This document shows, piece by piece, positions 1-64,000 of a DNA stretch of 64,000 nucleotides. The notes beneath the pieces were generated by a model. The model was not told where the DNA came from. It searched no databases and worked only from the letters and a program-made list of their open reading frames with translations. Each line of letters starts with the position of its first letter. Position 1 is the first letter of the stretch. The stretch comes from Chloroflexota bacterium (GTDB lineage: Bacteria; Chloroflexota; Dehalococcoidia; Lucifugimonadales; UBA2985), in assembly GCA_028877205.1 (NCBI GenBank), contig JAPPHY010000016.1, positions 62,001 to 126,000 of the forward strand, in the 5' to 3' direction. Position numbers and translations under genes: made by a program.

Positions 1-843
1 CAGCGAAAGCCCCATCATGGCCTGGACGTTGAACACCCCGAACGTCCTCAGCGGCAGCTTGAGCTCGTCCAGGCGGCCGCTGTGCTTTATCGAGTCCGTG
101 AACGCCTCTGTGTGGCGGGCACCGTTGTTGTTGCTGAACCCAGCCTCTATTGCCATGTCACGCAGCCCCATGATGCGGTCCATGGGGGCAACGCCCTTGG
201 GGCAGACCTGAACGCACTCCATGCAGCGGGTGCAGTCCCAGATGCCGCCCGGCTGGCTGTACATCTGGAGACGGCTGCGGTCGGCGTCATCCCTGGGGTC
301 GCCGACGAAGCGGTAGGCCTTGGCGAGGGCCGCCGGGCCCAGGAACCGCTGGTCGACCTCGATTGCGGTGCAGTCGGATACGCACGCCCCGCACATGATG
401 CAGCTCATCACGCCGGCCAGGTGGAGCATCGTCTCGTTCGGCGCGAGGTACTCGGCCTCCGGTTCCTCTCCCTCCGGCTGAAGGTAGGGCTTCACGGCAC
501 GCACGCGGTCCCAGAACGGCTTCATGTCCGATACCAGGTCCTTTACCACGGGCAGGTTGCCCATCGGCTCGACAGTGACCTGGTTCTGGGCGTTTGCCAC
601 GTCCCGGACCTTGGTCTTGCACACCAGCTTGGCATGGCCGTTGACCCGCATGGAGCAGGAGCCGCAGATCGAGGCCCGGCAGGAGCAGCGGAGGGCCAGG
701 CTGCCGTCCACTTCCTCTCTGACCTTGATGAGGGCATCCAGAACGGTGAAGTAGTCCTCCACCTCCAGGTTGTACTCCTGGAAGCGGGACTCCGGGCTCT
801 CCGACTCAGGGTCAAACCGCCTGACGTTTAGCGTTACGTCCAT
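1..843 (-). CDS. sdhB: Succinate dehydrogenase/fumarate reductase iron-sulfur subunit (partial)
   Basis: This is the electron-transfer subunit of complex II, which carries electrons from the flavin of SdhA to quinone at the membrane. The ATG is at 843 and the frame stays open to base 1, so the 3' end lies outside the window; 281 codons are visible. The N-terminal ferredoxin domain has the 2Fe-2S cysteines (motif CRASICGSC). The C-terminal part has two four-cysteine clusters (CIMCGACVSDC and CTRCMECVQVCPKG) for the 4Fe-4S and 3Fe-4S centres. It lies 67 bases downstream of sdhA on the same strand and is surely cotranscribed with it. The direction of the reaction, SDH or fumarate reductase, cannot be decided from sequence; the TCA genes nearby favour SDH. 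A membrane anchor subunit would be expected off the left edge. Confidence 0.96.
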   Translation of the reverse strand, partial: MDVTLNVRRFDPESESPESRFQEYNLEVEDYFTVLDALIKVREEVDGSLALRCSCRASICGSCSMRVNGHAKLVCKTKVRDVANAQNQVTVEPMGNLPVVKDLVSDMKPFWDRVRAVKPYLQPEGEEPEAEYLAPNETMLHLAGVMSCIMCGACVSDCTAIEVDQRFLGPAALAKAYRFVGDPRDDADRSRLQMYSQPGGIWDCTRCMECVQVCPKGVAPMDRIMGLRDMAIEAGFSNNNGARHTEAFTDSIKHSGRLDELKLPLRTFGVFNVQAMMGLSL

Positions 844-910
844 CCGATTCCTCCTGGAAGGGCACCGCCGTGCTCGGCGCTCACAACGCCTCCTTCGGCG
901 GGCCTCACTG

Positions 911-2635
911 CTAGTACGACCTCACCTGCGGCTGCCACTCCGTGATGGTGACCGGGCCAAACTCCAGGCGCGGTCCGTCCGGCGTGTGCAGCGCAATCGT
1001 GTGCTTTAGCCAGCCATCGTCATCGCGTTCCGGGTAGTCACGCCTTGCGTGGGCTCCCCGGCTCTCGCGGCGCTCGAGGCTGCTTGTCACCATGACCTCG
1101 GCCAAGTCCAGCATGTTGTCCAGCTCCAGCGCCGAGACCAAGTCCGTATTGAACACGCTGCCGTGGTCCTGTATCGATACAGCCTCAAATCGATTCTTCA
1201 GGTCGTGCAGTGCGTCGACGCCTGCGCCCAGGCCGGCGGCGTCCCGAAAGATTCCGGCGTGCTCCTGCATTGCGGCACCCAGCTCCCTGCGTAGTGCGGC
1301 CGTCCTGATGCCGCGATCGCTGCGGCTGAGCAACGCGTCGATGCGTTCGGCCTGTTCGCGAGCGATGGCCGGAGTCAGGTTCACAAAGTGCTCCTCCGCG
1401 GCCTCCTGCGCGGCTGTCCTGCCCGCGCGCCTGCCGAAGACCACGGTCTCCAGCAGTGAGTTGCCGCCGAGCCGGTTCGCCCCGTGGACGGACACGCAGG
1501 CGCACTCGCCGGCAGCGTAGAGGCCAGGCAGGGTGGAGCGTCCGTCGACGTCCGTCTTCACGCCTCCCATCTGGTAGTGCATACCGGGCCGGATGGGCAC
1601 GGTCTCAGTGACCAGGTCGACTCCCGCCAGATCCATGGCAAGCTCGTGAATCTGGTTGAGCTTGGTCATGATCAGGTCCCGGCCCAGGTGGCGCAGGTCC
1701 AGCATTACGCATCCATTCACGTCCCTGCCGGAGTCAATCTCCACCTGCTCCGCACGGGACACCACGTCCCTGGAGGCCAGCTCGAGCCGCTCCGGGGCGT
1801 AGTCCGACATGAACCTCTCGCCGAGGGCGTTGAGCAGGTGGCCGCCCTCGCCGCGCGCTCCCTCCGTGATGAGGACGCCGCTGGGGAACAGGGTAGTGGG
1901 GTGGAACTGCGTGAACTCCATGTCCATAAGCGCCGCGCCGGCGCGGTAGGCCAGCGCCATACCGTCGCCGGTGCAGATGAGGCCGTTGGTGGACGGCTCG
2001 TAGACGCGCCCCAGCCCGCCGGTGGCAAGTATGACGGCCTTGGCCTCGAAGGTGTGAAGCCTTCCGGTGCGCATGTCCATCGCAACAAGTCCCCGGCAGC
2101 GGCCGTCCTCGACTATGAGGCTGACCGCGAACCACTCGTCGTAGGTGGCGACGCTGTCCCTGATCGACTGCTCCCAGATGACGTGCAGGATGACGTGGCC
2201 GGTGATGTCGGCGACGAAGCATGTGCGGGGAAAACCGGCGCCGCCGAAGGGACGTTGGGCCAGCCGCCCGTCCTCGCGGCGGTTGAAGATTACACCCATG
2301 TGCTCAAGCTCCAGGATGTCGCCGGGAGCCTCGCGGCAGAGGATGGAGGCGGCGTCCTGGTCGGCCAGGTAGTCGCTGCCCTTCACGGTGTCGAATGCGT
2401 GGGATTCCCAGGAGTCGTCTTCGCCGAGGGCGGCGTTGATACCGCCCTGCGCGGCTACCGAGTGGCTGCGGGTGGGGTACACCTTGGAGACGACTGCGAC
2501 GTCTGCGCCGCAGCGGGCCGCTTCAAGCGCCGCCCTCATGCCGGCCAAGCCACCACCCAAGACCACGGCGTCGTGCCGGATGATCTCCTCTTCCACCGCA
2601 AATGGCATGGGGCAGGTCTCCTTGGGCGTGCTCAT
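911..2635 (-). CDS. sdhA: Succinate dehydrogenase/fumarate reductase flavoprotein subunit
   Basis: This is the catalytic FAD subunit of complex II (succinate to fumarate). The 574 residues are full length for the family. Near residue 27 is the dinucleotide-binding [11 protein letters not shown]. Then comes [15 protein letters not shown], whose His is the usual covalent FAD attachment site. The substrate-domain motif [20 protein letters not shown] and the C-terminal [10 protein letters not shown] follow. The C-terminus, with a WLKHT motif, is typical of SdhA. The gene has its own promoter: a -10 TATAGT ends only 12 bases before the ATG, so the leader is very short and no Shine-Dalgarno is seen. 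The NUDIX gene ends 35 bases upstream. Confidence 0.97.
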
Positions 2636-2647
2636 TCAGCCGTGGCA

Positions 2648-2676
2648 ACTATATCAAATAGTGATGGATTTTACAA
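2648..2676 (-). promoter_or_regulatory. sdhA promoter
   Basis: On the minus strand there is TTGTAA, a 17-base spacer, and TATAGT preceded by TGA (extended -10). Transcription would start about 2641, only about 6 bases before the sdhA ATG at 2635. The -35 box overlaps the last codons of the NUDIX gene. Confidence 0.6.
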
Positions 2677-3210
2677 TCTGTCGGCGAACACGTGCAGGGC
2701 CATGAGCAGCGCCGCCACTGACTTTCCGTCCTGAATCTCGCCGGAGCGGATCAGCTCAGATATGTGTTCGAGCGGAGTGGGCACCACCTCGATACTCTCA
2801 TCCTCGTCCGGGGCCAGCGCGCTGGGCCTCAGGTCAGTGGCGATGTACGTGTGCATGTACTCTGTGCAGAAGCCGGGGGCGATCCAGAAGCCGGTCATTC
2901 GCTCCAGCTTGCCCGCCGTATGGCCGATCTCCTCCTGCAGCTCGCGTAGCACGCCGTCCTCGGGCGACTCGCCTTCCTCCAGGCCGCCCGCCGGTGCTTC
3001 CAGCAGCGACTGCTCAGCCGACTTGCGGTACTGCCTGACCAGCAGCACCTGACCGCGGTCGTCAACGGGAACCATGACGACCGATGCGCCGTGCTCGACA
3101 ACTTCGCGAGTGGCCGTGCCGCCGTCGGGCAGTCGAATCGTGTCCACCCTCAGGGCCACGACCTTGCCGTCGTAGATGCGCCTGCTTTCGAGGGTCGGCT
3201 CTTCCTGCAT
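2671..3210 (-). CDS. NUDIX hydrolase, ADP-ribose pyrophosphatase type
   Basis: This enzyme probably cleaves ADP-ribose or a similar nucleoside diphosphate derivative into AMP and a sugar phosphate. The 179 residues carry a complete Nudix box: a Gly-Gly-Leu-Glu-Glu-Gly-Glu stretch, seven residues, then RELQEEIG, which supplies the metal-binding glutamates. The upstream AxxAGxLE-like segment (EAPAGGLEEGE) and the downstream Pro about 15 residues on (WIAPGF) are typical of the ADP-ribose group. It starts 11 bases after the nadK stop, so the two form an NAD-metabolism pair. The substrate assignment is from family resemblance only. Confidence 0.88.
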   Translation of the reverse strand: MQEEPTLESRRIYDGKVVALRVDTIRLPDGGTATREVVEHGASVVMVPVDDRGQVLLVRQYRKSAEQSLLEAPAGGLEEGESPEDGVLRELQEEIGHTAGKLERMTGFWIAPGFCTEYMHTYIATDLRPSALAPDEDESIEVVPTPLEHISELIRSGEIQDGKSVAALLMALHVFADRL

Positions 3211-3221
3211 GGCAGCGGTCC

Positions 3222-4091
3222 TCAGGGGCGCGGAGCGGCGGCGTAGGATGTGGTGCGAATCTCCGGGTTGAGCCTCTCCGTGAGGACGCTGTAGAAGTGG
3301 TTGGGTGGATTGGCGCGGAGAAAGCGCGCAATGAGCGGGCTCCGCACAATCTCGACGACGTCGCCGGGAGCCAAGTCCATGTCGGCGCGCCCGTCAACGC
3401 TGAGCGCGGCCGTGTAGTCGGAGCGGATTGCTACCTCCACCACGGATTCCGGCGCCAGCACGATTGCGGAGGCGAGGCCAAGGTGAGTTGCGACGGGATT
3501 GAGCAGCATGTCCCTGGACTCAGGGTGAAGAACGGGGCCTCCCGCGGATATGGAGTAGCCGGTGCTGCCCGTGGCGGTGGCCAGAATGACTGCATCTGCG
3601 CGGTAGGTGGTGAGCAGGGCGTCGTCGATCTTGACCTCCAGGTGTGCGAGTCGCGAGATTGCCCTGCGCCCGACGACTACGTCGTTCAGGGCCTGGTGCG
3701 CCGGGCTGCGACCATTGGCTTGGGATACCACGGTAGCCTGGAGCATCGAGCGCTCCTCCACCCACACGTTGCCGTCAAGGAAGTCGCGGACGCGGTTCAC
3801 GGCCTCGTCAGCGCGCAGCTCCGTCAGAAATCCCACCCTGCCGAGGTTGACGCCGAGGATGGGGATCTCCCTGGGCGCGGCGAACTGGGTTGCCCAGAGG
3901 ATTGTGCCGTCGCCGCCGACGGTGATGAGCAGGGAAGTGGAGGGCGGGGGGTCATCAGTCTCGCCGGTGCGTGTGGGGACTATCCAAGCCGACTCGCCAA
4001 GGCCCAACTCCTGCGCGAGTTCCTGCACGATGGGCAGCGAGCCCGCAGACCTGGGGTTGTAGACTATACCAACACTGCCGTTGTCGCTCAT
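3222..4091 (-). CDS. nadK: NAD kinase
   Basis: It phosphorylates NAD to NADP with ATP (or polyphosphate) in the cytoplasm. The 289 residues are normal length. GGDGT at residues 59-63 is the catalytic motif, LNDVVVGR is the conserved N-[ED] motif, and TATGSTGYSISAGGP is the glycine-rich NAD-binding segment. It is the first gene of the nadK-NUDIX unit. A strong promoter lies 60 bases upstream. Confidence 0.96.
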   Translation of the reverse strand: MSDNGSVGIVYNPRSAGSLPIVQELAQELGLGESAWIVPTRTGETDDPPPSTSLLITVGGDGTILWATQFAAPREIPILGVNLGRVGFLTELRADEAVNRVRDFLDGNVWVEERSMLQATVVSQANGRSPAHQALNDVVVGRRAISRLAHLEVKIDDALLTTYRADAVILATATGSTGYSISAGGPVLHPESRDMLLNPVATHLGLASAIVLAPESVVEVAIRSDYTAALSVDGRADMDLAPGDVVEIVRSPLIARFLRANPPNHFYSVLTERLNPEIRTTSYAAAPRP

Positions 4092-4150
4092 CGCGTCAAC
4101 TCCCTCGCGGGCACAGGTAGAGGCTAGTCATGTGAGCCATCGGCAAGCGC

Positions 4151-4179
4151 AGTCTAGCATCACGCCTGAAAGGTGTCAA
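4151..4179 (-). promoter_or_regulatory. nadK promoter
   Basis: On the minus strand there is a perfect TTGACA (4179-4174), a 17-base spacer ending in TGc, and TAGACT (4156-4151). Predicted start is about 4144, giving a leader of about 53 bases before the ATG at 4091. Confidence 0.75.
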
Positions 4180-4209
4180 CGAAAATGGGCGATGCGGCGG
4201 TCGTCCACC

Positions 4210-4400
4210 ACCGTCATTGCGGCGGAAGCCGCAATCCAGGGGTGGCAGGGTGGCGCGAGCCGTGCGCGGAAGGCTGCCTGGTTCGGTCTGTGCTTGGCTC
4301 CGACCCGAATGAGGTGAGTGAGGTCGCTGCTCGCTCACCCAGTTGGCGGGTTCACCAAAAGCGGGCCTGCTGGATTGCGGCTTCCGCCGCAATGACGGGA
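4210..4400. repeat. Inverted pair of palindromic repeats, family B
   Basis: The gap 4,092-4,419 holds the nadK promoter and two copies of a palindromic unit in opposite orientation. The first, at 4210-4240, reads GTCATTGCGGCGGAAGCCGC and onward. Its reverse complement is at 4370-4400 (CTGGATTGCGGCTTCCGCCG and onward). The two copies could pair over about 29 bases around a 130-base loop, and each is itself a hairpin. No gene is seen between them. They lie between the 3' end of the fumarase operon and the nadK promoter. Confidence 0.85.
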
Positions 4401-4419
4401 GGGGCAGCCGCGGTATTGG

Positions 4420-4989
4420 CTAGCTCTGCTCGGAGGCGACAGGGCGGCGCCACTCGTTGCGGCCCTGCTCCAGCAGGTCGTTGCCGTGTACGTCGTTGAC
4501 GACGATGGCCGGGAAGTCCTCAACCTCCAGCCTGCGAATGGCCTCGGTGCCCAGGTCTTCGTAGGCCACGATCTCCACGCCCTTGATGGTGCCGGAAAGC
4601 AGTGCGCCGGAGCCGCCGATTGCGCCGAAGTAGACTGCGCCGTGCGACACAAACTCGTCCCGTACGTCCTTGCTCCTTCCGCCCTTGCCGATGGCCGCCT
4701 TCATGCCCAGGTCGAGCATCTTCGGAGTGAAGGGGTCCATGCGATACGCGGTAGTCGGCCCTGCGGAGCCGATGATGTCGCCCGGACGCGGCGGAGTGGG
4801 ACCCACGTAGTAGATGATCTGGCCCTGCAGGTCGATAGGTGGCTGCTCGCCGCGCTCCACGGCCTCGATGATGCGTCTGTGCGCCGCGTCGCGTGCCGTG
4901 TAGATCACGCCGGTGATGGTCACCTCGTCGCCGGTCTGCAGGTCAGCCAGGGCTTCGTCAGTCAGGGGAGTGGTCAGGCTCTTGGCCAT
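4420..4989 (-). CDS. Class I fumarate hydratase, beta (C-terminal) subunit
   Basis: This is the swivelling subunit of the two-subunit, iron-sulfur class I fumarase (fumarate plus water to malate). I choose the ATG at 4989 (MAKSLTTPLTDEAL). It overlaps the alpha-subunit stop as ATGA and gives 190 residues; a 12-codon upstream extension is open but lies inside the alpha gene. Family motifs are GDIIGSAGPTTAYRMD and IGKGG. Substrate could also be tartrate in related enzymes, but mdh and icd next door make fumarate much more likely. Confidence 0.93.
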   Translation of the reverse strand: MAKSLTTPLTDEALADLQTGDEVTITGVIYTARDAAHRRIIEAVERGEQPPIDLQGQIIYYVGPTPPRPGDIIGSAGPTTAYRMDPFTPKMLDLGMKAAIGKGGRSKDVRDEFVSHGAVYFGAIGGSGALLSGTIKGVEIVAYEDLGTEAIRRLEVEDFPAIVVNDVHGNDLLEQGRNEWRRPVASEQS

Positions 4990-5834
4990 CACAGCACCGC
5001 CACCTTGAGCCTGGCGCTGTGGCACTGGAGGTTCACGCCGACTGGCAGCGAGGTGATATGCGTCGGGTGCGTCTCCACGTTAACGGCGAGAGCTGTGGAG
5101 CGGCCGCCCCATGCCTGCGGGCCGATGCCGCTGGCGTTGACGCGCTCCAGCAACTCCTCCTCAAGCTCGGCAACCTCCGGGTCCGGATGGTGCTCGCCGA
5201 CCTTGCGCAGCAGCGACTTCTTGGCCAGGTGCATGACGTGCTCCGCTGTGCCACCCACTCCAACGCCCACGATAAGGGGCGGGCATGGGTTGCCGCCGGA
5301 CTCCTCGATGGTGCGCAGCGTGAAGTCGATGATGCCCTTCTTGCCGTCGCCGGGGCGCATGATGGACAGCCGGCTCATGTTCTCGCATCCGCCGCCCTTG
5401 GGCAGGATGGTCACCTTCAGATTCTCGCCCGGGACGATGTCCGTATGAACGATCGGCGGCGTGTTGTCGCCGGTGTTGATGCGCGCCGAGAACGGCTGCT
5501 TGACGATGGAGTTGCGCAGGAAGCCGTCCTTGTAGCCGCGTCGCACGCCGTCGGCAAGCGCCTCGTACAGGTCGCCGCCCACCAGGTGGACGTCCTGGCC
5601 AAGCTCCAGGAACAGCACCGTGGTGCCGGTGTCCTGACAGAGCGCAATTTGCTTCTCCTCAGCAATCTCCGAGTTGCGGAGGATCATGTCCAGCACCTTC
5701 TGTGCCCTGGGCGCTTCCTCGTCGCGGCGTGCCTTCTTGAGGGCGTCAAGAACGTCCTCCGGCAGGAAGTAGTTGGCCTCCTGTGCTAGCCGCGCGACCG
5801 TGTCAGCTATTTCGGTTACGTTTATCTCTCTCAT
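4989..5834 (-). CDS. Class I fumarate hydratase, alpha (N-terminal) subunit
   Basis: This is the 4Fe-4S-bearing catalytic half of class I fumarase. The 281 residues are the usual length. The three cluster cysteines can be seen in CQDTGT, GGGCENMS and NLQCHSAR. It starts 27 bases after mdh and is translationally coupled to the beta subunit by an ATGA overlap. Class I fumarase is oxygen-sensitive; with no fumC in view, nothing more can be said about oxygen relations. Confidence 0.95.
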   Translation of the reverse strand: MREINVTEIADTVARLAQEANYFLPEDVLDALKKARRDEEAPRAQKVLDMILRNSEIAEEKQIALCQDTGTTVLFLELGQDVHLVGGDLYEALADGVRRGYKDGFLRNSIVKQPFSARINTGDNTPPIVHTDIVPGENLKVTILPKGGGCENMSRLSIMRPGDGKKGIIDFTLRTIEESGGNPCPPLIVGVGVGGTAEHVMHLAKKSLLRKVGEHHPDPEVAELEEELLERVNASGIGPQAWGGRSTALAVNVETHPTHITSLPVGVNLQCHSARLKVAVL

Positions 5835-5861
5835 GCCGCCTCCGAATGTCGCCTTTGCCGG

Positions 5862-6812
5862 CTAGGCTTGCTCCGCGGCCGGCGGCCTGTTGGCCATCAC
5901 CTCTACCAGCTCCTTGACCGCTGCGGCCGAGTTGTTGAGGGCGGCCTGCTCATCGTCCGACAGGTCCACCTGGATTATCTCCTCGATCCCGCTCTCGCCC
6001 AGGCGCACGGGCACGCCGATGAACAGCCCATCGACGCCGTACTCCCCCTGCAGGTAGGCTGCGCAGGGGAGGATGCGCTTCTTGTCGAGGATGATGGAGT
6101 CGACCATCTGCGCGACCGCGGCGGAGGGTGCGTAGAAGGCGCTGCCGGTCTTCAGCAGCCCCACGATCTCCGCGCCTCCGTCACGCGTGCGCTGCACGAT
6201 GCGGTCCACGGCGTCCTGCGCAAGCAGCCGCCCGATGGGGATACCGCCCACGTTCGTCGACGCCACGAGCGGGACCATGGTGTCTCCGTGCCCACCCAGG
6301 ACGTACGCCTGCACGTCCTCGACGGACACGCCGAGCTCCTGCGCAAGGAAGGTGCGGAATCGAGCGGTGTCCAGGATGCCGGCCATGCCGACGACCCGCT
6401 CTCTGGGCAGGCCCGTCACTTTGAGGGTTTGCTGAGCCATGGCGTCCAGCGGGTTGGAGACCACGATGATGATGGTGTCCGGGGAGTGCCGGGCGATCTG
6501 CTCGGCGACTCCGCCGACGATGTCCATGTTGGTGAACAGGAGGTCATCGCGGCTCATGCCGGGCCTTCGGGCGATGCCCGCCGTGATGACTGCCACGTCG
6601 GAGCCGGCGGTCTCCTCGTAGGAGTTGGATCCCGAGATCATGCTGTCGGTGCCAAGCACCGGGCCTGACTCCAGGAGGTCCAGCGCCTTGCCCTGCGGCA
6701 TCCCTTCCACGATGTCAACCAGCACCACGTCCGCGTATCCCCGCTCGAACAGGCGCTGGGCGGTGGTGGCGCCCACGTTGCCCGCTCCCACAACTGTTAT
6801 CTTCTTGCGCAT
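5862..6812 (-). CDS. mdh: Malate dehydrogenase (NAD, LDH-like)
   Basis: It interconverts malate and oxaloacetate. The 316 residues begin with the NAD-binding [10 protein letters not shown]. Substrate-binding arginines lie in [11 protein letters not shown] and in NPLDAM...DTARFR, and [10 protein letters not shown] holds the catalytic His. The first Arg of RRPGMSR marks malate rather than lactate specificity. It belongs to the LDH-like MDH group found in Chloroflexi and archaea. It sits between icd and fumarase in the same direction. Confidence 0.95.
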
Positions 6813-6919
6813 CTACAACTGCTCCTTCTGTATCTTTTGGACCGCGCAGTTATTGAGTTGGAGGCTCCGCGTCCGGAGCACATCGCCAACCGGCGCCGCG
6901 GCCCGCGCCCCGGCGAGCC

Positions 6920-8122
6920 CTAGGTCAGCGAGTACTGCTCCCAGCGCGACTCCAGGTCGGCTTCCTGCACGGTGGCCATGACGTATTCGCCGAACTCCCG
7001 GCCGGTGGCTCCGGTGCTGCGCCCGGTCATCACAACCTTGCGCTCGTACTGGCCGCAGACGTCCAGCGCCTTGTGGAGCCTGGAGCCCAGGTCCGAATAG
7101 CCGATGTGCTCCAGCATCATGGCGCCTGCGCGCATGACGGAGCTGGGGTCTGCGTAGATGTCGCGGCCTTCACGCACCATCCTCGGCGCGGAGCCGTGAA
7201 TGGCCTCGAACATGCCGTACTGCTTGCCAATGTTGGCGCTGCCCGCGGTCCCCACGCCGCCCTGTATCTGGCCTGCCTCGTCCGAGAGGATATCGCCGTA
7301 GAGGTTGGGCAGGGCGATCACCTGGAACTCGTGCCGCCGCTCCAGGTCCAGCAGCTTGGCGGTCATGATGTCGATATACCAGCCGTCCCAGGTGATGTCC
7401 GGGTAGTCCTCCGCCACCTCACGTGCAATGTCGAGGAACTTGCCGTCCGTCGTCTTCACCACGTTGGCCTTGGTGACCACGGTGACCTTGGTCTTGCCGG
7501 TGCGCCTGGCGTGGTCAAAGGCGAGCTGCAGGATGCGTCGCGAGCCCTGGGAGGTGATGACGCGGAAGTCCATTGCCAGGTCGGGCGTGACGTTGATGCC
7601 CTGGCTTCCGACTGCGTACATGTCCTCCGTGTTCTCGCGGAAGATGATCCAGTCGATCTTCTCCTTCGGGATGCGCACGGGCCGGACGTTGGCAAAGAGG
7701 TCGAGGGCCTTGCGCATCGCCACGTTCGCGCTCTCGATGTTGGGCCAGCCGTCGCCCTTCTCCGGGGTGTGCGTAGGGCCCTTCAGCGTGACGTGGCACT
7801 TGCGAATCTCTTCGAGAACGTCGTCCGGTATCGCCTGGAGCTTCTCTGCGCGGTTTTCGATGGTCAGCCCGTCGATGGTGCGGAACTCCACCTTGCCGCT
7901 GTCCACCTGCTCCCTGAGGAGGTACTCCAGTACGTTCTTGGCCTCCTCGGTGATGGTGGGACCGATTCCGTCGCCTCCCAGCACCCCAATGACGACGGGC
8001 GATATGGCGCCGTAGTCCGTCCAGTCGCCCTCCGCCTTGAGGTTCTCTACACGCTCCAGCTGGCCCTCGAGGACCTTGCCGAAGTGCTCCTTGGCAGTTT
8101 CCAATACCTGCTTGTCCACCAT
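6920..8122 (-). CDS. icd: Isocitrate dehydrogenase (isocitrate/isopropylmalate family)
   Basis: It oxidatively decarboxylates isocitrate to 2-oxoglutarate. The 400 residues contain GVLGGDGIGP near residue 48, the substrate-phosphate loop with Ser and Asn (NIESANVAMRKALD), arginines in FANVRPVR, the metal-binding NLYGDILSDEAGQ, and HGSAP in the cofactor pocket. A good Shine-Dalgarno (AAGGAGG) lies 8 bases before the ATG. The family also includes isopropylmalate and homoisocitrate dehydrogenases; the TCA neighbours and the SxN loop favour isocitrate. Cofactor (NAD or NADP) is not assigned. Confidence 0.88.
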   Translation of the reverse strand: MVDKQVLETAKEHFGKVLEGQLERVENLKAEGDWTDYGAISPVVIGVLGGDGIGPTITEEAKNVLEYLLREQVDSGKVEFRTIDGLTIENRAEKLQAIPDDVLEEIRKCHVTLKGPTHTPEKGDGWPNIESANVAMRKALDLFANVRPVRIPKEKIDWIIFRENTEDMYAVGSQGINVTPDLAMDFRVITSQGSRRILQLAFDHARRTGKTKVTVVTKANVVKTTDGKFLDIAREVAEDYPDITWDGWYIDIMTAKLLDLERRHEFQVIALPNLYGDILSDEAGQIQGGVGTAGSANIGKQYGMFEAIHGSAPRMVREGRDIYADPSSVMRAGAMMLEHIGYSDLGSRLHKALDVCGQYERKVVMTGRSTGATGREFGEYVMATVQEADLESRWEQYSLT

Positions 8123-8206
8123 GTCACGCCTCCTTGTCTGGACTCGGTCCGTAAGCCTGGCGCGTCCTCCTTGACGCCTGCCTGCACTCCTGGCTGTTTC
8201 CCGGGC

Positions 8207-10213
8207 CTAGCCTATGAGTGCAAGAACCTCGTTCTTCTTCACCCAACTGCCGGGGGACACCTTGAACTCCTTGACCGTCCCGTCCACCGGCGACGGAAGG
8301 GAGTTCTCCATCTTCATGGCCTCAATCATCAGGACCGGCGAGCCCTTCTTCACCTGCTGACCCACCTCTACGACGTATCGGAGGAGTATGCCCGGCATGG
8401 GAGCAGTGATGGGCGTGCCGTCCGTGGCCGGCGCCGCCTGAGGAGCCGGGGCAGCCGCCGGCTGGGGCGCGACGGGCTGGGGGGCGGGGGCCACCGGCTG
8501 AGCGGCAAAGGGTTGAGGCGCGGGTGCTGCCGTTACCGGCTGCGGCCTTGCGACGGGCGCGACCGCGTACGTCACAGCGCCATGATGGCCGTCGCCGTCG
8601 GCGAGGGGCTCCACCTGCACCTGGTACATCTCGCTGCCTACGTAGACGTTAAACGAGCGGGCTGCGGCCGACGATGGCGCCATTGGCGCGGCAGCAGGGG
8701 CCGCAGCCTCCTTCGAGTCCTTCTCGACAAGCAGTCCAGCACGCGCCTTGGAAACCAGCTCCTCTTCTTCGGCAATCCTCTGCTTGACCTGCTCCAGCGA
8801 CTTTGGCTTGACCTCGTCGGGGATCGGTTCCTGGCCGTACTTCCACTTCAGAAAGCGAAGGCCGGTTGTGGGATAGAGGGCATACGTGAGAACGTCGCCG
8901 ATGTCCTTCGCCAGTCCTTCCGTTTCCTTCGTTGCCTTCTCCAGCTCGGGATCGAGGTAGTCGGCAGCGCGGCCGGTGACGGGCTCCTGGCCCCTCTCAT
9001 AGCCTTCCAACACCGTTCGCGTGACCTCAGGATCGATGGGCATCGGGCTGCGGCCGTAGAGGCCGTAGACGTAGTCTTTGATCTGACCGGAAACCAGCTG
9101 GTAGCGGCCGAACAGCACGTTCTGCACCGCCTGGATGCCGACTATCTGGCTTGTGGGCGTGACAAGGGGAGGCGTACCTAGCTCCTTGCGCAGGCGTGGA
9201 AGCTCCTCGTACACCTCCTCGATCCTGTCCAGCGCGTCGGCCTCCTTGAGCTGCGATACAAGGTTGCTGGCCATGCCGCCAGGTATCTGGTGGCTAAGCA
9301 CGGCCGTGTCGACGATGGAGGAGCGGCTGGTGTCGATGTGGTCGCGGAGCAGCGGCGCGATGGACTCGAAGTAGTCGGCGAGCTTCAGCAGGTGCTGCAG
9401 GTCCAGGCCGGTGTCTCGCTGTGTGCCCTGTAAGGTGACGACCAGCGGTTCGATGGCGGCTTGTGAGGTGCGCATCGCGTAGGGAGACAGGCAGGTATCG
9501 GCTATGTCCAGCCCGGCCTCGGCGGCCTTGAGGATCGTCATTGACGCCATGCCGCTGGTGTAGTGGGTGTGCAGCTGCACCGGGATCGAGATGTTCTCCT
9601 TCAACGCCCTCACAAGGTCGTACGCATCGTAGGGGGCCAGCAGGCCGGCCATGTCCTTGATGCAGAGCGTGTCCGCGCCCATGTCCACCAGGGTCTTGGC
9701 CTTGTTCACGAAGTAGTCCAGGTTGAACACGGGCCCGCCCATGTGAGTCTCCGTAACGGAGTAGCAGATGCAGGCCTGGAAGTGCTTGTCCTTATCCTTG
9801 ATGGCCTTGGCGGCGGTCTCGAAGTTGCGCTCGTCGTTGACGGCGTCGAATACGCGGAACACGTCAATGCCCTCGTCGGCGGCGTGGTGCACGAAGGCCG
9901 TCACCACGTCGTCGGCGTAGTTTCGGTATCCCACTAGGTTCTGGCCGCGGAGCAGCATCTGGAGGGGAGTGTTGGGCATGAGCCGCTTGAGCACGCGCAC
10001 CCGCTCCCACGGGTCTTCGCCGAGGAACCGGGTGGCCACGTCGAACGTGGCGCCTCCCCACACCTCCGCCGACCAGAAGCCCGCGCGATCCATGTCCGCG
10101 GCAATGGGCTCCATATCGGCGGTGCGCATGCGCGTTGCTGCGAGGCTCTGGTGGGCGTCTCGCAGCGTGGTGTCGGTTATCTTCAGTGCGTTGGTGGCAT
10201 AATCAGATATCAT
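8207..10213 (-). CDS. Biotin-containing carboxyltransferase (oxaloacetate decarboxylase alpha / pyruvate carboxylase B / transcarboxylase 5S type)
   Basis: It moves CO2 between a biotin arm and pyruvate/oxaloacetate. I use the ATG at 10213 (MISDYATNALKI...); a TTG six codons upstream is also open. The N-terminal half is an HMGL-like TIM barrel with the metal site (TDTTLRDAHQSL, LHTHYTSGM) and the carbamylated-Lys region IKDMAGL. Next come a PYC/OADA domain and a Pro/Ala-rich flexible linker. The C-terminal biotinyl domain has the lipoyl/biotin Lys in EAMKMEN, about 35 residues from the end. No biotin carboxylase subunit is in the window. The neighbour at 10372 is a CoA-ester carboxyltransferase, so the pair has transcarboxylase composition (see findings). 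Confidence 0.92.
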   Translation of the reverse strand: MISDYATNALKITDTTLRDAHQSLAATRMRTADMEPIAADMDRAGFWSAEVWGGATFDVATRFLGEDPWERVRVLKRLMPNTPLQMLLRGQNLVGYRNYADDVVTAFVHHAADEGIDVFRVFDAVNDERNFETAAKAIKDKDKHFQACICYSVTETHMGGPVFNLDYFVNKAKTLVDMGADTLCIKDMAGLLAPYDAYDLVRALKENISIPVQLHTHYTSGMASMTILKAAEAGLDIADTCLSPYAMRTSQAAIEPLVVTLQGTQRDTGLDLQHLLKLADYFESIAPLLRDHIDTSRSSIVDTAVLSHQIPGGMASNLVSQLKEADALDRIEEVYEELPRLRKELGTPPLVTPTSQIVGIQAVQNVLFGRYQLVSGQIKDYVYGLYGRSPMPIDPEVTRTVLEGYERGQEPVTGRAADYLDPELEKATKETEGLAKDIGDVLTYALYPTTGLRFLKWKYGQEPIPDEVKPKSLEQVKQRIAEEEELVSKARAGLLVEKDSKEAAAPAAAPMAPSSAAARSFNVYVGSEMYQVQVEPLADGDGHHGAVTYAVAPVARPQPVTAAPAPQPFAAQPVAPAPQPVAPQPAAAPAPQAAPATDGTPITAPMPGILLRYVVEVGQQVKKGSPVLMIEAMKMENSLPSPVDGTVKEFKVSPGSWVKKNEVLALIG

Positions 10214-10371
10214 TGCTTCCGTGCGCGCCAAAGCGAGACGCTCTGCTCACTACTGCCGGGGCGTCTCCGCTTAGCCTGAGCTATGGCAGTCCTCTCGATG
10301 GTGATGAGATTTGTAGTCCGGGAGCCTCACATGCCTGGGGTGTTTTCCATCCCTGACGCCCCGTCTCCCAC

Positions 10372-11934
10372 TTACAGGGGTATGCTGCCGTGCTTCTTGG
10401 GCGGCAGCGTTTCCTGCTTGTTCTGGAGCATTGCTAGGGCGTCGATGATCCTGGGACGCGTTTCGGCGGGGTCGATCACATCGTCGATGTAGCCCCGGCC
10501 GGCTGCAACGTACGGATTGGCGAAGCGGTCGTGGTACTCCTCGCTGAGCCGCTCGCGGGTCTCATCCTGGTTCTCGGACTTGCGAATCTCTTCTCGGAAG
10601 ATGACGTTCACCGCGGCATCCGGTCCCATGACGGCGATCTCCGCGGAGGGCCACGCCAGGTTGATGTCGCCCCGCAGGTGCTTGCTGCTCATGACTATGT
10701 ACGCTCCGCCATAGGCTTTGCGAATGAGCACGCTCACCTTGGGGACAGTGGCCTCCGCGTAGGCATAGAGCAGCTTGGCGCCGTGGCGAATGATGCCGCG
10801 GAACTCCTGGTCGGAGCCCGGCAGGAAGCCCGGCACGTCGATGAGCGTGACCAGCGGAATGTTGAAGGCGTCGCAGAATCGCACGAATCGCGAGGCCTTC
10901 GTGGACGCTTCGATGTCAAGCACACCGGCCAGGAACGCGGGCTGCTGGGCCACGATGCCGACCGTCTTGCCGTCCATCCTGCCGTAGCCGATGATCAGGT
11001 TCTGCGCATAGCCCTCCTGGACCTCGAAGAAGTCTCCGTTGTCCACTATCTGACGGATGACTTCCTTCATGTCGTAGGACTTGGATGGGTCTTCAGGCAC
11101 AATAGCCCTAAGCTCCGCGCTGGTCCTGCCCGCCGGGTCCGGCGAGGGAACCGGAGGAGGATCGTCGCCGTTGTTCTGAGGCAGGAACGTCAGCAGCTGG
11201 CGGACCTGCTGAAGGCACTCCTCCTCGGTCTGGCTGGCGAAGTGGGCGACGCCGGTGCGCGTGAAGTGGGTCATCCAGCCGCCCAGCTCCTCGTGGGTGA
11301 CCTCTTCGCCCGTGGCGGCCTTGATGACGTCCGGGCCGGTGATGTACATCTGACCGACACCGTTGACCATGAAGATGAAGTCAGTAAGGGAAGGGGAGTA
11401 CACTGCGCCGCCGGCCGTGGGCCCCATGATCACGGAGATTTGCGGTATGACGCCGGAGAACAGGACGTTGCGGAGTATGATCTCGCCGTAGCCCGCGAGG
11501 CTGGTCACACCCTCCTGGATGCGAGCGCCGCCGGAGTCGTTGAGACCAACGATGGGAGCGCCGTTCTTGGCGGCCAGGTCCATCACCTTGGATATCTTCT
11601 CGCCCACAACCTCGGAAACGGAGCCTCCGAGCACGGTGAAGTCCTGCGAGAACACGAACGTGAGACGGCCGTTCACGCGCCCGTAGCCTGTTACGACGGC
11701 GTCTCCCAGGTAGTGACGCTCCGCCAGGCCCAGGTCTGTCGAGCGATGCGTGACGAACGGGTCCAGCTCGCGGAATGTGCCTTCGTCCAGGAGCGCGTCG
11801 ATTCGCTCCCTGGCGGTCAGCTTGCCCTTGGCGTGCTGCTGATCGATACGAGTCTGGCCTCCTCCAAGAGAAGACTCTTCCCGTAGCTTGTTGAGCTCTT
11901 CCAACCTTTCGGAAGCCGCTTTTATGAATGCCAT
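10372..11934 (-). CDS. Acyl-CoA carboxyltransferase (propionyl/methylmalonyl-CoA type, 12S-like)
   Basis: This 520-residue protein has two crotonase-like carboxyltransferase domains, as in propionyl-CoA carboxylase beta, methylmalonyl-CoA decarboxylase alpha and the transcarboxylase 12S subunit. Visible motifs are the start LTARERIDALLDEGTF, the oxyanion loops SGGARIQEGV and MGPTAGGAVYSP, the second-half DVPGFLPG with RHGAKLLYAYAEA, and RKAYGGAYIVM. It is the first gene of the central-carbon block, with a promoter at 12001-12009. The next gene downstream, 158 bases away, supplies a biotin carrier. Confidence 0.93.
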   Translation of the reverse strand: MAFIKAASERLEELNKLREESSLGGGQTRIDQQHAKGKLTARERIDALLDEGTFRELDPFVTHRSTDLGLAERHYLGDAVVTGYGRVNGRLTFVFSQDFTVLGGSVSEVVGEKISKVMDLAAKNGAPIVGLNDSGGARIQEGVTSLAGYGEIILRNVLFSGVIPQISVIMGPTAGGAVYSPSLTDFIFMVNGVGQMYITGPDVIKAATGEEVTHEELGGWMTHFTRTGVAHFASQTEEECLQQVRQLLTFLPQNNGDDPPPVPSPDPAGRTSAELRAIVPEDPSKSYDMKEVIRQIVDNGDFFEVQEGYAQNLIIGYGRMDGKTVGIVAQQPAFLAGVLDIEASTKASRFVRFCDAFNIPLVTLIDVPGFLPGSDQEFRGIIRHGAKLLYAYAEATVPKVSVLIRKAYGGAYIVMSSKHLRGDINLAWPSAEIAVMGPDAAVNVIFREEIRKSENQDETRERLSEEYHDRFANPYVAAGRGYIDDVIDPAETRPRIIDALAMLQNKQETLPPKKHGSIPL

Positions 11935-12000
11935 CTACCTTTTCCGCATCCTTTCGTAGGAATTAGTCAGGATTGTGATGCTCTGAACCTTGCGCGCGTT

Positions 12001-12009
12001 ATCCTATCA
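12001..12009 (-). promoter_or_regulatory. Extended -10 of the carboxyltransferase/TCA block
   Basis: The minus strand reads TGATAGGAT (TG-n-TAGGAT). It would start transcription about 11,994, roughly 60 bases before the ATG at 11934. No convincing -35 is seen. Confidence 0.45.
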
Positions 12010-12084
12010 GATATTCCTGTACCTTGCAATGCCAGTCTCAGCCTTTTGGCCTGCTTTCCGACGCCTAGCCGGGTAGTGCTCGCC

Positions 12085-12113
12085 TTGAATGGCTGTTGTG
12101 CCTATGGTATTCT
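12085..12113 (+). promoter_or_regulatory. tRNA-Pro promoter
   Basis: TTGAAT, a 17-base spacer ending TGg, then TATTCT. The predicted start, about 12,120, lies just ahead of the mature tRNA 5' end at 12123. Confidence 0.7.
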
Positions 12114-12122
12114 ACCGTCGGA

Positions 12123-12199
12123 CGGGGTGTGGCGCAGCCCGGGAGCGCACTTGCATGGGGTGCAAGGGGCCGTCGGTTCAAATCCGACCACCCCGACCA
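12123..12199 (+). tRNA. tRNA-Pro (anticodon GGG)
   Basis: A full cloverleaf folds. The acceptor stem is CGGGGTG/CACCCCG. The D arm is GCGC/GCGC. The anticodon stem CTTGC/GCAAG encloses the loop ATGGGGT, giving anticodon GGG. The variable loop has 5 bases, and the T arm is GTCGG/CCGAC with loop TTCAAAT. The discriminator is A and CCA is encoded. It reads CCC/CCU proline codons. Confidence 0.97.
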
Positions 12200-12303
12200 G
12201 TCGATTCGAGACCCCGCAGGGGAACCTGCCCACGCTAACGCGCACTCCGCCTTGATTCGCGCCCGCGCAGCTCGCGGCGCACACGCAAGCTTCCGAGCAG
12301 GAC

Positions 12304-13761
12304 GTGCCCTTGCGCCAGGATAGCGGCAGCAGCACACACTCCCCGGCCCGCTGGTCGACCGTTGGACTGGTCGCGCTGGCGGTATTCTTCACAGCCCTCG
12401 ACCAGACCGTGGTTGCGACCGTGCTGCCCCACGTCATGGTCGACCTGCGGATCCCCGTCTCGGAGCTGGACCAGGCCTCCTGGATCATCACCGGATACCT
12501 GGTTGGCTACACGGTCGTCATACCCCTAGCTGCCCGCCTGGCCGACGCCCACGGCCATGCCATTCTCTTCCGCCTCTCGCTGGTGCTGTTCGGGGTGGCT
12601 TCGGTTGCGGTTGCGCTTTCGCCCGAATTGCCGTGGCTGGTGGGCTCCCGCGTCGTGCAGGCGGCCGGAGGAGGCGCGACGATCCCGATAGGCCTGGCGC
12701 TGGCGACGCAGGCCGTGCCTGTCCACAGACGCGCGATCGCGGTGGGCATAGTCGGCGCCGCTGCGGAGATGGGCGTGGTGCTCGGGCCGCTGTACGGCGG
12801 AGTGATCACCGAGGCCTGGGGCTGGCGATGGCTATTCTGGCTGGACGTGCCGCAGGCCTTGATCATCCTGGTTGCGCTCACCAACCTGCCGAAGACGTGG
12901 AGCCGGGGCGTCAAGGTCGACTATGCGGGCGGCCTGCTGCTGGCGGTCGCCCTGACGCTTACGGTCGTTGCCCTCTCGCGGCGCGACCTGTTCGACGGCT
13001 CCTCCGCGATGCCATACGCGCTTGGAGCGGCGGCCGCGTTGGTGCTCGTCGCACTGGTGTGGCTGGAGAGGCGAAAGGAGCAGCCGCTTCTGTCGCCGGA
13101 CTTCTTCCGCTCCCGGTCGGTGCTGGCGACCCTGTCGGCCAAGCTGCTCATGGGGGCGTCCCTCATCATCGCGATGGTGACGGTACCCCTCATGGCGAAC
13201 ACGGTTCTTGAGCGCAGCTCACTTGAAGGAGGGCTGATGCTCATGCGCCTCACCAGCACGGTGCCTGTGGGCGCGCTGCTCGGCGGTTACCTCGCCTACA
13301 GGCTGGGGCACCGGGCCGTATCGGCGCTGGGGCTGGCGATTGCGGCTACTGGCCTGTTCCTCATGAGCGGCTGGCTGCCGGACGACGGCGATACGATGCT
13401 GACGATGCACCTGCTGCTGGCCGGCTTCGGCTTCGGGCTGGTGATCGCGCCGCTGTTCGTGGCCGCGATGGACGAATGCCCCGACGACTACCAGGCGACT
13501 GCCGCCTCTATGGTGACGGTTGCCCGCATGGTGGGCATGGCGATGGGCCTGGCGGCTCTGAGCGCGTGGGGCATGGACCGGTTCCTGCTGATCGCCGCCG
13601 AGCTGCCTTCGGCGCTCTCGCCGGACTACGGCGACCTGCTGGCGGACGCCTCGATCACGCTGTTCCAGGACTTCTTCCGAGTGTCGGCGTGGCTGTGCGT
13701 GATCGGGCTGGCGCCGGTCGCGGCGATGGGTGGGGGGAGGCGGCGTGGCGCGCGAGAGTAG
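12304..13761 (+). CDS. MFS transporter, DHA2 (EmrB/QacA-like) drug-export family
   Basis: This is an inner-membrane, proton-coupled exporter. The 485 residues start with GTG. Hydrophobic segments along the whole length suggest the 14-helix DHA2 group. TM1 carries ALDQTVVATVLPHVM, the family's motif D1-like signature, followed by WIITGYLVGY and the motif A-like loop RLADAHGHA. Motif C-like GxxxGPxxGG occurs as GVVLGPLYGG. It lies 105 bases after the tRNA, possibly transcribed with it. The substrate is unknown. Confidence 0.88.
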   Translation: MPLRQDSGSSTHSPARWSTVGLVALAVFFTALDQTVVATVLPHVMVDLRIPVSELDQASWIITGYLVGYTVVIPLAARLADAHGHAILFRLSLVLFGVASVAVALSPELPWLVGSRVVQAAGGGATIPIGLALATQAVPVHRRAIAVGIVGAAAEMGVVLGPLYGGVITEAWGWRWLFWLDVPQALIILVALTNLPKTWSRGVKVDYAGGLLLAVALTLTVVALSRRDLFDGSSAMPYALGAAAALVLVALVWLERRKEQPLLSPDFFRSRSVLATLSAKLLMGASLIIAMVTVPLMANTVLERSSLEGGLMLMRLTSTVPVGALLGGYLAYRLGHRAVSALGLAIAATGLFLMSGWLPDDGDTMLTMHLLLAGFGFGLVIAPLFVAAMDECPDDYQATAASMVTVARMVGMAMGLAALSAWGMDRFLLIAAELPSALSPDYGDLLADASITLFQDFFRVSAWLCVIGLAPVAAMGGGRRRGARE

Positions 13762-13763
13762 AG

Positions 13764-14094
13764 CGTGGCGGTCTTGGGCAGCGTTGGGCTGGTCGGCCTG
13801 TTCGAGCGGATTCTTCAGGCGCCGCAGCTCTGGGTGCGATGGCTCGCCGATTCGTCGTACTGGATATAAATCATGCACCTGCCGGCTGTGGCCTTGCTGA
13901 CGTTCTACCTGGCTCATCTCGACCGGCAGGGCTTGCTTGAGAGTCTGACCGGCTTCAGCTGGAGCGCGGAGGCCAAGTTCCTTGTGGCGTGCGCCGCAAC
14001 GGGAGCGTTGGGCATAGTGACATGTCGATACCTGGTCAGGTACACGCCCCTCGGCACCCTGTTGAACGGGAAGAGGACGAAGGCGCAAGGGTAG
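13764..14094 (+). pseudogene. Broken C-terminal remnant of an acyltransferase-3/OpgC-like membrane protein
   Basis: Starting just after the MFS stop, and in the same frame, the translation reads like the end of an acyltransferase family 3 protein: WVRWLADSSYWI, a stop (TAA at 13867), then IMHLPAVALLTFYLAHLDR, a further membrane helix, and the family's usual ending LVRYTPLGTLLNGKR. The intact family normally has SYWIY followed by a His-Leu-Pro segment, so the TAA replaces an expected Tyr codon (TAT or TAC). The first ~250 residues are missing. An open segment from the ATG at 13873 (73 codons) could still be translated. The family call rests on my recognition of the C-terminal motif. Confidence 0.6.
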
Positions 14095-14107
14095 AAAACC
14101 CCCGCCC

Positions 14108-15094
14108 CTATTCCTCCGGCTCGGGGTGAAGGTGGCAGGCGGTCATGTGTCCCGGCTTCACCTCGATTAGTGGCGGGTCGACCACCTCGCACGTGCCGGC
14201 GATCGCAAAGGGGCACCGTGGGTGGAAGCGGCAGCCTGCCGGCGGCTCCGTGGGGCTTGGCGGCTCGCCCGGTATGACGGGGCGCTGCCGCAGCCGGTTG
14301 GAGGCGTCAGGCTCCGGGATGGCGCGAATCAGCGCCTCAGTGTAGGGGTGCAACGGCTCGTCGATGACTTGACCTGCGGGGCCGCTCTCCACGACGCGGC
14401 CTGCGTACATCACCGCAATCCGGTCCGAGAAGTGGCGCGCAGTCGCAATGTCGTGCGTGATGTACAGGAAGCCGATACCGTAGGTGCGCTGCAGCTCCAG
14501 CATCAGGTACAGTATCTCGGCGCGGCTGGAGGCGTCGATCATCGACACCGGCTCGTCAGCCAGGATGAAGTCGGGCCGCAGGATGAGCGCTCTTGCGATT
14601 CCCACGCGCTGCCTGAGGCCGCCGGAGAGCATGTGTGGAAACTTGGTTGCCATCTCCTCCGGTGGCGACATGCGCACGTCGCGCAGAGCGTCGTGGATCA
14701 TCTCCACGCGTTCTCCGTGCGTGCCCACGCCGTGAATTACGAGAGGCTCCTCCAGAATCTGCGCCACGCTCATGAAGCCGTCCAGGCTGGAGTACGGGTC
14801 CTGGAAGACGCCCTGCGCTCTCCGCCTGAACGCGCCCAGCCCGGAGTCCGACAGGTTCGTCACGTCCTCGCCGCGGAAGTGTATGCTACCGCCCGTGGGC
14901 CTGATGAGCCTGAGCGCGGCTCTACCGAGCGTAGTCTTGCCGCTGCCGGACTCGCCCACGATCGCAAGCGTCTCGCCTGACTGAACTTCCAGCGACACGC
15001 CGTCCAGGGCCTTCACAGCCACGGAGCCGATCAGCCCCTTCCGCGCCTGGTAGTAGACCTTCAGGTCCTCGACTCTGAGAAGTTCGGCGTTCAT
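14108..15094 (-). CDS. ABC transporter ATPase, oligopeptide/dipeptide type (OppF/DppF-like)
   Basis: This is one of two ATPases energising the importer encoded at 16053-21206. I take the ATG at 15094 (MNAELLRVEDLKVYY), which overlaps the previous stop by one base (TAATG) and gives 328 residues; the frame is open further upstream only by chance. Walker A is GESGSGKTT, the signature is LSGGLRQRVGIARAL, Walker B is ILADEP, and the H-loop is ITHD. The C-terminal Opp domain has the cysteine cluster CRFHPRCPFA...C that is typical of OppD/F. Confidence 0.94.
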   Translation of the reverse strand: MNAELLRVEDLKVYYQARKGLIGSVAVKALDGVSLEVQSGETLAIVGESGSGKTTLGRAALRLIRPTGGSIHFRGEDVTNLSDSGLGAFRRRAQGVFQDPYSSLDGFMSVAQILEEPLVIHGVGTHGERVEMIHDALRDVRMSPPEEMATKFPHMLSGGLRQRVGIARALILRPDFILADEPVSMIDASSRAEILYLMLELQRTYGIGFLYITHDIATARHFSDRIAVMYAGRVVESGPAGQVIDEPLHPYTEALIRAIPEPDASNRLRQRPVIPGEPPSPTEPPAGCRFHPRCPFAIAGTCEVVDPPLIEVKPGHMTACHLHPEPEE

Positions 15095-16056
15095 TACTTC
15101 TCCGTGGCCAGGAGCCAGCAGCGGGCCTCGTGCCCCTCGCGCGCTGCTGCCAGCGGTGGATCGTCTCGGTCGCACGGCTCGAAGACATATGGGCAGCGAG
15201 GGTGGAACCGGCAGCCCGAAGGCGGGCCGGTCAGGTCGGGAGGCGCGCCTGGGATGAACTGCGGTGGCTCGTCCGCGGCCAGCCGCGGAATGCTGCCGAG
15301 GAGTAGCTGCGTGTACGGATGACTCGGCTGCGTGAGGGCGTCGTCCGCGCTGCCAATCTCCACCATCTGGCCGGCGTACACCACCGCGATGCGGTCGCAG
15401 AGGTCGCTTGCCAGGGCAATGTCGTGCGTGATGAAGATGAAGGAGATGCCCAGGTCGCGCTTGAGGTCCTTCAGCAGATTCATCATCTGCGCCTGTATGC
15501 TGACGTCCAGCGCAGACGTGGGCTCGTCCAGCACCACCAGCGCAGGGTCGAGCACCAGCGACATGGCGATCATCACGCGCTGCTTCATGCCGCCGCTCAG
15601 CTCGTGTGGGTAGCGGTCGGCCACCTCTCGCGGCAGGCGCACGAGGTCGAAGAGGCTCAGCACCCTTTCGCGCGCCTGAGCCTTCCGGGCGCCATTCTCG
15701 AGCATCAGCGGTTCCGCCACCTGGTGCCCCACGCGCAGCACTGGGTTGAGCGAGTTCTGCGCGCCCTGGAAGACCATCGACAGCTTGCGCCACCTGACCT
15801 GCCGGCGGAACTCGTCGTCGCTGAGGGCCATGACCTCCTGGCCGTCCAGCATCACGCTGCCGCCGTAGCCTGTGGCGTTGGAGGGCAGCAGGCGCATGAG
15901 GGCTAGGGAGAGGCTGGTCTTGCCGGAGCCGGACTCGCCAACGACGCCGAGGGCCTGCCCGCGCTCCAGCCGGAACGAGACACCGTCCACAGCGCGCACC
16001 GGGTCCTCGCGCGTGGCGTAGTGTAGCGTCAGGTCGGTGACTTCCAGCAGGCTCAC
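15094..16056 (-). CDS. ABC transporter ATPase, oligopeptide/dipeptide type (OppD/DppD-like)
   Basis: This is the second ATPase of the importer. The GTG at 16056 (VSLLEVTDLTLHY) overlaps the permease stop as GTGA and gives 320 residues. Walker A is GESGSGKTS, the signature LSGGMKQRVMIAMSL, Walker B VVLDEPTSALD. The C-terminal CRFHPRCPYVFEPC supplies the oligopeptide-type cysteine cluster. It is translationally coupled on both sides. Confidence 0.94.
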   Translation of the reverse strand: MSLLEVTDLTLHYATREDPVRAVDGVSFRLERGQALGVVGESGSGKTSLSLALMRLLPSNATGYGGSVMLDGQEVMALSDDEFRRQVRWRKLSMVFQGAQNSLNPVLRVGHQVAEPLMLENGARKAQARERVLSLFDLVRLPREVADRYPHELSGGMKQRVMIAMSLVLDPALVVLDEPTSALDVSIQAQMMNLLKDLKRDLGISFIFITHDIALASDLCDRIAVVYAGQMVEIGSADDALTQPSHPYTQLLLGSIPRLAADEPPQFIPGAPPDLTGPPSGCRFHPRCPYVFEPCDRDDPPLAAAREGHEARCWLLATEK

Positions 16057-17495
16057 TGGCGCACCGTCCTGAGCCGTGGATCCACCACCCGCTCCATACC
16101 GAGCGCGATCAGCACGAAGGTGAGCGCCGTGACCACGATGAGCAGGCCGGGCGGGAACACCCACCACCAGTATCCGACGTAGACCGCGCCCGTCCTGAAC
16201 CCCTGGTCCAGGATCTGGCCCCACGTGGGTATCGACGGGTCTCCCAGGCCGAGGAAACTCAGGCCGGCCTCCGCAAGTATGGCCGCGGGCGTGAAGAATA
16301 TCATCTGCGCAAAGACGAACGGCGCCATCTGCGGGAAGATGTGCCTGAGCATGATGCGCCACCTCGAAGCGCCCAGTGCGGTGCTCGCCTCGACAAGCTG
16401 GCCGGACCTGACCTGGAGCACCATGGAGCGAATCACGATGGTCATGCCGGGCCAGCCGAACAGGATGAGAATCACTATCACGATCCAGAGCTTCTGGCCC
16501 AGGATGAAGGCAAGGAACAGCAGGATGGGCAGCAGCGGGATGTTGGAGAGCACATCCGAGAAGCGCTGGATCCCGATGTCTGTCTTGCCGCCGGTGTACC
16601 CGCTGATGATGCCCATGGTGGTGCCGATGCCCGTGGCCATAATGGCCGTTATCAGCCCGATGGTCAGCGCAACCGGGAAGCCGAACACGAGGCCGCGCGC
16701 CAGGTCGCGGCCCAGCGAGTCCGTGCCCATCAGCCCGAACTGCGAGCCGCCCACCACGAACCGCACTCGCCCGATGTAGTCGTTCTCGTCCTGGAAGCGT
16801 GCCGTTACCAGGATGCGGTATGCGCCCTGAAGCGGCCGGAAGCCGGTCTCGGAGGCCGCGTCCGGCACGCCGAAAACGGCGTCGTCCACGCGGCCCACCA
16901 GGCTGCCGCTCTGGTCGCTCATGCCGAAATCATCTTGCAGGAAGGCCGAAACCTCGCCGGCCACCGAAGGCTCGCCGGTGAGGTGCACGCGGAAGGGCGT
17001 GCTCTCGTAGCGGCGATACGGCGATGGCTCGTTCTCCCTCGGGGCCGGCGCCACGAGACGGTAGAGGTTCACTGTCCTGCCGTCCGGGCGCGTCACCGAT
17101 ACGGTCACGCTTGGCGGCCTCTGCTGGTAGACAGCTTCCTCCAGGGAGAATGAGGTGAAGGTGGGAGCCTCGTCGTACGGGAAATCCACGTCTAAGGCGT
17201 ACACCCGCTCGACGAACCTCGTGGAGAGCCGCGTCTCAGCCGGCGCTATGGCCTCCAGGACCGAGTGGTTGACGCGGCGTGAGCCGTGGAACAGGCCTGT
17301 CCAGGCGGGAGGCACGTTCTTCGGGTTGTCCGCCCACGCCGCGGGGTTGTTCCATAGGCGGTCGCCGAAATCAACCGGATTGGCCGTGAGCGCGTAGATG
17401 GAAATGAGCACCATGACCGACAAGAACGCCACGCCAACCTTGCCGGTGGTCGACGTAAGCAGCTCGCCGAGGGTGGTGCGGAGTCGCTCCGTCAC
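16053..17495 (-). CDS. ABC transporter permease, DppC-like, with a large extracytoplasmic insertion
   Basis: This inner-membrane permease starts at GTG 17495, overlapping the DppB-like stop as GTGA, and has 480 residues. One N-terminal helix (about residues 20-38) is followed by roughly 230 mostly hydrophilic residues, before the permease core begins at MGTDSLGRDLARGLVFG. Ordinary DppC proteins have about 300 residues and a short loop here. The core has the EAA-type motif EASTALGASRWRIMLRHIFP. The insertion (about residues 40-265) shows no motif I recognise; it probably lies outside the membrane. Confidence 0.92.
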   Translation of the reverse strand: MTERLRTTLGELLTSTTGKVGVAFLSVMVLISIYALTANPVDFGDRLWNNPAAWADNPKNVPPAWTGLFHGSRRVNHSVLEAIAPAETRLSTRFVERVYALDVDFPYDEAPTFTSFSLEEAVYQQRPPSVTVSVTRPDGRTVNLYRLVAPAPRENEPSPYRRYESTPFRVHLTGEPSVAGEVSAFLQDDFGMSDQSGSLVGRVDDAVFGVPDAASETGFRPLQGAYRILVTARFQDENDYIGRVRFVVGGSQFGLMGTDSLGRDLARGLVFGFPVALTIGLITAIMATGIGTTMGIISGYTGGKTDIGIQRFSDVLSNIPLLPILLFLAFILGQKLWIVIVILILFGWPGMTIVIRSMVLQVRSGQLVEASTALGASRWRIMLRHIFPQMAPFVFAQMIFFTPAAILAEAGLSFLGLGDPSIPTWGQILDQGFRTGAVYVGYWWWVFPPGLLIVVTALTFVLIALGMERVVDPRLRTVRQ

Positions 17496-18556
17496 GAGTA
17501 CCTCACACGGGGGTCCACCACGATGTACAGCACCTCCAGCGTGAATCGGGCACTGACGTAGATGAGCGTGAACATGAATGTGAGCGCCACGACCACGGAC
17601 TCGTCGACCGAGAGGATGGCGTCGTAGTAGAGGCGGCCCATGCCGGGCCAGTTGAACACGGTCTCCGTGAGGATGGCACCACCCACGGAGGAAGCCAGAC
17701 CCAGAATGAGGCCGGTCAGAATGGGCGGCGCGGCCACGCGCAGAATGTGGCTCCGCATCACCGTGCCCTCCGGCAGCCCTTTGGCCCTCGCCACGGTCAC
17801 GAAGTCTTCCTGTGCAGTGTTCATCACCATAGTCCGCACCACGTAGGTCCACGAACCGACCGAGATGAGCACCAGCGTGATGACAGGCAGCGCGGCGTGC
17901 CACATCAGGTCGAGCAGGCGCGGAATTCCCCCCTCAGGCGGCGGCGCGCTGTACATCCCACCCGGCGGAAACACCCTCACGCCAAAGGTCGAGAGGATGA
18001 CGTAGGTTAGCAATATGAGCAGGATGCCGGCCCACCAGGCGGGCAGTGCGTTGGACGTGGCCGCGAACAGCGACGCCACCCTGTCCAGCCTGCTCCCCAC
18101 GCGCGTTGCCAACTTGACGCCGAAGAACAGGCCGAACCCGGCCGTGATGAACGACGCAGTGGTGACCAGCATCATGGTGCGGGGGAGGCGCTCGCGTAGC
18201 AGGGCCGTGATGCTGCTGCTGCCGTCCGCGGTCTTGAGCGTACGAGCCTCGCCCAGATCGAGCCGGATTACGCGCCCGATCATCTGGGGAAGGCGCAGGT
18301 ACCACGCCCGGTCGAGGCCGTAAGACGCCTCAAGCTCCTGCCGGTGATCGCGTAGGGCGGCCTCAAGCTCGTCGGCGTCGCGGATGGTCTGGGCGAGGCC
18401 CTGGCGGAGTCCGCGAACCTCCTCGTTAACGATGGCCGTCAGCATTCGGTCCGAGAAGCCAGTGGCGCCAAGCGTCACGACCACCATGACCAGCACGGCG
18501 AACAGAACGCCCACCAGCGTAGCGCCTCTGATGGCTAGGGTCTTGGCAATGGTCAT
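17492..18556 (-). CDS. ABC transporter permease, DppB-like
   Basis: The first inner-membrane permease of the importer has 354 residues. After an N-terminal helix there is a hydrophilic, partly helical stretch (about residues 40-105) that replaces the short loop of standard DppB. Several helices follow, and the EAA motif reads VARAKGLPEGTVMRSHILR. The C-terminus ends in VDPRVRYS, as is usual for DppB. The preceding gene ends 46 bases upstream. Confidence 0.92.
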   Translation of the reverse strand: MTIAKTLAIRGATLVGVLFAVLVMVVVTLGATGFSDRMLTAIVNEEVRGLRQGLAQTIRDADELEAALRDHRQELEASYGLDRAWYLRLPQMIGRVIRLDLGEARTLKTADGSSSITALLRERLPRTMMLVTTASFITAGFGLFFGVKLATRVGSRLDRVASLFAATSNALPAWWAGILLILLTYVILSTFGVRVFPPGGMYSAPPPEGGIPRLLDLMWHAALPVITLVLISVGSWTYVVRTMVMNTAQEDFVTVARAKGLPEGTVMRSHILRVAAPPILTGLILGLASSVGGAILTETVFNWPGMGRLYYDAILSVDESVVVALTFMFTLIYVSARFTLEVLYIVVDPRVRYS

Positions 18557-18602
18557 GTGGACACCGCCGGCGCCCTGCCGATCCGGGGGAGGCCCGCCTC
18601 GG

Positions 18603-21206
18603 CTACTCCGGCCGCCGCCGCGATCTCATTATCAGGAGGGCGAGTCCGAGAGCCAGGGCCAGCACTGCGGCTCCGGCGACGGCGGTTATCAGAATGGTTG
18701 TCGTGCCGCCTTCGTCCTCAGAGTCACCGTCTGTCGGCGCGGTTGTGGGCGTGGCTTCCGCCTGTGCCGTGGGCTGCACTTCCTCCGTAGGCTGCATGGC
18801 CTCGCCGAACTCCACGTCCACGCGCTGCTCCACCAGCGTGGAGAGCTGGTCCGAGTAGGCGGCCAGGTAGAGGTGGTACAGGTCGCCGGCGAGACCCGCC
18901 GCCACGTCCGCGCTCACGTTCACGCCGAACTCACCGGCTGAGCCGGCCTGCGCCGGCCCGGATGCGATGATCTCACCCGTGGCCGGGTCCTGGAACACGT
19001 ACTGCACCGAAAGCTCGCCTGGGCCGTCAACGGAAACCGTGGCGCTCATACCGCTGCCCTCGACCAGTGACGCTCCCTCCACGGCCGTGATGCGCAGCGT
19101 CGGGGGCTTGCCGTAGTAGAGGTCGCCCGGCTTGAATGGGTAGCCGGAATCCCGGAATGCCTGTATTTGCGCGAATTGGGCGCTGCTGTCGAAGGTCTCC
19201 AGCAGGTACGGGCCGTTGCTGATGATCATGTGGCCCTTGTCTGAGAACCACTCGATGGCCGCGGCATACCGCTCGGAGGCCTCCTCGTCGCTGACGAGGG
19301 ACGTGCCGTTCACGTCGAAAACGTTGTCCGGCAGACGCCCGTCCTCCGCGAAGTCCCTGAGGGTGTTTCGGGTCAACCTTGCGAACCTGTCGAGCACCAG
19401 GCTGATGGGGTCGACGTTGAACCTTGCCGCCGCGGTGTCGCTGTAGGCGACGATCCTCTGCTCGAAGACCATGTCGTCCATGGCCGCCAGCACCTCCCAG
19501 GGCATGGATACACCGGTGATGCTGGCATACTGCGCGATGTAGTCTTCCACGAAGTGCCAGTAGTCCACGTAGACCTCGAGCCGGTTGTCGTCAGTGATGC
19601 GGAAGCCGCGGAAGGTGTCGGTGAATGGCTTGCTGGTGGTGGAGATGGACACCTCGATGTCGGCCTTCTCCTCGTTGTACACAAGGTCGAAGGTCTGGGC
19701 GATGGGGTAGATGACGTCCGCCATGGTGATAGGCCTGCCGTGGTGCCAGTTCGACTGGAAGTACTTGGAGTAGTCGAACGTGACCTTGCTGGTGGCGCGT
19801 GTGTCCGATGGGACGCTGCTCCAGCTGCTCGCGCCTGCGTCCCACGCGAAGGCGTCCGCGGGCACGTCCAGGCTTGCGCCGGGACCGGCGGATTCGACCT
19901 CGTAGTCAGCGCGGAAGGGGATGGGGACGCCCGTGAACGGGTGAGTGGCCATGGGCGTATCGCGCACGTTGTTCCAGATGTCGTTGCTGTACACGTCGCC
20001 GAATCCGCCCACGGGGTTCCAGGTCGTGCGGTTTGTCCAGACCCACAGATTGCCGACGTTGAGCTCGTCCGTGTTGCCCGGTATGTGGGCCTCCCTGAGC
20101 GTCCAGAAGCTGCGGGGCCCGGAGATTACGTCCTCTGTGATGCCCTCGATGTTGGACACGGCGGGCAGGTTGTTCACGGCGGTGACAACCCAGATGCGAA
20201 CGGACTCCTCCAGGCACTTCTCGGTGGTCTCCACGTACAGCCGGTTCCGCTCCTCCAGCCCGTCGAAGTCACCGGTGAAGACCCGCTGGCCTAGCTCGTC
20301 CAGCTCGGCCGACTCGTACTGCCAGAAACCGACTTCCTGCCAGCCGGGCATGTTGCCCAGCCACGGCGAGCACATGGAATTTATGTTGCCGAAGTCGTAG
20401 CGCTGCGGTGCTCCGCGGCCCCAGCCCTCCGTGTACAGGTGCCACTCGAACAGCTGCGGGTCCGTGCCGTATACGGTGAAGATGGCCGGGCCGAACTGCC
20501 TGGGCAGCAGCGTCACCGAGAACCCGAGCGTCTCCAGGTTGGCGCGCAGGTCGTTGCCGATGTCCCAACGCTCGTCCTCCGTCCGCACGATGAACTTCAG
20601 ATCGACGCGCTGTTCGTTGAAGTGCCAGAAACCGTCCTGCATGACGGCGCCTGCCTCAGTCATGGCCCCTTCCACCATGTCTGCGGCCAATTCGGGGTCG
20701 TAGCTGATCCTGGACTCCCTGGCGAGGTTGTACACCGTCAGGTAGTCGAAGTCGCTGGGGCTGACGTGGGTAAGCATCGGCAGCGCGAAGCCCTTGTAGA
20801 TCTCCTGCGCAATGAACGGCCTGTTGACCACGTACTGGATGGCCTGCCTTACCTCTCGGATGGAGAGGGGGTTCAACTCACCCTCCCGCGCGGGAGCGGG
20901 ATTCAGCACAATCGAGGTGGTGGACGCAGGCGCCTGGTACACGGTGATGTCCGGGTTGCCCTGGAGCGCCTCCGCCGCCGGGGTCTTGAGGCTGAAGATG
21001 TACATGTCCATTGCGCCGGCCTCCAGTTCCCTAGACGCGATTCCCACGTCGAAGGCACTGAAATTGATCGTATCGGTCGCCGGCCCGGGCTCCGAGTGCG
21101 GCGGCGCGTAGTCCTGGAAGGAGGGCGCGGAGAGCACCATGAAGAGCGCCGGCGCAAGGGCCAGCACGAGAAGTCGCTTGGCGATGTTCGAGCTCATTTT
21201 CACCAT
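18603..21206 (-). CDS. Large membrane-anchored solute-binding protein, SBP family 5, archaeal-type
   Basis: This is the substrate receptor of the importer, with 867 residues. It has an N-terminal signal/anchor helix, two SBP-family-5-like portions, a Ser/Thr/Pro/Glu-rich linker (about 800-835), and a C-terminal transmembrane helix followed by RSRRRPE. The order of the lobes looks rotated. The segment resembling the C-terminal lobe (IREVRQAIQYVVNRPFIAQE, then YTEGWGRGAPQRYDF) comes first. The WNPVGGFGDVYSNDIW and WHHGRPITMADV segments and NGPYLLE, normally near the start, come last. Large anchored receptors of this kind are common in thermophilic archaea. The substrate (oligopeptide or oligosaccharide) is not deducible. 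Confidence 0.85.
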   Translation of the reverse strand: MVKMSSNIAKRLLVLALAPALFMVLSAPSFQDYAPPHSEPGPATDTINFSAFDVGIASRELEAGAMDMYIFSLKTPAAEALQGNPDITVYQAPASTTSIVLNPAPAREGELNPLSIREVRQAIQYVVNRPFIAQEIYKGFALPMLTHVSPSDFDYLTVYNLARESRISYDPELAADMVEGAMTEAGAVMQDGFWHFNEQRVDLKFIVRTEDERWDIGNDLRANLETLGFSVTLLPRQFGPAIFTVYGTDPQLFEWHLYTEGWGRGAPQRYDFGNINSMCSPWLGNMPGWQEVGFWQYESAELDELGQRVFTGDFDGLEERNRLYVETTEKCLEESVRIWVVTAVNNLPAVSNIEGITEDVISGPRSFWTLREAHIPGNTDELNVGNLWVWTNRTTWNPVGGFGDVYSNDIWNNVRDTPMATHPFTGVPIPFRADYEVESAGPGASLDVPADAFAWDAGASSWSSVPSDTRATSKVTFDYSKYFQSNWHHGRPITMADVIYPIAQTFDLVYNEEKADIEVSISTTSKPFTDTFRGFRITDDNRLEVYVDYWHFVEDYIAQYASITGVSMPWEVLAAMDDMVFEQRIVAYSDTAAARFNVDPISLVLDRFARLTRNTLRDFAEDGRLPDNVFDVNGTSLVSDEEASERYAAAIEWFSDKGHMIISNGPYLLETFDSSAQFAQIQAFRDSGYPFKPGDLYYGKPPTLRITAVEGASLVEGSGMSATVSVDGPGELSVQYVFQDPATGEIIASGPAQAGSAGEFGVNVSADVAAGLAGDLYHLYLAAYSDQLSTLVEQRVDVEFGEAMQPTEEVQPTAQAEATPTTAPTDGDSEDEGGTTTILITAVAGAAVLALALGLALLIMRSRRRPE

Positions 21207-21242
21207 CTCGATTTGTGATGCTTGCGGGCAGCCGCAAAGCGT

Positions 21243-23558
21243 CTAAATGGCCTCCCTGCGTCCCAGGCGCGCGCCTATGAACAGCCCGAACAGCAGCGCG
21301 CCGGTGGCCATCGGCAGAGCCACGGCGGCAAGCACCCAGACCGGCAGACCCTCCTGCGTGGTGGTCGTGCCTCCGTCGGTCTCCAGGTTCTCCAGCGCCG
21401 TGCGGATCTCCGGCAGCTGGTCCAGGTCCTGCACGGCCGCCTGGATCGCGGAGAGCTGCGCGGCCGTGTCCCCGTTCAGGCCGCTTTCTCCGGTGTCAAG
21501 CTGTTCGATTATGGTATCGACGGCGCCCTGAATGTTGTCGAAGCCGAAGTCCATGTAGAACGAGCCGGTGGCGATGTTGCCGGAAGCGTCGAGGGCGCGA
21601 AAGTCATGCGCTCCCTCGCCGGAAATGGGAATGAACAGCCGCGCCGTGAACCTGCCGTCGTCGTCGCTACGGACGGTGCTCACCACGGCGCCGCTGATCT
21701 CCAGGAACACGTCTTGGTCCGGCTGGAAGTTGGACCCCTGGATGGTGATGTCCTTTCCGCCCGGTCCCGACGGGGGCGATAGGAAGATGGACGGCAGGGG
21801 CATCAGCTCCCTGCGCGCAAATGCGATCTTCTGGTTCTGCGCGCCGAACTCGCCGAGACGGGCGTCCGGCCAGGCCATGTAGACCTCGTCCTCCGTTGCG
21901 ACAATGGTGAAGTAGTCGCCGATGAACGCGCCGCCGGGGAAGGCGTGGTTTGGATTGGACGGGAAGTCGGTGACGCGTGCGTTCTCTATCCAGGTCTCTC
22001 CCCCGTCCTCTGAGCTGGTGTAGTAGATGTGGTAGCGCGCCTCCACCGAGTCGTCGCGCATATCGCCCCACATAGCGTGAAGGATACCGTCCGGGCCGGC
22101 GGAGATGGACGGGAAGAACTGGAGGCGCGTTGTAGTGTCGTCATTCAGCGTCTTCTTGGGCGTCCAGGTCCTGCCTCCGTCCGTGGACGCCACGAAAAAG
22201 ATGTCTCCGTCGTCCGTGGACTTGTCCGGCGGGATGCCCGTGTACACCACGTACACCTCGCCGCCGGGGCCGGTGGTTATCTGCGGGAAGTTGGCGCCCC
22301 AGTAGCGGAAGAAGGTGTTGCGAGGGCTGAAGGGAATCTCGTTGAAGTCGGAGGCGCGTACGGTCGTGAATGTGCGGCCGTTGTCTCTCGAGGAGGCCAC
22401 GTAGATCTCCGCGCGCCCCTTGAAGGAGTCGTCGTCTGTGCTGTCGACCCAGTTCACGTAGACCGTGCCGTCAGGCGCGACCGCGGGCTGTGAGCCCTGC
22501 ACCACGCGCTTGGGGGAGTCCTCGCCCAGGGAGCTTTCGACTATCGGGCTGACGGTGACCGGGTCGGTCCACGTCTGTCCGCCGTCCTCCGACGTAACCA
22601 TCTCGATGCTTGTCTCGGTGCGAGGAACCAGCGTAAAGGCTTCCACGTCGAACAGGAAGAAGATGGGGTAGACGGTCACGAACTTGGTGTAGGTGACGTA
22701 GATGATGTCCTTGTCCGGGTCGGTGCGGCTGGGTCCGACCGCCAGCCACGGCTTGTCCAGGAAGGGAAGCCTCAGGTCGTACGTGGTGCGTCCTTCCTCG
22801 TTCTCCGTAGGCGGCCCGGTGTCCACGTGACTCTCCGCGGACGCGATTGACTCCTCCCATGTGTAGCCACCGTCATGAGAAACCGATATTGGGATGGACG
22901 ACACGGCGGCGCTGCCCACGGAGTTCCGAATGGTGAACTCCTCCACGTCGATCGAGATCGATGCGGCGTAGGCGTTTCCTTCGCGGTCAAAGGCGATGAC
23001 GGGGTCGCCGGCGCCGCCCAGATCGCCTGAGGGGTACTTGACCTGGAAAGGCCCCTCCCAGGTGACGCCTGCGTCGATCGAGTTATAGGTGGTGATGCCC
23101 GGGAAGTTGTAGTCGATCAGGCCCAGGATCAGGTGCTCCGGGTCCTTCGGGTTGACGGCCAGGTGAGGTTCCGTCTGGAAGGGGATACGGCTGAAGTCGC
23201 GGGTCACCAGAATGTTGCGACTGAACTTCGGCGAGGGGTTGCGGTAGGGCACGAGAGGGCCCTGTCCGCCGCCTCCGGACTGCGGGCTGATGCCGCGAAT
23301 AATGGGGTCCTTCGGCTCGAACTCCGCGCCAAGCGGGTTGCCCTTCGCCGTAGTCAGGCGCGGATCGAGTCCCTTGGCCATGACCCACATGGAGCCTGAC
23401 AGGTTCTTGTCGAACGCCTCAATGAGCGGGAAGTTCAGGGGACGAGGCCACTCGAAGGTTGGCCCTTCCTCGTGGGCGGCCAGCGCCGAGCCGGCCGTAG
23501 TCGCAGTTAGCAGCAGAAGTGCGAGGAGGGCGCTCGCCCTCAGGAATCTCCTTCTCAT
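21243..23558 (-). CDS. Secreted BNR/Asp-box repeat protein with C-terminal membrane anchor
   Basis: This 771-residue exported protein has a signal peptide (about 1-27, ending SALA). It then shows at least six Asp-box-like repeats (SHDGGYTW, SEDGGQTW, SRDNGRTF, STDGGRTW, SEDGGETW, SIDAGVTW), the signature of sialidase-like beta-propellers. An IPT/TIG-like Ig domain follows near residue 590 (SPPSGPGGKDITIQGSNF), then a helical stretch, and a transmembrane helix before the C-terminus. No full sialidase catalytic set (Arg triad plus Tyr/Glu) is evident to me, so enzyme activity is not claimed. It lies 36 bases upstream of the binding-protein gene, suggesting it processes or captures the transporter's substrate. 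Confidence 0.85.
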   Translation of the reverse strand: MRRRFLRASALLALLLLTATTAGSALAAHEEGPTFEWPRPLNFPLIEAFDKNLSGSMWVMAKGLDPRLTTAKGNPLGAEFEPKDPIIRGISPQSGGGGQGPLVPYRNPSPKFSRNILVTRDFSRIPFQTEPHLAVNPKDPEHLILGLIDYNFPGITTYNSIDAGVTWEGPFQVKYPSGDLGGAGDPVIAFDREGNAYAASISIDVEEFTIRNSVGSAAVSSIPISVSHDGGYTWEESIASAESHVDTGPPTENEEGRTTYDLRLPFLDKPWLAVGPSRTDPDKDIIYVTYTKFVTVYPIFFLFDVEAFTLVPRTETSIEMVTSEDGGQTWTDPVTVSPIVESSLGEDSPKRVVQGSQPAVAPDGTVYVNWVDSTDDDSFKGRAEIYVASSRDNGRTFTTVRASDFNEIPFSPRNTFFRYWGANFPQITTGPGGEVYVVYTGIPPDKSTDDGDIFFVASTDGGRTWTPKKTLNDDTTTRLQFFPSISAGPDGILHAMWGDMRDDSVEARYHIYYTSSEDGGETWIENARVTDFPSNPNHAFPGGAFIGDYFTIVATEDEVYMAWPDARLGEFGAQNQKIAFARRELMPLPSIFLSPPSGPGGKDITIQGSNFQPDQDVFLEISGAVVSTVRSDDDGRFTARLFIPISGEGAHDFRALDASGNIATGSFYMDFGFDNIQGAVDTIIEQLDTGESGLNGDTAAQLSAIQAAVQDLDQLPEIRTALENLETDGGTTTTQEGLPVWVLAAVALPMATGALLFGLFIGARLGRREAI

Positions 23559-23643
23559 TGTGGCTCCATTCTCGAATTTTACCCTGATTACCAGGAGAAA
23601 GGCGAGCGCCGGCTCTGCATCCGGCAGGTCTGCGCTGCCCGCA

Positions 23644-24453
23644 TCAGTTGAGGCGGCCTACGATTGCCTCCAGCTGGGATATTGTGGAGAGCAGCGCTTC
23701 CTTGAAGAAGGCGTCCGCGGACTCCTGGTAGCCTGCGGCGCCGGAAGTGACGCGCTCTTCCAGCCAGGAGAGGTACTCGTCGGAAGTTGGCTCTGCGTTC
23801 GGGCTGCGCTCCGCCCAGTCAAAGAAGTTATCGATCTTCAGGATAACGCGGTCCACTGGAGAGGATAGCCCGGGATTGGCCCGCACGGCCCTATCCTTGA
23901 TGGTGTTCCAGTACTCGAACGCCCCTTCCCGGGTATCGGGCGGGTCCTTTCGCATTTCAACCAGCAACAGCCGGTGAGTCTCCGCTCCATCGGAGAGAAG
24001 ATGCAGTCCGTCAACGCGAAGGTGCAGTTCCCCCACCTGGCCGGTCAACTGTCTGTTCTGCTCCTCCAAGCCTGTGACGGCCGCCTTGCTTGACTCCAGT
24101 TCCATCTCGCTCTGGCTGAGCGCGGATTGAGCGGCGGTGACCATAGCCTCTGCATCTGCCAGCTGGCTGCGGAGGTCGGCGCCGGCGCGGTTGGCCGCGT
24201 CCAGGGAGCTCAACAGCGTGTCCTTCTCGCCCTTCTCGGCGTCAAGCTGCGATTGCAGCTGCCCAACCTGCGACTTGAGCTCTTCGATCTGCCTATCCAG
24301 GTCGCTGGTATCGACCTCCGGTGGATTCTGTAGGGCACTGCCCGCCAGCAGGCCGATTGCCAGGCTAACCAGTGAGGCGACAACCAGCAGGACAATCCAC
24401 TTGCCTTTGCTGCTGCGCTGCTCGCTGGTATACAGCATGTCTCGATTTATCAT
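23644..24453 (-). CDS. Membrane-anchored coiled-coil protein of unknown function
   Basis: The 269 residues have a short cytoplasmic N-terminus, one transmembrane helix (about 19-40), a long coiled coil (about 50-145, rich in E, Q, L and A in heptads), and a globular C-terminal domain of about 120 residues. No named family is recognised. It is the first gene of the BNR/ABC-transporter unit, 85 bases upstream of the BNR gene, and may be an envelope or spacer protein linked to uptake. A 6-bp hairpin (24464-24481) sits in the leader just before the Shine-Dalgarno. Confidence 0.75.
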   Translation of the reverse strand: MINRDMLYTSEQRSSKGKWIVLLVVASLVSLAIGLLAGSALQNPPEVDTSDLDRQIEELKSQVGQLQSQLDAEKGEKDTLLSSLDAANRAGADLRSQLADAEAMVTAAQSALSQSEMELESSKAAVTGLEEQNRQLTGQVGELHLRVDGLHLLSDGAETHRLLLVEMRKDPPDTREGAFEYWNTIKDRAVRANPGLSSPVDRVILKIDNFFDWAERSPNAEPTSDEYLSWLEERVTSGAAGYQESADAFFKEALLSTISQLEAIVGRLN

Positions 24454-24463
24454 TGCTCCCGTT

Positions 24464-24481
24464 TACCCAGCCGCTTGGGTA
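24464..24481 (-). other. Small leader hairpin before the coiled-coil gene
   Basis: TACCCA and TGGGTA pair around a 6-base loop, 11 bases upstream of the ATG at 24453 and directly before its GGGAG ribosome-binding site. It may tune translation. Its length makes chance possible. Confidence 0.35.
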
Positions 24482-24665
24482 TCTCATATAGTCTAATGGC
24501 TCAAAAAGCTGCGGTCTAGTGTAGCACAACAATTGAGATATTACTGTTTGTGGAATAAGATGCATGGAAGCCGTGGACGACGCCTGGCCTGGGAGGGAAG
24601 CGCGCAAGCCCGCGGCGCCGCAGGGAGCGAAAACGCGGTAGCTCCGCCGCGCATGAGAGGATGTG

Positions 24666-24842
24666 TTGAACAACGACGACAGAATGGTGAAGGTACTGAG
24701 CAGCATCTACGAGTCGGTCTTCTGCCCGGATTGCGGGACACGGCTCAGGTTCGGGGACCTGGACTGCCCCCACTGCGGCCTGGACACGGACGAACCGTTC
24801 CGCCAGTGGGCCGAGAGGATGCTGCAGAAGCTGGACGCTTGA
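24666..24842 (+). CDS. Small zinc-ribbon protein
   Basis: A 58-codon frame encodes a probable rubredoxin-like zinc ribbon: CPDCG and, 12 residues on, CPHCG, followed by a short amphipathic helix (FRQWAERMLQKLDA). I prefer the TTG at 24666, five bases after GAGAGG. GTG 24663 and ATG 24684 are also possible. It is too short for automatic calls but has clear cysteine pairs. The next gene also encodes a two-CxxC protein. Function unknown. Confidence 0.55.
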   Translation: MNNDDRMVKVLSSIYESVFCPDCGTRLRFGDLDCPHCGLDTDEPFRQWAERMLQKLDA

Positions 24843-24927
24843 GAGGGCACCATAGACCGCGCTGCTGAGGCGACTTTGCTCCTGCCCGCTTGGTGGTGTG
24901 CCGGATTGTTAGCTCGGCCAAGGATCG

Positions 24928-24936
24928 TGGTATGAT
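24928..24936 (+). promoter_or_regulatory. Extended -10 before the second small zinc-binding protein
   Basis: TGgTATGAT, with a possible TTGTTA -35 at 24906-24911 (19-base spacer). Start about 24,943, leader about 48 bases to the ATG at 24991. Confidence 0.55.
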
Positions 24937-24990
24937 CAGAGAACATAGGCCTGCCGGGCCTCATAAGCGACCCGTGAATCGGAGGTGGAC

Positions 24991-25209
24991 ATGCCTGGAG
25001 ACATGATCGACATAGTGCAGCTGTGCAGGGAGTGCGGCTCCGAGGTGGGCAGCATCTCCGAGAAGAAGGAGAACATGATGCTGGCAACCGTCGACCACCT
25101 GTGGTGCGAGCAATGTCAGGCGGTGATGCCCGCATCACGAGACGTTGCAGGACGGCTGAGCTCCATCGAGCGAGAGGTGGAGACCTACCCGAGGCTCCTG
25201 CCTCAGTAA
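24991..25209 (+). CDS. Small two-CxxC (zinc-binding) protein of unknown function
   Basis: The 72 residues start at ATG 24991, which has GGAGG five bases upstream (a GTG two codons earlier is less good). CRECG near residue 12 and CEQC near residue 40 suggest one zinc site. The rest is helical. No named family is recognised. It has its own promoter. Confidence 0.7.
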   Translation: MPGDMIDIVQLCRECGSEVGSISEKKENMMLATVDHLWCEQCQAVMPASRDVAGRLSSIEREVETYPRLLPQ

Positions 25210-25258
25210 GCAGAGACCGACGTCGTGCAGAGGCATTGCGCGCGGCGTGAGCGTGCGC

Positions 25259-25287
25259 TTGTTGCGCCGGGGCACGCGTGCTATCAT
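25259..25287 (+). promoter_or_regulatory. Promoter of the hypothetical gene at 25320
   Basis: TTGTTG, a 17-base spacer ending TGc, TATCAT. Start about 25,294, so the protein must begin at 25320 rather than at an upstream ATG at 25278. Confidence 0.65.
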
Positions 25288-25319
25288 CGGCGCGATACGC
25301 ACGAGAGGGGGCAGCTGCC

Positions 25320-25574
25320 ATGATGCCCAACGATCCATTCCACCATCAGCATACGGAGTACTGGGCCCACCGCACGGCGGACTACACACGCCACGGATAC
25401 AGCACCCGGCACCTCAGAATCGCCGACTTCATGTGGCACGCCATGGAGAACATGGTCAAGTACGCGACCTTCCCAATCTGGTGGCCCATCGTGGCGTGGA
25501 ACAGACGGAAGAAGCGCAAGAAGCAGCCTGTCGATCCGTTTGCCACGGACATCAACAGGCCGACCTACAGATAG
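25320..25574 (+). CDS. Hypothetical small basic protein
   Basis: The 84 residues (MMPNDPFHHQHTEYW...) start eight bases after a GAGAGGGGG ribosome-binding site. The protein is rich in His, Trp, Tyr and Arg. A moderately hydrophobic middle (MVKYATFPIWWPIVAW) could touch a membrane, and a strongly basic NRRKKRKK follows. No family is recognised. Its own promoter supports its reality. Confidence 0.6.
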   Translation: MMPNDPFHHQHTEYWAHRTADYTRHGYSTRHLRIADFMWHAMENMVKYATFPIWWPIVAWNRRKKRKKQPVDPFATDINRPTYR

Positions 25575-25608
25575 CCGGTCTACGAAGGAAGGACGAGTGC
25601 AGGAGCGG

Positions 25609-25956
25609 CTAGCCGAGCGCCTCCTCCAGCGCCTTCTGTGACGCCCCTATCACCAGCCTGCCCTTCAGGCTGACCAGCGGCCTCCTTATGAGCCGCGGCT
25701 CCTGTACCATCAGCTCCAGCAGCCTGTCTTCGTCAAGCTCTGCGGCGGGCAGGCCCAGGTCCTTGAACGAGGGGCTGTTCCAGGCGAAGGCGTCTGCAAC
25801 CCGGATCCCGCTCAGCAGGCCTCTGAGCTCATCCGCGTCGAATCTGTCCTTGAAGAAGTCGCGTTCCTCAACGTCTATATCATTCTCGTGGAGCCACGCT
25901 CGCACCCTTCGGCAGGTGGATCAGCGGCTCCACCAGTACAGGGTTGCCTTGGTCAT
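25609..25956 (-). CDS. ArsC/Spx-like thioredoxin-fold protein with in-frame TGA at the catalytic Cys position (candidate selenoprotein, or pseudogene)
   Basis: Read from ATG 25956, the frame gives MTKATLYWWSR, TGA (25923-25921), then STCRRVRAWLHENDID and a full ArsC-family fold ending with the conserved RLIRRPLV and G. Total length with the TGA read through is 115 residues, the normal family size. The TGA falls exactly where ArsC/Spx proteins have the first Cys of CxxC, the nucleophile. The start has a good GGAGG (25964-25968) and a consensus TATAAT promoter, so the 5' end is intact. A 4-bp hairpin with a G-first tetraloop lies 26 bases after the TGA (25887-25898), where a bacterial SECIS would be. 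Without readthrough only GTG 25905 remains as a start, and it would remove the active site. A nonsense mutation is the alternative. Confidence 0.7.
25887..25898 (-). promoter_or_regulatory. Candidate bacterial SECIS apical hairpin
   Basis: The mRNA reads CGUG-GCUC-CACG, a perfect 4-bp stem with a tetraloop beginning with G, 26 bases downstream of the in-frame UGA. The lower stem is poor. This placement fits the bacterial SECIS model as I recall it, but so short a stem also occurs by chance. Confidence 0.35.
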
Positions 25957-25986
25957 GTACCGGCCTCCGTCCTAATGTTGAATCGC

Positions 25987-26015
25987 ATTATACCGGAAGC
26001 GCCGTCCCGCGGTAA
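25987..26015 (-). promoter_or_regulatory. Promoter of the ArsC-like gene
   Basis: TTACCG, a 17-base spacer, then consensus TATAAT (25992-25987). Start about 25,980 and leader about 24 bases, which contains GGAGG eight bases before the ATG. Confidence 0.65.
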
Positions 26016-26034
26016 CCGCCCGCGTGTTCCAGGC

Positions 26035-26125
26035 CCCGCTCGTGCTGAGCTTGTCGAAGCATGAGCGGGGAGGGCGCGACCGTCGGCCATCCGCCCGCCC
26101 TTCGACCGGCTCAGGGTGAGCGGTG
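26035..26125. repeat. Palindromic repeats, family A (two copies)
   Basis: Copy 1, 26035-26070, reads CCCGCTC, CTGAGCTTGTCGAAG and GAGCGGG, a palindrome with a conserved core. Copy 2, 26095-26125, is a degenerate inverted copy (CCTTCGACCGGCTCAGGGTG). The second copy forms the 3' end and stop codon of the phosphoesterase gene. Confidence 0.85.
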
Positions 26126-26674
26126 GATACGCGACTCCAGCAGTTCCCGGCGGCTGACCTCCTGTCTCAGCTCCGCGCCCGGATTGGGGAGCGCGGCCGT
26201 ACCGTCGCCGAGCCGGACGATCTTTGCCGACAGCCGTTCCGCATCCACGTCTATCAGGCCGACTGTGCCCAGCCGCGTCGACAGGTGATGCGGAAGCGTG
26301 GGGCTGCCTGAGTTCACGTACACCACGCCGTCGACCAGCGCGAGACGCTCGTAGTGGGTGTGCCCGCTGATCACCACGTCCACCGGGGCGTCGAACTGGA
26401 CGCCGGAGGTGACGTCGTGGAGCATTCCGATTCTCCAGCCCTCCGCGTCCAGCGCCTGGGTTGGCTTCACCCGCGGGTCGTCCATGTCAAAGTCGTTGTT
26501 GCCGAGGGCCGCCAGCACCGGCGCGATCCTCTCCAGCCAGTCCAGCACGCCGGGCGTAACGATGTCGCCGGCGTGAAGGATCAGGTCAACGCCCTGAAAC
26601 GCGGTCGCGACCTCAGGCCAGGGCTCGCGAATGGTGGACGGGAGGTGGGTGTCCGCGATAAGCCCTATGCGCAT
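26111..26674 (-). CDS. Metallophosphoesterase, YfcE/MJ0936 (calcineurin-like) family
   Basis: This is a phosphodiesterase of the small calcineurin-like family, with 187 residues. I take ATG 26674 (MRIGLIADTHLP); upstream codons lack family similarity. The metal ligands are the expected D-x-H (ADTHL), GD (HAGDI), GNND and GHTH motifs, in order. It follows the class V aminotransferase by 61 bases on the same strand. The last residues (HRSP) and the TGA come from a palindromic repeat that seems to have replaced the original end. Natural substrate unknown. Confidence 0.88.
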   Translation of the reverse strand: MRIGLIADTHLPSTIREPWPEVATAFQGVDLILHAGDIVTPGVLDWLERIAPVLAALGNNDFDMDDPRVKPTQALDAEGWRIGMLHDVTSGVQFDAPVDVVISGHTHYERLALVDGVVYVNSGSPTLPHHLSTRLGTVGLIDVDAERLSAKIVRLGDGTAALPNPGAELRQEVSRRELLESRIHRSP

Positions 26675-26735
26675 GGCGTCAGTGTTGGGCGGCCTGGAGG
26701 TGTCGCCGTATGCGAGGTCGGCTCGGCGCTCCGGG

Positions 26736-27905
26736 TTAACCCTGCGCCCGGTATCCCTCGGCGGCGAGTCGCTCAAGGACCTCCGCCACCTTGTCGACCT
26801 CGCTGGCCGTGTTGAAGTAGTGGGTGCTGAAGCGTACACCGTCCGGGCCGTGCACGGTCCGCCCGACGATGTTGAACCTGTCCTGGAGCGTGGAGACGAG
26901 ATCCTCCGGAGGCCAGCCGTCCAGCCCGAGCGTCACCAGCCCGCAAGCCGACTCCTGGTCGGTAGTGCTGAGCAGCTCGCAGCCCTTGATCATGGACGCG
27001 CGATGGCGGAGCATGTTGCCGAGGTTCATGGCGTGCGCCTCGATTCGGTCGATCCCAATCTCCGAAATGATCCTCAGGCTCTCGGTGAGGCAGGCCGCCA
27101 GGCCGGGGCTGTTGGACACCAAGGAGAAGCGTCCGAGCGCGCCGCGCCTGAAGCCCACTCTCTCCGCCTCAAGCGCGTTGGTCGAGAACAGAGGCTCCAG
27201 CATATCGCGCCGGTCCGGATTGACGTACAGGGCGCCGGTGCCCACCGGTCCCATCGGCCACTTCTGGCCGGACATCGTGTAGAAGTCGCAGCCCAGGTCT
27301 GTAACGTTCACGGCGATCTGTCCGACACTCTGCGCGCCGTCCACCAGCACCGGCACGCCGGCTGCGTGTGCCGCCTCGGTGATCTCGCCGATGGGCAGTC
27401 GCAGGCCGCAGGTGAACTGGATGTGGCTCAGCGCAACCAGCTTCGTGCGATCTGTCATCTCGGACTTCACGAGGTTTAACGACTCATCGAACGTGGACAT
27501 GGTCGCAATGGGAGCCGATTTCACGCTTACGCCCATGCGCTCGGCGACCACCTTCGCGGGCGTGGTGAGGGCAGGGTGCTCCAGGTCGCAGATGAGCAGC
27601 TCGTCTCCCGGCTTCCAGTCCATGCCGTATATCACCACGTTGACGCCCTCGCGGGTGCTGTGGGTGAGGATGACGTCGTCTTCGGCGGCGCCCAGCAGTC
27701 CGGCTGCAGCCGCCGCGGCCGCCCGGTTGGCCTCCCTGTCGAGGGCTACGCCGCGTGCGCTCGCGGGGCCGACCAGCGCCTCCTGCTCCAGGGTTTCGGC
27801 CATGCGGCGCAGCGACGTCGTGGGCGTCGGGCCGGCCCAACCCGTGTTCATGTATATACGATCGCGGGTGATCGGCAGGAGCTCCCTAAGCTGGTCAGTG
27901 TTCAT
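26736..27905 (-). CDS. Class V aminotransferase (cysteine desulfurase/EgtE-like superfamily)
   Basis: This PLP enzyme has 389 residues. VDGAQSVGQI holds the PLP-binding Asp and TMSGQKWPMGPVGTGAL the Schiff-base Lys. LTHSTREGVNVV is the phosphate-binding loop region. The family includes cysteine desulfurases, selenocysteine lyases, isopenicillin N epimerase and EgtE; no single one is singled out. There is no obvious SufS-type active Cys loop, so ordinary Fe-S assembly is unlikely. Its promoter lies at 27948-27956. Confidence 0.85.
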   Translation of the reverse strand: MNTDQLRELLPITRDRIYMNTGWAGPTPTTSLRRMAETLEQEALVGPASARGVALDREANRAAAAAAAGLLGAAEDDVILTHSTREGVNVVIYGMDWKPGDELLICDLEHPALTTPAKVVAERMGVSVKSAPIATMSTFDESLNLVKSEMTDRTKLVALSHIQFTCGLRLPIGEITEAAHAAGVPVLVDGAQSVGQIAVNVTDLGCDFYTMSGQKWPMGPVGTGALYVNPDRRDMLEPLFSTNALEAERVGFRRGALGRFSLVSNSPGLAACLTESLRIISEIGIDRIEAHAMNLGNMLRHRASMIKGCELLSTTDQESACGLVTLGLDGWPPEDLVSTLQDRFNIVGRTVHGPDGVRFSTHYFNTASEVDKVAEVLERLAAEGYRAQG

Positions 27906-27947
27906 TCCATCCGTCCGTTGCGTGGTTTGGGCCGGTCGGCCTCGGCC

Positions 27948-27956
27948 ATTCTACCA
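27948..27956 (-). promoter_or_regulatory. Extended -10 of the class V aminotransferase
   Basis: The minus strand reads TGgTAGAAT; start about 27,941, leader about 36 bases. Confidence 0.5.
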
Positions 27957-27996
27957 CACGGAGCCGGAGGTGGGACCAATTGCAAGCCGTTGTGAA

Positions 27997-28025
27997 TTGC
28001 CTGCGGAGACTGCTGCCGTTAAACT
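27997..28025 (+). promoter_or_regulatory. Promoter of the DUF192 lipoprotein
   Basis: TTGCCT, a 17-base spacer, TAAACT. The -10 ends six bases before the GTG at 28032, so the transcript should be leaderless. Confidence 0.5.
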
Positions 28026-28031
28026 CGCTGG

Positions 28032-28739
28032 GTGGTACCCGTAGACGGAAAGCTGGGCAAGGCGGTTGCGGCTGTCCTTTGCGGCCTCTACCTGTTGCTG
28101 GCGGTGATGGCCTTGGCCTGCGTCGGCGCTGAGCCGACGCCATCGCCGACCCCCACTACGGCCGCCACATCAACGCCCGCCGCAACTGCGACCCCAGTCC
28201 CAACGCACACACCACCGCCGTCGCCGACCGCGACGCCCACGCCCGCGCCTCCGCCGGTCGCCACCGCTTCGCCTACGCCCATGCCGACCTCGACCGCTAC
28301 CTCGGTCCCCACGGCCACTCCGGACTACCCTGCGCGCTTCCAGCCGCCGGACCCGGAGACGGGAGCCGCGGGCGCGTCCGAGGCGCTGATTGCAGGGCAG
28401 GTGTTCCAGCTTGAGATCGCCGCAACGCACGCAGAGCGCGCCCGCGGCCTGATGGGCCAGAGACGCATACCGGACAATTTCGCCATGCTGTTCGTGTACG
28501 ACACCGAGTCCAGGCTCAGCTTCTGGATGAAGGGCACCCTGATTCCGCTGGACATACTCTTCCTGGACTCGGACGGCGTGGTGGTGGACGTACAGACGAT
28601 GACACCGCAGCCCGGCGCTTCCGACGGTGAGCTGATTGTGTATACGTCGGCCAGGCCGGCTCGGTACGCGCTTGAGATGAACGCGGGACTGGCAGAGGCG
28701 CTCGGAATCGAGCTAGGCGCGGCAGTTCTCTTCGACTAG
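28032..28739 (+). CDS. DUF192 lipoprotein with Pro/Thr-rich linker
   Basis: The 235 residues have a signal peptide ending in ALAC (probable lipidated Cys30). An 80-residue linker of Pro, Thr, Ala and Ser follows. From about residue 120 there is a DUF192 domain (ERARGLMGQRRIPDNFAMLF, FWMKGTLIPLDILF, Y..EMNAGLAE). DUF192 proteins are small secreted or anchored beta-barrels of unknown biochemical role. The start is GTG, with the -10 box directly ahead. The next gene, lhr, begins 40 bases on with its own promoter. Confidence 0.88.
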   Translation: MVPVDGKLGKAVAAVLCGLYLLLAVMALACVGAEPTPSPTPTTAATSTPAATATPVPTHTPPPSPTATPTPAPPPVATASPTPMPTSTATSVPTATPDYPARFQPPDPETGAAGASEALIAGQVFQLEIAATHAERARGLMGQRRIPDNFAMLFVYDTESRLSFWMKGTLIPLDILFLDSDGVVVDVQTMTPQPGASDGELIVYTSARPARYALEMNAGLAEALGIELGAAVLFD

Positions 28740-28764
28740 CTGCTGGCGTTGTTCCGTCCATTTG

Positions 28765-28773
28765 TGCTAGAAT
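28765..28773 (+). promoter_or_regulatory. Extended -10 of lhr
   Basis: TGcTAGAAT ends six bases before the lhr ATG at 28780. With no Shine-Dalgarno present, a leaderless mRNA is predicted. Confidence 0.55.
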
Positions 28774-28779
28774 CACGCC

Positions 28780-31700
28780 ATGCCTTTGACACAGCTTCAC
28801 CCCCTGGTGCGTGACTGGTTCCTGTCCCGTTTCGACGCGCCGACGGAGGCGCAGTCACAGGGCTGGCCGGCCATCGCACGGGGCCGCCACACGCTCATCG
28901 CCGCGCCCACCGGCTCCGGCAAGACGCTGGCTGCGTTCCTCATGTGCATCGATGGGCTGGTGCGCCGCGCCCTGGCAGGCGACCTGCCGGACACGACGCA
29001 GGTGGTCTACGTCTCGCCGCTGAAGGCCCTCTCAAACGACATCAGCAAGAACCTGGAGGTGCCTCTCAGCGAGATACAGGCGCTTGCGGAGGAGCGCGGA
29101 CTCCTTCTGCCTGAGATTCGAGCCGCAGTGCGCACGGGCGACACATCGTCTTCCGAGCGTCAGAAGATGGCGAAGAAGCCGCCCCACATTTTGATCACCA
29201 CGCCGGAGTCGCTGTACATCCTGCTCACTTCGGACAGCGGGCGCAGGGGGTTGAAGTCCGCACACACGCTGATACTCGACGAGATCCACGCGGTGGCCGA
29301 TGACAAGCGAGGCTCCCACCTCGCGCTGTCGGTGGAGCGGCTGTGCGCTCTGACCGACGCTCCGGTCACCCGCGTCGGCCTGTCCGCGACGCAGCGGCCC
29401 ATCGAGGAGATGGCCCGCTTCCTGGTCGGCAACGCCCACATCGACGGCGACGGCGCGCCGGACTGCCTCATCGTCGACACCGGCCACGCCCGCACCATCG
29501 ACCTGAAGATCCGGCTGCCCCAGCGCGAGCTCGGCCCAATAGCCAGCCACGAACAGTGGGGCGAGACACTGGACGATGTCGCCGAGCTCGTGATGGCGCA
29601 CGGCACGACCCTGATGTTCGTCAACACGCGCCGGCTGGTCGAAAGGCTGTCGCACCAGCTGTCGGAGCGGCTCGGCGAGGAAGCGGTTGTGGCCCACCAC
29701 GGCAGCCTCTCCCGCGCAACGCGCCTCGCCGCGGAGGACAAGCTGAAGCGGGGAGAGGTGAAGGTGTGCGTGGCCACGGCCTCCCTGGAGCTAGGCATAG
29801 ACATTGGCGACGTGGACCTGGTGTGCCAGATGGGCTCGCCGCGCTCCATCGGGCTGCTACTGCAGCGCATAGGTAGGTCAGGCCACAGCCTGGGCGCAGT
29901 TCCCAAGGGTCGTCTCTTTCCCATGACGCGCGACGAGCTTGTGGAGTGCGTGGCGCTCCTGAAAGCCGTGCGCAGGGGAGAGCTGGACACGCTTCGAATC
30001 CCGCCCTGGCCGCTGGACGTGATGGCGCAGCAGATGGTGGCGGCCTGCGCGGTGGAGGAGTGGAGCGAAGACGATCTATTCGACCTGTGCAGACGTGCCT
30101 ACCCGTACCGCGAGCTCGACCGGGAGAAGTTCGACCAGATAACGCAGGTGCTGTCCGAGGGCTTCACCTCCCGGCGCGGCCGCGGCGGCGCATTCCTGCA
30201 CCGCGACGGCGTTCACGGCCGCCTCACCGGCCGGCGGGGCGCGCGCATCGCTGCGATGACGGGCGGGGGCGCGATACCGGACAACGCCGACTACGACGTC
30301 ATCGCCGAGCCGGAAGACGTATTTGTGGGCAGCGTCAACGAGGACTTCGCAATCGAGAGCATGGCGGGAGACGTGTTCCTGCTTGGCAACAACCCGTGGA
30401 AGATACGCCGCGTCGAGAGCGGGAGGGTCCGGGTGGAGGACGCGCACGGCCTCCCGCCCAGTATACCCTTCTGGCTGGGTGAGGCGCCCGGCCGGACGTG
30501 GGAGCTCTCGCAGGAGGTGACCGAGCTGCGGGAGGCCGTCTCACAGCGGCTGGAGCGCCCGCACACTGCCGAACAGTGGGTGATGGACGAGGCCGGCGTC
30601 GACAGGGAGATTGCGGAGCAGCTGGTCGCCTACCATGCGGAGGGCGTTCGAGTGCTGGGCATGGTGCCCACCGGCCGGCGAGTGGTCGCGGAGCGTTTCT
30701 TCGACGAGAGCGGCGGCATGCAGCTTGTCATCCACGCGCCGTTTGGCTCGCGAATCAACCGCGCGTGGGGAATGGCGCTGCGCAAGAAGATCTGCCGCAC
30801 CTTCGACTTCGAGCTTCAGGCGGCGGCAACGGACGATGGGCTGAACTTCTCGCTGGGGCCGTCGCAGTCGTTCCCGCTGGAGGACGTGTTCAGGTACATT
30901 CGCGCCGCCACCGCCGAGGAGGTGCTGTTGCAGGCGGTGCTGCAGGCGCCCCTGTTCGGCACTCGATGGCGATGGGACGCCACGCGCGCCCTGGCCGTCA
31001 TGCGTTTCGCCGGCGGTCGCAAGGTGCCCGCGCCGCTCCAGCGCATGCGCTCCGACGACCTGCTGGCCGCCGTGTTCCCGGAGCAGGTGGCGTGCCAGGA
31101 CAACGCCATGCCAGGCGACATCGAGGTGCCCGACCATCCGCTGGTGTTCGAGACCGTCCGCGACTGCCTGACGGAGGCCATGGACGTGGAGGGGTTGAAG
31201 TCGGTGCTCGCCGCCATCGAGTCGGGCGAAATCGAGGTCTATGCCCGCGACACCGTGCAGCCCTCGGTCTTTGCGCATCAGCTCCTGAACACCATGCCCT
31301 ACGCCTTCCTCGACGAGGCGCCGCTGGAGGAGCGGCGGGCACGCGCGGTGCCTCTCCGCCGCGCCCTCCCGGACGCACGCGATCTGACCGCGCTGGACGC
31401 GGACGCCATTCGACAGGAAGCTGAATTCGCCTGGCCGCTTGTGCGTGATCCGGCCGAGCTTCACGATGCGCTCCTCGTTCTCGGCGTGCTGCCGCTGTCG
31501 GCCGCGTGGCCGTCGTGGAGCGCGCCCGCGGAGGCACGAGAGTCGTGGTTCCGGGCGCTTGTGGAGGACGATCTGGCGTACGTGCTGCATCGCAATGGCG
31601 TTCCCTTGGCGTGGGTGGCAGCCGAGCGCGTCACACTAGTGCAGGCCGTGTACCCGAACGCGACGCTGGAGCCTGTGTTCACGGGACCAGCCGCGGCCGA

Positions 31701-33057
31701 GATCGAGCGCGAGGACGCGGTCGTGGAGGTGCTGCGAGGCTGGACTGAGTGCGGCGGCCCGTTCACGGTAATCGAGATGGCGGACCGACTGGGACTTTCG
31801 CGGTCGGACGTGGCAATCGCAGTGGCCCGGCTGGAGGCCCAAGGCCAGCTGCTCAGGGGCAGGTTCAGCCCCGGCGCAGTCGAGGAGGAGCTGTGCGACC
31901 GACGGGTACTGGCGCGCATCCATCACGCAACCATCGGCCGCCTCCGCAGGGAGGTGGAGCCGGTATCGCACGCCGTATTCATGCGCTTCCTGCTGCGCTG
32001 GCAGCACATCCTCCCAAGCCACCGGCTGAGTGGCGAGGACGGCGTGCTGGAGGCCATCGAGCAGCTGCAGGGGTTCGAGGCGGCCGCGAGCGCGTGGGAG
32101 TCGGAGATTCTGCCCGCGCGCGTGGCAGACTACAGCGGGGCGCTTCTCGACAGGCTCTGCTGGGAGGGCGAGGTTACCTGGGGACGCTTCAGCCGAGCCA
32201 ACGGAAACGGAAGCTCCGCACACGGACGCGGCGCGCTCACCAGGGCAACGCCCATAACCCTGGCGCTGCGGGAGTCGCTGGACTGGCTGCTGGAACCCTC
32301 GCCCGCGGACGACTCACATCTTCCCGGAGGATGCACTGAGATACTGGAGCTTCTGTCGCGCCGGGGCGCGTCATTCACGGCTGACATCATCGCAGCCACA
32401 CGCCGCCTGCCCTCCGACGTGGAGGACATCCTGTGGCAGCTTGCCGCGGCCGGTCGCGTAACCTGTGATGGGCTGGAGCCACTGCGCAGACGCTTGCGCG
32501 GGGGTGGACTGGCCTCGCCATCGCGTCGCGGCTCGCGGGCCAGGCGCGGGACGCCTCGACGCAGCGGCGGATACAGCCGCTGGTCGGCGCTGGAGCCGCT
32601 GCGGCCGTTCGACGACCCAACGGAGGAGCGAGCGCGCCAGCTCTTGGCTCGATACGGCGTGCTGTTCCCGGAGCTGCTGGCGCGGGAGTCGTCCGCGCCG
32701 CCGTGGCGCGAGCTGGTCCGCCTGCTGAGGCGACTGGAGGCGCGCGGCGAGATACGCGGAGGGCGGTTCGTGGCGGGCTTCGTGGGCGAGCAGTTCGCGC
32801 TGCCGGAGGCGGTCGAGCTGCTGCGTAGCCTCCGTGACGTCGAATCCACGGGGGAGACGGTGACGCTGTCCGCGATGGACCCGCTGAACCTAGCCGGCAT
32901 CCTCTCGCCGGGCGAGCGCGTGCCCGCCCAGCCGGGCAACCGGGTCACGTACCGCGATGGCGTGCCGGTGGGGGAGGGCAACGCGGCCGCTAGTACGCAC
33001 GCCTCGCCGGACGGCGCTGACGCGCCGGTTGAGGTGAGGGTGGTGCGCCCGGTCTAG
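28780..33057 (+). CDS. lhr: Lhr-type superfamily 2 ATP-dependent helicase
   Basis: This is a 3'-5' DNA (or RNA:DNA) helicase of the Lhr family, probably acting in DNA repair. The 1,425 residues match full-length bacterial Lhr with the long C-terminal extension, not the ~900-residue Lhr-Core. Motifs in order are Q-motif FDAPTEAQSQGWPAI, I (APTGSGKT), Ia (VSPLKALSND), II (DEIHAV), III (SATQRP), V (ATASLELGIDIGDVD) and VI (QRIGRSGH). Winged-helix and Lhr core domains follow up to about residue 900, then an Arg-rich C-terminal region. No partner nuclease gene is adjacent. Confidence 0.95.
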   Translation: MPLTQLHPLVRDWFLSRFDAPTEAQSQGWPAIARGRHTLIAAPTGSGKTLAAFLMCIDGLVRRALAGDLPDTTQVVYVSPLKALSNDISKNLEVPLSEIQALAEERGLLLPEIRAAVRTGDTSSSERQKMAKKPPHILITTPESLYILLTSDSGRRGLKSAHTLILDEIHAVADDKRGSHLALSVERLCALTDAPVTRVGLSATQRPIEEMARFLVGNAHIDGDGAPDCLIVDTGHARTIDLKIRLPQRELGPIASHEQWGETLDDVAELVMAHGTTLMFVNTRRLVERLSHQLSERLGEEAVVAHHGSLSRATRLAAEDKLKRGEVKVCVATASLELGIDIGDVDLVCQMGSPRSIGLLLQRIGRSGHSLGAVPKGRLFPMTRDELVECVALLKAVRRGELDTLRIPPWPLDVMAQQMVAACAVEEWSEDDLFDLCRRAYPYRELDREKFDQITQVLSEGFTSRRGRGGAFLHRDGVHGRLTGRRGARIAAMTGGGAIPDNADYDVIAEPEDVFVGSVNEDFAIESMAGDVFLLGNNPWKIRRVESGRVRVEDAHGLPPSIPFWLGEAPGRTWELSQEVTELREAVSQRLERPHTAEQWVMDEAGVDREIAEQLVAYHAEGVRVLGMVPTGRRVVAERFFDESGGMQLVIHAPFGSRINRAWGMALRKKICRTFDFELQAAATDDGLNFSLGPSQSFPLEDVFRYIRAATAEEVLLQAVLQAPLFGTRWRWDATRALAVMRFAGGRKVPAPLQRMRSDDLLAAVFPEQVACQDNAMPGDIEVPDHPLVFETVRDCLTEAMDVEGLKSVLAAIESGEIEVYARDTVQPSVFAHQLLNTMPYAFLDEAPLEERRARAVPLRRALPDARDLTALDADAIRQEAEFAWPLVRDPAELHDALLVLGVLPLSAAWPSWSAPAEARESWFRALVEDDLAYVLHRNGVPLAWVAAERVTLVQAVYPNATLEPVFTGPAAAEIEREDAVVEVLRGWTECGGPFTVIEMADRLGLSRSDVAIAVARLEAQGQLLRGRFSPGAVEEELCDRRVLARIHHATIGRLRREVEPVSHAVFMRFLLRWQHILPSHRLSGEDGVLEAIEQLQGFEAAASAWESEILPARVADYSGALLDRLCWEGEVTWGRFSRANGNGSSAHGRGALTRATPITLALRESLDWLLEPSPADDSHLPGGCTEILELLSRRGASFTADIIAATRRLPSDVEDILWQLAAAGRVTCDGLEPLRRRLRGGGLASPSRRGSRARRGTPRRSGGYSRWSALEPLRPFDDPTEERARQLLARYGVLFPELLARESSAPPWRELVRLLRRLEARGEIRGGRFVAGFVGEQFALPEAVELLRSLRDVESTGETVTLSAMDPLNLAGILSPGERVPAQPGNRVTYRDGVPVGEGNAAASTHASPDGADAPVEVRVVRPV

Positions 33058-33123
33058 CTCATAGCTGCCTGGGTGTGGTGCTGGAACCCCTCTTGCGTTT
33101 GCCTCTAACGCCTCTTCGGTTTG

Positions 33124-33684
33124 CTAACCGGCACGGTCGTAGGAGGCCTGAATCCACGCAGCAACATCGGTGTCTACTTCGTCCGGACTTGCAATGTCGA
33201 CGGCGTGAGTACACATCCCGCTCGTCGCAACTACCCGGGGATTCTCAGGCGTAGTTGCAAGGTTCAGCCCCAGCCTAATGCGCTTTGCCGAGGCTGCCTG
33301 TATGAGCGCGAACTGCTTCTTTCTGCGAAAGCTCACGCCGGTCTTTTGGACTACCTTCGTCACGTCGGGGCCTACGCTCTCTACAACAGACGAAAGGGCG
33401 TGGTAGGCCGGGAGCAGCGCCGACTTGGAGCCAGAGTACTGAGCGGCCAACAGGCCTTCCGGAGTCATTGGCCCGCCCGCGAGCCGTTCGCGAACCACCT
33501 GAGCGAGCAGATTGGCGTTTCCGTGGGTTAGACCGTGGGTGGACTTGAGATACGCGACGACCTCGGAATGGCGCTCGATTCCATTCCGCCCAATCTCGTC
33601 GGCCACGTCGGCGGCCGTCTTGCCCAGCGATTCCTCGATACGCCTGAGCTGGGCCTCTGCCTGTGCTCTAGGATCCGTTGACAT
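33124..33684 (-). CDS. DUF4287/DUF5655-like protein
   Basis: The 186 residues split into two parts. The N-terminal ~80 (LGKTAADVADEIGRNG, then SEVVAYLKSTHGLTHGNANLLAQ) resembles DUF4287. The C-terminal ~100 (VVQKTGVSFRRKKQFALIQAASAKRIRLGLNL) resembles DUF5655, a domain thought to bind or transport-label unknown ligands. This fusion occurs widely as a single-gene accessory protein. Codon use is a little less GC-rich than its neighbours. It is followed by a repeat-rich gap, fitting an acquired gene. Confidence 0.7.
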   Translation of the reverse strand: MSTDPRAQAEAQLRRIEESLGKTAADVADEIGRNGIERHSEVVAYLKSTHGLTHGNANLLAQVVRERLAGGPMTPEGLLAAQYSGSKSALLPAYHALSSVVESVGPDVTKVVQKTGVSFRRKKQFALIQAASAKRIRLGLNLATTPENPRVVATSGMCTHAVDIASPDEVDTDVAAWIQASYDRAG

Positions 33685-33858
33685 TTATGAGCCTCCATAC
33701 CTGTTAGAGTTGTTATGGCCCGTCTGCAAGAATGAGTCCGCAGCGCAGGCATTTGAGCGTTGTCATGGCCCAAGGATTAAAGCACACGCCATCCGCGGTC
33801 GCAATGCGAGCGGGGCGTGTGCATGCCGCTCATCCTCGCATCAAGTGCGGGGCAGGCT

Positions 33859-34092
33859 CTGAGCTTGTCGAAGGACATGAGCGGAGGGGATTCCCCGCCT
33901 GTGCCCGCTCGAATGGTTCGACGGGCTCACCACGAGCGGGCAAGAGTAGTCCGCTCATCCTGAGCTTGTCGAAGGACATGAGCGGAGGGGCATTCCCCGC
34001 CTGAGCCCGCTCGAATGGTTCGACAGGCTCACCACGAGCGGGCTAGGGAAGTCCGCTCATCCTGAGCTTGTCGAAGGACATGAGCGGATGGG
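33859..34092. repeat. Tandem array of family A palindromes (about 101-bp period)
   Basis: The gap 33,685-34,240 contains 2.3 copies of a 101-102-base unit. The core GAGCTTGTCGAAGGACATGA recurs at 33861, 33962 and 34064. Each unit also carries an inverted half (CGAATGGTTCGACgGGCTCACCACGAGCGGG). Adjacent halves can pair into long hairpins. No gene is supported here; the rest of the gap (34093-34240) holds the CoA-transferase promoter and leader. Confidence 0.9.
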
Positions 34093-34105
34093 GCCCCCAC
34101 CTGAA

Positions 34106-34135
34106 TTGACACCTGAATCTGCGCGGTGATATATT
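34106..34135 (+). promoter_or_regulatory. CoA-transferase operon promoter
   Basis: A perfect TTGACA, an 18-base spacer ending TGa, then TATATT. The start, about 34,142, gives a leader of about 100 bases with AGGAGG ahead of the ATG at 34241. This is one of the strongest promoters in the window. Confidence 0.75.
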
Positions 34136-34240
34136 CCAGCGCGAATCCACCGACCCCGACAGGCCGGTCCGGGCGCACTATCGTGGAGCACCCAACCTGC
34201 CTGCATCCGGCGTCCGAAATACCGCAGTCAGGAGGACACC

Positions 34241-35509
34241 ATGGCAAAGCCTCTACCCCTGGAGGGCATTCGCGTACTGGACTTCACGCACATCGTGGCC
34301 GGGCCTCAGTGCACGCGTATCCTCGGAGACCTGGGCGCGCAGGTCATCAAGGTGGAGCAGGGCCAGGCGATGGACGTCACCCGCTCCGCCGCGCTCGGCG
34401 GCATCGGCGGGATTCCCGGCGTCAACCGCAGCGGCATGTTCGAGTACTTCAATCGCAACAAGCTGAGCATCACCATCAACGCCCTCCTGCCCGCCGGCCT
34501 GGACCTCATCAAGAAGCTGGTCGCCGTCTCGGACGTCGTCATCGAGAACTTCAGCTCCCGCGTCCTGGAGCGCTGGGGCCTCTCCTATGAGGAGCAGTGC
34601 GAGCTGAAGCCGGACATCATCTACGTTAGCGTAACCGGCTTCGGCCACATAGGCCGCCTTCGCGACTACAGCACGTGGGGCCCGACGGCCCAGGCGCTGT
34701 CCGGCCTGACCTTCATGTCCGGCCTGCCCGGCGAGCGGCCCGCAGGCTGGGGCTACAGCTTCCTCGACCACACGGCCGGCTACAACGCCGCCATCGCCAC
34801 GCTCATGGCGATTCACCACCGCAACCGCACCGGCGAGGGCCAGTGGCTTGACGTATCGCAGGTGGAGAGCGGCATGGTGCTGACCGGCCCGGCCGTCCTG
34901 GACTACACCGCCAACGGCCGGCCCTATCGCAGGCCGGGCAATCCCACGGGGAACCGGTCCGCCAACCCGCGCGTGGCGCCGCACAACGCCTACCGCTGCG
35001 CAGGCGACGACGAGATCGTGGCCGGCGAGCCGAGGCAGCGCTGGTGCGTCATCTCCATCTTCACGGAGGAGGATTGGCAGAAGTTCTGCAAGGCCATCGG
35101 CTCTCCGGAGTGGACGGCCGATCCCAAGTTCGCCACCAACGTGGACCGCGTGGCCAACGAAGACGAGCTCGACCGTCTCATCGAGGAGTGGACCATCGAC
35201 AAAATGCCCCACGAGGTCATGCACCGCCTGCAGGCCGCGGGCGTGGCCGCCGGCGCCGTCCAGACCAACGAGGACAAGGTGGTGCGAGACCCGCAGCTCC
35301 GCTCCCGCGAGTTCATCCAGAAGGTGCCGCACAGGGAGGTCGAAGACTCGTTCGAGACAGACAGCCTGCCCTTCAAGTTCTCACACACGGAGCACAGGAT
35401 ACGGCAGGCGTCGCCGCCCCTGGGTTCGGACACCCAATTCATTCTGACCGAAGTGCTTGGCCTCAGCGAAGGCGAAATCACGGAGCTGGCCGAGCAGGCG
35501 GTCTTCTAG
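34241..35509 (+). CDS. CaiB/BaiF (family III) CoA-transferase, subunit with catalytic Asp
   Basis: It transfers CoA between a carboxylic acid and an acyl-CoA. The 422 residues start with the family's LEGIRVLDFTHIVAGPQCTR. The catalytic Asp is likely the one in FLDHTAGYNAA, just before RTGEGQWLDVS. The AGP pocket and the C-terminal swap domain are present. It is first in a two-gene unit with a second, divergent paralogue 39 bases downstream, so a heteromeric enzyme is likely. The acids used are unknown. Confidence 0.9.
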   Translation: MAKPLPLEGIRVLDFTHIVAGPQCTRILGDLGAQVIKVEQGQAMDVTRSAALGGIGGIPGVNRSGMFEYFNRNKLSITINALLPAGLDLIKKLVAVSDVVIENFSSRVLERWGLSYEEQCELKPDIIYVSVTGFGHIGRLRDYSTWGPTAQALSGLTFMSGLPGERPAGWGYSFLDHTAGYNAAIATLMAIHHRNRTGEGQWLDVSQVESGMVLTGPAVLDYTANGRPYRRPGNPTGNRSANPRVAPHNAYRCAGDDEIVAGEPRQRWCVISIFTEEDWQKFCKAIGSPEWTADPKFATNVDRVANEDELDRLIEEWTIDKMPHEVMHRLQAAGVAAGAVQTNEDKVVRDPQLRSREFIQKVPHREVEDSFETDSLPFKFSHTEHRIRQASPPLGSDTQFILTEVLGLSEGEITELAEQAVF

Positions 35510-35548
35510 TCGACTCAGGCGCCGAACGCCGGTGCAGCGAGGAGTAAT

Positions 35549-36826
35549 ATGACGATTACGAGCAACCTCGATTCACAGCCCCAGGCCCTTGAAGACCTGG
35601 TCGTCATCGACCTGACGGACGAGAAGGGCATGTACATGGGCAAGATGATGGCGGACATGGGCGCAAGGGTGACCATTGTGGAGCCGCCGGCCGGCCATCC
35701 GGCGCGGCACATCGGCCCCTTCTACCAGGACAAGCCCGACCCCAACAACAGCCTGCTGTTCTGGTACCACAACACCAACAAGGAGAGCGTCACGCTGGAC
35801 ATCACCACGGGCCGCGGCGCCGCGATTCTCAAGGAGATGGTCAAGAAGGCGGACGTACTGCTGGAGTCGTTCGCGCCCGGCTACCTGGAATCGCTGGGCT
35901 TGGGCTACGAGGAGCTATCGAAGATCAATCCCAAGCTGGTTATGACCTCGCTGACGCCGTTCGGGCAGACGGGGCCCTACCGCGACATGAAGGCGTCCGA
36001 CCTGGTGTCCATGGCGATGGGCGGCATCATGGCCAGCTGCGGTTACGACCACATCGAGGACGCGCCTCCAATCGCCAGCGACGGCTGGATGGGCTACGCG
36101 ACAGGCTGCAACTTCGGCGTCATGGGCACCATGACGGCCGTGATCTACCGCGACTTCACGGGCCAGGGCCAGTGGGTGGACGTGTCCATCCACGAGTCGC
36201 TATCGTGCACGACCGAGGCCGCCATGCCCAACTGGTTCTTCGACAGGAAGGTACCCATCCGACAGACAGGCCGCCACCACGGCCTCACGCCCACGCCTTC
36301 GACCCAGTTCACCAGCTCAGACGGCAAGCTGGTCAATGGATTCGACATACCGCCGCGGTCGCTCGACAGGTGGAACCGCATGGTGAACTGGATGGATGAG
36401 AAGGAGATGGCGGAGGGCCTCAAGGATGACAAGTACCGCGAGATGATCAGCCAGGGCGTGCGCAGCGGCCCGGAGATGGACTTCCTGCGGGAGCGCATCG
36501 AGGATTTCATTGCCGCGCAGCCCGCGGACGAGTCGTACCACGGGGGCCAGCAGATCAGGCTGGCGTGGGCAGTCATCCGCTCGCCGGAGGAGAACCTGGA
36601 CGACGAGCACTTCCGCGACGATCGAGGCTTCTTCCCGGAGGTGGAGCACCCGGAGCTGGGCAAGTCGTTCGCCTATCCGGGCCACCCGGCGATGTTCAGC
36701 AAGACGCCGTGGCGAATGCGCAGGCGTGCGCCCCTGCTGGGCGAGGACAACGAGCGAGTGCTCAGCCAGGAGATGGGCCTCAGCCCGTCCGACATGGTGC
36801 TACTGCGGGAGAGCAAGGTCATCTAG
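35549..36826 (+). CDS. CaiB/BaiF (family III) CoA-transferase, divergent subunit lacking the catalytic Asp
   Basis: The 425 residues show the fold (MGARVTIVEPPAGHPARH; LLESFAPGYLESLGLGYEEL; FTGQGQWVDVSIHES). At the position of the catalytic Asp the sequence has Gly (WMGYATGCNFG against FLDHTAGYNAA in the first subunit). The N-terminus also lacks the usual AGP motif (DEKGMYMGKMMADMG). It therefore looks like a structural or substrate-binding partner of the preceding gene, as in known two-subunit family III enzymes. It could also be a degenerate single enzyme. Confidence 0.85.
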   Translation: MTITSNLDSQPQALEDLVVIDLTDEKGMYMGKMMADMGARVTIVEPPAGHPARHIGPFYQDKPDPNNSLLFWYHNTNKESVTLDITTGRGAAILKEMVKKADVLLESFAPGYLESLGLGYEELSKINPKLVMTSLTPFGQTGPYRDMKASDLVSMAMGGIMASCGYDHIEDAPPIASDGWMGYATGCNFGVMGTMTAVIYRDFTGQGQWVDVSIHESLSCTTEAAMPNWFFDRKVPIRQTGRHHGLTPTPSTQFTSSDGKLVNGFDIPPRSLDRWNRMVNWMDEKEMAEGLKDDKYREMISQGVRSGPEMDFLRERIEDFIAAQPADESYHGGQQIRLAWAVIRSPEENLDDEHFRDDRGFFPEVEHPELGKSFAYPGHPAMFSKTPWRMRRRAPLLGEDNERVLSQEMGLSPSDMVLLRESKVI

Positions 36827-36844
36827 CCCAGCGCCCGCGTCCTA

Positions 36845-36924
36845 CGTGACCACTCCCGCGGAAGCGGGAGTCCAGTCCCATTGGTACCGCTGAGATTCGT
36901 GGATTCCCGCCTGCGCGAGAATGG
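36845..36924. repeat. Family B-type palindromes
   Basis: A hairpin ACTCCCGCGGAAGCGGGAGT (about 36850-36869) is followed by a degenerate copy, GGATTCCCGCCTGCGCGAGA (36901-36920). They lie between the convergent CoA-transferase and cupin genes and may serve as bidirectional transcription stops. Confidence 0.7.
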
Positions 36925-36940
36925 TACGGGTGGGGAATAG

Positions 36941-37300
36941 CTACCGGGGCGGGTCCTCTCGCAGGTAGGCGTCGGAGCCGTCCAACCAGTCCGTGCGTAT
37001 TGGGCCGAAGGCATCGATGTCGTCGGTCTCCTCAAGCGCCTCTGCGCTGTGCTCGACCCAGGACGGGATGACCAGCGTTTCTCCGGCGTGCACCACCATC
37101 TCCTCGCCCGCCACGATGAATCGGAGCGCGCCGCTGACCACGTGGGTGACCTGCTCGCTTTCGTGAGTGTGGGAGGGCACCTTGGCTCCCTTGGGGAAGT
37201 GGAGGCGGCCAAGCATCACCTTCTCGCCGGTGACAATGCGACGAGTGATGCCCCCTATGAGGCGATCCTCCTGGATGCCATCCCAGGCTACTGGCTCCAT
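36941..37300 (-). CDS. Single-domain cupin protein
   Basis: The 119 residues contain both cupin motifs: G(X)5HxH(X)4E as KVPSHTHESEQVTHVVSG, and the second as HAGETLVIPSWVEHSAEAL, giving the usual His/Glu metal site. Small cupins of this kind can be sugar isomerases, dioxygenases or binding proteins; none can be chosen. It is convergent to the CoA-transferase pair. Confidence 0.88.
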   Translation of the reverse strand: MEPVAWDGIQEDRLIGGITRRIVTGEKVMLGRLHFPKGAKVPSHTHESEQVTHVVSGALRFIVAGEEMVVHAGETLVIPSWVEHSAEALEETDDIDAFGPIRTDWLDGSDAYLREDPPR

Positions 37301-37417
37301 GCGAGTCCTCCTTGCGCCTGAGGTGTGTGACGATGCGCGGGTATGATTCTAGCCGGTATGCGCTGGCGTGGGAAGCGCGCTGGGCTGGCGGAAGGGGCGC
37401 GAATCGCCTCCACAACC

Positions 37418-37640
37418 GTCACTCCTGCGGAAGCAGGAGTCTAGCACCTAGGCGGGGTGGATAGCCGGTAGCTCCACAAGACCGCGAAGCGAGACACACA
37501 GGCAGAGGCCTTGGATTCTTCGCTGCGCTCAGAATGACCACTACGCCTTGCCCGCTCAGGGATACCCTTCGACAAGCTCAGGGTGAGCGGGATTATCCGT
37601 GTTCCGTTCGTGCTGAGCTTGTCGAAGCATGAACGGCGTA
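37418..37640. repeat. Mixed repeat cluster
   Basis: The gap 37,301-37,698 holds no gene I can support. In order it contains a family B hairpin (37418-37443, ACTCCTGCGGAAGCAGGAGT), a third type (37511-37539, GGATTCTTCGCTGCGCTCAG), and two family A copies (37565-37592 inverted, and 37606-37636, GTTCGTGCTGAGCTTGTCGA). The overlapping short open frames are made of these repeats. Confidence 0.8.
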
Positions 37641-37698
37641 CCACGGGGCCGTCGGCCTCCCTCTCGCCATTCGACGGCGGCTGGCGTGCGCGCCGCGC

Positions 37699-38532
37699 CT
37701 ACCTATCGCGCGCCTGCCGCGCTTCAGCCGAAGCCGCGTTGCGGCGCGCCGTGGCCCTCGCAGCCGCCGCCCGTGGCATTGCCGGGGACGTCCTGAACAG
37801 TCCCGCAAACTGCTGCTCAGCCTCCCGCAGCTCGTCCTCGGTGTCGATCTCGGTCCACATCCGGCTGCCGGTCAGGTGGACCGCCATCTGAAGCTCACCG
37901 CGGCCGATGAGGTCGGACATCACCGCCTCGTAGTACTCGCCCGTGAGGCCCCGCGACACGTACGAGTCGAGCTCGGGAACGATTGCCGTCGACAGGCTAT
38001 CGCGTGACAGCGCGTAGATATTCACCGTCTTGAGCGCGCGCCTGAAGTCGAAGTCGGGTGGCTGCTGCGACTTGAGCACCATCGCAGTGCTCACGCCGTC
38101 CTGTTCCAGAATCACGGTGCCGTTCATCGGAGGGCGGAAGTGATCGACGACTGCCACGTTCAGGCTGCGACTCCTGAGCACGTCCTGGAGCAGCCCGTAC
38201 TCGTAGACCAGGTCGCCCTCCAGGAGCAGCACATCGTCGTTGAGCTCGCTTCGGGCCAGCCACAGCGAGTAGATGTTGTTCGTGCGGTCGTAAATCTCGT
38301 TGGTGACGTACTTGACGTTGATTCGCCCGAATCGGGAGCCTATCCGCCTCCGGATCATGTCGCCCAGGTATCCCACAACGATTACGCACTCCCTGAACCC
38401 GGCCCGGTCGAGGTACTCCATCTGATATTCGATCATCGGCCGCCGGTACATCGGCACCAGGCACTTTGGCAGGCGGTCGGTGAGGGGACGAAGTCTGGAC
38501 CCCTGGCCGGCTGCAAGTATGACTGCCTTCAT
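37699..38532 (-). CDS. Nucleotidyltransferase (LicC/PntC-like NTP transferase)
   Basis: It probably makes a CDP- or other NDP-activated head group or sugar. The 277 residues start at ATG 38532, overlapping the aminotransferase stop as ATGA. The signature KAVILAAGQGSRLRPLTDRLPKCLVP is complete. LLLEGDLVYE holds the metal-binding Asp region. LEGDLVY, YVTNEIYDRTNNIYSLWLA and WTEIDTEDEL resemble choline-phosphate and aminoethylphosphonate cytidylyltransferases more than sugar enzymes. The Ala/Arg-rich tail (about 240-277) seems unstructured. Confidence 0.85.
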   Translation of the reverse strand: MKAVILAAGQGSRLRPLTDRLPKCLVPMYRRPMIEYQMEYLDRAGFRECVIVVGYLGDMIRRRIGSRFGRINVKYVTNEIYDRTNNIYSLWLARSELNDDVLLLEGDLVYEYGLLQDVLRSRSLNVAVVDHFRPPMNGTVILEQDGVSTAMVLKSQQPPDFDFRRALKTVNIYALSRDSLSTAIVPELDSYVSRGLTGEYYEAVMSDLIGRGELQMAVHLTGSRMWTEIDTEDELREAEQQFAGLFRTSPAMPRAAAARATARRNAASAEARQARDR

Positions 38533-39650
38533 CGCTGTGCACCTCCTGCTGCGCTGGCTGCCCCGAGCACGACGCCGGAACGCGCGAGGTCCGCAAGGGC
38601 CTCCACGAGCTGCGCGTTCTCCTCCGCCGTGCGGGAAGCCATTCTGACGTATCTGCCGTCCAGGCCGCGCTTGCGGCCGCAGTCGTTGATCAGGATCCGG
38701 CTCTGCTCGAACAGGCGCGTGGTCAACTCGGTCGACGTCAGGTCGTCGGCCACGCGGCTGAATACGAAGTTGGCGTGCGTGGGTCGAGGGTCGAGGTACG
38801 GCACGTCGTCTCTCAGGCCATCGTGCAGTAGACGAGTAGCCCGCCTCACCTCCGCGCACGACTCGATAAACTCCTGCCGGTACTCCTCAATGGTCTCCAG
38901 GTAGAACTGCGCCAGTGAGTTGATGCCCCAGATGGGCAGGTGGGTGCGCAGTTCCGCAATCCTGCCCTGGTTCGCGGAGGCGGCGTAGCCGAGGCGAAGC
39001 CCGGGGATGCCGTAGGTCTTGGACAGGCTCTTCAACACAATCACGTTGGGGTAATCGGAGAGATGCGGCATGATCGACGGATGCGGATCGACGTCAACGA
39101 AGTCGATGAACGACTCGTCCACAATTACCAGGTCGAGCCCATGCAGCGTATCCAGAAACCGCAGCACGTCCGCCTTCGACGTGGACAAGCCCGTAGGGTT
39201 GTTCGGGTTGATGAGCAGCGCGGCGTTGGCGCCGGACTCCAGAACGAAGCGCGCAAATTCGTCAACATCCAGGTGGAGTTCACCGGTGAGCTGGAAGGAG
39301 GATACGGACTTGCCCTGGTTCACCGCGCGGTTCACGAACTCATCGAAGGTGGGGACGGCCACCGCCAGGCGCGACACGAACCGGTCCGAGATCGTGCTGA
39401 TAAGCTCACTTGCGCCGTTGGCTATGACCAGCTCTTCGTGCGTCAATCCGAGCGGCCGGGCCGCAAGGGAGGAGAGGTACCAGTTGGTTGAAGGGTACGA
39501 CTTCACAAGCCTCGTCAGCCTCCGGGTCAGGGCCTCGATGAAGGAGTCCGGCGGGAAGTACTGGTTGGTCATATAGCAAAAGTCCCGGACGTCATGGCTC
39601 CAGTATCCGCCGTAGAGCGACGAGTAGTAGCGGACGTCTCGGGTGTCCAT
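38529..39650 (-). CDS. PLP-dependent class I/II aminotransferase (HisC/CobD-like)
   Basis: The 373 residues contain the class I/II set: NPNNPTG, VDESFIDF with the PLP Asp, the Schiff-base Lys in LKSLSKTYGIPGLRLGY, and a C-terminal Arg. It belongs with histidinol-phosphate aminotransferase and threonine-phosphate decarboxylase relatives. Coupling to the nucleotidyltransferase suggests joint synthesis of an activated amino head group (for example an aminoalkyl-phosphate or phosphonate). Its promoter lies about 350 bases upstream, leaving a long leader. Confidence 0.85.
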   Translation of the reverse strand: MDTRDVRYYSSLYGGYWSHDVRDFCYMTNQYFPPDSFIEALTRRLTRLVKSYPSTNWYLSSLAARPLGLTHEELVIANGASELISTISDRFVSRLAVAVPTFDEFVNRAVNQGKSVSSFQLTGELHLDVDEFARFVLESGANAALLINPNNPTGLSTSKADVLRFLDTLHGLDLVIVDESFIDFVDVDPHPSIMPHLSDYPNVIVLKSLSKTYGIPGLRLGYAASANQGRIAELRTHLPIWGINSLAQFYLETIEEYRQEFIESCAEVRRATRLLHDGLRDDVPYLDPRPTHANFVFSRVADDLTSTELTTRLFEQSRILINDCGRKRGLDGRYVRMASRTAEENAQLVEALADLARSGVVLGAASAAGGAQR

Positions 39651-39818
39651 ACGTATAGCTCTCCTCTAGTGAAAGGTGTAAGCAGGCAGACCGGGCGGAC
39701 GGCTAAACGGAAGTCCGGCCTGAAGTCTCTGGGACGTGGTGCGAGATGTACCTGGAAATGCAGTAGCCGGTGGTGGCTTTGGCTGCTGCGCTGCAGCGTT
39801 GCGCTGCGCCGGAGAAAC

Positions 39819-39938
39819 CTATGGCCGGTTCAGGTCCGGAGGTTCCTGCGAGGTGCGGCCGCAATGGCTGATGATCCTGCCTCCGTGCAGCTCAGGCAGG
39901 CGCTTCGACGGCGTTGCGGCTGAACCGCTCAGGACCAT
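39819..39938 (-). CDS. Possible leader peptide/upstream ORF
   Basis: Within the long leader (39,651-40,001) there is a 39-codon frame, ATG 39938 to TAG, preceded at a good distance by AAAGGGGG. It starts MVLSGSAATPSKRLPE. No similarity is recognised. Nothing else is seen in the leader apart from GC-rich segments that can fold. It could be a regulatory upstream ORF or chance. Confidence 0.3.
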   Translation of the reverse strand: MVLSGSAATPSKRLPELHGGRIISHCGRTSQEPPDLNRP

Positions 39939-40007
39939 CGGTCGCCCCCTTTCTGCACGTGAACTGCCCTCTACGGATTGCTTAACGAAGGGTCGAAGAT
40001 TGGTTCG

Positions 40008-40036
40008 ATACTATTTCCGCGCGCCAATCTTGTCAA
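40008..40036 (-). promoter_or_regulatory. Promoter of the aminotransferase/nucleotidyltransferase unit
   Basis: A perfect TTGACA (40036-40031), a 17-base spacer, TAGTAT (40013-40008). Start about 40,001, which leaves a 350-base leader before the ATG at 39650. Confidence 0.7.
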
Positions 40037-40191
40037 CCCCTAGGTTTCCCGAAAGGGCCGGGCGAAAAGGTTGGAGGAACCTTCGCTGACTGACTACCCC
40101 GACACCGCTCTTAGGAGAGCCCCCTAGTAAAGACAAAAGCGCCTTCTACCATTGCTCCGTCCAATGGACCGGAATCCAACGCCGGTTCCGC

Positions 40192-40220
40192 TTGACGCTC
40201 TCTTGAATCGGGCGTATGTT
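40192..40220 (+). promoter_or_regulatory. Promoter of the collagen-like lipoprotein
   Basis: TTGACG, a 17-base spacer, TATGTT. The predicted start, about 40,227, coincides with the 5' foot of the long hairpin at 40225-40327. Confidence 0.7.
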
Positions 40221-40224
40221 GTGC

Positions 40225-40369
40225 CTTGCGACAGTCGTTTGTGGTCATGGCATGTGTTTGCCATCGTTCGGTTGGGCATTCGTGCCCCCTTGCGAGGCAA
40301 TCACATGACCACGGCGACTGTCGCAAGTAGCCCAATCATGGCGGCGCAAGGGGGTTCCATATGCGACAG
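40225..40369 (+). promoter_or_regulatory. Structured 5' leader with anti-Shine-Dalgarno element (candidate riboregulator)
   Basis: A long imperfect hairpin pairs 40225-40237 with 40315-40327 (13 bp, perfect), 40241-40249 with 40304-40312 (9 bp, perfect), and 40255-40262 with 40296-40303 (one mismatch). A GGGCA-UUCG-UGCCC hairpin (40274-40287) lies in its loop. Bases 40285-40294 (CCCCCTTGCG) are an exact 10-base complement of the ribosome-binding segment 40345-40354 (CGCAAGGGGG). The 3' arm (40318-40325, CTGTCGCA) can instead pair with 40362-40369, which overlaps the start codon. The alternatives exclude one another, as in riboswitches or RNA thermometers. Everything described is read directly; function is inferred. 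Confidence 0.6.
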
Positions 40370-41020
40370 ATTCCGACAGTCTCAGTCTCCTGCCTTCTGT
40401 TCATCATGCTTGGCGTTGTGGCTTTCAGCTTCGGGTGCGGCCCTAGTGACGCCGAGATACAGGCGATTGTCCAGGAAGAAGTCGCCAAAGAGGTAGCCAA
40501 GATAGAGGTTCCGGCTGGCCCTGAGGGGCCGCAAGGACCACAGGGCGAGAAGGGCGAGCCAGGGGCACAAGGGGAGCAGGGCATATCAGGCCCGCAGGGA
40601 CAGCGTGGCGAACAGGGCGATGCAGGGCCGCGCGGCCCTGAAGGAGCGCGAGGCTATCCAGGGGAGAAGGGTGACCCCGGAGTGGCTGGACCGGAAGGTC
40701 CACGCGGCCCTGAAGGTCCGAGGGGGCCAGTAGGGCCTCAAGGGCCTGGGGGGACAGGAGGCGGTGGGACAGTAGAGATTCCGAAGGTGCTTGAGGTAGA
40801 AGAGTTGATCGTGCGTGATCCCAGCGGTGGCGGCTGGATTAGTATTCTGCCCGGAGACGACCAGTTTGCTGCCTCAATCACCTGGTACTATGCGGACTCG
40901 TCTGTGGAGTCCTCCGCGATCTATGGAGGCGCCACGGATGGGCTGATCTTCTTGGACGAAAACGCGGATGGCACGTGGACCCGGGTTTGCGTTTACAATA
41001 ACGCGATAGGCCGATGCTGA
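40361..41020 (+). CDS. Collagen-like repeat lipoprotein
   Basis: The 219 residues have a signal peptide with a likely lipidated Cys26 (FSFGC). A short acidic/alkaline coiled coil (about 30-50, [19 protein letters not shown]) may start a trimer. An uninterrupted run of 26 Gly-X-Y triplets (53-130) should form a collagen-like triple helix. A small C-terminal domain (about 137-219) has two cysteines near the end. It should be a surface-exposed stalk. The ATG has AAGGGGG six bases upstream. That site can be masked by the leader structure. Confidence 0.9.
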
Positions 41021-41027
41021 CGGACTG

Positions 41028-41049
41028 AGTGGGCGTATTACCGCCCACT
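41028..41049 (+). terminator. Stem-loop after the collagen-like gene
   Basis: AGTGGGCG and CGCCCACT form a perfect 8-bp stem with a 6-base loop, 8 bases after the stop codon. There is no clear T-run, so termination would be weak or need help. Confidence 0.5.
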
Positions 41050-41179
41050 TATGCCCTTGTGCTAGCTCTCCCCGTGTGGGCTAGGTTCGGTTTGCCCGGT
41101 TAGGTGTCTCGGACGGCTCGCCGTGAGCTGGCGCGTGTGACCAATGCCGCCCGCCAGCCGTGCCAACCGCCGCCATCTC

Positions 41180-41188
41180 TGATACCAT
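41180..41188 (+). promoter_or_regulatory. Extended -10 of the gene at 41229
   Basis: TGaTACCAT; start about 41,195. It excludes an upstream start codon at 41160 and supports the ATG at 41229. Confidence 0.45.
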
Positions 41189-41228
41189 GTTCGAGGCGTT
41201 CCATGCCAGAAACCGCAGAGGTGGAGCC

Positions 41229-41903
41229 ATGACGCAGGAGCTCGGCCGGATGGAGCGGCCCCCGTCGGAGGCGTACAGAGGCAGGAGGAAGCTGCTGCTC
41301 GTGCCTCGTGTCTACCCCCCTCCCGCGGACGAGGCGGAGGGCAGCGCCATCGTCCGGCGCTACTGGGAGCAGGTTCACGCCCAGGTCGCATCGCTTGAGT
41401 CCGGCCTTGGCCCCGTCAGGCACGTTTATCACGAGAGCGTCACGGACGGCGGCGAGGAGGCGCTCACCATGATGGAGAGCGTTGACGGGCAGTGCCACGG
41501 GTTCATCCAGGCCAAGTGCGCCGCCGGAGCAAGCTATGAGGCCACAGAGGACGCGGAGATTCTGCGGGACACGATGGACCTCCAGGGCTGCCTCATGCTT
41601 CCGTTCGCGGGCGCACGCGTGCCCGCCATGCTGCGCGAGTGGCTGGCCGACGCCACTCGCAGGCGATACGAGCACATAGCGCAGCGCATTGACGAGACGC
41701 TCGGCGAGGACGAGGTAGGCGTGCTGTTCATCAACGAGAGACACCAGGTGCAGTTCCCGGAGGGCGTTGAGGTGTTCTTCGTGGCGCCTCCCGCCCTCGA
41801 CGATTACCGACGCTGGCTGAACGCATGGGCCGCCCGGCGGAGCACCGCATTCGCTGAAGAAGCACCGGAGGAGCAAAAGGGGGAAGACTCTGAGTCGGAC
41901 TGA
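41229..41903 (+). CDS. Conserved-looking protein of unknown function
   Basis: The 224 residues begin MTQELGRMERPPSEAYRGRR. The protein is soluble and mixed alpha/beta, with an acidic C-terminus (APEEQKGEDSESD). I see segments such as KLLLVPRVYPPPADEAEG and EVGVLFINERHQVQFPEGVEVFFV that look like a folded domain, but no family I can name. Coding bias (GC-rich third positions) and a GGAG site support a real gene. The quinone oxidoreductase gene follows 46 bases later with its own strong ribosome-binding site. Confidence 0.75.
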   Translation: MTQELGRMERPPSEAYRGRRKLLLVPRVYPPPADEAEGSAIVRRYWEQVHAQVASLESGLGPVRHVYHESVTDGGEEALTMMESVDGQCHGFIQAKCAAGASYEATEDAEILRDTMDLQGCLMLPFAGARVPAMLREWLADATRRRYEHIAQRIDETLGEDEVGVLFINERHQVQFPEGVEVFFVAPPALDDYRRWLNAWAARRSTAFAEEAPEEQKGEDSESD

Positions 41904-41949
41904 ATCGAGGCCTTAAGGAACGAGCGACAACATCGCAAGGAGGTCCAAC

Positions 41950-42915
41950 ATGAAGGCTGTCAGGATACACTTTCTGGACAATGGCGACGAGCTCCGAATG
42001 GAGGACGTACCCGCTCCTGAGCTTGAGGCGGGTCATGTCCTGATCAAGGCTCAGGCAATCGGGCTGAACCGCGCCGACCTGTACCGCAGGCGCATGGCCC
42101 CGGAAGGGGAGCCCGAGCCGCCCAGGATTCCCGGGCTGGACGTGGCCGGCGTTATCGAGGCGGTGGGCGCGGGCGTCACCGGCTGGAGTGCCGGCGACCC
42201 GGTTACCGCGCTCGTGAGGGGCGCATACGCCGAGTACTCAGTTGCCACCGCCGCGCTGGCGTATCGCATTCCCGCCGGAATGTCCATGACCGACGCTTCG
42301 TCGCTGCCATGCGTGTTCCTCACCGCGTGGTACGCCTTCCAGATGGCGGGTCTCGCTCCCGGACAGACGGCACTGATCCACTCGGCGGGCAGCGGTGTGG
42401 GCATGGCGGGCATCCAGCTAGCGAAGGCCCTGGGGGCACGCGTGCTCACCAGCGCCGGCTCGGACGAGCGCGTCGCGCGCGGCTGCGAGCTCGGCGCGGA
42501 GGCGGGCGTGAACTACTCCACGCAGGACGTCGCGGCTGAGCTGCTGCGCCTAACCGACGGACGTGGCGTGGACATGGCCCTGGACACGGTCGGAGGCGCC
42601 ATCTTCGACGGAACGCTAAGGGCGCTCGCGGAGGGCGGACACATCGTCACCGTCGGCGGCCACACCGGTCCGCGCACCGCGTACGAGGAGCAGGAGCTGG
42701 AGCGCAAAGGGCAGTGGGTGAAGGCGATGGGCGTGTTCAATGAGGCCCAGGCAGACGAGGCGCAAGCCGGCTGGGAGAAGATGCTGGCGTGGTTCGAGGA
42801 CGGCACGCTGCGCACGATCGTCCAAGAGGTCCTGCCGTGGACAGAGGCCACGCGCGCCCAGGAGCTGCTGAACAGCCGCGGCGTGTTCGGAAAGATCGTG
42901 ATGGAGGTTGGCTGA
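41950..42915 (+). CDS. Zinc-free medium-chain dehydrogenase/reductase (quinone oxidoreductase-like)
   Basis: This NADPH-dependent oxidoreductase has 321 residues. The N-terminal GroES-like domain has LNRADLYRRR and PGLDVAGVIEAVGAGV. The Rossmann part has HSAGSGVGMAGIQLAKALGARV and a Gly-rich cofactor site. The cysteine/His zinc ligands of alcohol dehydrogenases are absent, as in quinone oxidoreductases and related enoyl reductases. A perfect AAGGAGGT lies seven bases before the ATG. The substrate is unknown. Confidence 0.9.
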   Translation: MKAVRIHFLDNGDELRMEDVPAPELEAGHVLIKAQAIGLNRADLYRRRMAPEGEPEPPRIPGLDVAGVIEAVGAGVTGWSAGDPVTALVRGAYAEYSVATAALAYRIPAGMSMTDASSLPCVFLTAWYAFQMAGLAPGQTALIHSAGSGVGMAGIQLAKALGARVLTSAGSDERVARGCELGAEAGVNYSTQDVAAELLRLTDGRGVDMALDTVGGAIFDGTLRALAEGGHIVTVGGHTGPRTAYEEQELERKGQWVKAMGVFNEAQADEAQAGWEKMLAWFEDGTLRTIVQEVLPWTEATRAQELLNSRGVFGKIVMEVG

Positions 42916-42920
42916 CCACT

Positions 42921-43075
42921 CACTCCGCTCATCCTGAGCTAGTCGAAGGGCGGGCGGATAGACGACGGTAGTGTTCGCCCGCTCGAATGGTTCGACAAGC
43001 TCACCACGAGCGGGCGAGGAGGCGTCCGTAGCCACGAGTGGGCGGGCTTGCGGCTCACCACGAGCGGGCGGGGAA
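42921..43075. repeat. Family A palindromes between convergent genes
   Basis: CCGCTCATCCTGAGCTAGTC (about 42927-42946) and an inverted copy at 42979-43013 (CGCTCGAATGGTTCGACAAG and onward) are followed by shorter fragments (CTCACCACGAGCGGG again near 43056-43070). The two main copies can pair. The 210-base gap holds nothing else. Confidence 0.85.
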
Positions 43076-43125
43076 GCGGCCGAAGCCAAATGCGGGCCTG
43101 GGAAGCGGCAGGTGTCTAGTCCGCC

Positions 43126-44241
43126 TCAGTGGTGGTGATGCCCTGCGTCCTCGCCAACGGCGCGGAGGGCGTGCAGTATCTCCTCGCGATGTGAGGGCAT
43201 TCGCTCCGCCCAGCCTCTGACCAGGCCGTACGACCCAGCCATCATCATGGAGCCGTGCGGCGCTGCGAGGTAGGGTTGCAGCCGGGAGCCTTCCATCATG
43301 CCGCGCATGGGCCCTATGATGCTGAGGAAACGCAGCTCGTCGCTGCCTCCGACCACGATAGCGCCGTGGCCCTGCTCCTGCCACACGGCGTCGCCGTCTG
43401 AGGCACCGGTCGCCAGCTCCGTGAGGTGCTGCTCCAGCCGCTCTCGGGTGAGCACGTGGGTGTGGTGCTCAAGGATTCCAAGGATCTGGTCGCCGTGGAG
43501 GTGGAAAGCGAGCGTGTGCTCGTTGCCCAGGTTGGCAACCACCTTGTACTCCTGCGCGGCCACGTGCGGGTCCTCAAGTGACCCCAGGACGGCCGCGACG
43601 GCCGTGTCGGTCATGAGAAGCGGGACATCGTCTCCCACTGTGTCCACCACCGCCTTCATGCGCGTCAGGTAGTCCGGCACCTCTTCGGCGAGATAGACGA
43701 AAGACGCTGCCTCTGTGCCGCCCGCCTCCACGTTCGAACGTAGGTGATCGAAGCGATACTTGCGGTCGCTGTATCCCGGCGGCGCGTTTCCGTGGTCGAA
43801 CACCGCTATTGCCAGCGCGTCCCACTCAGCCTCCACCTCGAACGCCTCCAACGCCCGCTGCACCATGAGCAGATCGACGTCGGCGAGCCGGACCGGCGCT
43901 GCGGGCAGGCGGTCCGCCTCCTCCTGCGATACGATGACCACGCCCATTCGGCGCACTACGTCGAGGTCGTCGTCGAATGTGACGGCCGCGGAAGACGTGG
44001 CAAACGCGGAGAGGCCTGCGGCGATGTGGTCGGATAGAGCACCGGTCACGGGCCCGCCGCCCATGTTCACGCCCGTGAACACCACGCTGCTGCGCGCTGC
44101 GGTGGCGTTTCGGACTCTCTGCGCGGCGATGACGGTTGGCGCAGGCATGACAAGCTGCACGGAGTTTTCGACCGCCCGCGTGGAGTCGAACAGGAGGATG
44201 TCCTGTGTGCCGGTCCCAACGTCGATGGCGAGGATCTTCAT
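43126..44241 (-). CDS. DUF1786-family protein
   Basis: The 371 residues begin ILAIDVGTGTQDILLFDS, an actin/Hsp70-like phosphate-binding signature (DxGTGTxD) typical of DUF1786. Further nucleotide-binding-like segments are VFDHGNAPPGYSDR and VGGSDELRF. DUF1786 proteins have been loosely tied to pyruvate formate-lyase activation, which is not proven and not supported here by context. The C-terminus is GHHHH, possibly metal-binding. The -10 box ends eight bases before the ATG. Confidence 0.85.
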   Translation of the reverse strand: MKILAIDVGTGTQDILLFDSTRAVENSVQLVMPAPTVIAAQRVRNATAARSSVVFTGVNMGGGPVTGALSDHIAAGLSAFATSSAAVTFDDDLDVVRRMGVVIVSQEEADRLPAAPVRLADVDLLMVQRALEAFEVEAEWDALAIAVFDHGNAPPGYSDRKYRFDHLRSNVEAGGTEAASFVYLAEEVPDYLTRMKAVVDTVGDDVPLLMTDTAVAAVLGSLEDPHVAAQEYKVVANLGNEHTLAFHLHGDQILGILEHHTHVLTRERLEQHLTELATGASDGDAVWQEQGHGAIVVGGSDELRFLSIIGPMRGMMEGSRLQPYLAAPHGSMMMAGSYGLVRGWAERMPSHREEILHALRAVGEDAGHHHH

Positions 44242-44249
44242 GTGCCTTA

Positions 44250-44278
44250 ATTCTAGCCCGACGTGATTTGTGCTTCAA
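44250..44278 (-). promoter_or_regulatory. Promoter of the DUF1786 gene
   Basis: TTGAAG, a 17-base spacer, TAGAAT. The -10 ends eight bases before the ATG at 44241, so the mRNA should start at or next to it. Confidence 0.6.
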
Positions 44279-44406
44279 GAGATAATTGAGACAGCCTGCG
44301 GTGGCCCCTGTCGCAATTCGATTTCATTCCGGAATCGCGCCTCACGCGCACTCGCCGAGAAGGTACGCGAGTACTCTGCAAAGCGGGAGCCGTTCCGATT
44401 CGTGTG

Positions 44407-44415
44407 TGGTATAGT
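44407..44415 (+). promoter_or_regulatory. Extended -10 of the zinc-ribbon NUDIX gene
   Basis: TGgTATAGT ends seven bases before the ATG at 44423; a leaderless mRNA is predicted. Confidence 0.55.
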
Positions 44416-44422
44416 CAACTCC

Positions 44423-44932
44423 ATGAACCAGCAGGACCGGTTCTGTCCATCATGCGGAGGCACGCTGGAGATGCGGTCCGCGCATGGCGCCCAGAGGCCC
44501 GTCTGCCCCGACTGCGGCAGAGTAGTCTTCTACGATCCAAAGTTCGCGGCCACCACCGTTGTGGAGTCTGGCGGACGCGTGCTCTTCGTGCGCAGGTTGA
44601 CGCAGCCCGGATACGGCCTGTGGAGCCTGCCGGGCGGATACGTGGACAGGGGAGAGATCGTGGAGCAAGCGGCAGCCAGGGAAGTGCTCGAAGAGACCGG
44701 CCTGCAGGTCGAAATCGCGGGACTAGTGGGCCTTTTTTCGGAGTCGGGCCATCCGGTGATAGTCGCAGCTTTTCACTGCCTGAGCGTGCAGGGCGACGCC
44801 GCGCCGGGCCCGGAGGTGTCCGAACTCGGATACTTCGCGCCGGACTCCCTGCCGCCGCTGGCCTTTGACAGGGACCGGGAGATACTGCGTGGGTGGTGGA
44901 GGCTGTGCATGGACGGAGACTCGCCCGTCTAG
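44423..44932 (+). CDS. NUDIX hydrolase with N-terminal zinc ribbon
   Basis: The 169 residues start at ATG 44423; an upstream open stretch lies before the promoter. The zinc ribbon (CPSCGG...CPDCG, residues about 8-33) is followed by a full Nudix box: GGYVDRGE, seven residues, REVLEETGL. The combination resembles NADH pyrophosphatase-like or general NUDIX proteins, but the NudC-specific SQPWPFPxS motif is absent, so the substrate is open. Its stop overlaps the stop of the convergent thioredoxin gene by four bases. Confidence 0.9.
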   Translation: MNQQDRFCPSCGGTLEMRSAHGAQRPVCPDCGRVVFYDPKFAATTVVESGGRVLFVRRLTQPGYGLWSLPGGYVDRGEIVEQAAAREVLEETGLQVEIAGLVGLFSESGHPVIVAAFHCLSVQGDAAPGPEVSELGYFAPDSLPPLAFDRDREILRGWWRLCMDGDSPV

Positions 44933-45492
44933 CCCTCGATGGCCAGGACTCGGTCGAGCGTCTCGCGCAGGTCTTCCACGCTGGAAGGGCCGACGAACTT
45001 GGCCGCCACCCGGCCATTGCGATCGATGAAGTACTTCTCCGGTATGCCCTTCACGCCATACTCGAGGAGGATGTCTCCGGGGATGTCCAGGCCTGTGGGG
45101 TAGGGCACCCCAAACTCGTCGATGAAGACCTCGGCCTCGGCGGGGCGCTCCCAGATTCCCACGCCCACGAACTCCACGCCTTCGTCGCGATACTCCTCGT
45201 AGACCTGCTTCAGGCGCGGAGCCTCCAGTCGGCATGGACTGCACCACGACGCCCAGAAGTCGACGACCACCACGCTGCCGCGCAGGTCGGACAGCGTGAG
45301 CGTCCCGCCATCCAGCAGGTCCAGCGTGAAGTCCGGCGCCTCCCGCTCATTGACCTCCACCTCACCGAATACGTCGTTGACTCCCGCCCCCGCGGGCTGG
45401 CCGCCGGACTGCGTGAGCGCCCAAACGAGCAGTGCGAAGAGCGCGACGAACCCCGCGAGAACTAGACCCAGCACTGCGCCGCGCCTGCTCAA
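44929..45492 (-). CDS. TlpA/CcmG-like thioredoxin, membrane-anchored
   Basis: This protein keeps apocytochrome c haem-binding cysteines reduced outside the membrane. The 187 residues have an N-terminal transmembrane anchor (about 6-28) and an AhpC/TSA-thioredoxin domain with APDFTLDLLDGGTLTLSDLRG, the redox motif WASWCSPCRLE, and the cis-Pro in GVKGIPEKYFID. It is last in the cytochrome c maturation operon and overlaps the preceding gene by ATGA. Confidence 0.92.
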   Translation of the reverse strand: MSRRGAVLGLVLAGFVALFALLVWALTQSGGQPAGAGVNDVFGEVEVNEREAPDFTLDLLDGGTLTLSDLRGSVVVVDFWASWCSPCRLEAPRLKQVYEEYRDEGVEFVGVGIWERPAEAEVFIDEFGVPYPTGLDIPGDILLEYGVKGIPEKYFIDRNGRVAAKFVGPSSVEDLRETLDRVLAIEG

Positions 45493-46697
45493 TGCCTTGG
45501 TTGCTCCCGTTCAAGGGCACTGCTCTCCGTTGACGTCAGCAGCCTGTCCTTCAGTTCCCATCTCTCGCGGAGGTACTCCTGCCGGACCATGTCGCCTTCG
45601 CTGAACCGGTCGTCGAGCGCGGCGATTGCGCTGATCGCGGAGGCGCGGTCGGCGGGCGATGCGGCTGCTTCCGCCGGTCGACGGGAGCGCAGCAGGACGT
45701 AGCCCAGCAGCGCCAGCAGCCACGCACCGAGCGCGATTGGAATCGACACCACGATGAAGGAGTCGTCCGTGGCGGTGGTGCGAGCACGGGCCCACAGCGA
45801 CGGCTGGGGCAGGTCAGTGAATTTGAGCACCACGCGCTCTCCGGCAGGCAAATCCTGCCCCTCAAGCCGCTGGTACGTTCTGTCGCCTAGCGTCAACGGT
45901 TCCATCTCCTGCAGCCCATCGCTCGATACGCGGCCCAGGCCCTCCGGCAGGAGGACGCGGAAGTCTGCCGCGCCGAACGGCAGGCCGTGGTCGAACGTAA
46001 GTCTGCCGGCGGAGTAGGTGGTGCGGAAGCTGTACGCGATCTCGTGTTCACCGGGCTTCACGGGCGTTGTCATCGCGAACCCGCGGTCTACCTGCAGGAT
46101 GGTGCCACCCCTCATGCTGCTCTGCACGTCCAGGTCTGTGACAGCTTGGGGCAGCGAGAACCGGAGGAAGGCCATCTGTCCCACCTGAGCCTGCGACAGG
46201 TCTGCCAGGAAGGAGCGGTCACCGGTGTTCTCAAGCCCCACCAGCTCAAGCATTTCTATGGTCTGGTTATCCGGATCGACGCCGCCAACCACAAGGCTGT
46301 GCGACGAGACGCTGATGGAGTCTCGGCTGTCGGTGCTTTCATAGACCATGAGCGAGACCGGTTCCTCGGGCAGAGGGTAGTCGCGCTCGTAGGTGTAGAC
46401 TATGCCGCCGTAGTCGGCGCTCAGGATGTAGCCGTGACCCTCACCACCGGGCACATCCCGGAAGGCGAATCCGCCGTCCTCGCCGGCGACCGTATCGCGC
46501 GTCTCCTGCAGGTCGCCGAGCCTGAACACGTTCAGCGTGACCGTCAGGCCGAACGGCGCATCCGATCCAGCAGTGCCGTTGACCACGTGTCCCTCGATGT
46601 CCGTCGTGACCTGCGCGTGCGCGGCCGGGGGCGCGGTGAATACCAGCGCCACGGCAAGCGCGAGGCTCCCAAGCGCGACCGCGAACGCCCGGCTCAC
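45489..46697 (-). CDS. Secreted, C-terminally anchored protein in the cytochrome c maturation operon (unknown)
   Basis: The 402 residues have a signal peptide (about 1-28, ending AHAQ), then an Ig/carboxypeptidase-regulatory-like beta domain (IEGHVVNGTAG...LNVFRLGDL...DGGFAFRDVPGG). A further beta-rich region, one transmembrane helix (about 320-342) and an ~60-residue cytoplasmic tail with acidic and basic clusters follow. It overlaps both neighbours (ATGA to the thioredoxin; four bases with the zinc-ribbon gene). Its position in the ccm operon suggests a haem-handling or cytochrome assembly role. Confidence 0.75.
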   Translation of the reverse strand: MSRAFAVALGSLALAVALVFTAPPAAHAQVTTDIEGHVVNGTAGSDAPFGLTVTLNVFRLGDLQETRDTVAGEDGGFAFRDVPGGEGHGYILSADYGGIVYTYERDYPLPEEPVSLMVYESTDSRDSISVSSHSLVVGGVDPDNQTIEMLELVGLENTGDRSFLADLSQAQVGQMAFLRFSLPQAVTDLDVQSSMRGGTILQVDRGFAMTTPVKPGEHEIAYSFRTTYSAGRLTFDHGLPFGAADFRVLLPEGLGRVSSDGLQEMEPLTLGDRTYQRLEGQDLPAGERVVLKFTDLPQPSLWARARTTATDDSFIVVSIPIALGAWLLALLGYVLLRSRRPAEAAASPADRASAISAIAALDDRFSEGDMVRQEYLRERWELKDRLLTSTESSALEREQPRH

Positions 46698-47158
46698 TCC
46701 GCCTCCGTGGTCTCGCCCGCAAAGCCGAGGCTGTCGGTCTCACACCGAGGACAGAAGGGGGCATCGGTGTCCCGAAGTCCGCCGCAGTCCTCGCACTCGG
46801 TTGTACTGAGAACGCTGCCGCTCGCCAATCGCACGGCCAGCACATCGTCTTCGATCTTGTTCATCCGCGGCGACAGTTCAGCTCTGAGGTCCTCCTCCTG
46901 CCTGAGGAGAAGGGCTGCCCGCAGTCGATGGGCCTCGTACGTCTCTGCGAACCGTTCGGCAGTGACATGTCCCAGCTCGCGGTCTAGACCGAGTATCCGT
47001 ATGTCGTCGTACGCCTGCGCCCGCTGGTGCTGCACCTCCTTCAGCGCGTCGAGCGCGCCGCGGCGAGGGAGCGGCGAAGATCGCCGCGCGCGCAGTAATG
47101 GCCACGCGATGAGAGCGGCGACCGCGAGAGCCAGCAGGAGGCCGAGCAGGTATGGCAT
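46694..47158 (-). CDS. Membrane protein with C-terminal zinc ribbon (CcmI-like position)
   Basis: I take ATG 47158 (MPYLLGLLLALAVAALIAW), giving 154 residues; an upstream open stretch reaches into ccmF. One N-terminal transmembrane helix is followed by a helical, probably coiled region with ALDALKEVQHQRAQAYDDIRILGLDRELGHV, which resembles the N-terminal part of CcmI. A CxxC-x11-CxxC zinc ribbon (CEDCGG...FCPRCE) follows. Place in the operon and the helix pattern suggest a CcmI/CycH-like apocytochrome handler with an added zinc ribbon. Confidence 0.7.
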   Translation of the reverse strand: MPYLLGLLLALAVAALIAWPLLRARRSSPLPRRGALDALKEVQHQRAQAYDDIRILGLDRELGHVTAERFAETYEAHRLRAALLLRQEEDLRAELSPRMNKIEDDVLAVRLASGSVLSTTECEDCGGLRDTDAPFCPRCETDSLGFAGETTEAE

Positions 47159-47213
47159 GGCTAAACTTCGCTGGAAGTCCAGCCGCGGAGAGTGCGAACT
47201 GTACTCATGGGAG

Positions 47214-49220
47214 TCAGCCGGCAGAAGCCTCCGGCCTTCTCCCGGTCGCGGCAACCAAGCCGCCGGGGGAGAAGGCGTATGCGCCGGAGCGTTCCCTCTG
47301 GGGCCAGAGCGCCACCGTCACCCCGACGACTAGCAGCGGTCCAGCAACCCACATCCACATCACCAGCGGGTTCACGTATACGCGGAGGATGGTGCGCTCG
47401 TCGGGAAGCAGCTCGCCGGGGATGATATACAGGTCCTCCAGGGGCGTCGACCGTATGGCCGCAAGCGTAGAGGCAATGTTGAAGCTGGGGTAGAAGTCCC
47501 GTCGAGGGTAGTACGTGCCGAGGAATGTGTCGCCGCGGAACGCCTGCACCTCTGCCGTTGCCTCCGTGCGGTCGGGAAATGCCCTCGCGGAGGCCCCGAT
47601 GTACTTCACGGTGTACTCCCCTATGTCGGCTGACTCCCCGGGAGAGAGAGCGATGTCGCGCTGGATTCCGTAGAAGGAGGAGCCGGTGACACCCAGTGCC
47701 AGCAGCACGACCGCCAGATGGACGACGTACCCGCCGTACCGCGGCCGGTTGGCGGCTATGAGCCTGCCGAATGCGATGGGGTAGCTCTCGCCGCGTCTGT
47801 GCCTGGCATGTGCGCCCCTCGCCCACTCCCGCAGTATGCCGGCGGTGACGAACGCGCAGAGGCCGTAGGAGATGAGCGCCCAGGGTATGTAAACGCCGAT
47901 CAGAAGCAGGACTCCGATAGCCACTGCAGCGGCGGCCGCGGGCATGACAAGTGCGCGTCTCAGGCTGGCCCAGCCCGCGTGCCGCCAGGGAACGAACGGC
48001 GCCACGCCCATGAGCAGTATGAGCAGCAGGAATATGGGGCCGTTGACCTGGTTGTAGAACGGCTGGCCCACGGTCACTATCTCGCCCTGGAACAGCTCGG
48101 ATATGAGGGGGTAGACAACCCCCCACAGCGTCACGAACGCCGTTGCCAAGAATAGCAGGTTGTTGACCAGAAATGCTGCCTCGCGGGACAGCGCGGACTC
48201 CAGCGTCTGCGCGCTCTTCAGGCTGTTGTACCGCCAGAAGAAGACGGCGAAGGAGACCAGCATCGTGCCGCCCATGAACGCGAGGAATATCCAGCCCAGC
48301 GTGGACTGGCCGAACGAGTGGACGGAGGGCACCGGCCCGCCTCGATTGATGAACATCCCGAACTGCGCGAATCCGAAGGCGATTATCACAAGCGCTAGGT
48401 TCCACATACGGAACATGCCCCGGCGCTTCTGCACCATGATCGAGTGGATGAATGCGGTAATCACCAGCCAGGGCATGAACCCTGCGTTCTCGACCGGATC
48501 CCATGCCCAGTAGCCGCCCCATCCCAGGATGGTGTACGCCCACCAGCCGCCCAGAAGCAGGCCTATGCCCAGGAGCGCCCACGAGATGATGCCCCACGTC
48601 CGGCCGGCGTCCACCCACTCGTCGCCGGTGCGTCCGGCCAGAAGCGAGCCCATCGCAATCGAGAACGGCACAGCGAAGGAGATGAGTCCCGTCATCAGCA
48701 TGGGCGGATGCACGAACATGCCCGGATGTGTCAGGAGCGGGTTGATGCCTCTGCCGTCGGGCGGCACGATCTCCAGCCGTGCGAAGGGGTTGGCGAGGAA
48801 GACCATCACTGCCAGGAAGAAGAGCAGCACCAGCATGAGCACTGAGCCGATGTGGGGCATGCTCGGCCGCAGTGCGTCGGGGGCAAAGCGCACCGCAATG
48901 GCTGCAAGCACTGAGAGCGCGAATGCAATGAAGAGCAGTGACCCTTCGTTTCCGGCGTAGAAGGCGACCCAGATGTACTGCGGCGCCATAGCGCGGCTGC
49001 TGTGCTCGGCAACGTAGGATACCGAGAAGTCGGCGTTCACGAACGCACCCACGAGCCCGGCCGTCGAGACGCCAAGCGCAGCCGGGGCAAGGAGGATGGC
49101 TCGCCGCGCACTCAGGACAAGCTGCCGGCTGCCCATCCGCACTCCTGCCAGGGAGGCAACTGGGGAGTATACGGACAGCGCCAGCGCGATGAGCAGGCAG
49201 ATGTAGCCAAGGTCAGCCAT
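47214..49220 (-). CDS. ccmF: Cytochrome c haem lyase CcmF
   Basis: This multi-helix membrane protein attaches haem to apocytochrome c. I use ATG 49220 (MADLGYICLLIAL), giving 668 residues and overlapping ccmH by eight bases; an ATG twelve codons upstream is also open. The tryptophan-rich haem motif reads WGGYWAWDPVENAGFMPW, preceded by HPGMFVHPPMLMTG, with conserved His residues in outer loops. Typical CcmF length is about 650. With CcmH and a CcmG-like protein it indicates the System I (Ccm) pathway. Confidence 0.93.
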   Translation of the reverse strand: MADLGYICLLIALALSVYSPVASLAGVRMGSRQLVLSARRAILLAPAALGVSTAGLVGAFVNADFSVSYVAEHSSRAMAPQYIWVAFYAGNEGSLLFIAFALSVLAAIAVRFAPDALRPSMPHIGSVLMLVLLFFLAVMVFLANPFARLEIVPPDGRGINPLLTHPGMFVHPPMLMTGLISFAVPFSIAMGSLLAGRTGDEWVDAGRTWGIISWALLGIGLLLGGWWAYTILGWGGYWAWDPVENAGFMPWLVITAFIHSIMVQKRRGMFRMWNLALVIIAFGFAQFGMFINRGGPVPSVHSFGQSTLGWIFLAFMGGTMLVSFAVFFWRYNSLKSAQTLESALSREAAFLVNNLLFLATAFVTLWGVVYPLISELFQGEIVTVGQPFYNQVNGPIFLLLILLMGVAPFVPWRHAGWASLRRALVMPAAAAAVAIGVLLLIGVYIPWALISYGLCAFVTAGILREWARGAHARHRRGESYPIAFGRLIAANRPRYGGYVVHLAVVLLALGVTGSSFYGIQRDIALSPGESADIGEYTVKYIGASARAFPDRTEATAEVQAFRGDTFLGTYYPRRDFYPSFNIASTLAAIRSTPLEDLYIIPGELLPDERTILRVYVNPLVMWMWVAGPLLVVGVTVALWPQRERSGAYAFSPGGLVAATGRRPEASAG

Positions 49221-49770
49221 TGGGCTGCTGGTCCTTTCCTCGTTCGCCGCCGTCATCGGCAGTCAGGCCGCGGATGTCCTGATCAACCGCCGCGAGGTAC
49301 TGCTCAAGCCCCGCTGCCCCTGGCAACGGCGCGGCCGCGCTCCTGCGATGCTCCTGGCGCATCGATCTAACCACCAGCGCCAGCGCGCTACCGCCGATCA
49401 GCAGGGCGATTGGTGGGACAAGCCAGGCGAGCAGGTTGAAGCCGCTCTTGGGAGGTGCGGCTAGTATTCCCTCTCCGTACCGCTCCACGAAGAAGTCGAG
49501 CACTTCGTCGCGGCTCTCGCCTTGGGCAAGCCTCTCGCGGACGGTTCGCCGCATCTGCTCGGCGATCTCCGTCTGGGACTGGTCGATCGTCTCGCTGGGG
49601 CAGATGGGGCACATCAGGCTTTGATCTATGCCCTGGGCCTCGGCTTCCAGGTCCTGCGGTCCGGGAGACGCCGCTTGCGTGGCGCATGCCGAGACCACTG
49701 CGAAGAGTGCAAGGAGCATCACGGGCAACATGAGCCGCGCGAAAATTGCCCTGCCGGTCTTCGTGGTCAT
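49213..49770 (-). CDS. ccmH: Cytochrome c maturation protein CcmH/CycL
   Basis: It reduces or binds apocytochrome c thiols. The 185 residues begin with a signal peptide ending VVSAC, a possible lipidation site. The redox motif is CPICPS within SLMCPICPSETIDQSQTEIA, close to the family's LRCxxC. A transmembrane helix (about 112-135) follows, then a cytoplasmic tail longer than usual. It is first in the ccm operon. Confidence 0.9.
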   Translation of the reverse strand: MTTKTGRAIFARLMLPVMLLALFAVVSACATQAASPGPQDLEAEAQGIDQSLMCPICPSETIDQSQTEIAEQMRRTVRERLAQGESRDEVLDFFVERYGEGILAAPPKSGFNLLAWLVPPIALLIGGSALALVVRSMRQEHRRSAAAPLPGAAGLEQYLAAVDQDIRGLTADDGGERGKDQQPNG

Positions 49771-49880
49771 GGGCGGCTCAAGCTCTCCTGTAATCCTGCC
49801 GCGCTTCCGACACAGGCTGCACCCTGGTGCGCCGCAGCGTGTCGTTAGCGGGCGAGCCCGTCATGGCGCCGAAGTGTGTT

Positions 49881-50360
49881 CTATCTGGTCGCGGACATCG
49901 CGTCGATGCCGCGCCGAACGGTGGAGAGGACCTGGGAGAGCTCCTCCTCCAGCTTCTGGAGAGTTGACTCGGCATACTTGTCCGCGTCTGCACGGCGGGC
50001 GGTGGCCTGCGCTTCTGCCTCGTCCAGAATGCGCTGCGCCCTCTGCTGGGCCGCGGCCACTATGTCATCCGACTGCTTGTGGGCTTCCCTCAGGACTTCG
50101 CTCTCCCCTACGCGGTTTCGGGCCTCATCCTCGGAGGACGTCCTGATGCGACGGGCTTCTGACAGCGCCTGGTTGATCAGGTTCTCGCGCATCTGTAGGA
50201 AGTCCTGGGCCTCCTGGAGGTCTGCCGGCAGGGCGGTCTGTATCTGGCTAACCAGCTCTGCCAGCTTTTCCCTGTCGACAAGGACCTTCCCGGTAGCAGG
50301 AACCCCCGTGCCGGAGCTGACCAAGCCCTCCAGCTGCTCTATAAGACTGGTAACGTTCAT
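49881..50360 (-). CDS. Coiled-coil protein (DivIVA-like in character)
   Basis: The 159 residues are almost wholly helical, with a long coiled coil (about 50-145) rich in Ala, Glu, Gln and Arg, including ARRIRTSSEDEARNRV and AQQRAQRILDEAEAQATAR. The pattern resembles DivIVA/GpsB-type or ATP-synthase-b-type helices, but no transmembrane segment is present. It lies 30 bases after coaD. Function unknown; a cell-envelope scaffold is possible. Confidence 0.7.
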   Translation of the reverse strand: MNVTSLIEQLEGLVSSGTGVPATGKVLVDREKLAELVSQIQTALPADLQEAQDFLQMRENLINQALSEARRIRTSSEDEARNRVGESEVLREAHKQSDDIVAAAQQRAQRILDEAEAQATARRADADKYAESTLQKLEEELSQVLSTVRRGIDAMSATR

Positions 50361-50390
50361 GGCTATCCACCTTTCAGACGGCGCCCATGC

Positions 50391-50873
50391 TCAGGAGCGA
50401 TATCTGTCCCGAAGGGCTACCGCCACTTTATTTGGGACCAGGTGGCTGATGTCGCCTTCCCCGGCCGCAATCTCCTTGATGAGGCTGGACTTTATGTAGA
50501 TGTGGTCCAGGCTGGCCATGAGGTAGAGGGTATCCACGTCCGGCGCCAGCTTCTGATTGTTGAGGGCCATCTCGCACTCATACTCGAAGTCGGACCCCAT
50601 GCGAAGCCCGCGAACCATGACGGTGGCGCCCACCTTGCGCGCAAAGGCGACCGTGAGGCCGGTGTAGGGCACCACTTCGATGTTGGGATAGTCGCAGAGG
50701 GCGTCCCTGCACAACGCCACTCGCTCTTCGGTGTTGAACATGATGGACTTGGAAGAACGGGTGTCCACCACGGCAACGTAGACCTTGTCGAAAAGAGCGG
50801 CTGACCTCGTGGCAATGTCCATGTGCCCAAGGGTAATGGGGTCAAAGCTGCCTGGATACAGGGCGGTTACCAA
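50391..50873 (-). CDS. coaD: Phosphopantetheine adenylyltransferase
   Basis: It catalyses the fourth step of CoA synthesis (4'-phosphopantetheine plus ATP to dephospho-CoA). The 160 residues are full length. YPGSFDPITLGHMDI holds the T/HxGH-type nucleotide motif. VRGLRMGSDFEYE and SSLIKEIAAGEGDISHLVP are family signatures. It overlaps the rsmD stop by seven bases, a common bacterial pairing. Confidence 0.97.
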   Translation of the reverse strand: MVTALYPGSFDPITLGHMDIATRSAALFDKVYVAVVDTRSSKSIMFNTEERVALCRDALCDYPNIEVVPYTGLTVAFARKVGATVMVRGLRMGSDFEYECEMALNNQKLAPDVDTLYLMASLDHIYIKSSLIKEIAAGEGDISHLVPNKVAVALRDRYRS

Positions 50874-51457
50874 ACCTCCCCTCCTTCCTGTTGCGTGGCC
50901 TGTGACACGGCCGCCCGGCCGGTGGCCTGATAGATCGAGCAGACGGTATCGCCATACCTGCGCTCACGGACGAGACCCAAGCCGCCGTACTCCGCATCCA
51001 GGGCGTGGTGCTTGGAGTGGCCGGCGGCCACAATGCCCCCATCTCGCGTCAGGCCTGACACCTTCTCCATGACGTGGTGCACAGGCCCAAGGGTGTACGG
51101 GGGATCCATGAGAACGATGTCGTAGGCACCGTCGAGGGACTTGATGGCTCGCTCCACCTTCATGCAGTAGACGCGAGAGCGTTCCGTGAAGCGGAGCTCG
51201 GACAGGCTGCGGCGCAGGAGGGCGCACCGCTTGGGGTTGTCCTCCACGAAGTCGGCCCACTCGGCGCCGCGGCTCAGGGCCTCGATTCCCAAGGTGCCCG
51301 TTCCGGCATAGAGGTCGATGACGCGCTTGCCCTCCAGGCCGTTGGACTCCAGGATTGAGAACAGGGACGACCGGACTCTCTCGGTGGTGGGTCGTGCGCC
51401 CAGCCTTCTGCTACTGGCTATGCGACGCCCCTTGGCTTCTCCAGCGATTACCCGCAA
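50867..51457 (-). CDS. rsmD: 16S rRNA (guanine-966-N2)-methyltransferase
   Basis: It methylates G966 of 16S rRNA. I place the start at TTG 51457 (MRVIAGEAKGRR). It has AGGTG six bases upstream and gives the usual N-terminus and 196 residues. The in-frame ATG at 51496 lies inside the -10 box and should not be transcribed. Motifs are RPTTERVRSSLFSIL, LYAGTGTLGIEALSRGA (SAM site) and the catalytic DPPY. Confidence 0.93.
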   Translation of the reverse strand: MRVIAGEAKGRRIASSRRLGARPTTERVRSSLFSILESNGLEGKRVIDLYAGTGTLGIEALSRGAEWADFVEDNPKRCALLRRSLSELRFTERSRVYCMKVERAIKSLDGAYDIVLMDPPYTLGPVHHVMEKVSGLTRDGGIVAAGHSKHHALDAEYGGLGLVRERRYGDTVCSIYQATGRAAVSQATQQEGGEVW

Positions 51458-51494
51458 TTGATGCACCTGACGCCTGAGCGTATTCGATTGTGGC

Positions 51495-51523
51495 ATTCTA
51501 GCACAGCCTTGCCGATGCGTAAA
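51495..51523 (-). promoter_or_regulatory. rsmD-coaD promoter
   Basis: TTTACG, a 17-base spacer ending TGc, TAGAAT (51500-51495). Start about 51,488, leader about 31 bases to the TTG at 51457. Confidence 0.65.
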
Positions 51524-51559
51524 GACTTGGGCTTGCGGCTGTGTATGCCCGCGCTCCTG

Positions 51560-51605
51560 CCCCCACCGCTCATGGTGAGCATGTCGAACCAGATGAGCGG
51601 TGGGA
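51560..51605. repeat. Family A palindrome (diverged copy)
   Basis: CCACCGCTCATGGTGAGCAT followed by GTCGAACCAGATGAGCGGTG forms a palindrome with CCACCGCTCAT/ATGAGCGGTGG ends. The rest of the gap 51,497-51,808 holds the rsmD promoter on the left and AT-richer sequence with possible -10 boxes (TACAAT near 51731) before the ABC permease. Confidence 0.75.
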
Positions 51606-51808
51606 ATCCCGCCATCCTCTCGACCTTATGCTTGCGGTCTCCAATGCCGCAAAAGCTAACCCAATCTGGCGCCGTGTGCCATCGCTCGCGTCAATGCCTC
51701 CATCCCCGATAGTGCTAGAGTCCTATGGTGTACAATTGGGTTGGTAATTGATCCAAAGTCAGAAGTTCCGCCGCTGAACTGCACTAATATCAAATGAGCA
51801 ACTAACCC

Positions 51809-52990
51809 ATGAATCTGCTGCGCAGCCTTACGAGGCGGAAGTTGCGTACCGCGCTGACCGTCATGGGCATTGCAGTGGGGATATTGGCATTGGTCGTGAT
51901 GGCCGCGTTAGCGACCAAGCTCAGCGCCTTGGTGGAGAGCGGGTCCACCTACTTTCGGGACAAAGTCGTGGTGACGGGCGTATCAAGCAATCCCTTCTCC
52001 CCGGCGCTGGCATTGACACCTCTGACCATCGACGTCGTCCAGCAGATTGAACAAGTGCCGGGCGTTGCCGTCGCGACACCCCGAATACTGTTGCACATGA
52101 ACCCGGACGACCCTAGCAATGCGTTCCAACTGCCGGCATACATCGTGGGATACACGGAAGGGGCGGATCGGGGCTATGAGAATTCTCCAACGAGGGTCGC
52201 GAAAGGGCGAGCTACGGGGCCAGGAGATGAAGGGCAGCAGGTGGCGTTCCTCGGTGCGGACTTGGCTCGGGAATTCGACAAGGGGCCAGGCGATACCTTT
52301 GAGATCCGCGGGATCGAGTTCACGGTTGTTGGTGTCGGAGAACCTACACTGATGTCCTTCGATACGTCTGCCATTGTCCCCTTAACGGAAGCCCAGGCGA
52401 TGCTGTATCAAGAGACCCCTATCGTAGTCGAGAGGGAACTGGATCCGGGCCAATTGACGTCTATGGTGGTTGTCTATCCGGAGAAGGGGATGGATACAGG
52501 CCTTCTGGCGCAGAGGATCGAAGAGAACATTCCGAAGGTGCGGGCCGGCACCAGCACCGACTTCGACGACCAGTTCGGATCTACCCTGGCGATCTTTAAC
52601 ATGATCATCCTCAGCGTGGCGCTGATCAGCGTGGTGGTAGGCGGACTTTCCGTCATTAACACGATGACGATCAGTGTGGCGGAAAGAACCCGGGAAATTG
52701 GCATCAAGCGAGCCGTCGGAGCATCGCGAGCCCGGATTATGCGAGAGCTGCTGTCCGAAGCGGCCGTCATGGGTCTGATCGGCGGTCTGTTCGGACTGGC
52801 GTCGGGAGCCGTATTCATATACGGAGCAAATCAGGTCGGTGAAACATCCGGGACCGTTCTGTTCCAGCTAACTCCCGAGATCGCCGTCTTGGCGGTGGCC
52901 TTCTCGACGGCGCTTGGAACTGTCGCCGGTGCGTTGCCGGCGTGGAACGCCTCAGGGCTGGATCCCATTGAGGCGCTGAGGTATGAGTAG
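51809..52990 (+). CDS. MacB/FtsX-type ABC transporter permease
   Basis: The 393 residues follow the standard plan: TM1 at about 12-35 (LRTALTVMGIAVGILALVVM), a large periplasmic MacB-PCD domain (about 45-255), then an FtsX domain with three helices and the motif VAERTREIGIKRAVGASRARI. The C-terminus is LDPIEALRYE, as usual. It would work with the ATPase 9 bases downstream, in export of a peptide, lipid or drug or in mechanotransduction. Codon use is visibly less GC-rich than in neighbouring genes. Confidence 0.93.
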   Translation: MNLLRSLTRRKLRTALTVMGIAVGILALVVMAALATKLSALVESGSTYFRDKVVVTGVSSNPFSPALALTPLTIDVVQQIEQVPGVAVATPRILLHMNPDDPSNAFQLPAYIVGYTEGADRGYENSPTRVAKGRATGPGDEGQQVAFLGADLAREFDKGPGDTFEIRGIEFTVVGVGEPTLMSFDTSAIVPLTEAQAMLYQETPIVVERELDPGQLTSMVVVYPEKGMDTGLLAQRIEENIPKVRAGTSTDFDDQFGSTLAIFNMIILSVALISVVVGGLSVINTMTISVAERTREIGIKRAVGASRARIMRELLSEAAVMGLIGGLFGLASGAVFIYGANQVGETSGTVLFQLTPEIAVLAVAFSTALGTVAGALPAWNASGLDPIEALRYE

Positions 52991-52999
52991 GGATGAGGC

Positions 53000-53692
53000 A
53001 TGGCCTTTCTGAAAGCCCGCAATCTTCGTAAGACCTACCGCCTCGGTCGGGACAATGTGGTGCAAGCTTTGCGCGGAGTCGACGTGACCGTGGAAGTCGG
53101 CGAAATGGTGGCGATAGTTGGACCGTCAGGATCGGGTAAGAGCACGCTGATGCACATTCTCGGCCTGTTGCACTCGCCAGACAGGGGCGACGGCCCTCCG
53201 CCGAGCCTGGTATTCGATGGCAAAGACGTAACTGAGTTGCGGGATCGAGAGCGCACCAGGATGCGGGCGGAGCGGATTGGCTTCGTATTCCAATCGTTCA
53301 ATCTAGTCTCGACGCTAACGGCTGTTGAAAATGTGGCGCTTCCAGCCGAGTACGCCGGCCGGCGGCGAAAAACGGCGTTGGCTACTGCCGCAGAGGCCTT
53401 GGATATGGTGGGAATGGGGGACCGACTGGGCCACCGTCCCATGGAACTGTCGGGTGGGCAGCAGCAGCGTGTGGCCATCGCCCGTGCCTTGGTCACAGAG
53501 CCAGCGCTCCTTTTGGCAGACGAGCCTACAGGAAACCTGGACTCGGAGAACACCGGCGAATTGCTGGAACTGCTGCGCCACTGCAACGCGGAGAGGCGGC
53601 AGACGATGATTCTAGTGACGCATGACCCCCGAGTAAGCGAAGCCTGCAGCCGAGTGTTAACTATGCAGGACGGGATGATTCGAGAAGGGTAA
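53000..53692 (+). CDS. MacB/LolD-type ABC transporter ATPase
   Basis: The 230 residues have Walker A GPSGSGKST, FQSFNLVSTLTAVENVALP (Q-loop and family motif), signature LSGGQQQRVAIARAL, Walker B LLLADEPTGNLD and an H-loop THD. It pairs with the preceding permease. Two ATPase and two permease subunits are expected. It shares the lower-GC codon use. Confidence 0.94.
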   Translation: MAFLKARNLRKTYRLGRDNVVQALRGVDVTVEVGEMVAIVGPSGSGKSTLMHILGLLHSPDRGDGPPPSLVFDGKDVTELRDRERTRMRAERIGFVFQSFNLVSTLTAVENVALPAEYAGRRRKTALATAAEALDMVGMGDRLGHRPMELSGGQQQRVAIARALVTEPALLLADEPTGNLDSENTGELLELLRHCNAERRQTMILVTHDPRVSEACSRVLTMQDGMIREG

Positions 53693-53744
53693 TTCACTAT
53701 CTTAAGGCGAGGGTCTACAGTGTAGGCCTCTGGCCAATGTAGAG

Positions 53745-53772
53745 GGACAAGCTCACCATAAGCGGTGGGGAG
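53745..53772. repeat. Family A half-repeat
   Basis: GGGACAAGCTCACCATAAGC followed by GGTGGGG is one diverged arm of the family A palindrome. With the copy at 51560-51605 it brackets the ABC pair. Confidence 0.5.
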
Positions 53773-53898
53773 CGCGCTCCTCCTGCTGGGTTGAATGCCT
53801 GTCTCTGCGGCTCCCCGTTGACAGCACTACTGCGCGGGCGTATCTTGTGCTCATTCCCGTACGCGTCTCTCGCCAATCTGCGCAGAGTGGAGGATGCC

Positions 53899-55317
53899 AT
53901 GCCGGTTCTCAAGGAGCAGTTGGACGCAGCCTTCAGCCCAAGGGTGGTCGCCGTGGTTGGGGCCAGAAAGTTCGACAACTACGTCTGGCTCCGCAACATG
54001 AGCGACTTCAAGGGAACGCTCTACTCCGTGCAGATCAACCCGGACGATATCGTCGGCATCGAGGAGATGGGCATTCCCAACTTCAAGAGCCTCGTGGAGA
54101 TTCCGGAGCCTGTCGACTACGTGGTGGTGGCCGTGCCCCGCCGCGCGGTGCCGTTCGTGCTGAAGGACGCCGTGGAGAAGGGCGTCAAGACGATGCACAT
54201 GTTCACGTCCGGCTTCGCCGAATCCGGCCACGAAGAGGCCATCCAGATGCAGCAGCAGATTGCGGAGACCGCGCGCGAGGCCGGGATTCTGGTCATAGGG
54301 CCGAACTGCATGGGCGTGTTCAATCCCCACGTGGGCATGCGTTTCGGCGAGGGGCAGAACGTCGACTACATCGGAGGCGCCAGCGTCATATCGCAGAGCG
54401 GCGCCCACGCGTCGGCGATGACACAGGGCCTGCAGGCAAGCGGCGTGGGCGTCAACATGACCGTCAGCTTCGGCAACGCCATTCTGCTGGACAGCCCCGA
54501 CCTGCTCCAGTACTTCGCCGACGATCCGGCCACCAACGTCATCTGCGCGTACATCGAGGGGCCCAAGGACGGCCAGCGCTTCTTCCAGGCGCTTCGCGAG
54601 GTTGCGCCCAAGAAACCGGTAGTGCTTTGGAAGGGAGGCCAGACCGACGCGGGCCGCCGGAGTGCCGCATCGCACACCGGCTCGCTGGCCGGCTCCATCG
54701 AGATATGGAACGCCGGCGCGCGGCAGGCCGGGGCCATCCGCGCCGACTCGCTGCAGGAGGTCATCGACGCGGCGAAGATGCTGACGTACCTGGGGCCGGT
54801 AACGGGCGACCGAGTGGGCATCATCGGAGGCAGCGGCGGGCAGTCGGTATCGATGAGCGACGAGTTCTCGTGGGCGGATCTTCGCGTGCCAACGCTGTCG
54901 GAGCCCACGCTGGAGAAGATGGCCGAGTTCTTCCAGCTCGTGGGCGCAAGCTACTTCAACCCTGTGGACATCGGCGGCATAAACCGGAGCAACCTGGAGA
55001 CCATCCTGGACCTCCTGACCGGCGACCCCAACGTGGACGTCGTGGCGATGATGCGAAGTGTCCAGCGAGGTCGCAGGAGCGCCGAGGAGATCGCATCTGA
55101 GCTGAAGCAGTACGGCGAGGCGCGGGACAAGTCCGGCAAGCCGATGATGGCGATGTTCTGGACGCCGGTGCCATACCCCGACAACGAACCGATGGAAGAG
55201 ACGGACGCCATCCTGCGCGACCTTGGCATACCTACCTTCCCTTCGCCTTCAAGAGCTGCCCGCGCACTGCGCAAAGTGGTGGACTACCACCGGTTCCACT
55301 CCGGCATGGACGGTTAG
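53899..55317 (+). CDS. Acyl-CoA synthetase (NDP-forming), alpha-type subunit
   Basis: It belongs to the ADP-forming acetyl/acyl-CoA synthetases, which make ATP from acyl-CoA or the reverse. I use ATG 53899 (MPVLKEQLDAAFSPR), five bases after GGAGG, giving 472 residues. The order is a CoA-binding Rossmann domain (RVVAVVGARKF), then two ligase-CoA domains. The phosphorylated His lies in SHTGSLAGS. GPNCMGVFNP and GGSGGQSV are family motifs. The ATP-grasp beta part is absent, so a separate subunit elsewhere is needed. Substrate unknown. Confidence 0.85.
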   Translation: MPVLKEQLDAAFSPRVVAVVGARKFDNYVWLRNMSDFKGTLYSVQINPDDIVGIEEMGIPNFKSLVEIPEPVDYVVVAVPRRAVPFVLKDAVEKGVKTMHMFTSGFAESGHEEAIQMQQQIAETAREAGILVIGPNCMGVFNPHVGMRFGEGQNVDYIGGASVISQSGAHASAMTQGLQASGVGVNMTVSFGNAILLDSPDLLQYFADDPATNVICAYIEGPKDGQRFFQALREVAPKKPVVLWKGGQTDAGRRSAASHTGSLAGSIEIWNAGARQAGAIRADSLQEVIDAAKMLTYLGPVTGDRVGIIGGSGGQSVSMSDEFSWADLRVPTLSEPTLEKMAEFFQLVGASYFNPVDIGGINRSNLETILDLLTGDPNVDVVAMMRSVQRGRRSAEEIASELKQYGEARDKSGKPMMAMFWTPVPYPDNEPMEETDAILRDLGIPTFPSPSRAARALRKVVDYHRFHSGMDG

Positions 55318-55435
55318 GGCGGGGTGGCGCGCGACCTTCTGTAGGCGGCGCTACGTTGCACGGGCGGTTCTCGAACCGTCCCGCCTGCCACAATCGTCAC
55401 CCTCGCCCCGTATCGGGGTACGGGGCAGGCTCCAG

Positions 55436-55530
55436 CGGGGGTCTAGCCCCCCGGCGGGGCGTGGGAGCAGCGCAGCACTCACCCCACACCACGGGGGCTG
55501 GATTCCTGCTTCCGCAGGAGTGACGGTCGG
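55436..55530. repeat. Hairpins and family B palindrome
   Basis: The gap 55,318-55,699 contains a CGGGGG-TCTAG-CCCCCG hairpin (55436-55453) and a family B copy (55498-55530, GGATTCCTGCTTCCGCAGGA and onward). Nothing coding is supported; the aroQ promoter region lies at its right end. Confidence 0.7.
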
Positions 55531-55625
55531 GGTCGGAGGGCGTCTTAGCCCGTCTGTTGCCTGTGCCCGTCGCGCCCCGCGCGGAATCTTGGCGCGATCT
55601 GCTATGGAGATTCGGCGGCCACTTC

Positions 55626-55634
55626 TGGTAATAT
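55626..55634 (+). promoter_or_regulatory. Possible extended -10 of aroQ
   Basis: TGgTAATAT; start about 55,641, leader about 60 bases. No good -35. Confidence 0.4.
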
Positions 55635-55699
55635 AGGCGGGCAGGCCGCGGCGCAGACCGAGCGCATCCCGCCGGGCCGTGCGAAAGGGCCACCGCAGC

Positions 55700-56146
55700 A
55701 TGAGACTACTGGTCATAAACGGACCCAACCTCAACATGCTAGGACACAGGGACCGGGACGTCTACGGCGCCATGAGCCTCTCGGACATCGAGGAGATGGT
55801 GCGGCATCGCGCCGAAGAGCTTGGCGCGGAGGTCGAGTTCTTCCAGTCCAACAGCGAGGGCGCAATCATCGACGCGCTGCAGGCGCGCTACGCGTCCGTG
55901 AACGGCATAGTCATCAATCCCGGCGCGCTCACGCACTACGGCCTCTCACTGCGAGAGGCCCTGGTGGACACGGGGCTACCCGTGGTGGAGGTTCACATCT
56001 CCAACATCTACGCAAGGGAGCGATGGAGGCATCGCTCCGTGGTGGCCCCCGTGGCGGTTGGCCAGATAAGCGGCCTTGGATGGCGCGGCTACGTAGCCGC
56101 GGTCGAATATCTGGTCGCCAGCTTCAACGAAAGGGCGGTGGAATGA
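55700..56146 (+). CDS. aroQ: 3-dehydroquinate dehydratase, type II
   Basis: It performs step three of the shikimate pathway. The 148 residues are standard. NGPNLNMLGHRD is the N-terminal signature with the catalytic Tyr at DVYG. EFFQSNSEGAIIDALQ, NPGALTHYGLSLREAL and VEVHISNIYARERWRHRS complete the active site. It overlaps the peptidase start as ATGA. An aroQ-pepP-efp order is a common bacterial arrangement. Confidence 0.97.
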   Translation: MRLLVINGPNLNMLGHRDRDVYGAMSLSDIEEMVRHRAEELGAEVEFFQSNSEGAIIDALQARYASVNGIVINPGALTHYGLSLREALVDTGLPVVEVHISNIYARERWRHRSVVAPVAVGQISGLGWRGYVAAVEYLVASFNERAVE

Positions 56147-57219
56147 CTTCCAAACTCGACGCACTCAGGGCTCGATTCGAGAGCAGCGAAATCGACGGTA
56201 TACTGATCGGTTCGGACGAAAACAGGAGGTACGTGTCCGGTTTCAGCGGAACCGCCGGCAACCTCATCATCACCTCCGACGCCGCCGTGCTCGCCACCGA
56301 CTTCCGCTACATCGAGCAGGCCGGCCAGCAGGCTCCGGACTTCCGCGTGCTGCGCGTTGCGGGCGGCGGCTCGGACTGGCTCACCAACCTGCTGAAGGAG
56401 CTTGGCGTCAGCCGCCTCGGCTTCGAGAGCCAGCACATGACGGTGGCCACCCACGAGAGGCTGTCCAAGGCGTTCGCCGAGGCCGGAAACGGCTCCGGCG
56501 TAGAGCTGGTACCCACGGCTGGGCTGATCGAGGAGCTACGCTCCGTGAAGGACGAGGCGGAGATGGCGCTGCTCACTCGCGCCATCGAGATCTCGGACAG
56601 GGCGTTCGAGGAGGTATCGCGTATACTGAAGGACGGGATGACGGAGAGGGAGGTGGCGTGGTTGCTGGAGCGCACGATGCGTGAGCTTGGCGCAGACTCG
56701 GTTTCGTTCGATACCATCGTGGCGGCCGGCCCCAACGCGGCGCTGCCGCACCATCGCGCCGACGACACGCCCCTCCGCGACGGCCAGCCGCTCATCATCG
56801 ACATGGGCGCGCGCTACGAGGGCTACTGCAGCGACCTCAGCCGAACCCTGAGCATAGGCCATGAGGACGACACCTTCCGCGAGGTGTATACGACGGTGCT
56901 CAGGGCGCAGCAGACGGCAATCGATGGTGTGCGCAGCGGCATGACGGCAGGCGAGGCGGACGGGCTGGCGCGGGCCGTCATCGAGGAGGCCGGCTACGGC
57001 GACAAGTTCGGGCACAGCCTGGGGCATGGCGTGGGACTCGAGATCCACGAGCGGCCCGGCGTGGGACCGAACTCGCCGGTGGTGCTGGAGGACGGGATGC
57101 CCTTCACAATCGAGCCCGGGATTTACATCTCCGGCTGGGGAGGCGTCCGCATTGAGGACATAGTGGTCCTGGAGGACGGCAAGGCGCGGGTGATCAGCAA
57201 TGCGCCCAAGATAGACTAG
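56143..57219 (+). CDS. Xaa-Pro aminopeptidase/dipeptidase (M24 family)
   Basis: This is a cytoplasmic metallopeptidase cutting X-Pro bonds. I use ATG 56143, overlapping the aroQ stop, for 358 residues. A creatinase-like N-domain (about 1-125) is followed by the pita-bread domain with the metal ligands: two Asp (IIDMGARYEGYCSDLSRT), His (HSLGHGVGLEIHE) and two Glu (TIEPGIY; RIED). The next gene, efp, begins 15 bases later. Confidence 0.95.
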   Translation: MTSKLDALRARFESSEIDGILIGSDENRRYVSGFSGTAGNLIITSDAAVLATDFRYIEQAGQQAPDFRVLRVAGGGSDWLTNLLKELGVSRLGFESQHMTVATHERLSKAFAEAGNGSGVELVPTAGLIEELRSVKDEAEMALLTRAIEISDRAFEEVSRILKDGMTEREVAWLLERTMRELGADSVSFDTIVAAGPNAALPHHRADDTPLRDGQPLIIDMGARYEGYCSDLSRTLSIGHEDDTFREVYTTVLRAQQTAIDGVRSGMTAGEADGLARAVIEEAGYGDKFGHSLGHGVGLEIHERPGVGPNSPVVLEDGMPFTIEPGIYISGWGGVRIEDIVVLEDGKARVISNAPKID

Positions 57220-57234
57220 GACTGGAGCGTTTCA

Positions 57235-57798
57235 ATGACGATTAGCTACAGCGAGCTGAGGCGGGGCACCGTGATCGTGCTGGACGACGAGCCGTGGCAG
57301 GTCACCGAGTGGAAGCACACCAAGATGCAGCAGCGGGCCCCGGTGCTCACGCTGAAGCTGAAGAACCTCCGAAGCGGCCGCGCAATGGAGCGTAACGTGC
57401 CGGGCAATCAGAAGCTCACGCTTGCAGAGGTCGATACTCGCCAGGCGCAGTACCTCTACAGCGACGGCGATCTCTACCACTTCATGGACATGTCCACCTT
57501 CGACCAATACCCACTCACGAACGGCGTGGTTGGCGATGCGCTCCAGTACATGAAGGAGCAGGACGTGGTTGACCTCGTCTTCTACAGGAACGAGCCCATT
57601 TCGCTGGAGCTTCCAACCTACGTGGAGCTTCAGGTGGCCAACACGCCGCCGTCCCTCAGGGGCAACACGGCCCAGGGGAGCACCAAGCCGGCTACGCTGG
57701 AGACCGGCCTCACGGTCAACGTGCCGTTCTTCGTGAACGTGGGCGAGACCGTGCGCGTGGATACTCGCAGCGGAGAGTACCTGGAGAGGGTGGGCTAG
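57235..57798 (+). CDS. efp: Translation elongation factor P
   Basis: It relieves ribosome stalling at polyproline. The 187 residues show all three OB/KOW-like domains and end EYLERVG. The domain I loop that reaches the peptidyl-transferase centre reads HTKMQQRAPV, where most bacteria have PGKGxA. The residue normally modified (Lys34 or Arg32 type) aligns with Gln. Motifs TLKLKNLRSG and QYLYSDGDLYHFMD confirm the family. See findings for the loop. Confidence 0.96.
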   Translation: MTISYSELRRGTVIVLDDEPWQVTEWKHTKMQQRAPVLTLKLKNLRSGRAMERNVPGNQKLTLAEVDTRQAQYLYSDGDLYHFMDMSTFDQYPLTNGVVGDALQYMKEQDVVDLVFYRNEPISLELPTYVELQVANTPPSLRGNTAQGSTKPATLETGLTVNVPFFVNVGETVRVDTRSGEYLERVG

Positions 57799-57800
57799 GC

Positions 57801-58991
57801 TTGCCGGTCTACTCTGTAGGCCAGGTCACGCGCTACCTCAAGGAGTCCCTCGATGCGGACGCCGTGCTGAGTGACCTGTGGGTGCGCGGCGAAGTCTCCA
57901 ACCTCTTCAACTCGGCGGCCGGCCACTACTACTTCACGCTCAAGGACGCTGCGGGCCAGATCAGGTGCGTCATGTTCCGGCCGGCCACAGGAGGCGAGAA
58001 CCTGAGCAACGGCGGAGCGGTCATCACGCACGGCCGCGTCTCCCTGTACGAGGTGCGCGGAGACCTGCAGCTGTACGTGGACATGGTGCAGCCGGAGGGT
58101 GTGGGCGAGCGTCACCTGGAGCTTGAGCGGCTCAAGGCCAGGCTGGAAGCCGAGGGGCTGTTCCACCCTTCCCGCAAGAGGCCGCTGCCCGAGTATCCCC
58201 GCAGGATCGCCGTGGTCACGTCGCCGTTCGGGTCCGTTTGGCACGACATTCAGAATGTCATCGGTCGGCGGTATCCGCTTGCGGAGCTCGCGCTGGCCCC
58301 TGCCCCCGTGCAGGGCGAAGGCGCTGCCGCCGCAATCGCGGAAGCGCTGGAGGCGGTGGACCGCGAGACGGACGTGGACGTGGTGATCGTCGCCAGGGGA
58401 GGGGGCTCGCTGGAGGAGCTGTGGCCGTTCAACGAGGAGGTCGTGGCCCGCGCCATCTACGCCAGCCGCGCGCCCGTAGTCAGCGCGGTTGGACACGAGA
58501 CGGACTACACAGTCGCAGACCTGGTTGCGGACGCGAGGGCGCCCACGCCTTCGGCGGCGGCGGAGATGGTGGCCCCGGACAGGAGCGAGCTGCTTGTGCG
58601 TGTGCGGACTCAAGCAAACGAGCTGTCGCAGAGGATGGGGGATGCCATGGAGTCGCACGTGCGTGAACTGGACCAATCGGTTTGGCGATTGAATCGCAGT
58701 GCGCCGGACGTAACCACCTGGCGGCAGCGCCTCGACGACCTGTCGACGGCCTCCGGCCGCTCGCTTCAGACGTACCTTGCCGTGCGCGGCGAGCGGGTCA
58801 AAGGGCTGGAGTTTCGGCTGGAGACGCTGAGCCCCGCCAACGTGTTGTCCAGGGGCTACGCCGTCGTGCAGCGGCAGGATTCCGGCGAGACAGTAACGTC
58901 CGTGGCGCAGATTACCGCTGGCGACGAAGTGCAGATAAAGGTGAGCGATGGCGAGTTCGCCGCCAGAACGCTGGCAGGCGGGCGAGGTTAG
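57801..58991 (+). CDS. xseA: Exodeoxyribonuclease VII large subunit
   Basis: It degrades single-stranded DNA from either end together with XseB. The 396 residues begin with TTG 57801, two bases after the efp stop. The order is an N-terminal OB-fold (VRGEVSNLFNSAAGHYYFTLKD), then the catalytic domain with IAVVTSPFGSVWHDIQNVIGRRYP, VIVARGGGSLEELWPFNEE and SAVGHETDYTVADLVADARAPTPSAAAEM, and a coiled-coil C-terminus. xseB follows at once. Confidence 0.96.
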   Translation: MPVYSVGQVTRYLKESLDADAVLSDLWVRGEVSNLFNSAAGHYYFTLKDAAGQIRCVMFRPATGGENLSNGGAVITHGRVSLYEVRGDLQLYVDMVQPEGVGERHLELERLKARLEAEGLFHPSRKRPLPEYPRRIAVVTSPFGSVWHDIQNVIGRRYPLAELALAPAPVQGEGAAAAIAEALEAVDRETDVDVVIVARGGGSLEELWPFNEEVVARAIYASRAPVVSAVGHETDYTVADLVADARAPTPSAAAEMVAPDRSELLVRVRTQANELSQRMGDAMESHVRELDQSVWRLNRSAPDVTTWRQRLDDLSTASGRSLQTYLAVRGERVKGLEFRLETLSPANVLSRGYAVVQRQDSGETVTSVAQITAGDEVQIKVSDGEFAARTLAGGRG

Positions 58992-58993
58992 GC

Positions 58994-59254
58994 ATGGGCA
59001 CAGGCAAGTCCGGCGAAGAGCTCTCGTTCGAGGACGCCTATAACCGCCTGGAGGACATGGTCCGCAGGCTGGAGGAGGGCGGGCTTTCGCTGTCGGATGC
59101 CACGCGGCTCTTCGAAGAGGGCATGCACCTGGCGCGTATCTGCAACGAGCTGCTGACCTCGGCTGAATTGCGCATCACCAGGCTTCAAACGGCATACGGC
59201 GAGCAGATGCGATTGCTGGCGGACGCCCAGGAGGAGGAGGGCGTTGAGGATTGA
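58994..59254 (+). CDS. xseB: Exodeoxyribonuclease VII small subunit
   Basis: This is the partner of XseA. The 86 residues start at ATG 58994, two bases after xseA ends. SFEDAYNRLEDMVRRLEEGGLSLSDATRLFEEGMHLARICN is the conserved helical core, of which the middle EGGLSLSDATRLFEEG is diagnostic. The acidic tail overlaps the start of the next gene by 11 bases. Confidence 0.95.
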   Translation: MGTGKSGEELSFEDAYNRLEDMVRRLEEGGLSLSDATRLFEEGMHLARICNELLTSAELRITRLQTAYGEQMRLLADAQEEEGVED

Positions 59255-59909
59255 CCTCCACGTCCACAGCCGCTTCTCGCCCGACTCGCTCATGGAACTG
59301 GAGACGCTGGCGCGGCGGTGCGTGGACACCGGGCTGGACTGCATAGCCCTCACCGACCACAACACGATCGAGGGTGCGCTGGAGCTGCGGCGGCTAGCCC
59401 CGTTTCCGGTAATCGTGGGCGAGGAGATCAAGAGCGCGGGTGGCGAGATCATTGGGCTGTTCCTGCAGGAGGAGATTCCCCGCGGCCTGCCTCCCCTGGA
59501 GACGGTGAGGCTCATCAAGGAGCAGGGCGGGCTGGTATCGGTGCCGCACCCCTTCGACCACTTCCGCCGCTCCGTTATCGAGCGGGATGTACTCATGGAG
59601 ATACTTCCGTACGTGGACGTCATCGAGGCGTTCAACGCCCGCAACACGCTACAGCGCGACAACAGGGCGGCCGAATCTCTGGCGCAGCAGCACGGCATCC
59701 TGACCACGTCCGTGACCGACTCCCACACGCCCGTCGAGGTGGGCCGCTGCTTCGTGGACGTGCCCGCGTTCGACATGACGCCTGCAGGGCTCCTGGAGGG
59801 GCTTGCCCGCGGAGCACAGACCAGACGCCAGATGCTTCCGCTCATTCACGTTGCCACTACCCTCACCAAGACGCGCAAGCGGCTCGCGGGCCTGATGCAG
59901 AGAGGCTGA
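59244..59909 (+). CDS. PHP-domain metallophosphoesterase
   Basis: The 221 residues start at TTG 59244 (MRIDLHVHSRFSPDS). PHP ligands appear in order: HVHSRFS, ALTDHNTIEGA, EI near GEEIKS, VPHPFDHFRR, and TDSHTP. The family includes RNase AM, histidinol phosphatase and small nucleotide phosphoesterases (YciV-like). The length is short for RNase AM, so the substrate is open. It overlaps xseB and sits ahead of the formyltransferase-like gene. Confidence 0.9.
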   Translation: MRIDLHVHSRFSPDSLMELETLARRCVDTGLDCIALTDHNTIEGALELRRLAPFPVIVGEEIKSAGGEIIGLFLQEEIPRGLPPLETVRLIKEQGGLVSVPHPFDHFRRSVIERDVLMEILPYVDVIEAFNARNTLQRDNRAAESLAQQHGILTTSVTDSHTPVEVGRCFVDVPAFDMTPAGLLEGLARGAQTRRQMLPLIHVATTLTKTRKRLAGLMQRG

Positions 59910-59922
59910 GGCGGAGGGCAGA

Positions 59923-60726
59923 ATGCTGAAGCTGGGCTGGTTTTCGACGGGACGCGGTGAAGGCTCGCTCGGGCTGCTGCGGACCGTGCAGGACGCCATC
60001 GCGAGCGGGGAACTACCCGCCCGGATGGAGTTCGTCTTCAGCAACCGCGAACCGGGCGAGGCCGAGGGCAGCGACCGCTTCTTTCGCCAGGTCCGTGACT
60101 TTGGCACGCCCCTGGTCACGCTGTCATCGCAACGATTCCGGCGAGAGCAGGGCGGAGGCCCGTTCTCCCGGCACCGCGCAAACTTCGACCGGGAGGTTAT
60201 GCGACTCCTGGAACCGTACAACCCGGACGTGTCGATGCTTGCGGGATACATGTTGATCACGGCGGGGGAGATGTGCAATCTCTACACCATGCTGAACATT
60301 CACCCCGCGCTGCCGGGCGGCCCCGTGGGGACGTGGCAGGACGTTATCTGGGACCTGATCGCGCAGGGCGGGAGTGAGGCGGGCGCGTACGTACACCTTG
60401 CCACGGAGGACCTGGATCGAGGCCCGGTGCTCACTTACTGCTCGTTCCCCGTACGCGGCAGCGACTTCGACGAGCTGTGGCGGCTGGTCGAGGGTCACAG
60501 CGTCGAAGAGCTGAAGGCCACCGAGGGTGAGGAACTGCTGCTGTTCCGTCGAATCCGCGAGGAGGGAGTGCGGCGGGAACGCCCGCTGGTGGTCGAAACA
60601 CTGAAGGCGTTCGCAGCGGGTTTGGTTGGCGTAGTAGATGGGCTTGTGCTGGACTGGGAGGGCAAAGCAATCCAAGGCCTCTGCCTCAACGAGGAGATCG
60701 AGAATTCCATCCGAGACGCTGGCTAG
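59923..60726 (+). CDS. Formyltransferase-fold protein, PurN-like
   Basis: The 267 residues begin MLKLGWFSTGRGEGS, a PurN-like phosphate-binding start. The formyltransferase catalytic triad is plausible: Asn and His in LNIHPALPGGPVGTW, and Asp in EDLDRGPVLTY. It is about 60 residues longer than PurN, with the extra length at the C-terminus. It may be a glycinamide ribonucleotide formyltransferase or act on another amine. GGAGG lies nine bases before the ATG. No other purine gene is near. Confidence 0.8.
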   Translation: MLKLGWFSTGRGEGSLGLLRTVQDAIASGELPARMEFVFSNREPGEAEGSDRFFRQVRDFGTPLVTLSSQRFRREQGGGPFSRHRANFDREVMRLLEPYNPDVSMLAGYMLITAGEMCNLYTMLNIHPALPGGPVGTWQDVIWDLIAQGGSEAGAYVHLATEDLDRGPVLTYCSFPVRGSDFDELWRLVEGHSVEELKATEGEELLLFRRIREEGVRRERPLVVETLKAFAAGLVGVVDGLVLDWEGKAIQGLCLNEEIENSIRDAG

Positions 60727-60744
60727 GAGCCCCCAAGGTCAGCG

Positions 60745-61311
60745 ATGAACGAGCTGGAGCTGCCCATTGTGGACCTGCTGCCGGACAACGAGTCGGCCGT
60801 TGAGCAGTGCGCCACGCTCCTGTATGAGGTGTTCATGGAGCACCATCCCGCGGCGTGGCCGAATATGGAATCGGCCAGGCTAGAGGTGGAGGAGTTCTTC
60901 GCAGAGGGCCGCATCAGCCGCATTGCCGTCGACGGTGACGGAACGGTCATAGGTTGGGTGGGCGCCATACGCGCCTACGACGGCTTCGCGTGGGAGCTGC
61001 ATCCGCTGGTGGTCAGGCCGGAGCGCCAGAGACGGGGCCTCGGCCGGCGGCTGGTGTCCGACATCGAGGACAGGGTGAGGGAGCGCGGAGGCGTTACAAT
61101 CTGGCTGGGCACCGACGACGAGAACAATCAGACCACCCTGGGCGGCATCGAGCTGTACGACGACGTGTTCGGGCACCTGGGGCGCATCCGCAACCTGAAC
61201 GGCCACCCCTACGAGTTCTATCGGAAGGTTGGGTTCACGATAGTCGGAGTGCTGCCTGACGCGAACGGGCTCGGCAAGCCGGACATCTTCATGGCGAAGC
61301 GGGTTGGGTAG
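60745..61311 (+). CDS. GNAT N-acetyltransferase, AAC(6')-like
   Basis: The 188 residues show the GNAT fold: WELHPLVVRPERQRRGLGRRLV (acetyl-CoA-binding R/Q-x-x-G-x-G/A), then LGTDDENNQT, and FYRKVGFTIVGVLPDANGLGKPDIFMAKR. The last segment is much like aminoglycoside 6'-acetyltransferases, but environmental members often act on other amines. It follows the formyltransferase-like gene by 18 bases. Confidence 0.85.
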   Translation: MNELELPIVDLLPDNESAVEQCATLLYEVFMEHHPAAWPNMESARLEVEEFFAEGRISRIAVDGDGTVIGWVGAIRAYDGFAWELHPLVVRPERQRRGLGRRLVSDIEDRVRERGGVTIWLGTDDENNQTTLGGIELYDDVFGHLGRIRNLNGHPYEFYRKVGFTIVGVLPDANGLGKPDIFMAKRVG

Positions 61312-61325
61312 CGGAGCTGGTAGCC

Positions 61326-61359
61326 CTGGATTGCGGCTTACGCCGCAATGACGGTGGGG
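61326..61359. repeat. Family B palindrome between convergent genes
   Basis: CTGGATTGCGGCTTACGCCG followed by CAATGACGG is the same unit as at 4370-4400 with one change. It lies between the GNAT and clpX stops and could end both transcripts. Confidence 0.8.
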
Positions 61360-61369
61360 AAGCGGGGGG

Positions 61370-62668
<1,299 letters not shown>

Positions 62669-62698
62669 TACACTCTCCGAAGGCTGGCAGCCGCCGGC

Positions 62699-63316
62699 CT
62701 AGGTGGCTGCGCTCTCCAATGGCGCCTTGGCAAGCACCTCGTCCACCAGGCCGTACTCCATGGCCTGGTCTGCGCTGAGGTAGTAGTCGCGGTCGGTGTC
62801 CCGGGCCACGTCGTCGTATGGCTGGCCGGTGTGGTTCGAGATGATGGAGCGAATCTTGTCCTGCAGCCGCAGGATCTCCCTCGCGGCGATCTCAATGTCC
62901 GACGCCTGGCCCTGCGCGCCGCCCATCGGCTGGTGCATGTGGATGGTGGAGTTGGGCAGGGAGTAGCGCTTGCCCTTTGCGCCGGCACAAAGCAGGACGG
63001 TGCCCATGCTGGCGGACTGGCCCACGCAGATGGTGGACACGTCCGGCTTGACCAGTTGCATGGTGTCGTAGATGGCGAGTCCGGCGGTCACGACGCCGCC
63101 GGGTGAGTTGATGTACAGGCTGATGTCCTTGTCCGGGTCCTCACGCTCCAGGAAGAGCAGCTGTGCGACGATGAGGTTGGCCACCTGGTCGCCGATGGGT
63201 GTGCCCAGGAAGATGATGCGCTCGCGGAGCAGCAGGGAGTAGATGTCGAAGGCGCGCTCGCCTCTGGCGCCGGTCTCGATGACCATGGGCACGATGTCCT
63301 GGGGTTGGTAAAGCAT
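62699..63316 (-). CDS. clpP: ATP-dependent Clp protease proteolytic subunit ClpP
   Basis: It is a serine protease forming a double heptamer. I use ATG 63316 ([14 protein letters not shown]), with GAAGGAG six bases before, giving 205 residues. The catalytic Ser is in [19 protein letters not shown], the His in [14 protein letters not shown], and the Asp in [18 protein letters not shown]. It starts one base after the tig stop. Confidence 0.97.
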
Positions 63317-63317
63317 G

Positions 63318-64000
63318 TCAGGCTCCTTCCTGGGCTTCGCTTGTTTCTTCTTCTGACGTTTCATCGGACGCGCTCACCGCGGTGGGCGCGGGTTCCGTTG
63401 CCTCACCCTTGGTGATGGCCGTGAGCCGCTCCAGAGTCTTGCGGTTGAGCAGCATGGTGCTGATCGAGTTTCTTGATCCCTCCAGCATCTGCCTCATCGC
63501 GTCGGTGGCGGTGTCGGACTCGCCGAGCATGGACTCGATCTCCTCGTTGACCTCCTCATCCGTCACCTCGATGCCCTCCTTCTCGCGGAGTGCGCCGAGG
63601 ATGAGCGTGCGCGTGATGCGGTCGGTCGCGGAGGGCCGGAGCTCCTCCTGTATCTGCTCCACGCTCTTGCCGATGGTGCTCAGGTAGTCCTCCATCCTCA
63701 CCTGCTGGCGCTGGAGGGCCTCCTGCTGCTCGGAGATGATGTGCTCGATCTCGTGGTCGATTAGCAGCGGCGGCACTTCGATCGTCGAGCCGTCAACCAG
63801 CGTCTGGATTGCCTTCTCCTGGTAGGTCTGGTCGGCGATGAGCCGGCTGCGCCTGAGCAGGTCTTCCTCGAGCTTCTCCCGCAGCGCAGCCACTGACTCC
63901 ACGTCTTCATTGTTCAGGCTCTTGACGAACTCGTCGTCAAGCTCCGGCAGCTTGCGCTCCTTCACCTCGTGTACGGTGAGGGTGAACGCGCACTCCTTGC
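63318..64000 (-). CDS. tig: Trigger factor (partial, C-terminal part)
   Basis: This is a ribosome-bound chaperone and peptidyl-prolyl isomerase. The frame runs through the right edge, so the N-terminal ribosome-binding domain and most of the PPIase domain are outside. The visible 227 codons start ...[22 protein letters not shown], the end of the PPIase domain, and continue into the helical C-terminal chaperone arms ([21 protein letters not shown]...[18 protein letters not shown]). The tail is Glu/Ser/Thr-rich. The tig-clpP-clpX order is widely conserved. Confidence 0.95.

Follow-up and report, generated by a model that had tools for sequence, protein, structure and literature searches.

What is the long paired segment that lies between a promoter and the start codon of a collagen-like lipoprotein gene in the 64,000-nucleotide stretch of a Chloroflexota genome analysed here (the window), and could it control that gene? 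A first-pass annotation had proposed a translational switch, either a riboswitch or an RNA thermometer. We find that the window leader (40225-40358 for the leader proper) belongs to a family of cis-acting RNA leaders, not listed before, whose structure is conserved, and that it is one of two family copies in its own genome. Its parts, all on the forward strand, are these:

40192-40220, +: sigma-70-type promoter TTGACG-N17-TATGTT, with its predicted start at or adjoining the foot of stem P1
40225-40239, +: 5' arm of P1, CTTGCGACAGTCGTT, by complementarity and family covariation
40241-40249, +: 5' strand of P2, GTGGTCATG, partner of 40304-40312
40270-40277, +: loop strand of PK1, an extra pseudoknot, GGTTGGGC, partner of 40330-40337
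40274-40287, +: P3 hairpin, GGGCA-UUCG-UGCCC, competing with the anti-SD:SD pairing and, in the window copy, also with PK1
40285-40294, +: anti-Shine-Dalgarno (anti-SD), CCCCCTTGCG, exact partner of 40345-40354
40304-40312, +: 3' strand of P2, CATGACCAC, partner of 40241-40249
40313-40327, +: 3' arm of P1, GGCGACTGTCGCAAG, by complementarity and family covariation
40330-40337, +: spacer strand of PK1, GCCCAATC, partner of 40270-40277
40345-40358, +: ribosome-binding site and conserved tail, CGCAAGGGGGTTCC, the most conserved core of the family
40361-41020, +: collagen-like lipoprotein gene (219 aa; Pfam Collagen, E 3.6e-15; lipobox FGC near residue 26), the gene proposed as controlled
40362-40369, +: TGCGACAG within the first codons, complement of CTGTCGCA (40318-40325) in the P1 3' arm, an optional fourth helix

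Most of what had been read from this locus at first pass holds up. A promoter scan of the leader returned one promoter-like site (0.1 expected in shuffles), which is the promoter that had been placed at the foot of the structure. The proposed arms are complementary at 13 of 13 positions in their first block (40225-40237 with 40315-40327; 15 bp counting G-U pairs), and the second block corresponds to P2. The computed folding energy of 40225-40380 is -71.6 kcal/mol (z = -4.1), a value equalled by none of 200 shuffled sequences. The loop segment said to hide the ribosome-binding site is an exact 10-nt complement of it, and the UUCG hairpin does lie where it can compete with this pairing. PK1 overlaps P3 in the window copy, and the two are mutually exclusive there.

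Searches by DNA similarity were uninformative: in its own genome the window leader matched only itself, and in relatives it gave only short, chance-level matches. Such searches fail because the stems do not keep their sequence, and pairing was sought instead. A blind scan for long perfect inverted repeats, covering a 402 kb sample of the genome, returned only 17 perfect stems of at least 12 bp with a spacer of up to 130 nt, and it uncovered a second leader on another contig (G000:C19:12755-12909), ahead of a gene with a signal peptide. The stem of this copy (GCTACAGCAACCGA/TCGGTTGCTGTAGC) is unrelated to that of the window copy (CTTGCGACAGTCG/CGACTGTCGCAAG); the loop core GGGCA-n-TGCCCCCTTG and the ribosome-binding site CAAGGGGGTTCC are identical in the two.

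The pattern CCCCYTTG-N42..66-CAAGGGG, run across the order, gave many matches, and few with a reversed control. About 30 of these matches show a common layout, comprising P1, an inner P2, a C-rich hairpin P3, a loop anti-SD CCCCCUUG and a ribosome-binding site CAAGGGGG just before the start codon. Searching with a covariance model trained on 27 leaders, we obtained 159 matches, spread over 55 of the 247 genomes of the order at one to eight each, and more in several further families within the phylum; the leader family is present in at least 60 related bacterial genomes. In the leader's own genome a full model search found two credible copies only, those of the window and of C19, and the viral contigs and plasmids searched contained no leader matches. 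The second copy, the homologues in many genomes, the covarying inner stem and PK1 had all escaped the first-pass annotation. Leaders are sometimes clustered within a few kb (G025:C1:2021588, 2023699 and 2027398; G549:C3:500588/504529; G529:C11:25028/30277; G534:C9:45840/46172), and two of those in the G025 cluster, both of a shortened 77-nt form, score identically.

Several sequences that resemble the leader were set aside. A third CCCCTTG..CAAGGGG match in the same genome (C14) adjoins an ABC-type gene and has no credible model match, and repeats such as CCCCTTTG..GGGGTCTGGGGG in several genomes fit the pattern, not the fold, and were excluded. In L074 the long inverted repeat proved to be a dispersed DNA repeat; the one in L089 lies inside a gene. 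The L074 repeat also occurs in the window, where a 15-bp perfect inverted repeat at 37567-37627 (CTTCGACAAGCTCAG) is part of it and a similar form stands near 42930. Another dispersed repeat, CCCCTTTGnCGGGGGTCTGGGGGTATCCCCCAGA...CCTTCCTGGCCAGGAAGGGGGCAAGGGG, accounts for pattern matches in G017, G041, G450, G016 and G051 and is unrelated to the leader.

Within the family, stem sequence is little shared among copies and the pairings are kept. P1 ranges from about 11 to 22 bp. Among 27 leaders, 13 of its 14 pairs show changes on both sides, and the structure has a covariation score of 0.409, compared with 0.152 for shuffled and at most 0.126 for slid controls. With 64 distinct leaders, both-side changes extend to all 14 modelled pairs of P1, and P1 together with the anti-SD:SD helix scores 0.494 (0.165 shuffled, at most 0.132 slid) with 266 double-change cells. 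The anti-SD:SD helix itself is 94.6% paired across the family, with both-side changes in five of ten pairs. Its changes are compensatory: 40287/40352 goes from C-G to U-A twice, 40291/40348 from U-A to C-G once, and 40293/40346 is C-G in 25 leaders, U-A in 14 and U-G in 14, with C-A in none. The first-pass annotation had staked its proposal on covariation in relatives; the leader survived this comparison, with both the arms and the anti-SD covarying.

Part of the P1 and SD signal arises by selection, because the first set of leaders was picked by the anti-SD/SD pattern (CCCCYTTG and CAAGGGG) and a strong P1. This collection bias does not touch P2 or PK1, nor the outer two pairs of the anti-SD:SD helix or the second genome copy. 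For P2 and PK1, a permutation test free of aligned pairs compared each leader's own strands with strands swapped between leaders. Mean complementarity of P2 is 8.6 for own strands versus 5.3 for swapped ones (z = 23), and that of PK1, in which the loop 5' of P3 pairs with the spacer before the ribosome-binding site, is 6.9 versus 5.2 (z = 12.5); none of 2000 permutations reached the observed value in either case. For some leaders, the inner helix scored as P2 may instead continue P1. The fourth helix fares less well: the earlier proposal that the P1 3' arm can pair with the first codons is correct for the window, but only some homologues have this pairing (z = 3.9 for the family versus 0.8 for a control region; clear in about 7 of 63).

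Leaders with altered cores, found by the model, point the same way as the features free of selection. They carry CCTCCTTG with CAAGGAGG (L180 and L206) and CCCCCTCG with CGAGGGGG (L199). A relative of the window protein in genome G010 is preceded by a leader (L054:1503-1616, minus strand) whose long hairpin follows directly on a TATGCT -10 element and whose loop CCTCTCGTGG and ribosome-binding site CCACGGGAGG form ten pairs, several of them compensated. This divergent leader retains the family layout, its altered SD being matched by an altered anti-SD. The model matches it only weakly (16.9 bits, E 0.095 over 419 kb), yet as the best match after the two true copies and at the expected place. 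As a separate observation, GGGGCC of P3 can pair with the GGUUCC tail just 3' of the SD in several leaders (L137, L131, L134), and L141 has a matching change (GGGUUC with GGGCCC); this P3/tail pairing might be a further alternative helix.

The leader keeps a constant place relative to promoter and gene. In 52 of 64 aligned leaders the best -10 hexamer begins 12-15 nt upstream of the first conserved G within P1, and the start codon follows 0-5 nt past the conserved tail in 57 of 63. The downstream proteins are mostly unrelated to one another and share no common pathway. They include Thr-Pro-rich lipoproteins, small membrane proteins, trypsin-like proteases and proteins with TPR, RCC1 or collagen repeats, along with one DNA methylase and one GmrSD protein; ribosomal-protein families are absent from the downstream products listed. 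What most of them have in common is a hydrophobic N-terminus (an export or membrane segment), present in 42 of 55 downstream proteins compared with 20% of 315 background ORFs, all from one genome (Fisher p 1e-15). A defence theme was considered and rejected, the defence-library matches downstream amounting to one methyltransferase, one GmrSD protein and proteases. Three orthologues of the window protein, in G010 (C16), G046 and G525, have no leader. The control is therefore not essential to the function of the gene, and the leader behaves as a module that can be gained or lost. A synteny search for an empty site turned up no close relative in which the flanking gene keeps its position.

Two single loci deserve mention. 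The ORF after the leader in L131 (after 1575, plus strand) seems to begin ATA AGT AAA CGA CGC... and reads as a signal peptide, which would mean an unusual start codon or a decayed gene. In L135, a DUF3800-VI RNA (RF02915, E 1.7e-8; 917-969, minus strand) lies about 450 nt upstream of a leader of the family that stands ahead of a DNA methylase gene.

We propose, with a probability of roughly 0.78, that the leader is a translational gate for exported accessory proteins, closed by default. The structure, its conservation, its placement at gene starts and the export bias are computational observations; the direction of control, the switching and its trigger we infer. Transcription from the foot of P1 would produce an mRNA that begins as a long P1-P2 stem presenting the loop. 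In the open form, the loop CCCCCUUG would close P3 with its 5' neighbour and leave the ribosome-binding site free. In the closed form, the same loop would pair with CAAGGGGG across the stem as a pseudoknot, hiding the ribosome-binding site, and PK1 would hold the spacer just upstream of that site against the loop. Mean helix energies computed for 63 leaders, which ignore pseudoknot geometry, are about -21 kcal/mol for anti-SD:SD, -9 for P3, -18 for PK1 and -23 for P1, and the ribosome-binding site with the 16S tail gives about -12 kcal/mol. Because the anti-SD:SD energy exceeds both that of P3 and that of SD with 16S, the closed form should be favoured at equilibrium and the gene should be off or low by default. 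It might then be opened by some factor in trans, or translated only while P3 holds the anti-SD soon after transcription; such a short open period is plausible, since P3 folds while the ribosome-binding site is still to be transcribed. Where the linker is 0-2 nt long, PK1 and the anti-SD helix are hard to accommodate together, and the closed form may differ among family members.

The first-pass idea of a translational switch is strongly supported in its core, a folded 5' leader with a loop that masks the ribosome-binding site; its thermometer variant is not supported, and a strict ligand-binding riboswitch is one possible form of it. A more ambitious version of the gate, which we advance tentatively, is that these leaders are a new class of portable riboregulators defining an exported-protein regulon, and that they sense a cue linked to export or the envelope (a protein, a ligand or the ribosome) and open through exchange between P3 and the double pseudoknot.

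How might such a gate be worked? Possibly, at somewhat less than even odds, by a protein or a trans-acting RNA: an RNA-binding protein linked to envelope stress or secretion would recognise the base of P1 and open or lock the leader, making the exported proteins its regulon. The P1 base (GCCACAG/CTGTGGC) is 76-90% conserved though paired, the downstream genes are strongly biased to export, and the leader is portable between unrelated genes, all of which would suit this protein version of the gate. Against it, no partner gene was identified, and conservation of the P1 base could instead reflect a promoter or start-site preference.

A true riboswitch, in which the P1-P2-loop domain would bind a small molecule or an ion and thereby stabilise either P3 or the anti-SD:SD pseudoknot, is the ligand version of the same gate, and we consider it rather unlikely. 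In its favour, the leader is conserved and pseudoknotted, occurs in many copies, has competing helices that form an expression platform at the ribosome-binding site, and belongs to no known class. However, positions conserved at 70% or more fall nearly all in P1, P3 or the SD/anti-SD, and only about three unpaired columns reach this level besides the GTTCC tail. The P2 and PK1 sequences vary freely, unlike a ligand pocket, and the downstream genes do not point to one ligand or pathway.

The remaining explanations fare considerably worse. A passive 5' hairpin that shields the mRNA from decay, with SD complementarity by chance, would account for P1 beginning at the predicted 5' end; it leaves the conservation of anti-SD:SD, P2 and PK1 unexplained and is very improbable. 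Still less credible is the RNA thermometer. Base pairing can indeed hide a ribosome-binding site, but the helices are GC-rich family-wide, and by computed energies alone the SD-masking helix does not melt in the physiological range: anti-SD:SD still has -12.4 kcal/mol at 65 C, and P1-P2 is predicted to be intact at 75 C. Equally hard to sustain is an element acting as DNA, such as a miniature transposon, REP-like repeat, invertible segment or integron-type recombination hairpin. Such an element would fit a long inverted repeat and sporadic accessory genes, yet the arms covary while sharing little sequence between copies, the single DNA match in the genome and a second copy alike in structure, not in stem sequence, are unlike a MITE or REP, the position between promoter and start codon is constant, and covariation with the SD would be meaningless for DNA. 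As for an integron attC site, the hairpin ends TTGCCACAG/CTGTGGCAAG are, by eye, not RYYYAAC/GTTRRRY, and the leaders sit behind their own promoters. An intrinsic transcription attenuator was dismissed, as the leader has no terminator-like site and no U-run after P1.

In agreement with the earlier remark that no known riboswitch class is recognisable, none of 4227 Rfam 15 families matched the window leader at E up to 10, and 11 homologous loci gave no Rfam match over the leaders themselves. A literature search, with many journals outside its coverage, found no description of the family. In riboswitches of the preQ1 and SAM types the aptamer is compact, the bases that contact the ligand are conserved and the genes controlled are metabolic. 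The preQ1 and SAM/SAH (and SAM-II) translational riboswitches are described as having a 5'-leader pseudoknot in which the Shine-Dalgarno sequence takes part or is masked (PMC11625349, PMC7367207). The present family shares this SD-hiding pseudoknot; unlike them, it has a P1 of 12-22 bp with largely free sequence, its conserved bases are mainly SD/anti-SD, its genes encode exported proteins, and a ligand is not part of its description.

In type I toxin mRNAs the SD is locked by long-range pairing and the timing of folding matters. A commentary describes this sequestration as a pseudoknot or as metastable (PMC11295053). The SD of the present leaders can be locked in a similar way, but they mostly precede genes for lipoproteins and membrane proteins, an antitoxin RNA is not seen, and the layout is conserved across unrelated genes. 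Autoregulatory leaders of ribosomal proteins, for example the S15 leaders, are also structured and control expression, with several unrelated architectures (PMC4137082). Our family resembles them as a structured leader with proposed control of expression; its downstream genes do not encode ribosomal proteins. Like the Chloroflexi-1 and other motifs of Weinberg et al. 2010, which are candidate structured RNAs from comparative genomics (PMC2864571), it was found by comparing genomes, whereas no Rfam 15 family matches it. We class these RNAs as a new family of translational leaders and keep the label "riboswitch" open.

The leaders are a structured RNA family that Rfam does not contain, in which the layout clearly covaries and two pseudoknots surround the start site. 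Their occurrence ahead of many unrelated genes for exported proteins would imply that a shared RNA module controls the translation of envelope proteins in these bacteria. If its trigger is found, the leader would represent a new kind of switch, and if that trigger is a ligand, a new riboswitch class.
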